A stretch of 64,000 nt of DNA from assembly GCF_037975245.1 (NCBI RefSeq), contig NC_092573.1:6424001-6488000 (forward strand), given 5' to 3'. Positions within the stretch are counted from its first letter, which is position 1; each line of letters opens with the position of its first letter. Source of the DNA: Apostichopus japonicus. Lineage: Eukaryota; Echinodermata; Holothuroidea; Aspidochirotida; Stichopodidae. Positions 1 to 64,000 of the stretch are shown in pieces. The position numbers and the translations under genes are program-made. The notes under the pieces are model-generated. The model was not told where the DNA came from, did no database searches, and was given only the letters and a program-made list of their open reading frames with translations.

Positions 1-3000
1 TTTGTTGAAAGATTAAGCCCTTGTCACTGCTAGAGGGCTAGCAAGGTGTTGAATCTTAAGTAAAGAACGAATAGTTACGAAACATAACAAATTCCGTCTG
101 ACGCTGCTAGCATTCTATGGTAAAGGTGTTGAAATTTAATCAGCTACATTGGATGGTAACTACAGTCTGCTAAAAGGGCTTGCGTCATTTTAAAAGGAAT
201 AGTAATTTGACAAAGACAACATAGATTTTGTAAAAAAACAAACATTTGACTGATAATTGCAACTAAACACAGAAAATTGATGGCCAGTTTGATACATAAA
301 CATTACTCTGGTATCTCAATTATTTAGCTTATTTGGGATAATTTTAGGGTAATGCTAGCCTAGTCTATATCTTCAAACATATGGACGGATTGGTCCTAAA
401 ACGACATTCTCATCTGGAGCGGAAGTAAACGGAAAGGTTCGTTTCCACCGACTAGATTTTCCACTACTTCCAACAACCTCCTCTTCATTTTCCAAGATAT
501 ACTGTTTAATGTAACAGAGGATATATACACTGAGCATATTTCACAGAGGATATATGTAACAGAGCATATATAACAAGGGATATTTTCATTCTCTAACCGC
601 TGGCTTACGACCTTCATTTTTCAAATTTCAAAGCTAACCAAGGCCCTTTTCACTTAAAAGGTGACCTCAGACAGAATATCAGTCTTGATATGTCAGAGTC
701 TGGATTGCTCCTTAAAGGATCACTTAATCATAACGTCGGCTCCTCGACACAGGCCTAAATGTTAATGTTTATAAGTTGTTTGACCAGTTGTTATAACTCA
801 GTAAAAATATGTTCTATTAACTTTGATATTAACAACATAACACCACATGCAACAACATTTGCGATTTACTACATTGTAAACATGTCATTAGCGGCCATAA
901 AACTCTCATGAGTTTTCATATTGGGTTATAGTGTTGTTACAAACGAGGAACTAACGTAGTGGCCTCTATAGACTACCCAACCCAGTCACTTTAACTGATG
1001 AACCTCAACTGTTTAAAGGATCATTTCTGAAGAAAAAAAATTAAGGAAAGTGTGATGGAACTACAACCTGGTCTGATAGCGTTGTCTTTAAGGGTCCACT
1101 ATAATATATCAAAATTAATTAATGTTATGTCAAAAGTTTCCCTTTAATTATCCGTTCTCTTGATTGCATCTGATTGCATTTGTTACAAAAACTGGTGTTT
1201 TGAATTTGTTCTCATCCTGTTGATTTACTTATCTATGTCTTCCCATTCACCTCAACTCTTGACCGTGATTTTACCCAATGTGGTCAGTTTTTAATTAGTG
1301 TGTATATATGTGTGCGGGGCGGGTGGGGGGGGGGGGCTTGCGATAGGTCAGGGGACAAATACACGGGTGAAATAAACCGCGTACCATGCAGACGTGGTTG
1401 TGTATAGATATAGATATATCGTAGTTACGGTAATGATTGGAGATGATATAACTGGATGTGAATGTGCCATGTTTTAAATATTTCAATTGCATTCATTCCA
1501 AAAATGAAAAAAAAAAGTTAAAAAGTATCAGCATCGGATGCTGCAAAGACGTGCTCATGCATGTGTGATAAAAAACGATTACCGTGGGTGTTGAGAAATA
1601 TCTCTGGAGAACTCACGTAATGTATACGGTAGGTTCTCATTAATTGCTTTAAAGGGATAGTACATTATTTGATATGCAACTTATGATTTAGCATTCCAGT
1701 CACATAAAGTCCATTTTTATAGCCCAAAAATATGCTAGAAAGCCAAATAATATAGTCACTAGTAATCAAATTAAAAGTCAATTGCATAGCCAGATTCTAT
1801 CAATTGTTTGCATTCTAGATAAAGTTGAATAATCGAACACATTCCAACGAGTTGAGTACACCTGCAGGGCAGTTTACAAGTTCCACGAAAATACTTTTGA
1901 AAACATTAATCAATTTTACCAGGTCATTATAGTTGGTCTCATGACCGCAACAATTTATTTGCAAATAGAATTAGAGAATTGGTGAACAAATATAACGAGA
2001 GAACGTTAAATTCGTATCACCAAAACTTGGCGAAAATCAGTTCTAGTTTTCTCTTGCAAATCATGTTTAAGGATAAATACTATGAAGGACATGGTGGTAG
2101 ATTGCCAATCAGAATTAACGCAATAGATATATCACTATAATATGTAATATTCTGCATCCCATATTTCCCGGGTCCTTTTATTGACCCCGTTCCCCGGAGC
2201 TGTAACCCCCCTTCCCCCTGACCCCCTCTCGTCAGACCTGTCCCTAGTCCCGTTGGTCGTTGTTACTGTCATTTCCCTAGTTTCGGCATATTCTGCGTTC
2301 CATGCACAAACGCGTCTTCAACTGTTCACATAGATTACGTAAGTCCGTTTCTCTCTTCAGATAGGTGTAAGACATTTGCCTATAATATTTTTGTTATTTT
2401 GTCTTTGATCTCAAAGAAATGCTCACATTAGAAATATGTTAAGGTATACTGTCGTTAAAACAACTCTCTCACAGTAACATTCTCCATTTAATTCGCGTTG
2501 TGTTATACACAAGAAATCCTCTAACTACCGTGGTTCCAAGTAAACCTATTAAAAAGTTTCAATATGTAAAAGGTGCCGCCCATTTAGATAACCCACACCT
2601 TCATGGTACCTTTAATTTTCCGTATCATGTATATTTTTGACAAGGAGTTCTCTAAACAATTTGATTATTAACTTCAAACTTCACTCCGTAAAAGTGACAT
2701 GTTGTCTACCCAAACGATCACCTGCAGTCCTCTCTCTTAGTTGTGCATCTCAGAAGATGTTGCTCTCGTGTTGCTTTTTCGTGACTTTTCCTGAAACGTT
2801 TCTCTATACACAGAATGCTATCAAACCTTACACCGTCAATACAGCCGAGAACGCCAATTTTAACACCACTTAGTCCCAAAGTCTTGACTTCAATGTACCG
2901 ATACATACTCTAATTGAGATGTGTTAAAGCTACGGATTTAAGTCGCCGTAGACAACATTTTGTCGCTGTGAACTTGCCGATTCTGATGCGTTTAATAAAC

Positions 3001-3465
3001 TATTATTCTAGCCGACAGTTGGTTAAGCTGTTTCATCCATTCACATCTACATCGATGTAACAAGATAGTATCCCTTGTAATTGGACGTAATGTCGTTCGA
3101 TCTACGTACAAATCCCTCGTGTCTGCAAATTTCCGGAGGACCTAATCTCAACTTACCCAGCAGGGACTTAACCAAGAAACATGATTTTGGGAAAGAATAT
3201 TTCCTATACATCACCATCGAGGAGGACTGATACGAACAATACGCAGATATTTTTCACATGAAATTTCCATTTCGTTCGCGTGATTTAAAGATTCACGTAT
3301 ATATGGTTGCTTAAAATACAATATTCATTGGCATAGGTTACAAATATCCAGTTTAGTTGTCATGGTAATGTCTGCAATGGAATACATTTTATGTAGAATA
3401 CTACACACTATCCGGTGCTATGATGTAAACACGACCGACAAGGGAACGATAAGATACCTGGAAAA
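1..3465. other. Intergenic, no recognisable gene
   Basis: AT-rich sequence. The open frames are short and resemble no family I know. It contains a poly-G run near 1321-1337 and low-complexity stretches. I searched here for the missing N-terminal exons of the nicotinic receptor gene (RPV...N and QI-D-V-like endings before a donor) and found none. Confidence 0.6.
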
Positions 3466-4490
3466 AATATGATATCTTGCCTTGGTCGTTCCAACATTTA
3501 GTCTAAAGAGGCACAACTTACCATATACCATCATTATCGATCTATGTGATACATATAAAATATAGTATCTTGCCTTAGTCGTTCAAGCATATAGTCTAAA
3601 GAGGCACAATTTACCCTATACCATCATTATCGATGTATGTGATAGATATATAAAATATAATATCTTGCCTTAGTCGTTCAAACATATAGTCTAAAGAGGC
3701 ACAACTTACCCTATACCATCATTATCGATCTATGTGATACATATAAAATATAGTATCTTGCCTTAGTCGTTCAAGCATATAGTCTAAAGAGGCACAATTT
3801 ACCCTATACCATCATTATCGATGTATGTGATAGATATATAAAATATAATATCTTGCCTTAGTCGTTCAAACATATAGTCTAAAGAGGCACAACTTACCCT
3901 ATACCATCATTATCGATCTATGTGATACATATAAAATATAGTATCTTGCCTTAGTCGTTCAAGCATATAGTCTAAAGAGGCACAATTTACCCTATACCAT
4001 CATTATCGATGTATGTGATAGATATATAAAATATAATATCTTGCCTTAGTCGTTCAAACATATAGTCTAAAGAGGCACAACTTACCCTATACCATCATTA
4101 TCGATCTATGTGATACATATAAAATGTAGTATCTTGCCTTAGTCGTTCAAGCATATAGTCTAAAGAGGCACAATTTACCCTATACCATCATTATCGATGT
4201 ATGTGATAGATATATAAAATATAATAGCTTGCCTTAGTCGTTCAAACATATAGTCTAAAGAGGCACAACTTACCCTATACCATCATTATCGATCTATGTG
4301 ATATATATATAAAATATAATATCTTGCCTTAGTCGTTCAAGCATATAGTCTAAAGAGGCACAATTTACCCTATACCATCATTATCGATCTATGTGATACA
4401 TATAAAATATAGTATCTTGCCTTAGTCGTTCAAACATATAGTCTAAAGAGGCACAATTTACCCTATACCATCATTATCGATCTATGTTAC
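3466..4490. repeat. Satellite, ~94-bp monomers in 188-bp dimers
   Basis: About eleven head-to-tail monomers. The anchor TATCTTGCC recurs at 3566, 3661, 3754, 3849 and 3942, giving steps of 95, 93, 95 and 93. Two monomer types alternate. One has CGATCTATGTGATACATATA and the other CGATGTATGTGATAGATATA, with linked differences elsewhere (AAGCAT/AATTT against AAACAT/AACTT). This is a higher-order 188-bp repeat. The first and last monomers are more diverged, as expected at array edges. The array ends at a poly-G run near 4501. Confidence 0.93.
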
Positions 4491-7078
4491 ACAGATGTTT
4501 GGGGGGTGGGGGGGGGGGTCTTCACAACGTTCGCTGTCATATAAGCCAAATAGCTGCTTAGGTGTCTGCTCCCTTTATGAAATCCGATCTAGGTCCTTAG
4601 GCTATATTGTTCGGCCATTCATGGAAAACGCCACGGAAAATTCCTCTGTGCGATAAGAGGCGGCGATTGACAATGAGGGTTTGGTGGGGCTTTTGTGGGG
4701 TTAAGATATGTTGACTTCTGTGTGCGATTGATCTCTTCACTCTCATCCAAAACGCCCACTTCAGAGAGGGTGTACCCTGGGCGGGGAACAATCTTCGAGG
4801 GCAGTGTGACAGAAAGGTGAGGAAGCTAACACGAGAGATCATGTGTGGATCATGTGTGCAGTTTGTACAACACATGCCAGTATTTGAATGTTTTGCAATA
4901 AAAATGTATTTTTTTCTAAAATTTAAATAAAAGAACACTTCATAATTTAATTTTACTGAATTTATAAAAAGAAAAAAACAGTTTTCAAAGTTAAAATGTC
5001 ACTTTATAATTACAAAATTGGTGAAAAGGTATTTTTCATTGACAAGAAAGGGCACTTTTTGAAATGGGGCACTATACCCCATGTGCCCCTCCCCTCAATT
5101 TTGCAATCCGTGTCTCCCCCGTGCTTCCTTTCCTTCACCAATTCATAAAGATATGAAACTTAGGTCACTCCAGGGTATATGGATTGTCCTGTGGGTGAAA
5201 TATTGGCTAAGACTTTTGTCAATACATACATTATTGTTCTTTTGTCATTTCGTTTTCTGCATGAAAATTTATTATATCTTTCCTGACACAAAATATGGAA
5301 AATAGTCAATTCTGCCTAAGAGATTTACTTTCGGAGACAGTGAAAATCAATTTTCCATTTTTCAGGAAAAACATGATCACAACATTAGTGTGATTAAATA
5401 TCAGAAGTAACCCCATATGCACTTTTGAATTCAACCATGTTTGCCAGAAAGTTTTTTTTTTTTTTTTTTTTTTTTTTTTGTTATATATTTTTACTCTTTA
5501 CATTAGACACAAACATATTTAAGTTGGGCTGATATAAATAGGCTAAGGAAACACGAAAATGTCGCTGGATAGTGATAATTGGAACCTTTGCTATGCAAAT
5601 ATACGTCTTCGTTAGATTTCACTTGCCGAGAAAAAAAAGCAAAACAATAAAACCGCAAACACGGTAAGGGACTTTGCCAGCACAATTTCGGCATACTTTC
5701 CGTTGTTATGGTAAAATAATTGCCACAAGTGCGTCATAATTGGTGTCGCGCGATCATACGTATCTAAATAACAATGTAGGACCTACAACTGAAATCTTCA
5801 AGTTTAAAAATTCTTACGGCGTATGATAATACAGAATATTTAAAGTGATACAATTCAGTTACATCTTATGGCAAATAACCAGGAATGAAGATAATTTGGA
5901 AAGACGTTGGTTTTTGTTTTCATGCTTTAATGTGTGATTATTACAACAACTAACCGGAACTTGAATTATTTAGCTACTTTTGAAGGATTCTTCAATCATT
6001 GTTTTTTTTTTTTTTTTAATGATCTTTTGCTATCACAATGCGTCCTGCCCAGGTTGCTTTATCATTCATCTTTGCTATCTTTGCTGAAAATATGATTAAT
6101 AATTGAACATTTTGGCAAGTGAAAGTGACAAGAGTTGATGACGTGTAGATAAAAATATAGAGGAATGTGTATATAGCACCGAGTTGTTTTTTTTGTGTTG
6201 AATTTGCTTAAAAAGAGAAGATATATGAAAAAGGCTGTTCGTATCGCGGTGACAGGGCCCAAACAAGGAAATACCAGGTGCTTGAAAATATATAGTCTGT
6301 TACTTTGGTCCATGCATCCGACTCCCGTTTAGGGGGTCTTCTCCCCCCCCCCCCCCCCCTTCCAGATGGCCCAAAAGAATGAGGCATTTGTCTGCAATAT
6401 TGTGGAAAATCTGGGCACAGTAATTATTTACAACAATGTTCGCACTGCTAAATACCTACGACATATTCATATGCTAATTCCTGTCAGCTTGTAAACCAGA
6501 TAAGCTGATAAGTAAACACGGTGTATTGTATTGCTGAGTATATATGTTGGTGGCAATTCACATATAAATGAACGTTTTCTGAACTATTTCACTCGACTTT
6601 TAAGACCTCCTGTCTATTCGCTCCAATTGTTCAACAACATATTTGTAACTAATAGTACTAAAACAAAGACATGATACATACTGTGCCATATTTTCCTTAC
6701 TATGTCCTTCAAACCTGCTCCTATTTTAAACATAGCCCTACTCAAAGAAAACCTGAAATTAGCTGTCTGGGTTTCATATACTAGCTTCATTCTGTTTTCT
6801 CATATTTCCCGCTTTTCCTCAAAAGGTTCGTAAACAAATCCCTTTTTATTAAGGAGGTCCTTAAGGTTATTATTGTACAGTTCTATGATCATCGCGATGA
6901 GCCCTCAGGTCGTTTTGATTCCCAGAAATAGCAACCAGTCACGTTTTTCTTTTCCAATACTTTTACTCAAAAGGTGACAACACTTCAAGTCAACGAGGTA
7001 ATTCCAACTCATTTCATCTAAAACTTTCTTTCTTTAACTGTCATGATATGTATCGCCAAGTTTAAACGTTTCGCTCAA
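4491..7078. other. Intergenic, no recognisable gene
   Basis: AT-rich, with a T run at about 5451-5479, a second T run near 6001, and a C run at 6343-6359. No open frame shows similarity to a family I recognise, and no tRNA- or rRNA-like sequence was seen. Confidence 0.55.
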
Positions 7079-7187
7079 TTTTTTTTTTTTTTTTCTCTTT
7101 TTTTATTTCTCTTGCAACTATAACTTAACATAATATAGCACTCTAATGGTGACTTAGTGAAAATTCCTAGAAAAAACTAAAAAGTAT

Positions 7188-7679
7188 TTATTTTAATACA
7201 TTCTGAAGTTGTAAAAAATTATACCAAGGGTACCAATATTTCCTCCAAACACTGCTTTTCATATTGCGCAACAAAATGTGTTTTTGTAATAGAAAATAGT
7301 CCCTCAGAAACAATAGTAACTTATTCTGCAGTGGAATTTCTTTCCGTACTTTGCAGTTGAAAATGAATTTCTTAACTAAAATTATACTCAAATTCAGCTC
7401 TCTGGCAATGTCCGCACCAAACAACACTGTCTTAATGTCTAGTACTATACCAATATCTATATTGTTTAACAAAGTTTGGAGATGATTCCAAAGCCTAGCT
7501 GAGAGTGGGCAATAATAGAACAAATGTTCAATTGTCTCAACATACCTATGACAAAAAGTACAAGTGTCATGAGTAATTGCTTTTATTAAATGCAAGTACT
7601 TATTGGACGGGATAATCCTCTGAAGCAGCCTATACTGAAACCACCTCAAATTAACATCACCAGAACACTTGAATGGCAC
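7188..7679 (-). pseudogene. LINE ORF2 C-terminal zinc-binding domain (zf-RVT type)
   Basis: 163 codons, offset by a frameshift from the reverse transcriptase above it. It shows the RVT-linked zinc-binding pattern DTCTFCHRYVETIEHLFYYC (Cys-x2-Cys, then His and Cys), followed by PLSARLWNHL. This domain normally sits at the end of plant and animal LINE ORF2 proteins, and this is the natural C-terminus of the element. A stop is present near 7188, followed by about 70 bases of 3' UTR and the A-rich tail. Confidence 0.85.
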
Positions 7680-9172
7680 TGAACAATAAAAAGACCAATC
7701 TTCCTCAGTAATATCGAGGGTACCACACCATTTCGTATAGGATTTCTGTAGTAATCCTGTAGTAACTTGTTGTAAATATCTTTCGAACGGAACATACCAT
7801 TGTAAAGCATTTTGTTAAAGTAGCAATTGTTTGGAAAAGCAATATCCATATTCCCATCCAGAGCAGGTCCATTCCAAAAAGTTTTAATGGAGTTAATAAT
7901 ACCATAATATTCTACAAAATTCGTGGAAACAAGATACTTTTGGATGAAATTGTCAAAACTATGAAACCTGCCATCAACTGTGACAAAATCGCAAACAAAA
8001 CGGATACCTTTGTCATACCAGCGCTTGTAATACACTGGACTGTTACCAATTTCAATCAGCCCATTATTCCAGAGAGGCAAAGTTAATATGGTCGCATCAT
8101 CATTAATGGTAGATAGCTCATCTCGAATAAATATATATGTTATTTCGAAGAGATTTCTCCAAAAGGGATGAGCAGATCTCAAACTAGCTAATTTTATATA
8201 GAAATCCCCATTGGTAAAAAACATATCGGTGCAAATGTTATATTTACGTAAATAACAAGAGCTGAAGCTGAAATGATCACTCTTCAGAAGACGACCAAAA
8301 GTGCTTATTTTTAGTGCCTCACAGTGTTTAGAAAAATCTATCATATTCAACCCTCCATCTGCATAACTGAGCTTTAATTGTTTACGGCTTATACGGTCTG
8401 GTTTATTTTTCCATACGAAACGGAAAAATAGAGAATTTACCCTATTTCTATACTCCAAGTCAGGCAGCGGAAGTGACATGATATAATAGTTGAAACATGG
8501 TAACATGAGAGACTTAACAATTGTAATACGACCAAGCGCTGTAAGATAACGCTTTTCCCACAATTTTATCACATTTGAAACTTTATTCAATGCTTTATCG
8601 TAATTTTTTTTAACCATGCCCCCCAAATCTGTATTGAAAACAATTCCTAAAAGAGTGAAATCTTCACCTGTGTTCCAACGAATAGCATACTTCTTATCAA
8701 GTGGAATAGAAAGCCCTCTCAAACTACCCAGTCCCACTAAAAGGGACTTGTCCAAATTCAATTTAAGACCAGACAAATCTCTGAAATAGTCAAGTTGTAC
8801 CATAACCCTATTGAAAGAAGTACTGTCACCATGCATGAAAAAGGTTGTATCGTCTGCGTATTGAACAGTTTTGAAAACCTGTCCCCCAATATCAATACCA
8901 CGAATAGAATCATCACTGTTAACGAGGCTATTCAAAAGTTCAGCAGAAAGAATAAATAAATAAGGGGACAGAGGGTCACCCTGCCTACAACCACGCTCAA
9001 TGGGAAATTTTTCTGACAGAAAACCATTTACCAACACTGATGAGTAATTATCACTATAGAAAGTATCAAACCATCTAATAATAGACGGCCCAAAGTTAAA
9101 GAGATTAAGAACTTTTCTAATGAAAGTAACTGATATACTGTCAAAGGCCTTTTCAAAATCAACCCCAATCAA
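7646..9172 (-). pseudogene. LINE ORF2 reverse transcriptase, catalytic core and thumb
   Basis: A 508-codon open stretch. It starts with GVDFEKAFDSI, carrying the first catalytic Asp. It continues with GCRQGDPLSPYLFIL and QYADDTTFF, whose YADD box holds the other two catalytic Asp residues. It then has the LNLDKS and TLLGIVF blocks and a long connection domain with KLSYADGGLNM. The catalytic residues are intact, so the element died by frameshifts rather than active-site loss. The frame ends just after GLFIVQ, and the C-terminal zinc-binding part continues in another frame. Confidence 0.93.
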
Positions 9173-9862
9173 CCTGGTGTATTATCTAACTCCAGGGAAT
9201 GGATAATATCATACACTGTGCGAATACTGTCACCAATGTACCTACCACCAAGAAAGCCACTCTGGTCAGGAGAAATAATATTGGGCAATATTTTTTTCAT
9301 ACGATTAGCAATACAAGAAGATGCAATTTTATAGGGAACATTCAACAGAGATATTGGTCTCCAATTATTTAAGTAATAACGTGGTTTGCCACCTTTCGGA
9401 ATTAGGGTAATTACACCATGCTTTTGTGTCACAGAAAGATAGTTTTTATACCCAAAATTCAGTGACCGTAATAAGAAGGGACCAATATCGTCCCAAAAAC
9501 ATTTGAAAAATTCAACGGAGAAACCATCAGAACCTGGCGACTTATTATTCTTCATATTCCTCAAAACTCCTGTAATTTCCTCATATGTCAGAGGCCCTTC
9601 CAGATCACTTGATTGATCAGTAGATAATTTCACAATTTTATCTGAGAACTTCTCATGGAGATCTTCATTTCTTAAAAAAAGCATCATGACATCTATAAAG
9701 TTGGCGATAAAAATTGAGCACATCCTTTTGAATTTGATCCTGGTCGTAAATATCATGGTCATCTGCATCTTTCAAGTGACTAATAGTTCTACTGACCTTA
9801 TTTCTCTTCTCTAAATTGAGAAAAAAACTTAGAAGGCTTCTCTCCATATTCCACCCAATCAA
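9169..9862 (-). pseudogene. LINE ORF2 reverse transcriptase, N-terminal blocks, frameshifted
   Basis: Two overlapping frames (9665-9862 and 9169-9768) together encode the linker and the first RT blocks. These include LTYEEITGVLRNMKNNKSPGSDGF, written here only as landmarks LTYEE and KSPGSDG, then GVITLIPKGGKPRYYLNNWRP, landmarks LIPKGG and NNWRPISLL, and SPDQSGFLGGRYI. The frame ends at DNTPG followed by a stop. The continuation, with the catalytic FEKAFDS block, lies in a different frame a few bases on, so a one-base indel separates them. A second frame change lies near 9700. Confidence 0.88.
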
Positions 9863-9864
9863 CC

Positions 9865-10975
9865 CTAGCTCTTACCATACACCCATGAAGTCTTTTTTTC
9901 ACGTAACTTCTCCAACTCACGATTCAACTGATCGATATAATTCTTTGTGTCCTCACTCTCATTATGAAAAGGCTCAAAACGATTAATTTCCTCAATAAGA
10001 TATTTTTCTCTACTGTTTTGGACCTTCTTCTTATAGGAGGAATAAGAAATTGATGCTCCCCTAATATTCAACAGCAGCATTTCAAAGAAAAGCTGATCAT
10101 CAATAACAAACTGAATTTCCTTTCTTGGAATTGTATTTAAATTAGAGCGAATATATGGGAAGCATACATACTGATCAATCGTTGAGTCAATCACATCATT
10201 GACTTTCTTCAAGTAACCTTCATCATCAAGCAAAGAATTATTGAACTTCCAAATGCCCCTACCCATCCTAATTACATTGAAGTTAAAAGATGTAGTAATT
10301 AAAGAATGATCAGTTCTATAACCTGCTGTGATAGATGACTTCAACACCATGTTGAGTAAACCAGAAGAAATTAGGAAAAAATCTAATCGACTTTGCTTGA
10401 CTGGATTTCTTTGACGCCAAGTAAACCTTCTCTCATTAGGGTGCAAAACTCGCCACACATCAAACAATTCTAAATCACTCTGCATGTTTAATACTGCCTG
10501 TCTAGCTTTGGGATTATTAATATGAAGATAATTATAAGTATCAACTTCAGGATCAACAACGAGATTCCAGTCCCCAACAATAATAATATGAGGGGTATTA
10601 AAATCCTCAATAACCTCCTGAATGTTGTTAAAGAAAATTGGAGTATCGTTATTAGGCCCATAAAGGACCACGAGAGTGAATGTAAGTCCTGCAGTCTCAA
10701 TGATTAATGCAATATAATTACCCTCATTATCAGAATGATGTCTACAAACAGTAACATTTCCTGTTGACTTTATACAAACAGCGACCCCCCTTGAATTAGT
10801 CGTCCCAGGTGAAATATAACAATCTCCATCCCATTCTGAGAGAATACTATCAACCAAGTGTCCATCCCAATGAACGTCTTGTAAACAATAAATGTCACTT
10901 TTCACCTGTGTCAAGTAGTCAAAAACATCCTGTCTTTTATTTTTACTATTATTTGCCAGAAAGTTGATCGACTTG
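9865..10975 (-). pseudogene. LINE ORF2 endonuclease domain (AP-endonuclease fold)
   Basis: About 360 residues of an exonuclease/endonuclease/phosphatase domain, which nicks target DNA for target-primed reverse transcription. Visible motifs in order: SDIYCLQDVHWDG (the QETH-type motif with the catalytic Glu position changed to Asp), GDWNLVVDPEVD (the GDFN block), RRFTWR, SRLDFFLIS and RTDHSLI (the SDH block). The frame runs upstream past residue 1 of the open frame through NKRQDVFDYL, then hits a stop, so the first residues of the domain are lost. It ends at a stop near 9865, and the reading frame then continues in another phase. Confidence 0.88.
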
Positions 10976-10990
10976 CCTTAGACAATAGAT

Positions 10991-13841
10991 TTCTATAAAT
11001 TTACTTTGAGAGGTTCAAGCATTATGGGAAACTGGCGTAAAATATATTTACATCAAAATGTTTTCAACATATTTCACGTTTTGAAATTATACAGCGAAAG
11101 GTTCAGTCTACATGGTGGTCATGACATTTCATACTAACATGACTTAAATTGTCCTACAGTACTCCATTGTTACAAATAACACTAGGCTTAACAGACACAA
11201 TATTAAATCTGTATAGGAAAACTCCGTACGGACACAATCATTAATAAACTTCTCAAATAGTTATTCAGAAGTATGTGGAAATCGGGTAAACTTAGAAACA
11301 AACACTTCAATGCAACTTTTTGTAAATTCAAAACTATTCTACAATTCTCTCATTGGTGAAACCACTTTTATCAAAGTCACTTCTGATTTCCTCGTTCTTT
11401 TCATGTATTGGTATGGCCGGGAGGGTAGGATGGGGGGGGGGGGTTGCATGTCCGAAATGCCTTCGGATTTTGATAGTATTGCTTTAGGGATAACCATTTT
11501 TATTATATCATCATCGTCATCATATTTATTTCATTATTTGCAGATTACATATATATCATAAATATCATGAAGTGAATATATAATCAAAATAAACAAATAT
11601 AACTGGTTTCTATTATAACCTGCCTTTGTAAGCCTCACGTTGGCAGACATTATCGAACGGGGATTTCATTGAAGTACTTGAGAAAAATGGGACAAATTTC
11701 TGCCATCTTATGGGCAGAATATGTATGCTTGGTCGTTCATTTCCTACATAGAAACTGACAGGGAAACTGAAGGACATTAAATAGGTGTTGCGTATAATTA
11801 AGTTCCTCGGGCATCGCTCAGGGCGTATGAATAAATTGTATTCTAAGATGTTATATTTATCATGAAACTCCATGAATCAAGAACTTTAAAAAGATGTGTT
11901 TTGAAGGAGATTTTTGGGGTGATTTGGTTGAATATATTATTAGTTAGAATGAATCAGGCTAAAAAATTTAAAACACAATCTCATAAACAGACTAATTTAG
12001 TACTGGACAAATTACATTGGATAGAGAATATTACTTAATAAGTAATTATACCAAAACAATGACTGACCACAGGTAAAGGTTGTGTTATAGAATATTATTG
12101 GGGTGGGGGAGGTGGGGGAGGTGGAGGGGGGTCGCGTCTGAATGTTTATCAGTCTTTTTTCTCACACACAGACGACAATGCGTGTAATTGCAAGATGTTT
12201 TTGCGTATGTATAGCGGTGCATTAACGGAGAAGGTAACACAGCGTAAATCTTACAGGCAACAGGGCGCAATAACCAATATTTATTCTTGGGGGGATGGGG
12301 GGGGGACTAACATGTTACATCTTCATGTGAGGCGTCTAAAGGTGGCGGGTGGCACCTCTTCTTTGATTTTTTTTTTTTTTTTGTAAAATGGAGGATGCTT
12401 AGATGCAAAATGCTGCTATAATTTTTGCGAATTTGTAGACAATATTGAAGAATTTATACGACTCTTTATGTTGTCTCGCCCATACATGTGATATATATTT
12501 TATGTTAGGACTCTTTTGTAATATTCTGTCTGGCAGTGGGTGCTGATGTAGGCGGGATTGCGCCCCTGGTAGGCATTCTTACAACCAAAATGTACGCATA
12601 AGACGGTCATCAAATGTTATTTTCCTGTTGTATTGGAATGTAGCCTACCAGATGTTACTGACGTATAGGCAGGGGCGAATATAGACCTATGTGTTTAGGG
12701 GGCCCAGTGCTTTCCACGGTTACAGGCTTGTCCCATTTTCTGAAGAAAAAAAATCTGACAATTGTTTACAGAGGCCTTTACAGCAGTTTGGGGCCCATGC
12801 CCCCCCCCCCCTCACACCCCCCTCCACCCCCAACCCCACGTGGCTACGACATTGCTTATAGGTATTTTACCTTATTTCCTATATGCAGTTTTAAATGTAT
12901 TTCAATACAACCCATATGCAAACGTTTGAACCTATAGTCAACGGCATAGTACGTATTAAATAGGTAAACTACCTGTTGCAGGCAGCGGACATTGCAACAG
13001 CCTATATATAGTCCTATACTACAGGCGGTCATGTAATTCATGTAAAGGGTTTTTCAATGTATTAAATTACTCTGAGATCGAACTGACGCGTGTAGAGGGT
13101 AACCTAGAAACATGTCTAACTTTCTTTAATTCTTCTATCCTGTCATCTTTCATTCTTAAAAGAGGAAGAAAGGCAGAATTTTTGGTAAAATACGATTGAA
13201 AGAAAACGAACATCTTCTCGCGCGATCGAACAATTTGACAAGAAATTATTGATCTTTAGTTGATAAAATTAGATGTCCACTTGACCGAAAATTTTGACGT
13301 GAAATCATCTAGGAATTCGTTAAATTGAAGTGAGGAAGTTGCTGTACCTTATTTACAAGACATTTGGGATTGTCGGTAATTTTTTTTTTTTTTGCTTTAT
13401 GCAAATATGGAAATATCTCTGGTGGTTTACGATAAATTACGCGCAACGTCCAAATCTAACTGTGTTGTCTAGATGGTGTACTTCCCGATAAGTCAATGGC
13501 TATAAACGTGATTCTCAAGATGCTGTCGTTTAACTAATCTAAGGTGAAGCTATTTTATCTCTCGCTCTTTCAAGAGAGAATAAGGATATGCTGTCTTACA
13601 TGTTGGTTTGTCCGTATCATAAATCTCCATGTTCTATTACTATTTAATTTGATTTAAATATGTATGAATATGTATAGTTAAGTCGTTCGTGTCAACCAAT
13701 TACCCACAGCCTCGCTGTATTATTATTATGTAATTATTTATGTAACGATCATAAATGTCATGTCGCCTTATATTATGTCCACATGACATCATAGTTAAGT
13801 GTCGTTCTATATCACTCTATGTCGATCTTTTTCTTCCACAG
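10991..13841. other. No exon recognised; presumed upstream intron or intergenic DNA
   Basis: AT-rich, with poly-G/C runs at about 11432-11443, 12107-12131, 12291-12304 and 12799-12834. A GGGGC-edged stretch between 12541 and 12840 may be a decayed MITE. The nicotinic receptor needs at least two more 5' exons (signal peptide; loop D side up to the residue before DEKNQV). I could not find them here or further upstream, so they may be short, diverged or outside the window. Confidence 0.4.
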
Positions 13842-13886
13842 GATGAGAAAAACCAAGTTATCACATTGAACGTGTGGCTGTCTTTG
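13842..13886 (+). CDS. nAChR exon 3 (loop D)
   Basis: A 45-bp exon, phase 0 at both ends, between acceptor CTTCCACAG and donor GTAAGT. It encodes DEKNQVITLNVWLSL. The Trp of NVWL is the loop D residue on the complementary face of the agonist site. Length and content equal the small exon 3 of vertebrate CHRNA7 as I remember it. It is the most 5' exon I can place; the residues before it are not in any recognisable upstream exon. Confidence 0.92.
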
Positions 13887-15763
13887 GTAAGTCAAGTGTC
13901 AATAATCATTGGTATAGGCTCATGATATCTGTTCATAGATTATGTCCAGGACAGAAGTCTATTTAAGAACTTGCTTTCTCGTTTGTCTCTGGAATCATTC
14001 GTTTCACATGCTTACCCTGTTCCATCTTTATGTGCACTGTTTCCTACTCTTTGACCATTATCTTACTCTCTAGCATATTAATGCTTTTGGAAGTTCAACC
14101 TGGACAGGAACAAACATGTTTAAAAGACACTCAAAGGTTGTTTTAACAAGTGACTGAATCTCACTCATAGAAACAAATGTCCAACTTGTTTTCTTCTTTG
14201 CTTTTAAAAGTAAAACAAAGGTTGCAAACCATCCATTCTGAAATTTTCAGGGAATCTCTGATAATTCTTTATGTTTATGCTGATAAACACAATTTTGAGC
14301 ACACAGCTAGCTCTCTTGTTGGAAAGTCTATGTAGAGATAGAAATAAAGAGTCAGGAATTTTAATGAAACGAAGAATTTTTTTTCAAGGGTTGGTTATGC
14401 GATCTTTTGGTGTGACACGTTTATTCAAGCGAGATTATTGCCTTTTTACAGAATGTATGTCTTAAAAGCACTATATTAAACGAACGATATTACATATGTA
14501 TTTCTATCACGTCTGTTATAGCTTGTTAGGGGAGGCACTTTTAATTTCTGTCCGCTCAGGTTGTACGATGTTCATGCTTGATATGAAATATGCTTACGGT
14601 GTAAGCATGCATATATTTATTATATGTGCATGATGCATGCTTGGCTTTGCGAAGTTGTTTAACCCTTAAGTACAAGACTCTACGAAGTATACTTTCTGGC
14701 AGATTTTAAATGGGTTAATGCATGTTTCAAGTTGTGTAATTTAACCAGTGACTTCACTATATAACATGTCACAGAGAGGAAGGAAGGAAGGAAGGAAGGG
14801 GAGATGGGTCTAGGGTGATCGTGTTGAATAAGGATATTGTTTTGAAAAAAATCTCCATAAATATCAATAACTTCCCACATTAGCCCATGTTCCCCACCCT
14901 CCCCAGACACCCTCATCAGTCTCGGGGTGAGAGCTTATAGCAACTAAAGCACATTTCGGTGCTGTCATAAACCTTCATTGAGAAGAAATGTGAGTTCTTT
15001 TCATAAGATAATTGTGTAATTCCAATGTTTCTCTTAATTCACACTTGAGAATCGATTGTTATCAATTTATCTATATGCTGATCGATACTAAAATCCCATA
15101 GCAATTTATGTCATGAACTTTATTATAGTCAATGTTCAGTTAAAAATAGTGAAACAATTTTGGAAGTATAAAAATTCGCTTTTAAAATTTACATATTATT
15201 ACAACTATCTGCGCGACGATAGCTTAGATTCGACAAAAATGCAATTTATTTCAAAGTGGTGTTGTGACAACCAAAAAATGTACTGGGTGAAAAATAGGTG
15301 GATGTTTTAGTGTGATCGTATTTGAGCAATGTAAGTTAGGTTTTATGAAATACTGAGAAAATTCAAAAGGGTGATTTTAATCTCTGGGTTAGTGGTTCCT
15401 AAAGGGACAGAGGGGGGGGGGGGGGGGGAGATGGTTCGCACGTGATATTAAAACTTAAGTCATGATTGTCATTAAATTTCTGCGGGAGCATTTTTACATA
15501 TAAGGCCAACATTAAAGGGAAACTTATATATAAAAAAATCGTAAAAATAATCACCCATTATAAAGGTATTAATTTCGACACTGGTTTTCTTCACTATAAA
15601 TCCTAGTATCACTATATATCACTATATATATATAATCACTATATCACTAGTTCACTATCAATCCTAGTATATATAAAAAAAATATTACTGAACGAAACAC
15701 ATCTAGAAAAGACATGTGTAAGCATGTTATACGTAGGCCTACATATATTGACATACATATGAC

Positions 15764-15817
<54 letters not shown>

Positions 15818-15970
15818 TAATAATAATAATAATGATAATATAATATTATATATAATATAATATATAATTTAAAATCGTAATGTGTTGGAGAATCCGGAAC
15901 AGTGAAAAAACTTCCAGCCACTACCGGGATTCGAACCCGGGCCTCTCGCGTTATATGTGGACACCCTAAC

Positions 15971-16066
<96 letters not shown>

Positions 16067-18794
16067 TCTAATTGTGAAAGGAGCACTTATATGCAATTTC
16101 AATGGTTTTCTCTGTACTCTCTCTCCCTCAATAAAAAAAAACGCTTTTGCTTTATCTATTCCAAAGTAAGCCCCAAATGGGTTACAATCTAACATTACTC
16201 TTTTCTTAGTGTGTCTGAAACGGAAACGTTGACGATACGAATGAGTGCAGCCTTGTAGGACCCTCGGGCTGCCAGGATGTGCAATTGTTCGTATTAAATT
16301 TAAAAGTTTATAATTTAATGTAGTAGTAGAGCAACTACAAGGAAGATCGAACTCCAAGGGACGCCGTTTGGTTTTATTTATATAATTGACATTAATATGT
16401 GAAGGGTGAGTGACGAAAAATGAAATGTGCTCAGAGACATATCACATCTCTTTACGAAAATGTCATTTTCTTGAGAAAAAAAAAATCTTCGATTTAAAAA
16501 AAAAAATGCCAAAAAGTCAAACTTGATAAACTCACGTGACAACCTGTAGTGGTTAGATTTGGAGCAGTTCTAAGCTTACTCCATGTGACTAAATACGTCG
16601 CTGTATAATGCTTCCTCGTTTATTACGAGTTGCCATTGTATGCGAACGATTCATATTTCTTTTCTTGTTTTTTTGTTGTCTTTGTCTTCATCTTATACAG
16701 GCTTGGTTAGATAAATCGCTAGTTTGGGAACCTGATGAGTACGGTGGACTCAGTGAAATCCACTTAAACCCAAAGAAAGTTTGGACGCCAGATATACTGC
16801 TGTATACGAGGTAAGTAGTATATATCTCAATGTATTCTCTCTGTTCTTTGGATGTATGTGTTTTGTTTTTTTAACTCATGTTAGATGTTTGCTAGATTCA
16901 TATCATAGTAATGAGATAAGTAAGTGTAAATAGAAACAGAGAGAAACAGTATTCACCCTAGTCCCGCCATTTTGTTGTGGAGTTGTTTTTGTTTTTTTAC
17001 AATCTCGACTCCACCATAGTGGGAAAGATAATGCATCTGCAAAGGTGATATTCTACACAATAGTGAATAGTCAACCATAAGTAATACAACCGGAAAAGGT
17101 TAAATTTAAGTACAATTTTTAAAGTTTTTACATGAAGACAACTAAAGCGTATTATACACTATCATATTGTGAAAAGTTAAAATTTCTGTTTGAATTAAAA
17201 AAATCTTTCTCCGTCGCGCTCCTTATTGTTGTCAAGTTCCCCCCCCCCCCCCCTCCCCCACCCCATCTTTAATTCCTTTGCGCAAGTTACAAGAAACCTG
17301 CAGATTTGCAATTTTACGTCTATTTCATCTAGCGCTGATGAACGATTTGACGCAACCTTTCACGTCAACACAATTGCCACATATGATGGTTCAGTCACGT
17401 GGTTGCCTCCGGGCCTGGTCCGAAGTACATGTGCCATAGATGTAACGTATTTCCCCTTCGACGTACAAAGGTGTTTCCTAAAGTATGGTGTCTGGACCTA
17501 CCATGGACATTTAGTTGATCTAGTGCTCTCAGACGAAGCTACAGATACAACATCATTCTTAACTAATGGAGAATGGCTCCTTCAGAGTAAGTTTGATCAT
17601 TACAATGGTCTAATATAAGAACAAATGAAGAAAAAAGAAGAAAGCGCATGTGCATTAGCAAGCGCATAGTCCAAGTCATGATCCGAACGTATGATGACTA
17701 CCATGAAGGTTGAGAATAGGTATGTGGAGGATAGAAGATGGATTTCTTTCTTTTGCATGCCTACTAACAAATCTCCGTTGTCAAACATTAACAACACAAT
17801 TTTGTTCGTGATTCGCACATTTCCCTTAAACCTTGTCAGTTTTATGTTTCTGATGTCAAATGGAGAAATGGCTTCTTGAGAGTAAATTAACTCAGTATAT
17901 AAGTTTAATATTCAAAAAGCCAACTAAAATGGAACAGCGCATGCGCCTGTGGATGCGCACCCAAGTCATATATTTCAAAAACATAAAGAATGAGTTGAAG
18001 TTTAATAATAAAAATCAATTGGAAAATTTTGTCTCCACGAATTTGTTTTAATTGTTATGTTATTAATATAGTGACAAGAATATATATAAATAATTAATAT
18101 ACTGAAAAAAGGGGAAAGTAATAAAAATTTACTCGAACTTTTAATTTGTTAATACTATTTGATAAAGTTGATCTATTAGATGTGTTATTATTTGATTTAC
18201 AGATCTCACCGCCAATAGAACGATCGAACATTACGCTTGTTGTCCAGAACCTTACCCAGATGTTAAATTTTACATATATCTCAGACGGCGTTCCATGTAC
18301 TACACAGTCAATATATTGATCCCTTGTGTCGTTCTCTCCGTGTTATCATTGCTAAGTTTTATCCTACCGGCAGAGACGGGTGAAAAACTATCTTTCTGTA
18401 AGTGTTTCCTAATTCCATCCATTACGATATAAGGGTTTAAGAAAAAGCATTAAGAATCAACTTTTAAATGATGAGCAGGTCCCTGAGCTTTGCGCAATTC
18501 GTGTTCGAAATTGCCTTTTACCTCGTGACAACGATAGGCTCAACGAAATTAACATAATCCATGTACAAAACAGATTTGATTTTCATGTGACATGATGCAA
18601 CGCTTCAGATATATAATGGTCTTTTGGCTAAGAGTTGTTATGATATCCATATAAGTGCGCGAAATCTTCCTTAGCGAATTTGTCAAGATTTAAATTATAC
18701 TTGCCCATATCGTATAGGGTAACATCAGGTTTTCGTTTAACACATTAGAGGTAAGCAACTATTAAAGATGAACATACTATTCAAAATACATGCT

Positions 18795-18849
<55 letters not shown>

Positions 18850-21800
18850 CTTCAATTTGTATTTAGATGTATTAGCAAATTACCTTTTACAACATTTTGG
18901 AAAATAAAACATGTACTTTTTTGAATGAATGAACACTTTAATGTTACACAATGCGTAAATGTAACAAGTTACTTTAGCTCAAAAGTTCGAAAAATAGAAG
19001 TGCAAATTATAAAATAATAATTTGTTATAACGAAATTCGTCTGCTAACATGGGCGAATTCACCCCCCCCCCCCTCCCCTCCCCGCTGCAGAAATAGTCCT
19101 TGTCATTATCATTATCACGGGAAGTGATGTTGACTTTAATTGTATATATCATTTATAGAAGCTTTGTGGAGGCAATATACAAGCCCAAATAACAAATTGC
19201 GAAAAATGTACACTTCCTGCTGTTTATTCGTACTGGAATTTATATCAAATGCTATCTTGGCAAGTTCAGTGCCTTGTAATGGGGGGTAACCCTGGCTGCT
19301 GTTTATTCGTACTGGAATTTATATCAAATGCTATCTTGGCAAGTTCAGTATCTTGTAATGGGGGGTAACCCTGGCTGCTGTTTATTCTTTCTGTAATTTT
19401 ATACCAATGCTATCTTGGCAAGTTCAGTGCCTTGTAATGGGGGGCAACCCTGGCTGCTGTTTATTCTTTCTGTAATTTTATACCAATGCTATCTTGGCAA
19501 GTTCAGTGCCTTGTAATGGGGGGTAACCCTGGCTGCTATTTATTCTTTCTGTAATTTTATATCAATCGTTGCAGCTTGGAGTGCCATATAATGGAGTGGG
19601 GTGGGGGTAACTCTGGCAACACGGGATGAGAGTCTGCCCGGTATTATCCTTTGCAGGCCTGACTAACTTTTACCTAGTTCAATTGACATATTTCAAGATG
19701 TGAAAGTCGTAATCGTTTGCAGGTCACAAAAGGAACACACAAAAGAAGACAGCTATAGAAGAAGATTTTCTTTTATTTTCGAAAGAAATGAAAGAAGGTG
19801 TCCTCGATTAACGTCATTAAATGTACACGTAAATTAAAATGTCAGCAAATTCATTTTTTCCCCTTCATTTTCTACATTTTTAAATATTACGAAAATAATA
19901 AAAATGGTAATAAAAATGCACCACACAGGATATCCACATTACCAACATGTCCGCAAAGAAATTTAAAAGCAAATACAACAACAAGTCATATTTCCAAATG
20001 TTTCTTCTACTGCCTCGCATTCAATATCGGATAAAAATCAATTCTGATAGTCTGTTGCGTTCGTGTTTTACCAATGGTCTGGTTTGTAATAATAAAGTCA
20101 AACAACAGGAATATGGTAATCTTCCTTCTAAGTCGCGTATTCTCTGGAAATTGAAATTTGACAGTATTTATATAACAGTTAACCTTGTATTGTTGATTGT
20201 TTTAATCATGACTTATTGCAGTCAAACGTAATCGCTGTAATCTTTTAGATTGTTTAAATAAATAGGTAAAACGAATCAAAAGTATGTCTGATTTTGCCAA
20301 CTATTCTTCTTTAACTAACGTTCCTTATTTTTAATTAGAGTACGGTATATGGTGTAATATTCAATATAGAATAAGAAGTTCTTAATTCCAAATTAAAGTG
20401 ATCTAAAATATTGACTATATAGTAAAACTATTGGAAAATTTCTCTGCAAAACAGTAATCGAGCATTGTTATTGTTCAGTTAAAAATAAATAAACAATTCT
20501 CATAGGGAGAGCCCTTGCTTATGGGTTTCAATGTTAGGAAGCATATAAGCTAGGTTCTTTAGCCTAACACATTGATCTAACAACCATTCCCATTCTACTG
20601 CAGGCATAACACTCCTCCTAGGATTGAATATATTCATGGGTCTTCTAGGTGGCAAACTTCCGACTACATCAACCTCTATTCCTTTGCTCGGTAAGGTCAT
20701 GAATATTCAAATCCTTCCTTTTCCTCTCCATCGCAGGCGTAACCATTTTGCTATCAGTGATAGTCTTCATGCTTGTCCTGGCCGAAATACTGCCCTCTAC
20801 ATCTTTGTCCATTCCTCTCCTTGGTAAGCATGCATGCATGATAATCTTTACTGAGTAGGCTATAGCAGATGATACTAACAGCCTAACACAGTGACTATAA
20901 TAAACTTATACATGTAGGCCGCCGGTAGTTTAACTCGTAAGGTTACTTTTGTAATATCGCTTAGGTTTCTTAGTATTGCAGTCGATATTTGTAACTTCCG
21001 CATATTCCGAGCAACTACTGGAACGTAATTTGTTCAACGTATTTGGATCGGATGAAAATGTTAATTACCTGAATTTTTCGTCTGGGGCTAAATGTTATCA
21101 AAAGAAATATCGTATTCTGATTAACGTTCTGGCAGGCATGGATATTGGTTTACCTTTCTAGCATATGCACCAAACAAATGACTGAAGACATGAGTTTCTA
21201 TACCTTAATATTCTGAGATATTTACAGTTTACTTTAATTTCCGATATCATTGTTTTGCATTAGTTATATAATAATCTCAGTGAAACGGTACAAAATGAAA
21301 TAAAGAAACTGTTTAGGAAACTAATGTTATTTCATATAAAATTATTTCAAGAAAAACATCTTAGTATTAGAACTATTATGTATTTGCTTTAGTCTAAGTA
21401 CACTGCAGTATTTAATATTTGTAGTTGAGTAGTAGAAAATCACTCGCACTTCTCACCTATTGAGTTTCTTTTTTATAGTTTTTGCACATTTTTGAGTAGT
21501 TCTTATTTCTTACTTCTTTTTTCTTTTTTTTGCTTGCATATCACCCTTGTCGTAGTTCTTAGAGACTAATATTCTACTAACAATTTTTGTAATAAACTAA
21601 AAACATACGATCATTCATTTTTATGTTTCATCATTATGTTATAAGAAGTTAATTGATAAACGTGAAGTTTGTACTGATATAATAAGAAATACGAAGAGTA
21701 TGCGACCTAAATATCCATTTCACATTGCATTGCCAAAGTGGTATTACTTCAAAAATTAACAGAACTTCTCAACATCAGAGCTGTGGCCATGGGATTTGGA

Positions 21801-23843
21801 ACGTTGATTTGTTTAGTGTGATATCCAAGATAGTGGATAGCACTTTACTATAATAGCCAAAATCAATGTATTAAACTGTATTTACGAGAGAGAGAGTTGG
21901 AGGGGGGGGGGGGGGGGGGTATATTTAAAGCAAATTAAGCACCTTGTGATAAACGAGGTGTGGCTATTTCTTATTCTTTTTATTTTTCAAAAATAAGGTT
22001 GGTGTTTTTAATGACAAAGAAATGAAAAATTAATGGAATATAATCGGAACGTCATATCCGGTAGGAGTTTCACATTGTAATCTAGTTTTCAACGATTAGC
22101 AATGTTTTTGGCATGGTTTTGTGGAGAGAAAAAATAGAACATACGAAAAACGAACACTTACCGATCGCAACCAGCGTAGTATACGTGCAGATATAATAAA
22201 CGATTATAGGATAAATGAATATTCATATCGGGTATTCAAATTGCTTAAAACCAATGTTATTGGTAGCTAGTACTATCTGTAGGTCTATCGTTTACATGAT
22301 ATATTTTCACTGCGATTGTGACGTAGCGGTGTTCTAAAAACAAACACCAACGTAGCGTAGTAGTTAGTTATAAAAAAAACTGTATGATATAGAAGATATG
22401 GTTAGATATAGATACCTTCAATCACTATGGACTGTCAGAATTAAATTCATAATAGGTATTCACAATTAGCTATAGTACGTATGAAACTGCTTTTTAATTA
22501 TACTCTTTTCTTTATTTTAACCTAAAAATGTAATCGAATGTCAAATATAGCAAATCTGTTACCCCGTTCCCTTCTGTATATACTTCGCTTCATTTCCTAT
22601 ACTACCACTCCTCCGTCTCAATTAAAAACTGTCTCATCCCTCCCCACCCCCACCCCCACCCCCTTCCCAACCCCGGTCGAAATATAAAGACAATCAAATA
22701 TGCCAGGAATCATATGCGATATAGCGACACTACATTTTCGTCTTGCTTCTGGATTGATTTTTAACTCGGTCTATCTGATATTTGTATGTTTCTCCTTTCC
22801 TCACAGGTAAGTATTTTACGTGCGTCCTAATCCTGGTTTCTGTGTCGGTGATTATGACCATTACGACGATTAACCTGAATAGTCGCAATCCCAATACACA
22901 CAAGATGCACAGATGGGTACGTATATACATATAGAATAAAACTATATGTCATACCAAATATGCTTTAGTGATTATCTGCTTTCATACACCAAGGTATATG
23001 CTATACCATGCATCATAACCATCGATGCTAAATGGGTTGTCTATTTTAGTGTTTTATGGGGTGAGATATTACAGACTTCTTTTTTTTTCTCGAAATGTAT
23101 TGTTTTGCCCCTCACCAACCTACAGAAGAAAGTGACAACACACGTTATCACAACGTGCTACTAAACCCCTCCCCCCTTCCCCCACACTCCCCCACCTACA
23201 CAGCCATCGAATCTGATATTAAAGTAATTACACGTTCGTAACCAATACTCACTTATTGCAATTTTGCATTTATTGATGATTTCACTATTGATGTGTAGTT
23301 ATTTGATGCCACATTTTGAAATATCCACAGGTAAGGAAGGTTCTGCTAGAGTGGTTACCTATCATTCTCTGGATGAAACAGCCCGGTAGAACATACAAAC
23401 CTTTATGTGGGACCGCCGAAAGGGACAAAATTGCCGGACAAACTCAACGAGGTATCGAACTGCTTGAGAACGCCCCGACTTACAAAGACAGAAGAGGAAA
23501 TGGATCAGCAACTCAAAGCAACTATTTCAACGATGTTAATCTCATAGGTATAAAATATGCTAACTATGCGACCGACGAACATGAACCGATGATAGCCGAT
23601 ACACGAACAGGGCCGAAGGAGAGACGAAATCGTGAACTGTGTTTGATCTTAGAGGAACTAAGAGCATTGAATGGACGCCATGAAAGACAAGACAGGGATG
23701 AACAAGTAATTTATGATTGGAAATTTGCATCGATGGTGGTAGATCGAATGTCTTTACTGATCATTTCTCTTATTACAGTAATAGTGACTTTTAAGATATT
23801 ATGGTCTGCTCCCACTTTTGTCGACGATGAACCGATTGGATGA
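13842..23843 (+). CDS. Nicotinic acetylcholine receptor alpha7-like subunit (5' exons missing)
   Basis: Ligand-gated cation channel subunit of the Cys-loop family, expected in the plasma membrane as a pentamer. Exons: 13842-13886, 16701-16810, 17333-17586, 18203-18397, then either 20604-20690 or 20737-20823, then 22807-22916 and 23331-23843. All junctions are GT-AG and every phase agrees. Features in order: loop D DEKNQV..NVWLSL; loop A WTPDILLYT; ADERFDATFH; a 13-residue Cys loop (C-AIDV..FPFDVQR-C); loop B VWTYHG; loop C YACCPEPYPDV, whose vicinal Cys pair marks an alpha subunit; M1 with ILIPC; GEK before M2; M2; M3; a cytoplasmic loop of about 125 residues; and M4 ending in SAPTFVDDEPIG and a stop. 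The aromatic-box residues are present on both faces, so a homomeric receptor is possible. Exon sizes 45, 110, 195, 87 and 110 match those I recall for human CHRNA7. The human exon 5/6 boundary has no intron here. Confidence 0.96.
14471..15811. other. Intron 3 sequence without recognised elements
   Basis: Part of the 2.8-kb intron between nAChR exons 3 and 4. It holds a GGAA microsatellite near 14775, a poly-G run at 15412-15428 and AT-rich simple sequence. No exon was found in it. Confidence 0.5.
15812..15976 (-). mobile_element. tRNA-derived SINE fragment within (TA)n
   Basis: On the minus strand the sequence reads TAGTTAGGGTGTCC (tRNA A-box side, D-arm end), ACGCGAGAGG, then CCCGGGTTCGAATCCCGG, a perfect T-arm with pol III B box. 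A short body and an (ATT)n-rich tail near 15815-15840 follow. The 5' part of the tRNA-like head is replaced by a (TA)n run, so it is truncated. It lies antisense in a nAChR intron. A genuine tRNA is ruled out because the acceptor and most of the D arm are absent. Confidence 0.75.
15977..16061. repeat. (TA)n microsatellite
   Basis: About 42 uninterrupted TA units in the intron before nAChR exon 4. A shorter TA run is at about 15769-15811, beyond the SINE. Confidence 0.98.
16062..16700. other. Intron sequence with an unidentified 97-codon minus-strand frame
   Basis: A minus-strand frame at 16064-16357 encodes RTIAHPGSPRVLQGCTHS and KRVMLDCNPFGAYFGIDKAK. Its GC content is higher than the surroundings, suggesting a fragment of a mobile or repeated element. 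I do not recognise it. Confidence 0.3.
16701..16810 (+). CDS. nAChR exon 4 (loop A)
   Basis: A 110-bp exon after acceptor CTTATACAG, ending in phase 2 at ACGAG|GTAAGT. It encodes AWLDKSLVWEPDEYGG, then ends with KKVWTPDILLYT. The WTPDILLY block is loop A, with the agonist-site Tyr. Its length equals the vertebrate exon 4. Confidence 0.95.
17333..17586 (+). CDS. nAChR fused exon 5+6 (Cys loop, loops B and E)
   Basis: A 254-bp exon from CATCTAG|CGCTGATG to CTTCAGA|GTAAGT, phase 2 in and phase 1 out. It starts with (S)ADERFDATF and ends with TNGEWLLQ. It contains the LPPGLVRSTC..FPFDVQRC Cys loop and the VWTYHG loop B Trp. In human CHRNA7 this stretch is two exons (80 and 168 bp from memory). 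Here it is one exon, two codons longer, so an intron has been lost here or gained in the vertebrate line. A C run lies upstream in the intron at about 17239-17260. Confidence 0.95.
17856..17900 (+). pseudogene. Relic duplicate of the 3' end of nAChR exon 5+6
   Basis: AAATGGAGAAATGGCTTCTT followed by GAGAGTAAATT resembles the real exon end 294 bp upstream (AATGGAGAATGGCTCCTTCA then GAGTAAGTTT). The similarity resumes in the following intron: GCGCATG..GCGCA then CCAAGTCAT occurs after both. The copy has one extra A, which shifts the frame into a TGA, and its donor is GTAAAT instead of GTAAGT. I read this as a decayed tandem duplication of about 294 bp that included the end of the exon and its splice donor. 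Confidence 0.65.
18203..18397 (+). CDS. nAChR exon 7 (loop C, M1)
   Basis: A 195-bp exon, phase 1 in and phase 1 out, between ATTTACAG and GTAAGT. It encodes loop C with the adjacent cysteines (EHYACCPEPYPDV) and both loop C tyrosines. M1 follows (TVNILIPCVVLSVLSLLSF), then LPAETGEKLSF, with Glu at M2 position -1', the intermediate charge ring of cation channels. Because this exon is constitutive, both alternative M2 exons would inherit cation selectivity from it. Confidence 0.96.
18398..20603. other. Intron upstream of the paired M2 exons
   Basis: 2.2 kb with a (TA)n run at 18797-18847, a C run near 19063-19078 and the 79-bp tandem repeat described separately. A weakly M1-like open frame around 20160 was considered and rejected as an exon. 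Confidence 0.7.
19217..19620. repeat. 79-bp tandem repeat, about five copies, intronic
   Basis: CTGCTGTTTATTC recurs at 19217, 19296, 19375 and 19454, with a CTGCTATTTATTC variant at 19533, exactly 79 bp apart. Each unit ends in GTAATGGGGGG then (T/C)AACCCTGG. The last copy is diverged. The array lies in the intron just before the duplicated M2 exons. Confidence 0.95.
20604..20690 (+). CDS. nAChR alternative M2 exon 8a (divergent pore)
   Basis: An 87-bp exon, phase 1 to phase 1, acceptor TACTGCAG and donor G|GTAAGG. It encodes (C)ITLLLGLNIFMGLLGGKL, then PTTSTSIPLLG. Relative to exon 8b it is identical at 16 of 29 residues. It carries Gly at 10', Asn at 12', Gly at 16', Gly-Gly at 19'-20' and Lys at 21', so the extracellular Glu ring at 20' is absent. 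The reading frame, splice signals and Leu 9' gate are intact despite many silent differences from 8b, which argues for long-term function. Confidence 0.88.
20737..20823 (+). CDS. nAChR alternative M2 exon 8b (canonical pore)
   Basis: An 87-bp exon, phase 1 to phase 1, acceptor CCATCGCAG and donor CTTG|GTAAGC. It encodes (C)VTILLSVIVFMLVLAEIL, then PSTSLSIPLLG. It matches the usual alpha7-type M2, with Thr 6', Leu 9', Val 13' and Glu 20'. It starts 46 bp after the end of exon 8a. That spacing is very short for a spliceable intron, so the two exons are likely mutually exclusive. Position 4' is Cys (from the split codon T|GC) where alpha7 has Gly. Confidence 0.94.
20824..22806. other. Intron downstream of the paired M2 exons
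   Basis: No third M2-like exon was seen. It contains a GA/poly-G tract at 21888-21919 and a (CCCCCA)n-like run near 22643-22664. Confidence 0.6.
22807..22916 (+). CDS. nAChR exon 9 (M3)
   Basis: A 110-bp exon, phase 1 in and phase 0 out, after CTCACAG and before GTACGT. It encodes (G)KYFTCVLILVSVSVIMTI, then NLNSRNPNTHKMHRW, covering M3 and the start of the cytoplasmic loop. The first six bases of the exon are themselves GTAAGT, so the acceptor CAG is followed directly by a consensus donor. Confidence 0.95.
23331..23843 (+). CDS. nAChR last exon (cytoplasmic loop, M4, stop)
   Basis: 513 bp from ATCCACAG|GTAAGG to the TGA at 23841-23843, 170 residues. It begins VRKVLLEWLPIILWMKQPG, equivalent to the MKRPG region of alpha7. 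A poorly conserved, charged loop follows, then LCLILEELRALNGRH, the amphipathic MA-like helix. VIYDWKFASMVVDRMS leads into M4 (LLIISLITVIVTFKILW), ending SAPTFVDDEPIG. As in exon 9, the exon begins with a donor-like GTAAGG. Confidence 0.95.
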   Translation, partial: VRKVLLEWLPIILWMKQPGRTYKPLCGTAERDKIAGQTQRGIELLENAPTYKDRRGNGSATQSNYFNDVNLIGIKYANYATDEHEPMIADTRTGPKERRNRELCLILEELRALNGRHERQDRDEQVIYDWKFASMVVDRMSLLIISLITVIVTFKILWSAPTFVDDEPIG

Positions 23844-25311
23844 GGTCCGCTTGAATGTAGCTTACAGAAACAGCTGGACTGTTTTGCAGAAATTTACACT
23901 TAACACGGTTAGACCTTTAGACTACGTGCGTGGGTGTTGATTATCATCATCTTCATACCGCAAACATGATGTATTGACATTAAAACAATTGATCTAAAGA
24001 AAGAATCTATTTCTGAGCCTTTACACGTCGGATAATAATGTTAGTAACGAATTGAGCATATTTTGGATAAGGGATATATTTACATGCATGGGGCATGCTT
24101 ATAGCAAGTCTGTTGCTAAGGAAATGTTGCAGTGGTTCATAACCAAGTTGCCGTTATGCGAAATCCGACAGCGCGGCCAAAATAATGATTTTCTACTGGT
24201 TTCTACATTTAGACATAGGTAAAGGGGTGAGCTAAATCTATCTGACAATTGATGAAGAAAAGGATGAAATTTAATTACTATTTTGGAGATTATGTCTAGA
24301 GATATATTGAGGTTTCGATAATCACATCATTGTATAACTGCAAAAGGTATGAGTTGACTACACTTCTTTATTAAGTATAGATTAACCGTAATAGGTTTGT
24401 ATTACTTACATATATATTTTTTTTTTGAAAAGTGCTTCTATATTTACTCTTATTCTGAACTGCGTACTGATATTTAGCTTTTCCTCATGCCCCCCTCTCC
24501 TCTCCCTATGCCCGCACCCAACCCATCCCCGCTCACCTTTCATCAAAGTTCCTTTTCGTGATAAAAATTATACAATGAATATCAAAAGTGTCAAGGTTCA
24601 CATAGTCGTCGCGGATGACGTAAACTACAGCCTTGCGATCTTTATAATAGTTATCTCAACCCATAACACTGACTTTATAGCACGTGGTACGAACACGCTC
24701 TTCGACTAGACGTCGATTTGTCCAAATGCACAAAGATAAGTCATTTTCGATAACATACGAACGAGTTCTTACTTCTTATACCGTTTCACATCGATTTTGC
24801 GCGTTTGCAAAATTGAAATTGAGAATATGTTACCTCAGCCTTTGAATTTTAGAAACAATATAGTTATAGGTAAATGTAACACCTGAAGCCAATTTTTTCT
24901 TTTGCATAATAGTTTGAATTATTTTAATTTATTTATACGGATATTGAGCTTGTCACAAGTCGCTAATAATAAGCCAGATAATAAATCAATCTTGATCAGA
25001 CGGTTTGCTTTATTATGAGATTTTACTCAAGATGCCTTTGTCTTTTTGTCGTTGTTTTCATGAAAGCTGCTTTCTTCCTTTGTGAACGTAAACCAAGTAT
25101 TATTACAAGTATACGTATTTTTAATTTACCATAACAGCATGACGTGGTGTTTCATTTATATTTGGGTCTTGAATATATTTTTCCTTGTTTTTTTTTTTTG
25201 TTTTTTTGGCGCCTTTTTCTTCACATTAACCTATACGTTGTCAGAATATTGGTAATGTTTATATGGAGAACAGAACAAATAACTCCTTGTAAATAGTTTG
25301 CGATTTTTTCC
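23844..25311. other. nAChR 3' UTR and downstream DNA
   Basis: No further coding sequence recognised. An AATAAA at 24980-24985 is a candidate polyadenylation signal for the receptor gene, about 1.1 kb after the stop. Earlier alternatives cannot be excluded. Confidence 0.4.
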
Positions 25312-25543
25312 AGGGGCGGTTGCAGGATTTTAAGAAAGGAAGGCGTGTGGGCCTGGAGTCGTTGAAGCCGACTCTCATGTATACGGGGTGTGGTGGTCCT
25401 CGCCCAGAAAACATTTTAGACATAAAATGGTACATTCTGAGGCATATTTGAGGCTGTAAATTATGGATCTAAAATTAATTCTGACCGTAAGGTTGTGCTA
25501 AAAGAAGGGGGTGTTCCCAAATCTCGCCCCCCTCGATCCGCAC
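25312..25543. mobile_element. Remnant of a CAGGGGCGG-type MITE (hAT-like)
   Basis: It begins CAGGGGCGGTTGCAGGATTT, a terminus style typical of hAT-type non-autonomous elements. It ends in a complementary C-rich edge (CGCCCCCCTCGATCCGCAC). About 230 bp. The right terminus has diverged and no 8-bp target duplication is obvious, so it is an old copy. Confidence 0.5.
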
Positions 25544-26691
25544 CAGTTTCTTTCTTTCCTTATTTTTCCTTGTGGACTTTTGTGTGATAAATTGGCAGGG
25601 TATTGATAAATTGAATTCCAGTTTACTTCCAATTTTATGTAAATATAAATTTCGTACTTTTCTGTGAGTAACTTCCATTTCTTAACTATTTAAGAATTAC
25701 ATCCAATGTAAATTTTGCCGGAAAAGTTTCAGGTCATGTAATTAATTGCTATAGCCAAAAGAAACAAACAGATGCTTCGAAGTTTGCTATTACTTTGAAC
25801 GAATATAGATTTCTCAAATCCCAACTCTTTTCTTTGGAAAAGGCAGAAGTCTGTATTACGTAATTTAATTGAAAGAAAAGGTCAAGCGAACCAAAATAAT
25901 CATATTTCTTGAATACTTGCCAACTGACCCATCTTCCCCTCCCATTTTCTCCATTTTTATATAACTAATTATTGCCATTTTTGATTAAATACGTATTGTG
26001 ATTTGATGAAATGAATGAAAGATTAAACGTTTATTTTATTCGTTATTGGACTAACTTTATATTACATCAATAGAAGTGACACTCCTTAAAATTGTTGAAA
26101 GTTTGTTCAACATGTCATGTCATAAATTTAATATGCTTAAGCTAAGAATTCAATTTACCTTTTACGAATAATAATTTTTTTAAATATTATTCCCACTGGC
26201 TAATGTCATTTCTAACCCCTCCCACCAAATTTCTATCTCCCCCCTTTTTTCTGTCCCTCCCCTTCTCTCTCCACCCGCCTCTCTCTCCACCTTTATCTCT
26301 GCCCCCCCCCCCCTCTCTCTCTCTCTCTCTGTCATGGCATATCAGATTCACAATAGGATGTTACCTACACCATGAACAGACCAATTACAGTTTCTGTCTG
26401 TACCTTACGGTATTGCTACATGTATGGTCGTAGTTTTGTTGTTTATTCAATCACTTGCACAAAGACTTGTTTTTCCTTTAATACAATTTATTCATTTTTC
26501 ATAACCACTAAGCTGTTAATGAAGTAACCTTTGCAACACATCAATCAGTACTCTGCCACACATCTTTTTAAACTCTCGCCTGCTGTACATGTGCACACTG
26601 TAGGCATAATCATCTATCAAGTTCACTCGAAGAGTCCGTATAGCTAGCTCTAAAACCAAGAGAACAAACCTGTTACCTGCCGCCATATATA

Positions 26692-26700
<9 letters not shown>
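25544..26700. other. Intergenic, no gene recognised
   Basis: AT-rich, with a pyrimidine-rich CT/C tract at about 26260-26330. No coding or RNA feature was seen. Confidence 0.5.
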
Positions 26701-26733
<33 letters not shown>

Positions 26734-26793
26734 TAGGTTGGCGTCTATCTTGGCGCAGAGTGCTCTATGTCCATTGGACAGAGCGTAATATAT

Positions 26794-26874
26794 GTTGATA
26801 GTTGTCTGAAGATCGCTATAACGCGTGAAACTCCGAGTAACAACTACTAGTGTTCCACTAGTCTCATCTAGTAT

Positions 26875-26878
<4 letters not shown>
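26794..26878 (+). ncRNA. Candidate type I hammerhead ribozyme
   Basis: Core order fits type I. Stem I 5' strand TAGTTGT is at 26799-26805. CTGAAGA (CUGANGA) is at 26806-26812. Stem II follows, with CGC/GCG and a 6-nt loop. GAA is at 26827-26829. A minimal stem III A-CTC-C-GAG-T is at 26830-26838. Nucleotide A26839 is the expected cleavage site. Stem I 3' strand ACAACTA is at 26840-26846, complementary over all 7 bp. Outer ends GTTGATA and TATCAAC also pair, and ACTAGTG/CACTAGT forms an inner hairpin. Non-canonical: the stem II closing pair is U-U where G-C is usual, and stem III has only a one-base loop, so it may act as a dimer. Confidence 0.6.
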
Positions 26879-26950
<72 letters not shown>

Positions 26951-27009
26951 TAGGTTGGCGTCTATCTTGGCGCAGAGTGCTCTATGTCCATTGGACAGAG
27001 CGGAATATA

Positions 27010-27173
27010 TGTTGATACTAGATGAGACTAGTGGAACACTAGTAGTTGTAACTCGGAGTTTCACGCTTTGTAGCGATCTTCAGACAACTCTAGAGTTGTC
27101 TGAAGATCGCTACAAAGCGTGAAACTCCGAGTTACAACTACTAGTGTTCCACTAGTCTCATCTAGTATCAACA
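27010..27173. repeat. Perfect 164-bp palindrome carrying two opposed hammerhead-like motifs
   Basis: The two 82-nt arms are exact reverse complements with no spacer, centred between 27091 and 27092 (ACTCT|AGAGT). Each arm holds CTGAAGA..GAAAC..CCGAGT: plus strand CTGAAGA at 27100-27106, minus strand at 27077-27083. The outer ends are GTTGATA and TATCAAC. It is bounded by (TA)n. It could extrude a cruciform or be an inverted duplication made during insertion. A sequencing or assembly fold-back is also possible. Confidence 0.93.
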
Positions 27174-27174
27174 C

Positions 27175-27255
<81 letters not shown>

Positions 27256-27267
<12 letters not shown>

Positions 27268-30200
27268 AATACAAGAGAACAAACCTGTCTCGTTGCTATC
27301 ATTTCAGCGAATGCATCTACCTACATCACTGCACTCATTTAAATGTAGCATTGTGCCATTGTACATGTACAGCTATAGTCTTTAATCATTCACAGACTTG
27401 TTACTATGTTATAACTTCATCTCAACATGTAGGTCGTTGATTAGACCTTGCTCTATGACGACAACCAACTCTTGACATTAAGTGTAATAAACAGAGAGGT
27501 AATGGGGCGGGAACACACTGTTGAGTACACAGATTATCAATCTAAGCCTACACAATCTAACATGATGCTGGCTAAATACCACCTCATACTCCACCTCTTT
27601 CTCTCGACCTTTCCATACACCCCCCCCCCTCCCACGAGTGATGGTATTGTACACCTCTTCCCTGCCCCACCCCAACCGAGCCCTTCAGATATTTATCGGA
27701 AGGGCACGATGACAAATATACTATATAAACCTGTGCAGGTAGGGATGGAGGGGGGGTGAAAGTCGGATATTGACCACAATGTAATATTCAGGAAAAGTGG
27801 AATAACTTTTTCAAACATATGTTATGCCTGTCGTCTGTGTGTGAAACGGTTCTGTTCGAATAAAAAAAAATCTTATATTATATGAATTGCTGAACTTTGC
27901 CTACGTCTATATGGTTTGCATGTTAAATCCTGGTCACATATCAGATAGCTAGGGGAGATTTATCAAGCATTTTCGTAAAAACTAAATTTACTCTTCCTCA
28001 TTCGTGTTCTGTTTTTTTTCTTATTTTAAACAACGATTGTTTAATATATCAGCATTCTTTTCTGTTCTTTCTTTCTTTCTTTTTTCATTATTAAGTTTTG
28101 CTAATTTTGTTTCTACTTAACTTATCAACTGATGCATTAATGATCTTTTACAGTAAATACACTATCAAATATCCTCTGCCGTATTTTTAATTGTGTATAT
28201 TAATTCTTTCGTGCATGGGTTCATATGTTATCCAACAACATTCGTTCTATGCTCAGCGCTTCATACTTTCAAGCTGTGTCTGCCATCGCCGGCTAGCGAC
28301 TTTGTCTATCTGTTATCAAACAGTTACCCTTCCTAGATTTTCTAGGCTTCTCATACTTATCAGGAATGTTCATGTATTCCCCCAAAAATTTCATATTTTC
28401 TCGTCTCCGATCAGTCACTTAAAGTAAACAAATTTTGTTTGATTTATGGGTGGAACATGTCCCTAATGTACAAAGCATACGTCATTTGAATTGATAAAGA
28501 AATTTTAGGAGAGTTTTGTTGCAAACTGTGGGGTCTTTCCGTCTTTCTATACGACTAATAAATAAATCGCATATTTACCATTAATCTAATTGCGTTTCGA
28601 AAAGTTGTGCAACATTTTGAGCTAACTTGATGCCGTTTTGTTTTTGTCTTTGAGGATGTTATTCAAATATGAGGCACTCCACTATTTTATCGTTTCCCAA
28701 GATTCTCTGTAAGACTCAATGTAAAAAAAAAATCCACCGACTGAACGACCCCCAACTAACGATGGGGGTGCGGGGAATCCATCACCCATTGTGGTACCTC
28801 TCGGCAACGAATAATTAACTAGAGACTAACCCTAGGTTGAACATTTAATTACTGAAAAGTATGATGCAAACATCGAAGATGTATGCTATGCTATAAGTGT
28901 AATCTCACAAAACTCACGTTGTGACCAATTCCACTTCGATATCATTATATTGCGATATGTACACGGCATAAACAATTATAGTGCAAAAGCATCGACCAAC
29001 TTCAATATATGTCTTATACTTCTATATAGGTCTATATGCGATGGTTTCTAGCTACCCCATTTCTTGAGTGGTACTTTAACCTTAAATATCAAGGCCCGAC
29101 ACAAGGGGAGGCTCCCAATAATTGTCAACGAGGCAATTTTACAAAAATAGGCTCACGCGGGCGTTGTTAGCAATTCAACAAGACTGCACGTCGGTCTGAC
29201 ACCCCCCCCCCACCCCAACCCCCCCACCCCACCCTTCCCACAATCTCAAACCTATTTTAGAGGCCCTTTAGCCTGTATAGGGGGGGGGGTAACCAACATA
29301 ATTCCATGAAAGTTCCACACGGAAAGTAATGCAAAATACAACTAATAACAATGACTGGGAACTGCTCGCAAGAATTGGGAATCAAATCTTAATTTAATTT
29401 AATCTTACAGTTCAATGTGTTCATTTTGGCGGCACTTTGATTCGCAATTTACACTCGCATGGTTATACTATACACTTCAGGCATACGTTACGGCGTGCAC
29501 AAGAGTCCCGTTTCACATTAAAATTACCCCAAAAAAAGTCATAATTGACTACAAGAGTGTTGAATTTCTGTAAAAATTGTCTGGAAAAGCAAGGAGACTG
29601 TCATAAATACATCGTTTAAACTGGTGAGTCTGCGCAAACAGGCATTGCTAAACCAGAGGGAGTTAATGTTCTTTGTAATTCGATGTAGGCTTAGTCAAGT
29701 AGAATAATTTCCAAGCGAGTGATTTCTCTGGTTTATGCAGCTTTTAGGGGTCCAGCCAAAGATGTTATGATAGAAATGAATTTCAGTCGTTTGGGATTAT
29801 GCTATCTCACATATGGTATAGTTATCGTATCGATTGAAAGACACAGAACCTTCAACAAAGTCTTATCGATATTATCAACCGAGTAGTTATGAATTTTTGA
29901 GTGCGGTAGGGATAGGTAGGGGTAAATAAAGGCGATGGGTCAACACATTCATGATGTGGGTCGTACACTAACGTAATTATTTGAGGAAAAGAATCGGCTG
30001 GGTGACTCAAGTCGATGATTCGCCCAGATTTGTTACTGTGAATAAACCACTGTGATTATATACCCACTGGATACCAACTCACTGTAACTCCTGGAAGCTG
30101 TATAAACATTAAGGTTACATTAATGTTCTGATGACGATACCTGACCGCAGAATCAACTCCAGATCAAGAGAAACATTTCTGGCTTTTTAATAGGCTTACT

Positions 30201-30583
30201 AAGGCACCACAGAGTGCTGGATTATCCAATAGGTAGATGTTGCAATTGCCTCCCTCCCCCCCCCCCCCCTCGACATCCTCACCCCTTCTAAATTCCTCCA
30301 ATACCCCACTGACCCCTCCCTCCAAGTTCAAGAGTTCTTTTGGTAACTTCTTCAATTACAATTAAGTGAGTAGGTCAGTAGGTCTAGTATGCTTGCCATA
30401 TATTTCCACATCCTGAGCTTTATCCATTCGCCCTTCCTACTAGTGCAGACTGCATAAATATAACTTCAGCAGTATGAGTGATAAAAGTGCAGAAAATTTG
30501 AAAAAAAATGAAACTTTCATCTTGATTCTTTCTCTACACCTCAATGGAACGTGATTTATCTGGTAGGCCAATTTAAGATAGTC
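27256..30583. other. Intergenic, no gene recognised
   Basis: AT-rich with poly-C/G runs at 27618-27629, about 29202-29236 and 29281-29290. No open frame shows family features and no RNA gene was seen. A short stretch near 28745-28800 pairs CCCCCAACTAACGATGGGGG imperfectly and may be a small MITE end. Confidence 0.5.
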
Positions 30584-30946
30584 CAAGGGCGTAGGAACCG
30601 GGGGGGCTGGGGGGCACCAGCCCCCCAGTGAAAAATGTGGAGGGGCGGAAGTATCATTCCGTCCCCCGCTTCGCAAGTCAGAAAACCCTTTTTCATTTCC
30701 AAATGAGAAAAAAAATCTCATTTGGAGCACCAAATTGCATCTAAGGTCAGGTGAAAATACAAAATTAAGTTTACAAAATGGAGTCGGTGTTGAAGTGTGC
30801 TATATTGCACCAAATTGCATCTGAGGCTACCTGGAAATGCAAAAAATTCCAAAGGGGAGGGGGACACCCCCTCCCTTTAGACCCCTCCCCCAGGCCGGCC
30901 ATCAGTCTTCAGCCCCTCCACTCAAAAGTACATTCCTATGCCACTG
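30584..30946. mobile_element. hAT-type MITE, copy 1 (363 bp)
   Basis: The left end is CAAGGGCGTAGGAACC. The right end, reverse-complemented, is CAGTGGCATAGGAATG. It is flanked by a perfect 8-bp direct repeat AGATAGTC at 30576-30583 and 30947-30954, the target length of hAT transposons. Subterminal sequences are G/C-rich inverted blocks. Inside, CACCAAATTGCATCT(A/G)AGG occurs twice in tandem. There is no transposase, so it is non-autonomous. A second copy in the opposite orientation is at 60264-60622. Confidence 0.93.
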
Positions 30947-30954
30947 AGATAGTC

Positions 30955-32655
30955 ATCTACACCATAGTCCTACTCCTTCACTCTACCCTCTGCCAATACA
31001 AACCACACCACATCCACGAAACAATTCCATCAATTCATCCTACCTACATATTCTCAACAAACAAACAAATTAACGCAAGAAACAAAGATGAGACAAACGA
31101 ACGTGTCTATGGCAATTGATGATACTCGAATATATATTATGTACATCAAGGCATCAACATGTATTTTACAAGTTTATTTACAACTCAAAAAGTGATGCAT
31201 TAAGCAATAAGGAATTAAAAACCACTACCTCACCCGTTCTCATTCTGCTATTCCCTCATTCTCCTCTGTCCTTTATGCTCCCCCACCCCCCAGCCACACC
31301 CCTCCTCCTTACAACAATTTGCTAAATTAAGTGTGACTGGTACATTTAGCCAAGCTTATACAAATATCAGATTTGACACAGAAGTTTCTGTTTCTTTAAA
31401 TTTGGCACAAAAGCTTTTACAAATGTTGTAGACACAAGTCTTGACTTCTCTGTGCAAACCTGTGCATATCAACTGTGCAAATCAACTGTGCAAAACATTG
31501 AACCTTTAATGAGTACAGTGTTTAAATGCTAAAGGTCATTTAGGCTACTTATACTACTGTTTTTCATACAATACAATTGTTTTTTTATTCAGAAAGAAAA
31601 CTGAATAATCCATAAAATTGGCTGCTACAGAATTTCAGTCTATTACTATACAAACACAATATGTAATATGATCACCTAACAGAGATACTCTTAGCAGATT
31701 TGTACCTGTGAGGCTCTCAGAAAGTTTGTGCCTGTCTAACTGCAAAGTTATTAATGGCAAGAATTTCTTTCTTATGGAATATTTTCCATCCCAGCCAAAC
31801 CCCTGCATAAAATACAATATCTGGTTAATAATGGGGAGGGTGGGGGTGGTATGCATTGTAGACAGTGTGGTGGTTAGAAGGGGCAGAAGGAGAAAAGAAG
31901 AAAGCATTCCTTTTTTCAAAGTATCTTTTGGTTCTTCTCAATTGTTAAGCTCCAGGGTAAATTTAGCAAAATCTTTCACTTGGGCATCTGAGCAGCCTCT
32001 AAACTCAGCTTCTTCCCTCCCACCAAACCAAACAATTAGTGCACTGTTCAGTACAAGTTATTTCTTCCTGACTAAAGACATGTGTCATTAGCTAGTAATA
32101 AGCATTGTATACAGTAAAACTTGGATAATCCTGAGTTATCTTAATCCTGGATGATCTAGATCTGGTAACGATCCCCCCCCCCCCAACCCCCATTCACAAT
32201 TGTAAAACACTGCACATGTATCCCTTTGTAGACTTTATCCAAAACCAAAGCAGGGACTCTGTGCATGTTAATAGTGTACTTTCATTTCACATTATAAAGC
32301 ACATTATACTATAGACAGACAATAAAAGGCAAGGTATCATGAGGTACAGGAAACCTATATATCCTGCTTTCTTCCATATCTGGACAACCTTCGGTCCTCA
32401 CATGTCCTTATAATCCAAGTTTTTAAATTGACCATATCTGCAAAGTAGACTAGACCTTCTGAAGGAATAACAAGTAGGCCCAGGCAATAAGTGTTGACAG
32501 GTTTTCCATAAAATTAACATGACTTTCTTGTTGTTTTACTACAGTAACAAACAAATATTGATGTCACGTAGCTGTTTGTGGCAAAAGACAATCCAGTTAC
32601 AAACATAACCTTGCTGCTTTAAATACTTTAAAATACATTGTTTTGAAAGCTTTCG
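30955..32655. other. Intergenic, no gene recognised
   Basis: Contains C-rich tracts (31278-31310, 32171-32186) and short CTGTGCAAA repeats near 31460-31495. It may include the 3' UTR of the minus-strand gene at 32656-34110, since an AATAAAAAA on the minus strand lies near 31579. Confidence 0.4.
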
Positions 32656-34110
32656 TCAGAATTTCCGACTGACTGTACAGCCGTTTCTGTTTGGCACAAA
32701 GTCTGACAACTGTTGAGAAGTCTTCTTCAATGTACTCGTATGTGGAATGGATTCTAGCTCTAGTAACGGAACATCGTTATCTGTGATGAAATAGGAGACA
32801 AAAAAACAATGAAAACTATCATGCCATACTCATAAATTTCAACAGTTTCAAAGAACTTTTGCAATGTTCTTCTTGATTTATCCATGTAATGTGATACATT
32901 TCAAACATTTCTTAGCTGTCATATTTTATCAGTAATTTTTCTTAAGTTTCACAAAAATGTACTTTTTTTTTTGAGGGGGGGGGGTAGAATTAGTGTTTTC
33001 CTCTCTGTATTTAACATTTTCAGCTCAATTGCAATGATGACATCAGTCAATCTGCTGTTACAAACTGCATTTATAACAAAATACCACTAAATTTAAAATA
33101 AAAAATCATAATTTTTGCCATACAAAATGCTATTTGAGGATGTGGCTTTCATCTCAAAAGATGCCAACAATTTCCAGCAATTCTGTTAAGCAGTCATCCA
33201 TCCTTAGCCATCTCAGTATCTCCTCAAGTACTAATTGTTTATTGAGAGTTTTTAACATTTACTTGCAATGTATCAATGTTTCAAGTTCGCAGAGAAAAAC
33301 CGACTCTGTCACCAACTTGCAAAGTTTGTACGGTCTATAATGTATAGGTTACTACAGTTCATCTCATGCGTTTTCCTACATCCCCTTTCTAACTCCACTC
33401 ATCACCTCCTGTGGCCTTATCCCATCTCCTTATGTAACAGTGATTTCTTGCATCATCAAAGGATCATAATTAATTAGGGATCACCCTGTCAGTTATTTAC
33501 GTCTATCAACCATGACTGAGTTGCATCAGGAGTAGCATGGAAACACATGACACATATTCAAGGAAGGTCACTTGTAATCTCACAGATAACCTGCACTTGT
33601 TTTTTCAGCATTTTAACTGATTTAAGGTTCTTCGGAAAGCAACTGAGGTTGTGAAATAAGATGTGTAGCACAAGATTTGACCAAGTGTTTTTTACTACTG
33701 GACAGTGACTCTCATAGCCAGCACTGGCAAAAGCTTGATTAAGAATGGACAAATTGTACCTCCCACCCCCCCCCCCCAACCCTACCAAAACTACCTTCTT
33801 AAAGCATTATTATCATCATAATTAAGTTAACACTAAACAGTGATTACTTGTTTATTAAAACATTTTGGTTAATGAATGAAGAACATTGCAAGTCTGTAAA
33901 CAACATGTGTATTTTGCTTTAAATTCATGAACTGTGACCTGCGGGTTCCGTATTCTTACCTTTGCGGTTTTCTTCTACGCCATTACAAAATTGAAAAGGC
34001 TTCTGGCAGCTTCCGCAAAGATCTTGCGTGCGGTTCGTGGAATAACTAGTAGAGCTATTCAAAGAGAGGAAAGGAGAAAGAGGAAAATGTAACTGATTAC
34101 TTCCGTTCAT
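32656..34110 (-). CDS. Possible two-exon small gene, function unknown
   Basis: Exon A, 33960-34110, begins ATGAACGGAAG and ends AACCGCAAAG|GTAAGA in phase 1. Exon B, 32656-32780, follows acceptor TTTCATCACAG and ends in TGA. Joined, the phases agree and give 91 residues: a Ser/Asn-rich start (NGSNQLHFPLSPF), a Cys pair (DLCGSCQKPFQFCN), then NDVPLLELESIPHTS and a C-terminus CTVSRKF. I do not recognise the family. Sequence just before the ATG (CTTTTCAG|ATG) looks like a splice acceptor, so exon A may be internal and the gene may extend to higher coordinates. Support is only splice-site and phase consistency. Confidence 0.4.
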
Positions 34111-34689
34111 CTGAAAAGATTCCTGACTTTAACATTGAATATTGATGAGGTGTATTTCAATCACCAACAAGAGAGAAATTAACCAGAGTCAAGAGAGGTC
34201 GTCCATATCAGTGTCATATCAAATGACAATTATTAAACCAAAGGATGCTCATGAAACGACTGAATTTCATCAAATAATGAATCAAAACTTGAAAATTTTA
34301 TTCTTGCTTTGGATCCGTGAGAGTGTAAGAAAAAGCGAAGAGGTACAGAAGCAGTAATGTATCTTCTTTTAGATATTTTTTGGCTTGATTAATGGTTACA
34401 TGATTATACGAAGCATGTACAATGTTAGTGCTAAGAACACTATACAAGAATTGCATTTATACATACTACTGGATGCATGTATTAAGTTTATAAGGATGAT
34501 TACAGAAAAAGTTGGTATCCAATCGTTTTCAAATTTAAAGCCAATATTTACTTGAATTGTGCAACGGATTTGATTGAAAGATGACATAAACAGATGTTTA
34601 TCCAAATATTTGAGAACTTTTTCTGGTCGGCCGAACAGCAACATTTGGTTGTCCAAGAACAATGTAGCAAATAACAAAGACCAATATGT
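34111..34689. other. Intergenic, no gene recognised
   Basis: AT-rich sequence upstream of the possible small gene; no exon or RNA feature was identified. Confidence 0.45.
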
Positions 34690-35395
34690 ACACTGTAGGA
34701 GAGATGTGTATGTTTGGTGCATGAAACACTAATATGAACACTGTAGGAGAGATGTGTAAGTTAGGTAAAAAGAACAGCAATATGTTACTGTAGGAGAGAT
34801 GTGTAGGTTTGGTGCATGAAACACTTACACTGTATATATACTGTAGGAGATGTGTAGGTTTAGTAAATATAACTGCAATATGTACACTGTAGGAGAGATG
34901 TGTAGGTTTGGTGAATAGAACACTTAATGTGTACACTGAAGGAGAGATGTGAAGGTTTGGTGAATAGAACAGCAATATATGTACACTGTAGGAGAGATGT
35001 GTAGGTTTGGTGCATGGAATACCAATATGTACACTGTAGGAGAGATGTGTAGGTTTGGTAAATAGAACAGCTATGTTACACTGTATGAGAGAAGTGTAGG
35101 TTTGGTGCATGAAACACTAATATAAACACTCTAGGAGAGATGCGTAGGTTTAATGAACAGAACAGCAATACAGGTATGTACACTACAGGAGAGATGAGTA
35201 GGTTTGGTGCATGGAATACCAATATGTACAGTACACTGTAGGAAAGATGTGTACAGTAGGTTTGGTAAATAGAACACTAATATGTACTCTGTAGGAGAGA
35301 TGTGAAGGTTTGGTGAATAGAACAGCAATATATACACTGTAGGAGAGATGTGTAGATTTGGTGAATAGAACATTCATATGTACACTGTATAAAAT
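34690..35395. repeat. ~48-bp minisatellite, about 14 copies
   Basis: ACTGTAGGAGAGATGTGTAG then GTTTGGT(G/A)(C/A)AT recurs about every 47-50 bp (for example GAGAGATG at 34699, 34747 and 34794). Copies alternate between endings such as GCATGAAACACTAATATG and AATAGAACAGCAATATG. Long minus-strand frames across it (TKPTHLSYSVHI-like repeats) are a by-product of the repeat, not a gene. Confidence 0.93.
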
Positions 35396-36499
35396 ATTAC
35401 CATACGTTAGCATACTTTTATTTCATCATCGTTACATCTTTACCCTGCTTGAAAGCTATCGAGATATGAAAAAAATATTTGCACTCATCGAAAAAACTTG
35501 ACCTACTTCGAGCCATTCCGATATTTCCTAAATTTTGATTCGTTTTGGGAAATTTCTGTGAAAGTACCGTTACCCAACCCAAACACATGGCTTTACCGAA
35601 CAAACCAAGTATGCAAGTTAAGTAATGACAAGACATGAATCAATTTCGCCCGCTCTGTCAATATTGAACACTTTGGCACGACTTCCGTTTCAAGAACCCA
35701 GATTTTTCAATTTCTGTTTTCAAAAAAATTGTGTGAATGTTGCACTCTCTAGGAAATCTGGTGTAAGTGGAAGCCCCTGAGGGAGAAATAGAAATTTGCC
35801 AATTTATGAACGAAAACCCCCAAAGAACTGTTAACCCGGCTTTCTACGGATTTCGTAAAAGAATGAATACGATATTAAAATGAAAGAGCTACTGTCTGAT
35901 CAACGTGCAATCACATGAAGGGATTCAATAGTTTAGAAAGCAGGTCAAATTGCTTACAAGATGCAATTCTCATGAACAAGACACTGGTAAGATTAAATTC
36001 TAACAAGAAGGTTTGAACCATGCCAGGATGCTCTCCTTATCCGAAGGTGATTCAACGAATAAATGCAAACATTTTGTAAGCGACCATCTTCCATACGTTA
36101 CAAGCTATAGGAACGCATAATGACTGCTGGCATTTCAGTTATTCTGGACAATACTCAGAGACTATGCGACTTTGAACAAGGAAGGATGTTTCCACCAATG
36201 AATACATAATTCCACAATTAGAATTAGTCTTGCAAGAGAATCCATACATTAATAAATAAATAAATAACCCTAATAAAAACATTTCCATATCAAAAAATAT
36301 TTTATTTTTTTTGGGGGGGGGGTGAGTTAAAAGAATATTTATACCCGATGGACACAAAAAAAAATTGTGACAAAAGCAGAAGTTGAATTTTACAGTTTAT
36401 GATGAGAAAAGTAACATGGCTGTGACTTGATCGTTTCTTCATATTGGACAGCAATGTCTTTCCATCTATTACACAAAAATGGATATTCCATTCTTGCCG
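35396..36499. other. Intergenic, no gene recognised
   Basis: Contains a poly-G run at about 36312-36322 and otherwise unremarkable AT-rich sequence. A minus-strand frame near 35500 (MARSRSSFFDECKYFF) followed by a possible donor was noted, but its phase does not join the exon at 33960-34110. Confidence 0.45.
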
Positions 36500-36700
36500 T
36501 GTATCTCCTTCCAGCCCAGAGGAAACAGGTTCGAATCCAGAGGTTACAGGTTCGAATCCAGAGGTAACAGGTTCAAATCCTGTTCTAGCCACGGATACAT
36601 TGCTTTGCTCTTTTCCTGAGTCTGAAATTTCCCAGTTAGTTTTCTGTTATTTATTGAATTATTAAATCATAGATATGATAATCCCATTTACCTTAAATAT
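36500..36700 (+). mobile_element. tRNA-derived SINE with triplicated B box
   Basis: Three tandem 21-bp units of the form GAGGTTACAGGTTCGAATCC place three pol III B boxes in a row (GGTTCGAATCC twice, GGTTCAAATCC once). They are followed by TGTTCTAGCCACGG and a non-tRNA body (ATTGCTTTGCTCTTTTCCTG). The A box and 5' half of the tRNA head are not recognisable. This is a rearranged or truncated SINE rather than a working tRNA. Confidence 0.7.
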
Positions 36701-36881
36701 CCCTATTAGTTTGAATTTTGACAATGTAAAGGATGTTTGATGTACAGGATGTGTTAGGTAACTTATTGTGTCCACTGTAATCATTGTCACACACAACAAT
36801 TATGTATAATGCTGCAAAACTCTGTTACTAATGATCATGGTTTCTTAAACATTAGATGGATTGGAAGTTATTGTCACTCTT

Positions 36882-37269
36882 GAGGGCGTTGTGGTCAAGT
36901 GGTTAAGGCAGTGGACTGGTGATCTAAGGATTACAGGTTCGAGCCCTGGCCAGATCATTGCGTTGTGTTCTTGGGCAAGGCACTTTATCTCCATTGCCTC
37001 ACTTCACCCAGGTGTATAAATGGGGACTTGCGAGGTAACTTGTAAATATAGTTGCGTGCGCCGGTTTGTGGCTGCACCCTATGGGAAGTCCCCCGGGGGA
37101 AACGTGGTTGTGGTGCACTGTGGTGCCCCAGGAGAGATTGATTGAATTGCGCACACTTTGGTGTGTGGGTGTGACAAGTTACCAATGACCAAGGCTAATA
37201 GCGCCTTTGAACAATTTCTGTTGACTTTGGCGCTATATAAATGTCTTCTGATTGATTGATTGATTGATT
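36882..37269 (+). mobile_element. tRNA-derived SINE, full length (~388 bp)
   Basis: The tRNA-like head has A box TGGTCAAGTGGTTAAGGC and B box GGTTCGAGCCC, about 70 nt. The body begins TTCTTGGGCAAGGCACTTTA and includes CACCCAGGTGTATAAATGGG. The 3' end, TTTGGCGCTATATAAATGTC, resembles a LINE-type 3' tail, and is followed by (TGAT)n. Head, body and tail are complete, so it may have been active recently. It directly abuts the 25-bp minisatellite array. Confidence 0.92.
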
Positions 37270-37311
37270 CCCTCATATCAGAGAACTACACGCAAGCTTC
37301 ATTAAAATAGT

Positions 37312-40300
37312 CCGATCCCTATACAGTGCTAATAGTGGAATTCCTATACAGTACTAATAGTGGGATCCCTATACAGTACTAATAGTGGGATCCCTATACA
37401 GTACTAATAGTGGGATCCCTATACAGTACTTATAGTGGGATCCCTATATACAGTACTTATAGTGGGATCCCTATACAGGACTAATAGTGGGATCCCTATA
37501 CAGTACTAATAGTGGGATCCCTATACAGTACTTAAAGTGGGATCCCTATATACAGTACTTATAGTGGGATCCCTATACAGTACTAATAGTGGGATCCCTA
37601 TACAGTACTAATAGTGGGATCCCTATACAGTACTTATAGTGGGATCCCTATACAGTACTTAGTCCGATCCCTATACAGTACTAACAGTGGGATCCCTATA
37701 CAGTACTAATAGTGGGATCCCTATACAGTACTAATAGTGGGATCCCTATACAGTACTTATAGTGGGATCCCTATATACAGTACTTATAGTGGGATCCCTA
37801 TACAGTACTTATAGTGGGATCCCTATATACAGTACTAATAGTGGGATCCCTATACAGTACTAATAGTGGGATCCCTATACAGAACTTATAGTGGGATCCC
37901 TATATACAGTACTTATAGTGGGATCCCTATAAAGTACTTATAGTCCGATCCCTATACAGTACTTAGTCAGATCCCTATACAGTACTAACAGTGGGATCCC
38001 TATACAGTACTAATGGTGGGATCCCTATACAGTACTAATAGTGGGATCCCTATACAGTACTTATAGTGGGATCCCTATACAGTACTAATAGTGGGATCCC
38101 TATACAGTACTAATAGTGGGATCCCTATACAGTACTAATAGTGGGATCCCTATACAGTACTAATAGTGGGATCCCTATACAGTACTAATAGTGGGATCCC
38201 TATACAGTACTAACAGTGGGATCCCTATACAGTACTAATAGTGGGATCCCTATACAGTACTAATAGTGGGATCCCTATACAGTACTTATAGTGGGATCCC
38301 TATACAGTACTAATAGTGGGATCCCTATACAGTACTAATAGTGGGATCCCTATACAGTACTAATAGAGGGATCCCTATACAGTACTAATAGTGGGATCCC
38401 TATACAGTACTAATAGAGGGATCCCTATACAGTACTAATAGTGGGATCCCTATACAGTACTAATAGTGGGATCCCTATACAGTACTAATAGTGGGATCCC
38501 TATACAGTACTAATAGTGGGATCCCTATACAGTACTAATAGTGGGATCCCTATACAGTACTAATAGTGGGATCCCTATACAGTACTAATAGTGGGATCCC
38601 TATACAGTACTAATAGAGGGATCCCTATACAGTACTAATAGTGGGATCCCTATACAGTACTAATAGTGGGATCGCTATACAGTACTAATAGAGGGATCCC
38701 TATACAGTACTAATAGTGGGATCCCTATACAGTACTAATAGAGGGATCCCTATACAGTACTAATAGTGGGATCCCTATACAGTACTAATAGTGGGATCCC
38801 CCTATATACTTATAGTGGGATCCCTATACAGTACTAATAGTGGGATCCCTATATAGTACTAATAGTGGGATCCCTATACAGTACTAATAGTGGGATCCCT
38901 ATACAGTACTAATAGTGGGATCCCTATGCAGTACTAATAGTGGGATCCCTATATACTTATGGTCTGATCCCTATACAGTACTAATAGTGGGATCCCTATA
39001 CAGTACTAATAGTGGGATCCCTATACAGTACTAATAGTGGGATCCCTATACAGTACTAATAGTGGGATCCCTATACAGTACTAATAGTGGGATCCCTATA
39101 CAGTACTAATAGTGGGATCCCTATACAGTACTAATAGAGGGATCCCTATACAGTACTAATAGTGGGATCCCTATACAGTACTAATAGAGGGATCCCTATA
39201 CAGTACTAATAGTGGGATCCCTATACAGTACTAATAGTGGGATCCCTATATACTTATAGTGGGATCCCTATACGGTACTAATAGTGGGATCCCTATACAG
39301 TACTAATAGTGGGATCCCTATACAGTACTAATAGTGGGATCCCTATACAGTACTAATAGTGGGATCCCTATACAGTACTAATAGTGGGATCCCTATGCAG
39401 TACTAATAGTGGGATCCCTATATACTTATGGTCGGATCCCTATACAGTACTAATAGTGGGATCCCTATACAGTACTAACAGTGGGATCCCTATACAGTAC
39501 TAATAGTGGGATCCCTATACAGTACTAATAGTGGGATCCCTATACAGTACTAATAGTGGGATCCCTTGCAGTACAAATAGTGGGATCCCTATACAGTACT
39601 TATAGTGGGATCCCTATACAGTACTAATAGTGGGATCCCTATACAGTACTAATAGTGGGATCCCTATACAGTACTAAAAGTGGGATCCCTATACAGTACT
39701 AATAGTGGGATCCCTATACAGTACTTATAGTGGGAATCCGATACAGTACTAATAGTGGGATCCCTATACAGTACTAATAGTGGGAATCCGATACAGTACT
39801 AATAGTGGGATCCCTATACAGTACTAATAGTGGGATCCCTATACAGTACTTATAGTGGGATCCCTATACAGTACTTATAGTCCGATCCCTATACAGTACT
39901 AATAGTGGGATCCCTATACAGTACTAATAGTGGAATCCCTATACAGTACTAATAGTGGGATCCCTATACAGTACTAATAGTGGGAATCCGATACAGTACT
40001 AATAGTGGGATCCCTATACAGTACTAATAGTGGGAATCCGATACAGTACTAATAGTGGGATCCCTATACAGTACTAATAGTGGGATCCCTATACAGTACT
40101 TATAGTGGGATCCCTATACAGTACTTATAGTCCGATCCCTATACAGTACTAATAGTGGGATCCCTATACAGTACTAATAGTGGAATCCCTATACAGTACT
40201 AATAGTGGGATCCCTATACAGTACTTATAGTGGGATCCCTATACAGTACTAATAGTGGGATCCCTATACAGTACTAATAGTGGGATCCCTATACAGTACT

Positions 40301-42318
40301 AATAGTGGGATCCCTATACAGTACTTATAGTCCGATCCCTATACAGTACTAATAGTGGGATCCCTATACAGTACTAATAGTGGGAATCCGATACAGTACT
40401 AATAGTGGGATCCCTATACAGTACTAATAGTGGGATCCCTATACAGTACTAATAGTGGGATCCCTATACAGTACTAATAGTGGAATCCCTATACAGTACT
40501 AATAGTGGGATCCCTATACAGTACTTATAGTCCGATCCCTATACAGTACTAATAGTGGGATCCCTATACAGTACTAATAGTGGGATCCCTATACAGTACT
40601 TATAGTCCGATCCCTATACAGTACTAATAGTGGGATCCCTATACAGTACTAATAGTGGGATCCCTATACAGTACTAATAGTGGGATCCCTATACAGTACT
40701 AATAGTGGGATCCCTATACAGTACTAATAGTGGGATCCCTATACAGTACAGTACTAATAGTGGGATCCCTATACAGTACTTATAGTCCGATCCCTATACA
40801 GTACTAATAGTGGGATCCCTATACAGTACTAATAGAGGGATCCCTATACAGTACTAATAGTGGGATCCCTATACAGTACTAATAGTGGGATCCCTATACA
40901 GTACTTATAGTACGATCCCTATACAGTACTAATAGTGGGATCCCTATACAGTACTAATAGTGGGATCCCTATACAGTACTAATAGTGGGATCCCTATACA
41001 GTACTTATAGTGGGATCCCTATACAGTACTTATAGTGTCGGATCCCTATACAGTACTAATAGTGGGATCCCTATACAGTACTAATAGTGGGATCCCTATA
41101 CAGTACTTATAGTGGGAATCCGATACAGTACTAATAGTGGGATCCCTATACAGTACTAATAGTGGGATCCCTATACAGTACTTATAGTGGGAATCCGATA
41201 CAGTACTAATAGTGGGATCCCTATACAGTACTAATAGTGGGATCCCTATACAGTACTAATAGAGGGATCCCTATACAGTACTAATAGTGGGATCCCTATA
41301 CAGTACTAATAGTGGGATCCCTATACAGTACTTATAGTACGATCCCTATACAGTACTAATAGTGGGATCCCTATACAGTACTAATAGTGGGATCCCTATA
41401 CAGTACTAATAGTGGGATCCCTATACAGTACTTATAGTGGGATCCCTATACAGTACTTATAGTGTCAGATCCCTATACAGTACTAATAGTGGGATCCCTA
41501 TACAGTACTAATAGTCCGATCCCTATACAGTACTAATAGTGGGATCCCTATACAGTACTTATAGTGGGAATCCGATACAGTACTAATAGTGGGATCCCTA
41601 TACAGTACTAATAGTGGGATCCCTATACAGTACTTATAGTGGGAATCCGATACAGTACTAATAGTGGGATCCCTATACAGTACTAATAGTGGGATCCCTA
41701 TACAGTACTTATAGTGTCGGATCCCTATACAGTACTAATAGTGGGATCCCTATACAGTACTAATAGTGGGATCCCTATACAGTACTTATAGTGGGAATCC
41801 GATACAGTACTAATAGTGGGATCCCTATACAGTACTAATAGTGGGATCCCTATACAGTACTTATAGTGTCGGATCCCTATACAGTACTAATAGTGGGATC
41901 CCTATACAGTACTTATAGTACGATCCCTATACAGTACTAATAGTACGATCCCTATACAGTACTAATAGTGGGATCCCTATACAGTACTAATAGTGGGATC
42001 CCTATACAGTACTAATAGTGGGATCCCTATACAGTACTTATAGTGTCGGATCCCTATACAGTACTAATAGTGGGATCCCTATACAGTACTAATAGTGGGA
42101 TCCCTATACAGTACTAATAGTGGGATCCCTATACAGTACTTATAGTGGGAATCCGATACAGTACTAATAGTGGGATCCCTATACAGTACTTATAGTGGGA
42201 TCCCTATACAGTACTTATAGTGGGATCCCTATACAGTACTAATAGTGGGATCCCTATACAGTACTTATAGTGGGAATCCGATACAGTACTTATAGTGGGA
42301 TCCCTATACCTACTTATA
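37312..42318. repeat. 5-kb minisatellite of a 25-bp quasi-palindromic unit (~200 copies)
   Basis: The unit has two adjacent parts, GGGATCCCTATACAGT and ACTAATAGT. Each carries the palindromes GGGATCCC and AGTACT, and the flanks between them are nearly self-complementary, so each unit could fold. Common variants are ACTTATAGT, ATAGAGGG, CTATATACAGT, GGGAATCCGATACAGT and ATAGT(C)CGATCC. These recur in blocks, showing higher-order expansion. A stray pair of units sits at 42397-42448 after about 70 bp of unique sequence. No protein frame survives because 25 is not a multiple of 3. Confidence 0.98.
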
Positions 42319-45112
42319 GTCCGATCCCGAATCTTTCAACTCATGAAATATTTGCACTATTGCATTCATAACCATTCATTATTTGTAAACTAACAGTCGG
42401 ATCCCTATATAGTACTAATAGTGGGATCCCGATACAGTACTTATAGTGAACTGTGAACACCGGTCACCAAACACACTGGCTTTTTTTCAATGAGCATATG
42501 ATTAGTACTACGCTATGTATGAAGTCTTACCAAAACATCCCTTCTTGAGAGCTTAAAATGTGTGCAAGCTTCTGTACTGTAAGTGTCACGTACATATAGA
42601 TTTATGCATGTTGTTACAAATTACGATGTGCTATGAATGTTATCCACAGCAACATAATTAACTGATCAGGATATCATTATAAAAGTGCTAAAGTACTGTG
42701 TTTATATGAGTTCAGTTCAGAACAGAAAACTGCTAATTACTGACTATATTTTACAATGACTGGTATCTATCCACTGGCGAACATTTATATAGCAGTTGAG
42801 TGTACAGCACCTACAGTATCACTAATATGTTTGTTGTTGTTCACACTTTGTGTTCAATCATTTACAAAACTACTTAACACTTTTCACAAAGTGCCTGAAG
42901 TATTAAACGAAGCTGTGAATTCCCTGGACTCATATTTTCATTGCAGAGTTCCATGGTTCAATGAATTTCACAGTTTAGTAGAAATATTATCATCCATGAG
43001 CAAATCCATGTATTGACTAAAGATAACAAAGCAGAGGGGTTTTTTTTTTGGCCAAAGGCAATAAATGTTAGAGTTTACCCAGCAGACGTTGGTTTAAGTG
43101 TCCGTCATGAGCTTATGATTGCAGTTTGCTCTACTGTACGCACAAGTACATTCTCTATCAGACTTTATTATTATGTTTGTATTTAATTGTGTGTAACCTA
43201 CTATACAAACCAGGCATTTGCACTCTCTGCTACACAGTACAACAGCTCTGCGGAAACCAGGGTTGCGACGGCTCTTGGCGAGAATTACGCTTCACCACTC
43301 AAATTTATTTCGTACAAATGTGTCAGTTACATCCACATTTTGCATCATGAGAATAATCTGAAGTACATTACATCGGTAGACTCATTTACATGTGTTCATG
43401 GCCAGAAGGATTAAAGTAGCATGCAGGGTTTTACCAGAATGTTCCAATGGCATAAACAGGGTTTTCTCCATTCTTCATAAGATTGATAACAAAATTACTC
43501 TCTGTAATGTATGTTTTGTTTTCTTGTCACACACCTAAAAAATTAAGTATCCTTAATTCATTTTCTTTTTGCTCTCATTATTGCAAGATTATCATCGGTT
43601 GATATAAATGGAACATTGTCTTGATTGATATGGTCCATGCTATATATGGATCTTGGTGCCTTACTTGAAATGAAATTAAACTTTATGGTACCAGAAAGCT
43701 GCTTTTAGGAGCTTAGCATTCCGAAATTCGTCAGGAATTTGAGTAAACAACAGTTCAGAATATTAATTACTCAAAACAAGAATGCAAGAGATCACATACT
43801 CAAAGACGTTGACTTATTGTTTTTAACCAAATGAAGGTTGATGGGAAAGTGTTTAATTTGATTTCATCCTCAAATATTTGTCACCATGTTACTATTTTTT
43901 GTCATTAAAAGCAAAACTTACCAAATTATAAAAAAAAAAATCCATTAAACAAGACATATTTCCAAAAAATTCTCTTTTAGGGTATGATCTGCTTTATGAC
44001 TATTATATTCAAGCTAACATTGTTATATTGGTAATTAATGTTCATAAAATATCATCAATTTTAAGATAACTCAAATCTACACAAAGTTACTGTATTAATG
44101 TATATAGTAAAGGCTTCATAATTGGTGCACCTTCGTAATTGACGCACCTTCAAATATTACTAGCAACGATACAGCAGGCAACCTAAACTTTTTGCAGTCA
44201 AGCAGAGTTACATATTTGATGAGTTTTAATCCATTACAGATACATGCTGATCAAATTGTGTTTTTTTGAAGCTTTTAACATGCTCCCCCAGTATTGCATC
44301 CAAAGGCAATGGATGTACAGTATACTTGGGCCTACACTACAGTTAGTTTATCGACAAAAGTGTCAATTTAGGGTTATGAAAGAACTTGACACGGCAGACA
44401 TTTTGTGGTCAAATTCTGCTCGATTGTACGTTGCGTAGGCACAGAACAATAAACATTTCGAGATCATTACGTTTATGAGGAACTACACATATGAAAAACG
44501 CATACAGTTGAGTGATTTCGATTTTTCGTTGATAGACATCGCTAATCAAATCCTTAAGCGCATCAATTATGAGCCCACCATGATAGATACGTAATATATA
44601 TATATATATATATCTAGATACAATAGCCTTCATAGCACGACACGTGTAGCTGAGTGAGAAATCCGCATGCTGCTTTAAAGAAGGAAAGACACATTCCCCT
44701 GAGGGGAAACACGTCAATGAGAACAACTGATAAACAGTCCTGTTTTCCCACATTTGATTCACTTATCACTGTAATGTCCAGACTGCAGTATTCCTAGCAA
44801 AAACCTTCAAAAGATATCTATTAAAATACAAAAAGACTGCAATATTAAGGTCAATATGTTGGCAATCTGAAACGAGGTATTTTACATCGAGTCGTATTGT
44901 ACCTTCCCATCATTTTTGGCCTAGACCATGCCATAGTAATGTACAATTGGATAGAATCCTTTTACAAATAGTAAGAAAGCTGTAAACTTAGCTAAGAGAT
45001 AACAAACAATTGGACCCTCCTAGGATTGTAATATATATATGCAAATTATTTGACAATTACTTCAGGACACAACATTAAATGTATGGATAGAATTTTTCTT
45101 CAAAAACTCTTG

Positions 45113-45292
45113 CAAATGTTTCAATTTTCAATATGTTATTACTCCTTGTGAAAGCTTAATGGAATAAAGTAGTAGATATATAATGTTTAATGTACATGCA
45201 TACAAATGTTGCAATTTTCAATATTTTATTATTCCTTTTGAAAGCTTGACGGAATAAAGGAGTATCATGTTTAATGTACAAACATACTTCTC
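45113..45292. repeat. 90-bp tandem duplication
   Basis: CAAATGTT(T/G)CAATTTTCAATAT is repeated at 45113 and 45203. Each copy continues with AAAGCTT(A/G)A(T/C)GGAATAAAG and ends TGTTTAATGTACA. Two diverged copies. Confidence 0.85.
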
Positions 45293-48200
45293 TCCTTTCT
45301 TTACAGCACTTGGAGAATGTTACCAAGATGTTGTGATAAATTTAAAAAAAAAAAATCTTAAGAACTTGGAACAGCTTTTCAGACACAGAGAGTGGCCTTT
45401 GCTTTTAAGTAGAAAGCAAAATTGCAATGTGGTTTCCATGATGTAACATGAGCAGTTTTCTTCATGAATCTGATGTAATTTATAGTGAGGGTGTACAACA
45501 TACTTGATCTTAGTACTACAGTGAAAAGCAGTTTGATGTGACAAACAATAAATTCACAATGACACAGGCTGTCCTGAAATGACCATTGACCTCAACAACA
45601 GGCTTCTTGTACTAAATGTGATAGATACTGTACATCATCATACTAAATATATGACATCTGTCCTTGTTGAAACAATTACAATTACATGTTTGAAGGTTCG
45701 CTCTCACTTTCTGTCGGGCGGGGATGAGGAATGAATTGTTCACATCGTATGAAAGGACAAGACCATTTAGTTTTGGTTATACAGTAATGTGGCCATCACA
45801 TCCATCGACCAACAGATTTAACATCAACTAGTAACATAATCGAAATTAATTATGTGTCACATATATAGCTAACATCAATAATAAGTACTGAAAGGTAAAT
45901 TTTTCAGGCATTGGAATTAAAACAAAATTTAACAATTGTCCAAAAAATGCACAAAACACTTTGGCTGTGACAATCAGACGTAGATTTGTGAAAGAACTGT
46001 ACGTGACACAACTTACTGTTAGCAGCCATGAGTTTAATACGAAGCAGTTTAACCATGGATGCGCTATAGAACTAACAGTGCAGAGCTTTCCTACACAGTC
46101 AGTTCACTTTAACATATATGGGTCACAACTCCCATCACCAGGGTATTAATTTACCTTGGTTTTATGAAGATTGCAGAGCAGAGATATTGATGGAAGTCTG
46201 CCCTTATATTTACATCCTTACTCGCAGCTATACCTGCATCGTTGGTAGAAATGTTACCAGATACACGTCGGTATACATTTTACGTTAATCAAGGCGCCAC
46301 ACAAAAAGTGGAACATGATTACTGCGACTTTCTACAGCAAACAGGAAAACGTCTGAAAATGAGGACAGCACAAACACTCAGGTGTACCCTTCTATCAGGG
46401 TCAGTAAGGAATTTCCATTTCTTGAAGGAAATGTAAACCGGGTAACAGTGAAATAAATATATATATCACAAAATGTCAGTAAACCTATTAATTCAGTCAG
46501 ATGACATATGAAATACATTAATATGTACTGTAGCTCATCCTAACAGACTGACTCAGGAAGCAGAACTGAAAGAAAAAAGTATAAAAGAAACCAAAAAACA
46601 GCAAAATAATGGTAACTAGAAAGTCAGTGAAAAAAAGACATGATGCAACTAAAACAAAGATTAGAAAAACTGTTTCGTCCAAAATTTCTGGTGATTTTAC
46701 TAAACCTACTCACAATCCGATTACGATCAAGAAACCTAAACAGTATGTACCTTAATTACCTCCTTTTTTTTTTAATCTCAATAAACTATAAATTATTCAT
46801 TAATACCTACAGGAGAAATTCACAATTTCTTGTCCATTTGAAAATTTGTTGCCCAAATTTCATAATTTGTTCACAGTTATAATTCATCAGAAATTACAAG
46901 CAAACAGAGAAAAATAAATTATTTTTTAGATTTTCTTCATCACTCTCTAATAATCAATCAGTCTACAGTAGATAATGGACTGCGTTATTTGAAATCACTT
47001 TGAAATCAAGTTCAGATATACTGTATTATCTTTGATTTGCTAAAAGGGCAAATTAAAACACTTCCCAAAAGCACATCCATTAGTATAGCATAAGCGATTC
47101 AGATTAAATAGTTATACCACAAGGACCAAAGACCTAGAGCTACATAAAACAATAAATAAAAAAACTACAAAAAAAAAAACTGTACATGCCATTCCATTAA
47201 AACCAAAAACAGGTCAGCATGAAGAAATGTAAACAATCTCGAGTAGCCAGGCACATGAGTTGTCCACTAATAATGATTAACTCATATACTGCAGTACAGA
47301 ACCTTCTTCACGTTGTAACAGTTCCTTATCCTCTTAAAAACATTCCAATTTTGAATGCCCAAAATTAAATTTCAAGTTCTGTTGTAGATCTGCTATCCCA
47401 GTACAGTAGTAGTACCCTTGACAAGTTTAGCAGCTTTCAATTTCAATTCTGGGAGTGACCTCATTTCGTAACTGTGCATCGCTATTGGACGGTTTCTGTA
47501 AAGTACGCCTCACTTAGCGTTCGCAAATGCAATCTTACAATGCGAGCCTAAAATAGTCACAATTTATACACAGAGCACTGTCCTGTCTATCTGAAAGTGC
47601 AGTGTTCTATCTCTGTATAATAAGCTTACTGATCTACTCATGCTTGAAGAGCACTAATACAGTATGTATGACAGAATAAAAACTACTCATCTCAGATGAG
47701 TGATTAATCAGAATAAAAATAGAAAAAAATCAAAGAATAATTTTAACCTTCATTTGAAAATACTCATCTCATGGATTTATAATGGTTCCAGTAAAAATAT
47801 ACAACCTTACTATTTCTTGGAGAATTAATGTTAAAGAAAAAAAATATGCTACGCTGTTTTCTGTTTACATTTTTTTTTTTTTTTTTTACCCGTTGATACT
47901 TTACCATTGAAGATATTAAGGCAAATTTGGATGGGAATTTCCCCTTCTAAGTTCTTTAACTTTTCCCAAATCCAGATTACAGATGATTACTTATCTTGAA
48001 GAGAACATAAAAATATATTTGTCCTTTCTGCAAAAAATATATAAGATAAAATCAAAATGTTTTAAAGAAAGACATATCTCATCGCAGACTACGGATATCA
48101 ACCAAGATAATTTATTCCTTTGAGCTTATCATTTTGAAGTGAATGAACATGCCCTGAACACATTTTGTTGTATGATGAATGCACAAACATGGCTGTTTAG

Positions 48201-49156
48201 TTGTCAATAATATTTTTCTGTTCTTATGCTTGTATTTTTTGTTTTTTCACAGGGAAAAACTTGTAAGAAGTTATAAAGAGTCTGGAAAAATGTCTCAAAA
48301 TCTGAAACTCTGTTCCAAGATTGCCTCATGAATGTGTAGACTATGTACAACAAGAACTGAATGCTTCTTTCTCTCATGGTAAAGTACTGTATAATGAGAC
48401 AACCAAAGGCCCTTCAGTTTTTTCCCCTTTTGACAACTGTAATCCAAAAGGTACATGCAGTTCTATTTATCAATACATATATGAATGCCTTTTTTAGATT
48501 CCTGAACTACAAACCTTTGGTTTTAAATTGGCTTGTACAATGACTACTATACAGACCTGTGTTCACGGCATGTGCTACCAAGTTCACAGGTGTCATCATT
48601 TCTCAAGACACACAGTGTGAATAACTGTTATGGTAGATTTATGTCTTTTGTGCAAGTAAGGTTGTGCATAGTTGGTTGAAATCATGTTAACAGTATTAGC
48701 AAAGCCTGGTATTGCTGTCACTTCCGTATTCTCTGTATCTTAAAGGGTTATTCCAGAGGCAGGCAATGTAACACTTAGGCATACATGGAAAAGAAACATA
48801 ATCCAGACTGTATTAGTTGACACCCCCCCCCCCCCACCCATCTCAATATTCTTGTTCCTAACTCAAGATATGGTTGATTGAATATTAACTCTTTTGGCTG
48901 ACTAAACCCTCCATTCCACCCTGGAGTAGGTCACAGGAGGAGCTCTGCCATGTCATAACACAAATGTTCTCCAAAAGCTTTATTTTGCCATTATAATCTT
49001 CTCACTTATTTATTCTTGAAACTTGATACACTTGGAATGCCTGGTTTAGCCGTCAAGGGTCTCTCTATATTTAGAATTTCATCAAAGTGCAACATTAGTT
49101 TCCTCAATGAGTATGTCAATTAATTTTTACCAAGAGAAGCTAGAAACAATTTCAGC

Positions 49157-49270
49157 TTTCAATTGCCATAGTGACATCTTTTATATGCACTGTTGCCAGA
49201 TGCAATTCACAAAAATACCACCAAATATGAAAAAAATTGTGTCTTCGCCATACATAATGCTATTAAGAAG
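49157..49270. repeat. Dispersed repeat related to 33022-33135
   Basis: Shared order of blocks: CAGCT..CAATTGC, GATGACATC/GTGACATC, CTGTT, AAAATACCAC(T/C)(A)AA, GCCATACA(A/T)AATGCTATT. Divergence is high, so this is an old interspersed repeat of unknown class. It lies in the same orientation at both places. Confidence 0.45.
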
Positions 49271-50866
49271 TGATTTGGACTTACAGATTGAGAACATTTT
49301 GAGCTTTTTTTTATTAAGCTATCAACTTCAGCCACTGGAATATCACTTTTAAATTTAAACATACTGCAAGAGTGATTTTGGCCAGTAGAAGGTTCCACCA
49401 GTCTTAAGGGTCAGTTGATTGCTAGAGTAAAATGAAGTCTTATGATTGGTAGAGAATGCATAAGTATTTTACATGCCCTAGTTAGCTTGATTTCCCTGAA
49501 AACTTAAAAGAGTCTCTCCCTACCCAAGTCACTGGAAGATTATTGGAACGGAAAACTGACTGTGTGGTTTAACTGTTTTGCTGATAGCAATTAACTACTT
49601 GAACAGCGCCTTACAATACTAGAAATGACAGTAAGATATAAATGAATATATATATAGAAGACAAAAAAAATCTTGACACCCATATTATTGATTTTTCTGC
49701 TTATAAATGCACAGTTCTAAGGGATTGAAGTATTTTGATCACTCTGTGTAAGCAACACAAGTATACAAATTAATCTCAAGGATTTCTGAGAAAAGAAAAC
49801 ATGTGGAGAGGGACTTTTCAAGCTGTATTGCATGTAATCCCTATGCTGTAAGGAATACAAGGTATTGTGGGTATTAACTGACACCCGCAGATTAAAATGA
49901 GGTCCATGACGTCCAATCCTATGATGTCTCCACTCATAGAGGTACAGTACAACAGCTGGTGCCCAGGCATAAAGGAACCAACTATGGCATCCATTAAGCC
50001 TATGGCTAATTAGCTGAAGAAGAATTTTTGAAACAAATTCTCACCTAATTGGCCCAAATGACATTTCGGCATGTTCATAATAAGCCAAAGTGTAAGTTTT
50101 GGGGGAAAAAATGTTTTTGACCTTTGACCTTTGTCCCATCATTTGCATCAGTCACTTAGGCACTAAATCCCATGCATAAGCATACACCTATCAAGTGTGA
50201 AGAACATCAGCCTGTTTAGGAGGCTTTGTGACACACTATTTAGTGAACTCACATACCTGTATACAATGACACAAATGTACATTACCATCACATTTTGACC
50301 AGGCTACAAAATAGAAATGGTTAGCGCACCCCATGTGTCCTTGTTATTTGCACTTCATATGTATATACTAACCTTTTCAAATTGCACTTCAAATCAATGA
50401 GGGGTGTGAGGTGGTACATAAATGGTCAATGAATTACATCTCATCCCCAGAACATTTACATGCAGGAAGGAGATAACATTGAATGCTAGATACAATGGCT
50501 TGATATACTCTGCAGCCTATATCATTTAAACACACTGCCCTGTCCTCAATGCTATTGGGTTAGAATTTTACAGTATCTGATTAGATTTGGATTCATCATA
50601 AACTGATCAGCATTAAGACTCCTCTGGGAATGCAGTCTCCTGAATGGGTGAATGGCTTCGATTCATTTCTAGTGTAAATAACGACATGTATGGTAATCTA
50701 TCTTCCAACTTCATCAAAGGGTTCCCAAACCTCTGCTTGATAGATCTCAACATATTTATAGACACTGTAAATAAAAGATATATACTTTCAAACGCAGTGA
50801 GTCACCTAATTACATTTTTTAATGACTCCATGGAGCAAATACTACTACATTTAGTCATCACAAATT

Positions 50867-51304
50867 TTATTTCTTGAGTTTAAAGGCTTCTGGAAAATCT
50901 TTACTCCTCCGTAACTGAAGAACAGTGATTTTGTTGTAGGCAGAATATTTGCACATTGGTAGCAGACACATATAGACGTCTGTCACGCATGAGATGGCAC
51001 CCAAGATGAATGCAACCTCCAGAGATGAGAAAACAAAGTGACTAAATGAACTTGCAAATGAAAGTAATACATTGTCATTCTCCAAAGAGCAGAATTTATT
51101 TGATACAAATTTAGAAAAGATGATTAAGAGTGTAACACTGCCCTCTATTTCACAGTTCCATGTAACCACTTCAACTTGAACACTAGGGGGACCCTCTAAC
51201 ACGGAAGTCCTAAAGCAGACCCCTATAGCTGGCCTCACACTGAATGCTTGAAGGAGAGTGAAAATCGTGCAACTCCAATCGTCTGTTATGAGTTCATTAT
51301 TCAA
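50867..51304 (-). CDS. Unassigned 145-codon open frame
   Basis: An open frame ending at TAA near 50867. Sequence includes TIFTLLQAFSVRPAIGVCF, VEVVTWNCEIEG and a C-terminus RSKDFPEAFKLKK. A possible acceptor (CATAACAG|ACGATTGG) would place it as a terminal exon in phase 1. It is on the same strand as the BRCT gene upstream, but that gene's last placed exon ends in phase 0, so direct joining fails. I do not recognise a family. A frame of this length is only marginally unexpected in 64 kb, so it may be chance. Confidence 0.25.
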   Translation of the reverse strand: MNNELITDDWSCTIFTLLQAFSVRPAIGVCFRTSVLEGPPSVQVEVVTWNCEIEGSVTLLIIFSKFVSNKFCSLENDNVLLSFASSFSHFVFSSLEVAFILGAISCVTDVYMCLLPMCKYSAYNKITVLQLRRSKDFPEAFKLKK

Positions 51305-51399
51305 TAGTCATCAAGACACCATAGAAGTCTTTTACAACTGGCCTCCGCACATTGAGGGATTGATGGGTGCACACTTATTGACTATCTATACCGACTGCC

Positions 51400-51711
51400 G
51401 GTGCTGTGGCCGAGTGGATAAAGGCGGTGGCATTTGAAGCATTGAGGCTAAGCAATCGGGAGGTTCCGGGTTGGATACCCGGACGGGTCATAGTAAGGTG
51501 AGTTTTTCATCCAAGAGCAATCTATGTTTCCCATCTGAAATGACTCTAGTTTCTAAATTGAAAAGATTCCAAATTTGGGTTAAAAATGTTGAATTGGGAG
51601 CCTCTCGATGTGTAAGTTGTAATCCAGAATCCCTTGCAGGTTTTTCCCACATTTGTGGTTGCTTAAGCATCATAAAAATAACTGCTGATTATTATTATTA
51701 TGATTATTATA
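51400..51711 (+). mobile_element. tRNA-derived SINE (Ser/Leu-like head with long variable arm)
   Basis: The head GTGCTGTGGCCGAGTGGATA (A box) runs to GGTTCCGGGTTGGATACCCGG (B box about 75 nt later). The spacing suits a tRNA with a long variable arm. A non-tRNA body and an (ATT)n tail at about 51685-51711 follow. The B box has TTGGATAC instead of TTCGATTC, a pol III box change suggesting an aged copy. Confidence 0.8.
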
Positions 51712-52764
51712 TTCTGGTGCTCGGTTAGGTCACATTGCAAACTATTTCCCTATGATTGGGTTGGTTGTTGTAACTGTGTAGTTCCTTGAACTGCTGCATA
51801 CTGCACGACCAATCACCAGCTGCCAATTGGGATGATGCTATGTATTGAGCTCTCCCTAATCATCTGCAAACTGAATAAATCTTAATCATTTTTTTCTTAA
51901 CAACAGACAAACTGTCCAATTATTCACAGTTTGCCATATTGTGAGAGTCAAGCTCAATCTGGTTCATTTGGGAAGACTATGAAGATACATGAAAAATTTA
52001 ATACCAGAGCAGCCCTCATCTACATTATTTGAGATGTGACCCTGCCCACGGTATGCCACATTATCCTCTGTTGTAGGGAAGACTGAGCCAGCGTTTCATA
52101 CATGATTGACGGTCAGCATAAAAAGTGTCTTGGCAACAGAATTGTGAGAACAGAATCAACTTCTATGGTTACGAAAATTAGAACCATTAACCACTCTTTC
52201 CTGGGGGAAAGGGTTATTTACTTGGACCTTACATAACAGTACTGGTTAGCTCATACTTGTCAGTAATGTGTTATAAATAAAACTATCAAAGTACTTTGAT
52301 ATCATGAAATATAAGCTAACGTTTATGGCTTCTTGACAGTACTGAGCAAGGAGATGATACCTTCATGTTGTGAAGTGATACTGTATGTGCAATCATTTTT
52401 TACACAGTACAAATGTACAAAGAGTACAATTGATGTATACAAGAAGTATTTAGTTTAGTTGTATGTAGCCTTGAAGCCTATTACAAAGGAATTTACAACA
52501 AGATCCTACAGCCACTTATACTATAGACCTCCTCCAGACATTTATTTCTAATGTGATTATATGATTATTTTAGCTTGCAAACATTAACTGATTCAAACAG
52601 GCCTTACTAGTATTAAGCCAAACAGTGCACCTTGTGTAGAAGATTGTTACCAACCCGCAGCAAAAATTAAGAGAGCCTCCTGTATGAAAGCGTGATGAAA
52701 GGTATGAAGGGGAGTATGGGGCACCATAGAGACATAGGAGGGTTTAAGAGGGTGGGGTGCCCAG
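51712..52764. other. Intergenic, no gene recognised
   Basis: AT-rich sequence following the SINE; no coding or RNA feature seen. Confidence 0.45.
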
Positions 52765-53160
52765 TGTAATAAGTATTTGAAATCTATTTGAAATATCCAC
52801 TACTATTAGTTAAGATATTAAGGTACTAGAGACAAAGGACATTTTAAGGGTAGGTAGGGAAGGGGGGGGCGGATGGTCAGTGTAATTAGTATTTGAAATC
52901 CATTTGAAATATCCACTACTATCAGTTAAGATATTTAGGTTCTAGAGACATCTAGGAGATTTTGAGGGGTAGATAGGGGGTTGTCAGTACAATAAGTATT
53001 TGAAATCTATTTGAAATATTCACTACTACTAGTTAAGATATTTATGTACTAGAGACATAGGACATTTTAAGGGTAGGTAAGGGGGGGATGGTCAGTGTAA
53101 TAAGTATTTGAATTTGAAATATCCACTATTATCAGTTAAGATAGTTAGGTACTGAATGCT
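52765..53160. repeat. ~107-116-bp tandem repeat, about four copies
   Basis: AGTATTTGAAATC(T/C)ATTTGA recurs at 52772, 52888 and 52995, with a shortened form at 53103. Each is followed by AAATAT(C/T)CACTACTA, AGTTAAGATAT and a G-rich segment (GGTAGGTAGGGAAGGGGGGG-like). The last copy lacks part of the AAATCTATTTG block. Confidence 0.9.
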
Positions 53161-54044
53161 AGTGACAGGTAGAAAAAATGGAAATAGTGAAATATTTACC
53201 TTTTACCTAAGTTCTATACTTTTAGGTGCAGAAATATCAAATGTAGTTCTAATGCTTAGTTTGATATTGGACCAATGACAGGGTTATTCAGTTTCTTGTT
53301 GTAAATATGGCAAGGTAGTGTAATTTGTGGATTGTTATGAATGAGGACTATATCTACTTTTATACTCACTGAAGAAGAGTGGTTGGGGAGGTCAGTGACC
53401 AAGTTTGACATCAATAGGCGATATAACACCTGACTCAATATTATGGTAGATTTCCATCTCTGGTGATTTGAGGGGGAATTTAGGCCTGACAATTGCCCCA
53501 AACTTGAAGCCATACAGATAGTAACTTGTCAGAAAGAAGCATCTTGGTATATAAATACAAAACGAGTCAAGTTCAAACAATCGTGCTTTTGAAATAAGCC
53601 ATGAAATGACAGTAATGTTACCAGGCACCAGATTAAGCGAACACTTTGCTATCTGAAATAATTTTCTCTTTGAAAAAGTCTATTTCACCAAACTACATAG
53701 CTTACGGCTCAGTCTTTTCACCGTGGTTGTCTAAGAGAACCCCCTGATGGTATTTTCTAAGCTATTAAAAAACCTTTATAGATTTTAGGTTTTGATTTCT
53801 TGTTACTATGGCAATGCCATTGGCTGCTTACATCTCTCTTGGACAATCAAATCTGTATGTAGGATTTTTAGCAAACACGTTTGATAAATTAAAGTGGATT
53901 AGTGGGATTAAAATATATCAAATGGATTACTAAAGATATTAATTGGATAAATGAGTAGATAAAATTGCTTTCACATTTCTTCTTCTTCTCACAATCTCCT
54001 CAATCTGGAGTCCTGGTTTAGATTCTCTGCTTAATTGCACATAC

Positions 54045-57000
54045 TGTAATATAGTCCTGTTGTTCCAGCAGTTCTCTTGACCAAGCAATTGCTGGTCTGA
54101 AAAAAGACTGAACCTTAGTGGATGCCTGACATCCTTGTTGGTCATACTAGGTGAAAGCAGCTTTTGTTTAGATTACTAAACCAATGTAGTTTTAATATCT
54201 ACTTTCAATTTCCACTTCCATCAATTTTCACTTCACTGTTCCATGCAGACACACCTATGCACAGGAGTGCTTCTCATGAAAGCCATTCGCCGGCATTGAA
54301 AGAAGACAGTTGAAACAATGTAGCAAAAAATACACTGAATTTTATGGAAATATCTCCTCCCCTCTCACAATGTATACACAAAGCATTGAAAAACTGCTTC
54401 TCTCTCATACTGTATCCACAAAGCCTGGAAAAAAATGGGATTCCCTCTCACGATGTATCCACAAAGCTTTGGAAAAACTGCATCTCTCATAATGTATCCA
54501 CAGCGCACTGCAAAAAAAACTACTACCCTCTAACAATGTATCCACAAAGCACCGGAAAACTGCTTCTCTCTCATACTTTATCCACAAAGCTCTGAAAAAC
54601 CTGCTCCTCTGACACAATGTACCCACTATGCACTGATATAATTCTTCTCTCTCACAATGTAACAACAAACACTGAAAAAAGGTGATCCCCACTCACGGTA
54701 TATCCTCCTCCCCCCCCCTCCCCCAGCCATTGAAAAACAAGAAATGCTTCACTCGTACAAAGTATCCCCACAGCCATTGACAAAAGACCACTATTTCTGA
54801 TTCCATACCCACATAGCAGCAGAAGTTGTGTATTCTGCAATGCATATTCTGTTTGATTTCTTTCTCACCTGTGGCTATGAATCTTCTCGGACGTAGACAG
54901 GACACTCTGTTTGCTTCCCTGTTGCGAAAAGTCAAGTTTTCTTTTGTGCCTCTTTGAATGTCTTATAAGATTTTGTTGTTCTTGTACTTCATCATCATCA
55001 TCACTGCCATCGTCTCTTTCTGCTGTCTCACAGGTACCACTGGGTATGCCTTTGATGTCAACTGTTAATACAATTTAGAACAAAGATAATAAAAGGGTTC
55101 TGACGAATTTCAGTTAAAGTGACAGACATATTGTTTGTTATATTACGGTTGGTAGATCTTCAGAACGATGGAGTAGATTATGATGTCATTGGAAATGGAG
55201 AATTCTGCTGAATTGTGAATTCTGCCTACAGATCAACTCACCTAATGGGAATTCAGGTGGGAGTATCAAGTATGGCGCCACCGCAACCTGTTTCATATCC
55301 TTCTCTTTGACACAGTCAGATATAAAAGAAGCATGAAACACTGTCACGTAACCCCATAAGAACTCCATCTGCTCAAACAACCTGCAAGATGATATAAGTC
55401 AAAAGACATTTAAAAGTATGTTTTTATTTTTTGAAAAGAACATTGTTCTAAGCTATTCAATATTGGGAACTGGCAAACCATATAATTCAAGAGATACTCT
55501 GGTGACTGAAGTTGATAACTTGAAAAAATTGGTGGATATTTTCAGCATCTTTAATAGATCTACACCACATCCTCGTTGTCCTTTTTATAGTGAAAATAAG
55601 GATTTTCAAAGTTGATGATATTTTTCTGAATGCATCTGGCAACAACATAGTTAGTGATGTCATTATGACAATTGACCTGTAAATGGTTTTAAGTTCTTGA
55701 TAATTCATAAATCATTTATCCACAGAGGACATGTTCATATTTCTTAAAACTTGAAAACAGACAGAATCTTGATCAGTCATAGTGCTAAACACACTGACAC
55801 TGCTGAGCTATCTACGATATCCCACGTTATGACGGCTGAGTTGAGTTGGGTCATGTTCAGTTGGCGCAATGTGAGGCCAGACTAACTTGGGCTCACCGTG
55901 GCTTCACTGCACATTGCATTTGACTTACTCAATAAGTAAAGTTTATCCAGTGTCACGCAGCAAAATACCCAAGTTGCTTTATTTTACAACACAAACAGTC
56001 ACACTTACTTCCTTCTTTTTATTTCTTTTTATTTCCTTTTTTTTCTTTTTGACAAAAATCTCATTGATGGAAGGTCATATCCAAAAAATATTTCAGCCAA
56101 ATAACTTTACAATTCAATTCCTTAGAGTACTAATGAAAGTGACACGATTGTAAAAACAAACCCGAGAGCCCTATATTATATACAGCTTCAAACTACAGGT
56201 AAAAATTCACAGGAAGCTGCAGTCACAGCCAAGAAACAAATTAAATTGAAAGTTACAATACTCACTTTGCAGTGTCTCTTGCATTGTGATTTTCACTGAA
56301 CAGAAATTGTGCTTCCTTCCAATTGCCACATGTCCCTCCATGTTTTACTATTGGTGAATGAAGAAAAAAAGGTATTTTGAGAGGATAGACCAGTGCTGTC
56401 ATTTAGTCTTTTCAGCCAAATGTCAAGTCCCTCAGGTCAAGTCTCAGTTCTAGACTTAAGTCCTTTGAGGGCAAGTCTTAGGCAAGTCTCAAGTCCCTGA
56501 AGGCAAGTCTTATGTCAAATCTCAATTCCCTGAGCGCAAGTCTTTTAAGTAAAGTCTCAAGTCCCTATAGCTCTAAATGTTTAATAACTCAAGAATCTTT
56601 CAATAACTCATTTTGAGTTGGAAACTGCTGATACACATACATACATACATGTACAATGCTGAATGCACCGTTAAAATAAATGAAATTGCATCCTCCGAAA
56701 TGCTTGTATCATAAACAAATATGTTTAAAATCTGGATCAAAACATAGGATGGATGTGCAAATTGGTATAAATCTTCTTTCAGGACATACATGGCTATGGT
56801 CGTGGAGTGTTAGCTCAGTGGTTAACGCCGGTGCCTTCCAATCATAAGGTCCCCGGTTCAAGACACTCCAAGATAAATGTATGTCGTCTAGTTACAGAGT
56901 TGTTGACAATTCATAATCATGGACGTTAAATATGAATGTAAGAGACTGACTTCGGTCAGCTTGTGGCTTTGATAAGTCAATGAGGCTTCTTCACGAGTTC

Positions 57001-58018
57001 CTGCTTGCAGGAGAATCTAAAATACATGGTGTACCATTAACCGCAAGTTTACACTACTACGTGAGAAAGGACGCTGAAATGCTATGGATAGCTACCAATC
57101 ACATTGTGCATTTTTCCCATTGCTAACAATTATGATACTTATTTTGTTTGGTATAAGAACATCAAACTGAAAGTGAAGGAACTCTAAAAGGTACACCACA
57201 GGTAATGAAAAGACACACAGTCACTGGCAATTGTAAGGTACAATGAGAGAGATGCATCTTTAATTATTGGTATTTTAATCAAATTTCATAAAAATTCTCT
57301 TGAGAGATATGCCATGTACTGTACATTGCCTACTATTTAAAATTGTGCAATGACTATTACTTGCCTGAAAGAACTGACATAGTTGTTCCTTGGAAAGTCT
57401 CTAAATAAGTACACACTATGAAGCAATCTATCGTATTACACAATCTCATGAATCATTCTACAAATTTTTCTCTCACTTTGAAAAAAAGGCATAAATTAGT
57501 AATGCCCTATTAGTGCTCTTCCAATTTTACAACTAGACTTTGTGCCCTATTGCTACAGTAGCTGAAAAGCCCAACATGGTGCTCTATCATTTCAAGGAAA
57601 CTCCAAGGCAATTTCTAACTTGTCCTAAACTATATGTTGCCTTACCCTCTTGATCCTTAATTATTTTGACCCCAATTGACCTGTATTGTATAGGAAACTA
57701 CACAACAATGTGTGGTACTGTATATTTCTTGCCGACAGGTTAAGTGATGCAGACCAATGACGGCGAACGATAAATAATTAAAATATGTACAAATGAGAAC
57801 CAATACTAAAGGACAGTGCCATTACAACCATTGTAATGATCACATTTTGTGTAAAAACTCAAGCATTTCAACTCATCATTTATCGTATACTTACTCCATG
57901 CTACTTTCTTGTCCTGAGAAACACTAGATGAAAACCAAGCCATCACTCCGGCAAACAAAGGGGACCCTTCTTTTTGTAGTACTCTCCTTGGTCTTCCTCT
58001 TCTAGTATTTTTGGACAT
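54045..58018 (-). CDS. BRCT-domain protein, possible RAP1/TERF2IP homologue (partial)
   Basis: Five minus-strand exons, all GT-AG and phase-consistent: 57895-58018 (ATG), 56266-56347, 55242-55381, 54869-55061 and 54045-54096. The protein starts MSKNTRRGRPRR, a basic AT-hook-like stretch. SPLFAGVMAWFSSSVSQDKK and WIKHGGTCGNWKEAQFLF follow, then WGYVTVFHASFISDCVKEKD with VAPYLI. The FISDCV..Y pattern is the C-terminal BRCT signature. The LF..(M)xF.V and HGGT placement resembles the N-terminal BRCT of vertebrate RAP1, a shelterin subunit that binds TRF2. An acidic then basic linker follows (DDGSDDDDEVQEQQ, KRHKRKLDF). The last exon gives RPAIAWSRELLEQQDYIT, which could start a Myb helix. The rest of the Myb domain and the RCT domain were not found, so the gene is 3'-incomplete here. 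Other BRCT proteins remain possible. Confidence 0.55.
54340..54830. repeat. Degenerate ~45-bp tandem repeat, intronic
   Basis: Variants of TCTCACAATGTATCCACAAAGC then (A)CTGGAAAAACTGCTTC recur about eleven times with strong divergence. They lie between the fourth and fifth exons of the BRCT gene. Long open frames over it are by-products. Confidence 0.85.
55242..55381 (-). CDS. BRCT gene exon 3 (BRCT core)
   Basis: A 140-bp exon between acceptor ATCTTGCAG and donor TTAG|GTGAGT. With exon 2 (56266-56347, 82 bp, CTGCAAA|GTGAGT) it carries the BRCT core: HGGTCGNWKEAQFLF then MEFLWGYVTVFHASFISDCV. The phases 2 and 1 agree with neighbours. The Trp/Cys pattern near FISDCV is what most supports a BRCT fold. 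Confidence 0.6.
56410..56570. repeat. Degenerate CAAGTC(T)CAAGTCC repeat, intronic
   Basis: GGCAAGTCTTA, CAAGTCTCAAGTCCCTGA and close variants occur six to seven times, in the first intron of the BRCT gene. Confidence 0.75.
56804..57028 (+). mobile_element. tRNA-derived SINE, family copy 1
   Basis: The head has GGAGTGT and ACACTCC that could pair as an acceptor stem, A box TTAGCTCAGTGGTTAACGCC, a TTCCAAT loop like tRNA-Gly(TCC), and B box GGTTCAAGAC with a broken T stem. The body runs from AAGATAAATGTATGTCGTC through GTTACAGAGTTGTTGACAATTC and ends GGAGAATCTAAAATACAT. It is antisense in the BRCT gene intron. A second copy lies at 62526-62718. Confidence 0.85.
57895..58018 (-). CDS. BRCT gene exon 1
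   Basis: Starts at ATG 58018-58016 (MSKNTRRGRPRRV) and ends CATGGA|GTAAGT in phase 1. The frame stays open upstream to 58123, so an earlier start is possible. I chose the ATG before the basic GRPRR segment because upstream residues look like untranslated AT-rich sequence. Confidence 0.5.
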
Positions 58019-59266
58019 GATTATAATTGGAACTAATAATATGGAGGAAAAAAGTGTTAGCCAGTAATGAAATTCCTGAGATTGAAAATCAGTTCTGACT
58101 GAAATGAGGACGAACCTGCTCAATTTTTAGTACAAAAATAAAGCTCAAGTAAAGCTGGTTTTTGGACAGATAAAACTGTAAAAGTTGGAAACTAGTCGTC
58201 ATCAGAACCATATCACACGGTTTTAGATGTCATGTAAACTAAGTCACTGCCAAACTTCTTCTTATTGTGATCGACAGATGTACAGTATTACACTTCAAAA
58301 GATGAAGATCTATGTGGATATCAGGCACTGATGTTTGGAAAGAAACAAAAAAAAGGAAACAGTACAACTCACATAAAGTGAAAAGTTTTGAACAAGTTGG
58401 AACCTAAATATTCAACTTTTGTCTACTTAAAATGAATTTATGACACAAAGCCTATTTAGATCTGATATGATAAGAATTAAGTCCACAATTTCAAGATCAT
58501 TTGCCATTTGCAAAAAACACTTACAGTGATCAAGCAGTGAAATCTTTCATGTTTGATTGTGTTGGGATATTTTCTCCATGACATGGTGATACTTCACACA
58601 ATGTACCAGAGTTCAGGAGTTTTGAAGGATATTTTCAGATTCTCACTCAAAACTACAGTTGCTGTGTCAATTTTTTGTTACCTTACTTCTCATGTCTAGA
58701 AGAAAACCTTGAAAAAGTCAGGTAGTGGCTATCCCACATCATGGCCAGTCATGAAAAATGGGTCACTAACATTCTGTCTTGCCAGTCCAAACTTTGCAGG
58801 CCTAACTTTAGGCCACTAATGTTGCATCCCATAGAAGTCATGAACCTGACCTAAGTTAGAACCAAGCTACTTGCCCAAGTCTAACTTAATCATTCATTTT
58901 TCTTCTGCTAAGATATAAAGAACCATCCAGCAATTGAAGTAAGTTACTATTACTAAGCCTTGTGCCAGTTATACTTATACTAGCCTAGGAGTTGTGGCTA
59001 TAGACTATCATAGCAAGTGATGAGTCTTACTTTTCAGCTACTGTACAGTAGTAGCATGGACACTTCGAAGTTCGGACACCTAAGCCTTAAAACACCCCAA
59101 AACTATATCTTCTGGTCTAAATCACCTGCAAATATACGTGATATGGTGGGAGAATTGTGTTATATTACGATATACGGCCAAACTTTCTTTCCTGCAAACT
59201 GTTTTCACGTTGTATTCCAAGATTGAAGATTCTTCATGATTGTGGAACTGGTATTTCTTTGCTAGA
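58019..59266. other. Upstream of the BRCT gene; no exon recognised
   Basis: AT-rich, without a clear TATA or initiator close to the first exon. A 5' non-coding exon further up is possible, for example near 59930-60000, where GC content rises (ACCGCGCCGGTGT). Confidence 0.4.
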
Positions 59267-59540
59267 GTATTGCAAAGTTCGGACACCCAACCCACAGTGT
59301 GGCGCTAGTGATAAAATTGGTGGCGCAGTTGCTCTTTCAGTAATTATAACAGACTTCATAGATCTCTGTCATTTTATTGACAAAGATGTAAGTACTTTCT
59401 TGCACACAGGTCATTTTGGAGAGAAAATAACTGTAGCTTCGTACTTTTGGTGAAATTTGGCTCTTCCTGTAGGTTGTCATGGTGAAATCGTGTATTTCTT
59501 AGGGTGTACGAACTTCGCAGTGTTCCGAACTTCGCAATAC
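59267..59540. mobile_element. Putative MITE with GTATTGC(A/G)AAGTTCGG termini
   Basis: Left end GTATTGCAAAGTTCGGACAC at 59267; the right end, reverse-complemented, is GTATTGCGAAGTTCGGAACA. The inner parts, ACACCC and GGGTGTACGAACTTCGCAGTG, repeat the motif. About 274 bp, no transposase. A related end (CTTCGAAGTTCGGACACC) is at about 59063. No clear target duplication. Confidence 0.55.
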
Positions 59541-60194
59541 TGACTTTACTACATACTAGCCTACTACTCAATAAGGCCCAACGTTACTTTATGCCCTAGG
59601 CCTAGGCCCTATCAATATCATAAGAACTTCGTACATGTCAAAATTTAGGCTAGGCCTAATCTGTAACCATGTAAGCGAACGGCTAATCTGTAATCAAGCT
59701 AGCCTAGCTTGATTTATTGTAATTGGTCTAAGTTAGGCCTACCGGGTACCATTACAATTATATATTGGTTACTAGGCTTACTCGTCGTAATATTGACAGC
59801 TTTAGTCAGATATAGTTGGGCAGCGTTTCAGTAAGCATTTTGTTGCTTTTTCACATGTCAAACATCCATCTCAATTTTGTTGTTTTGAAATAGTAAAATT
59901 TCATTTACTTTCAAGGGTCTCCGGCTTGAAGCTAGCAGCTATTAAGAGCAGACAATAACAACAGCCATTTGGTGTACACCGCGCCGGTGTGAAGCTAGAT
60001 ACTTATTCCGCGTTCCTCGTTCGACATTCGCGAAATAAGTAACTGTAGTAAACATGTTACTTATTCGATAATGGATTCGATATACAACTATGGAAAGCCT
60101 TTTGCTTCCGTACGAGATTATCAAGATTTTTTCGTCGAAAAAGTACATTTATGTGTATTTTTCCAAAGATAATGAGGTTTTATCAATGGGTCTG

Positions 60195-61175
60195 AAGACG
60201 ATGTAGAAAATTACCATAATCCGTCTTCCCCGGTCCAAACAGTGCTTGACCAATTCACATGACCAGTGGCGTAGGAAGGTACTTTTGAGTGGGGGGCTGA
60301 AGACTGATGGCCGGCCTGGGGGAGGGGTCTAAGGGGAGGGGGTGTCCCCCTCCCCTTTGGAATTTTTTTGCATTTCCAGGTGACCTCAGATGCAATTTGG
60401 TGCAATATAGCACACTTCAACTCTCACTCCATTTTGTAAAGAATTTTGCATTTTCACCTGGCCTTAAATGCAATTTGGTGCTCCAAATGAGATTTTTTTC
60501 TCATTTGGAAATGAAAAAGGGGTTTTCTGACTTGCGGAGCGGGGGGGCGGAATGATACTTCCGCCCCCCATATTTTTCACGGGGGGGGGCGCCCCCAGCC
60601 CCCCCCGGTTCCTACGCCCTTGCACATGACCAATATCACTTATTAGATGGATGTAACGGGATCACGAATAAAAAGTATTTGGGGCCTAATCAAGACCAGA
60701 ACGCCTTAGATCACCAAACCGATGGTTAGCATGAACTCTAAGGGCATTGTAGAAGAGTACCACAGTGCGTCTTGCCCGGTCCAAAGAGTGCTTGACCAAT
60801 TAAACTGACCACTAATTAATTACTTCTTTAAATGAGTGTCACGGGACCACGAAAAAGCTTTGGGCCCTAATCCATGCAGCACGCCTTGGATCACCAACCG
60901 ATGGTTAATATGAACTCTAAGGACAATGTAGAAGAGTACCATAATGCGTCTTGCCCGGTCCAAAGTGTGCTTGACCAATTAAAATGACCACTGCATTATC
61001 ACTTATTAAATTAGTGTAACGGGACAACGAATAAAAACATTTGGGTCATAATCCATGCAGCACGCCTTGGACCACCCAACCAATGCGTCATATGAACTCT
61101 AAAGACATTGTCGAAGGGTACCATAACGCGTCTTGCCCGGTCCAAAAAGTGCTTGACCAATTAAAATGATCACTT
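60195..61175. repeat. 179-bp satellite, about 3.4 copies, split by a MITE
   Basis: TCTTGCCCGGTCCAAA recurs with CCAAA at 60235, 60781, 60960 and 61142. The last steps are 179 and 182. The first step of 546 becomes exactly 179 after removing the 359-bp MITE and one 8-bp target copy. The unit includes GACCAATT, CACTTATTA, AACGGGA, ACGCCTTGGA and CGATGGTT. Confidence 0.93.
60264..60622. mobile_element. hAT-type MITE, copy 2 (359 bp)
   Basis: Opposite orientation to the copy at 30584. Ends CAGTGGCGTAGGAAGG and, reverse-complemented, CAAGGGCGTAGGAACC (13 of 16 identical). Flanked by a perfect 8-bp duplication CACATGAC at 60256-60263 and 60623-60630. It was inserted into the 179-bp satellite after that array formed. 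No transposase. Confidence 0.95.
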
Positions 61176-61312
61176 CTTGAATTAATGTCCATCTCATATA
61201 TGTATCGTGCGTTTAGTGTCAACCGGTAGCATTACAAATTGCACTTTGGACGAGAAAGTTGAGCAGTGATTGGTCTGTTGAGCGCTCAACGGCGCTCAAC
61301 CATTGGTCTGTT

Positions 61313-61377
61313 GAGCACCAGATAAGTACTTGGATGGGTGACCGCCTGTGGAAATACTAGGTGCCGTAGACTTTTTC
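61313..61377 (+). pseudogene. 5S rRNA 3'-half fragment
   Basis: GATAAGTACTTGGATGGGTG then ACCGCCTG and GTGCCGTAGACTTTTT match the 3' half of metazoan 5S rRNA, including box C and the T-run terminator. There is an extra base in CCTGTGGAAATAC. The 5' half is not intact: a GTTGAGCAG at about 61258 could be a decayed box A region. The intervening GCGCTCAACGGCGCTCAAC duplication interrupts it. Not a functional 5S gene. Confidence 0.82.
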
Positions 61378-62525
61378 ATTTTTCCTCACCCACAACCGCA
61401 CCCCTTTATGTCTTTATTTCTTTGTCACTATTGTTGTGTCATTGCAATGAAAAGTTCTCCCCCCCCCCCCCGTATACAAATTGTACTGCTGTCGCCAAAA
61501 TGAGTATCGATTTGCTTGTATCTGCTCTTATGATACATTACGAAATTTCTCACCGGAAAGATCGAAGGATGCAGACAGGGGAAGGGGTAATGGGAGTAAT
61601 GAGAAAAGAAGAAACCAACCATAGGTGTACCATAATTATGTACGTATTGCTGCTTACGACGGGAGGCTTAAAATCATTATCAGTTTCTTGCCGTGTCTAG
61701 AAACATGGATAAATCCTACTTCGGGTTATGAGAGGGAGAGCAAATCTAAATGGGTTACTGCGATTTGCAATTGCGCGCAGATGACGAAGAGGGAGGGTGG
61801 AGGTGCCATTCTGTGGTGGAACCATCTGGTTGACTAATGTCACACATCGCTATGCACCGGGGACTTCTCGCTAGCTCAGACCCAATTCCTTTACATCGTA
61901 CCATTACACCTCCTCCACGACCCTTCTGCCCCCCCCCCCCTCATATAACCCTCTTATATAACATATGGTTACACTTCTCATTGAAGCGAACCCCTCCCCA
62001 CTCCTCTCAATCCGCCCGATTTGAAAGAGTGTCATTTTGAGTATCGATTTGAAAGGAAGCATAGCATAATCTTAAAATACTGAAAAGGTAGAAATTGAGC
62101 ATAACTCCCAATTATAATTTTTAAAAAGAAGTTTGTAAAGGTAACGTCCAGTGATCAGAAAGGTATGCAGAAACTAAGAGACATTTAGTAAACTTAACCT
62201 CTCCTTAACAAGCCGTCACGTAAACACGAATGTTCATAACAATTTGAGTAGTAAAACAATTGAGCTGCATATATAAGCTGGGTTGCGACAGCATTTGTAA
62301 GTATGTTTATAGTTTATATGTTTAAAAATACCGCCATCTAATTTAACGACATCGTCGAGGGGTTTGTTTTCTTTAGATGATATATCAACACAATATTTCG
62401 TTATGGATAACAGAGAGGATGGACTACGGGTGTGGGGAGTAGGGATTCGGGATCGAGAACTACTGGGAGTCTTCATTGCAAGAATGTCTAACGAACAGAG
62501 GAAATATTGAAACTGCAACTAATAA
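61378..62525. other. Intergenic, no gene recognised
   Basis: C runs at about 61458-61470 and 61931-61942. The open frames here have no family features. Confidence 0.45.
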
Positions 62526-62718
62526 CGAGTTCGAGTCACTCCAAGATTAATGAATGTCGTCCAGTTACAGAGTTGTTGACAATTGACAATTCATACTCAT
62601 GGACGTTAAATATGAATCTAAGAGACTGACATCGGTCGGCTTGCGGCTTTGATAAGCCAATGATGGCTTCTTCGCGAGTTCCTGCCTGCAGGAGGATCTA
62701 AAATACATACATACATAT
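62526..62718 (+). mobile_element. tRNA-derived SINE, family copy 2 (5'-truncated)
   Basis: It starts at the B box (GAGTTCGAGTCACTCC) and shares the whole body with the copy at 56804: GTTACAGAGTTGTTGACAATT, CATGGACGTTAAATATGAAT, AGAGACTGAC(A/T)TCGGTC, TTCCTGC(C/T)TGCAGGAG. It ends in AAAATACATACATACAT, so (ATAC)n is the family tail. It carries a 9-bp internal duplication (GACAATTGACAATT). Confidence 0.88.
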
Positions 62719-64000
62719 GTTAAACTGGGCTGGCTGGTAAATTATAATTCGGTATGATCATTTTAGAAGTGTATATCATGTCATTTAAAGCAGCTACTTT
62801 ATTAGCATAGTTATTTGTTTGTGGCCATTTTCCCAAACCCCCTCTGATGCTTATGCAAATTTAATCAAGTTTTGTTATTGGTGGTACAGCACATGCGCAT
62901 ACACCTTTTTAGATTTCTTCATCGAATAAACTTTAATTGTGGCAATAAATCAATGACTACAGGTCATTCTAAAAATGTTATCTCCCAACCTTTTCCCCCA
63001 CGTAAATTCCGTGCAAACAAAATCGTAAACATTGAAAACATTTTTCAGTGTTCTTCACTTTTTCTTCAGTAGGCCTTGAAAAAGAAATTTAAATTTTATT
63101 CGAGCTACTTTCACTACCATGATAGAAGGTTACAGTACTCTTTCGAAAATAGACCAAAGTCGACTAAACAAAACTGTTTTTTTTTCTTCTTCAGAGAACA
63201 GGAGACAGTACATACATATATAAGGGGCTGGCTATCAGTCACCCCCTTCCTTAATTCATCACAGAAATCCCGGCTTTATGAGCTCCAGATGAATCATGTA
63301 GGGGAGTCTGTGTCTATCGAAACAAAAGGAGAAAGGCAGCCGAAAACGCAGTTCGCCACGGGGGCCACTCTCTGGACAGTTTTAGTGGCGGGTTCTGAAC
63401 AGATCAACACTTTTCATGCATGTGTGTGTACTGGTTTTTATACAGGAACAATCTGACTATATTGCATGAAGTCTTTGATGATATTTTCGGTTGTGAGCTT
63501 CAGTATTTATTCATTGTCACTTGTCAACATTCCAGATAGGTGAATATGCCACCCCCCCCCCACCCTTCCCGCCCTCTTCTTCACCCGACTGCCGTATTCT
63601 CCATTGTGATAAATCACCAAACTAAAAAACATAACTATACCCAAGGCACGTGTTTCAGTTCTCTGCGTTATGGCTAGGCCTATATCCTTTAAACGACAAG
63701 AAAAAGCAAAGTCAGTGAAGTAATGAAATTTTCAGTTTTATTCGTTGTGACTCAACTTAAATAATGTTTTAAATAATAAAATAAACAGAGAGAAAAAAAA
63801 CAAATGGAAAATCTGCAATAAAGAATATTTTAATGAAATTTTAAAAAATAAATATAATTTTGTTTAATTAACTTTCCCTCGGAATAATCAAATTTATCAG
63901 CCGTCCCTAGTGAAGGATTTTAGAATACATTTGTTTTATCTTACAAATAAAAAACCCAAAAAATGTTAAAAACAAATAATTTAATTTTTAAAGCACTCCT
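62719..64000. other. No gene confirmed; one possible core promoter
   Basis: A TATATAAG at about 63217-63225 followed by a TCAGTC initiator-like sequence about 15 bp later, then a GC-richer open frame to 63456, could mark a promoter or an exon. The product is unrecognised. The remaining sequence is AT-rich to the window end, with a C run at 63551-63563. Confidence 0.25.

Follow-up and report, generated by a model that had tools for sequence, protein, structure and literature searches.

The DNA analysed here (the window) is a 64-kb stretch of the Apostichopus japonicus genome, C13:6424001-6488000, from an assembly of 671,581,487 bp in 35 contigs. It contains a nicotinic receptor gene whose exons 3-10 could be traced on the + strand and, when joined, encode a protein of 437 residues. 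In the lines below, positions are those of the window and M2 residues are numbered by the usual convention, i.e. counted from GEK with E as -1'.

13842-13886, + strand: exon 3, 45 bp, DEKNQVITLNVWLSL, aligned with human alpha7
16701-16810, + strand: exon 4, 110 bp
17333-17586, + strand: exons 5 and 6 fused, 254 bp, Cys-loop and ligand-binding domain
18203-18397, + strand: exon 7, 195 bp, vicinal cysteines (YACC), M1, GEK and M2 1'-3'
20564-20581, + strand: two CTAAC motifs resembling branch points, whose adenines lie 37 and 24 nt before exon 8a
20604-20690, + strand: exon 8a, 87 bp, variant M2 with Asn12', Gly16', Gly19', Gly20' and Lys21'
20691-20736, + strand: spacer of 46 nt from the 8a donor to the 8b acceptor, proposed steric lock
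20737-20823, + strand: exon 8b, 87 bp, canonical M2 with Leu9' and Glu20'
22807-22916, + strand: exon 9, 110 bp, M3
23331-23843, + strand: exon 10, cytoplasmic loop and M4, stop codon included

The joined protein matched the Pfam ligand-binding and membrane domains (PF02931, 3.8e-51; PF02932, 1.4e-49), and both channel domains were matched whether 8a or 8b was used. Within the PDB set, the best subunit for the protein with 8b was alpha7 (377.5 bits), with beta2 next (299.2 bits). YACC and the GEK that precedes M2 are both encoded by exon 7, and the gene has both the intron between M1 and M2 and the 87-bp M2 exon. The exon sizes of 45, 110, 195, 87 and 110 bp match those of human CHRNA7. Judged by its domains, exon structure and nearest PDB subunit, the gene is an alpha7-type nicotinic receptor gene. 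CHRNA7 exons 5 and 6 are a single exon here (17333-17586), implying that an intron was either lost in this lineage or gained elsewhere. Exons 1 and 2 of an alpha7-type gene were not found within the 64-kb window; the best match to the human alpha7 exon-2 peptide (1973-2065, E 0.010) was dropped as a candidate for exon 2 because the sequence reads on at its 3' side, with no donor at the matching place. Upstream of exon 3, the - strand carries the ORFs of a LINE-type element (7188-10914), i.e. reverse transcriptase at 7646-9172 and 9169-9768 (PF00078) and endonuclease at 9865-10914 (PF03372). In intron 7 a 79-bp unit is repeated in tandem 4.4 times, with 93% matches (19217-19565).

In all five of the paralogues that we picked by hand elsewhere in the genome, M1 and M2 share an exon. 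When exon 8a was used as the query against the genome, at least 57 matches were obtained (E up to 10), and among the matches listed those other than 8a and 8b begin at query residues 1-3, i.e. at GEK, so that M1 and M2 are not split by an intron at those loci. According to a published paper, the CHRNA7/8/11 group has nine introns, of which four are specific to this group. One 305-kb stretch, C1:17848474-18153094, accounts for 25 of the 91 membrane-domain matches in the genome, and 23 of these 25 span M1 to beyond M3 in one match (profile position 104 or higher); the stretch looks like an array of genes for nicotinic-type receptors, intron-poor at least over M1-M3. Two further observations arose from the searches. 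The mitochondrial contig C35, of 16,099 bp, has AAA in the sense of Asn at conserved COX1 positions, in keeping with the echinoderm code, and carries nad1 and nad2 on the cox1 strand, the arrangement of sea urchins and sea cucumbers but not of sea stars. Besides C35, the assembly has another COX1-like stretch, split in two, at C29:15600-16107; it represents either a copy in the nuclear genome or misassembly of a mitochondrial contig. The prokaryote assemblies gave one weak match, in which 33 residues of exon 7 were matched at 45% identity by a Zixibacteria MAG contig (LJUX01000002.1), from a bacterial ligand-gated channel or a contaminant; this match is uninformative on the exon pair.

The preliminary description of this DNA had placed two alternative M2 exons in one nicotinic receptor gene, and both the exon structure and the similarity between the exons support this. 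The two 87-bp exons, 20604-20690 and 20737-20823, were confirmed at these coordinates; each runs from phase 1 to phase 1, is preceded by AG and is followed by GT (donors gtaagg and gtaagc), and the gap between them is 46 bp, as had been reported. The reported identity of 16 out of 29 residues is obtained when the first junction codon is counted; the exons agree at 53 of 87 bases, at 15 of 28 complete codons and, with both junction codons, at 17 of 30 residues. Both encode M2 from 4' onward together with the M2-M3 loop. There are 66 open 87-bp AG..GT windows in the phase of 8b on the two strands of the 64 kb; when these were scored against 8b, 8b itself reached 124, 8a 69 and the next window 1. 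With the demand for splice sites removed, 8a came second of 127,832 sliding windows (69, the third scoring 29; mean -27, sd 12). Exons 8a and 8b are neighbouring homologues that match in length and phase. Scanning same-length AG..GT windows across the 64 kb revealed neither a third M2 exon nor duplicates of exons 3, 4, 5+6, 7 and 9 (exon 10 was left out), a scan that sees copies of the same length only, so that copies of other lengths would escape it.

A homologous neighbour need not be a working exon, and 8a could be a dead copy that is no longer spliced in, leaving 8b as the only M2 exon in use. We simulated neutral decay by starting from 8b and mutating it without selection to 34 differences in 5000 runs; the simulation contains no indels, and starting at 8b puts all of the change on the 8a branch. 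Stops were absent from 2481 of these runs, identity at 17 residues or more survived in 11, and in no run was the BLOSUM62 score as high as the observed 84. Neutral decay of 8a was thus ruled out, none of the 5000 runs having kept the observed amino-acid similarity, and within its assumptions the simulation shows exon 8a to be under selection. The acceptor, donor and reading frame of 8a are also intact, with the two CTAAC motifs upstream. As its similarity goes beyond neutral decay, and given these intact splice signals and motifs, 8a looks like a working exon. There are nevertheless points on the side of a dead copy: Asn12', Gly16', Gly19' and Gly20' of 8a each occur in none of 17 distinct paralogous M2s of the genome (25 loci, 24 of which gave an M2 by pattern, L020 having failed), the PF02932 score of the joined protein is 158.6 bits with 8a versus 169.9 with 8b, and in silkworm alpha6 the sequenced cDNAs are described as containing 8b only, though the gene holds 8c (PMC1919356). 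We consider it improbable that 8a is dead.

The age of the duplication can be judged only roughly. Divergence between 8a and 8b by NG86 was dS 1.03 and dN 0.39, but with pS 0.56 on about 26 synonymous sites the error of a dS close to 1 is very large, and all that follows from it is that the duplication is not recent. Over 28 codons there are 15 identities between 8a and 8b, 17 between 8b and human alpha7 and 14 between 8a and human alpha7, counts that do not resolve the order in which the three split. Exons of 28 residues carry little phylogenetic signal.

We then considered how the two exons might be used. Both double inclusion and double skipping of 8a and 8b leave the frame open, so nonsense-mediated decay cannot enforce exclusion, which must come from splicing itself. 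The minimum distance between a donor and a branch point is given as about 50 nt (PMC5740500, PMC7969005), and the entire intron between 8a and 8b is 46 nt, i.e. below this limit provided that the branch point of 8b is located within this intron. The 46 bp had been described as shorter than most spliceable metazoan introns, and they are short both against the published limit of about 50 nt and against the genome itself, where all 75 introns that we estimated are longer (17 in myosin and 58 in kinesin genes; the smallest about 126 bp). These sizes are gaps between neighbouring profile matches (70 myosin and 130 kinesin rows), with a profile gap or overlap of up to 13 residues allowed for myosin and an overlap of up to 30 for kinesin; 65 of 186 myosin and 122 of 202 kinesin candidates were scored, and introns read through inside one match are hidden from such a survey. 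In one kinesin match, C21:18086660-18086938, roughly 96 additional bases, with five stops among them, may represent a hidden intron; this match was left out of the 75. Folding of the RNA of the exon pair was no more stable than that of shuffled sequences (z +1.51; of 100 shuffles, 95 were equally or more stable).

The open frame also bears on the reading that 8a and 8b are cassettes without strict exclusion, giving some subunits without M2 and others with two M2 segments, since nonsense-mediated decay would not remove such transcripts. A precedent comes from silkworm alpha6, some of whose transcripts are described as carrying the two exon-3 variants one after the other and one as lacking both (PMC2045683). 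However, an intron of 46 nt is below both the steric limit and the intron sizes estimated in this genome, and a subunit with two M2 segments would presumably have five membrane spans. Loose cassettes are, in our view, slightly less likely than a dead 8a. We found no point in support of an assembly error that set two alleles or gene copies in tandem, an explanation that is scarcely credible given that agreement at 53 of 87 bases is far too low for alleles, that the 340-bp stretch spanning both exons has a single match (itself) in the 671.6-Mb assembly and that the published A. japonicus assembly is described as built from HiFi long reads.

The explanation that fits best is that 8a and 8b are probably a tandemly duplicated, mutually exclusive pair of the alpha7-type gene, either of which is spliced between exons 7 and 9. 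Exon 7 would be joined to 8a or to 8b and the chosen exon then to exon 9; joining of 8a to 8b would be blocked, as there would be no room for U1 at the 8a donor next to U2 at a branch point in the spacer. From the genomic sequence we infer that the 46-nt spacer acts as a steric lock and that both exons are used in RNA. Points that count against this explanation include exons 1 and 2, not found in the window, the RNA folding, which did not stand out from shuffled sequence, and the acceptor of 8b. This acceptor does have a tract rich in pyrimidines, but the 60 bases that precede it contain no match to yTnAy, which leaves its recognition unexplained. The acceptor of exon 3 likewise lacks yTnAy, which makes this a weak test.

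The two forms would differ in the chemistry of the pore. Exon 8b retains Leu9', Val13' and Glu20', and would make a normal alpha7-like cation pore. Exon 8a retains Thr6', Leu9' and Phe14' besides carrying its five variant residues; the channel made with it, alone or mixed with other subunits, would have Gly16' and Asn12' and lack the outer ring of Glu20'. The residue at 16' affects calcium permeability. In alpha7, E258 (20') is described as the negatively charged ring that tops the pore, and the residues mutated in that work are tied to cation conductance (PMC10941285). Going by these residues, the 8a pore should pass less cation current, and perhaps less calcium. Residue 20' is Asp or Glu in nine of the 17 distinct paralogous M2s and non-acidic in the other eight; loss of the acid at 20' is therefore ordinary in this receptor family, and the change in charge need not be the reason why the duplication was kept. 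Pore charge also varies widely among the receptor genes of the genome, besides the difference between 8a and 8b.

Should both exons be used, a nicotinic receptor gene in an echinoderm would alter the chemistry of its pore by splicing, at the exon where insects do so as well, and duplication of the M2 exon would be a recurrent way to tune acetylcholine-gated channels. The pair would also be a natural experiment on 12', 16' and 20' in an otherwise identical receptor.

Pairs of exons kept apart by steric exclusion are represented by alpha-tropomyosin. Another example is exons 4a and 4b of OGDH, where exclusion is attributed to a donor and a branch point closer than about 50 nt (PMC5740500, PMC7969005); the OGDH branch points are distant and have been mapped, whereas the sea cucumber intron measures 46 nt in full and its branch point is putative. 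Vertebrate CHRNA7 resembles the sea cucumber gene in being its best PDB subunit match and in having an intron between M1 and M2, but has one M2 exon, which is called constitutive (PMC1919356). In the open-licence literature, no such exon pair appeared in the titles and abstract openings, among the matches listed, on nicotinic receptors of echinoderms, sea urchins, sea cucumbers or Strongylocentrotus.

The nearest parallels are in insects. The preliminary description had stated that Drosophila Dalpha6 has alternative exons for the same M2 region, and papers on insect alpha6 agree, describing exons 8a, 8b and 8c as mutually exclusive and as encoding TM2 and the TM2-TM3 loop (PMC6393475, PMC8505678, PMC1919356). 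As in the sea cucumber, the subunit is alpha7-related and the exon for TM2 and the TM2-TM3 loop is duplicated in tandem, a duplication placed in insects before the origin of the insect orders, about 300 million years ago (PMC1919356). Both exon 8c of Tribolium alpha6 and sea cucumber 8a are variants without the TM2 glutamate; in the Tribolium exon this conserved residue is replaced, which may affect conductance (PMC2064938). Insects, however, usually have three copies of exon 8 and the sea cucumber two, and exon choice in insects is described as shown by RT-PCR, whereas in the sea cucumber it is predicted from genomic DNA. Exon 3 is mostly duplicated in insects as well, whereas within our window the second-best exon-3 window of the same size scores 9 against 77; Apis alpha6 is likewise described as lacking the exon-3 pair (PMC1919356). 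The alpha8 gene of the silkworm, Bombyx mori, is a second insect gene with a duplicated and alternatively used TM2-TM3 exon (exon 7), reported as its own recent duplicate (PMC2045683); it differs in being another subunit and in the recent date of its duplication, its copies being 86% identical, whereas 8a and 8b agree at 53 of 87 bases. With alpha6 and alpha8 as precedents, the pair in the sea cucumber adds another case to a known phenomenon. As the eight paralogous M2s without an acidic 20' lower the odds of repeated evolution, we suggest only tentatively, as a possibility that we would not yet favour, that the M2 exon has been duplicated at least twice in alpha7-type genes, in insects and in echinoderms, with a normal copy kept and another lacking the outer glutamate, so that splice choice would set conductance or calcium entry, a choice locked in the sea cucumber by a spacer too short to be spliced.
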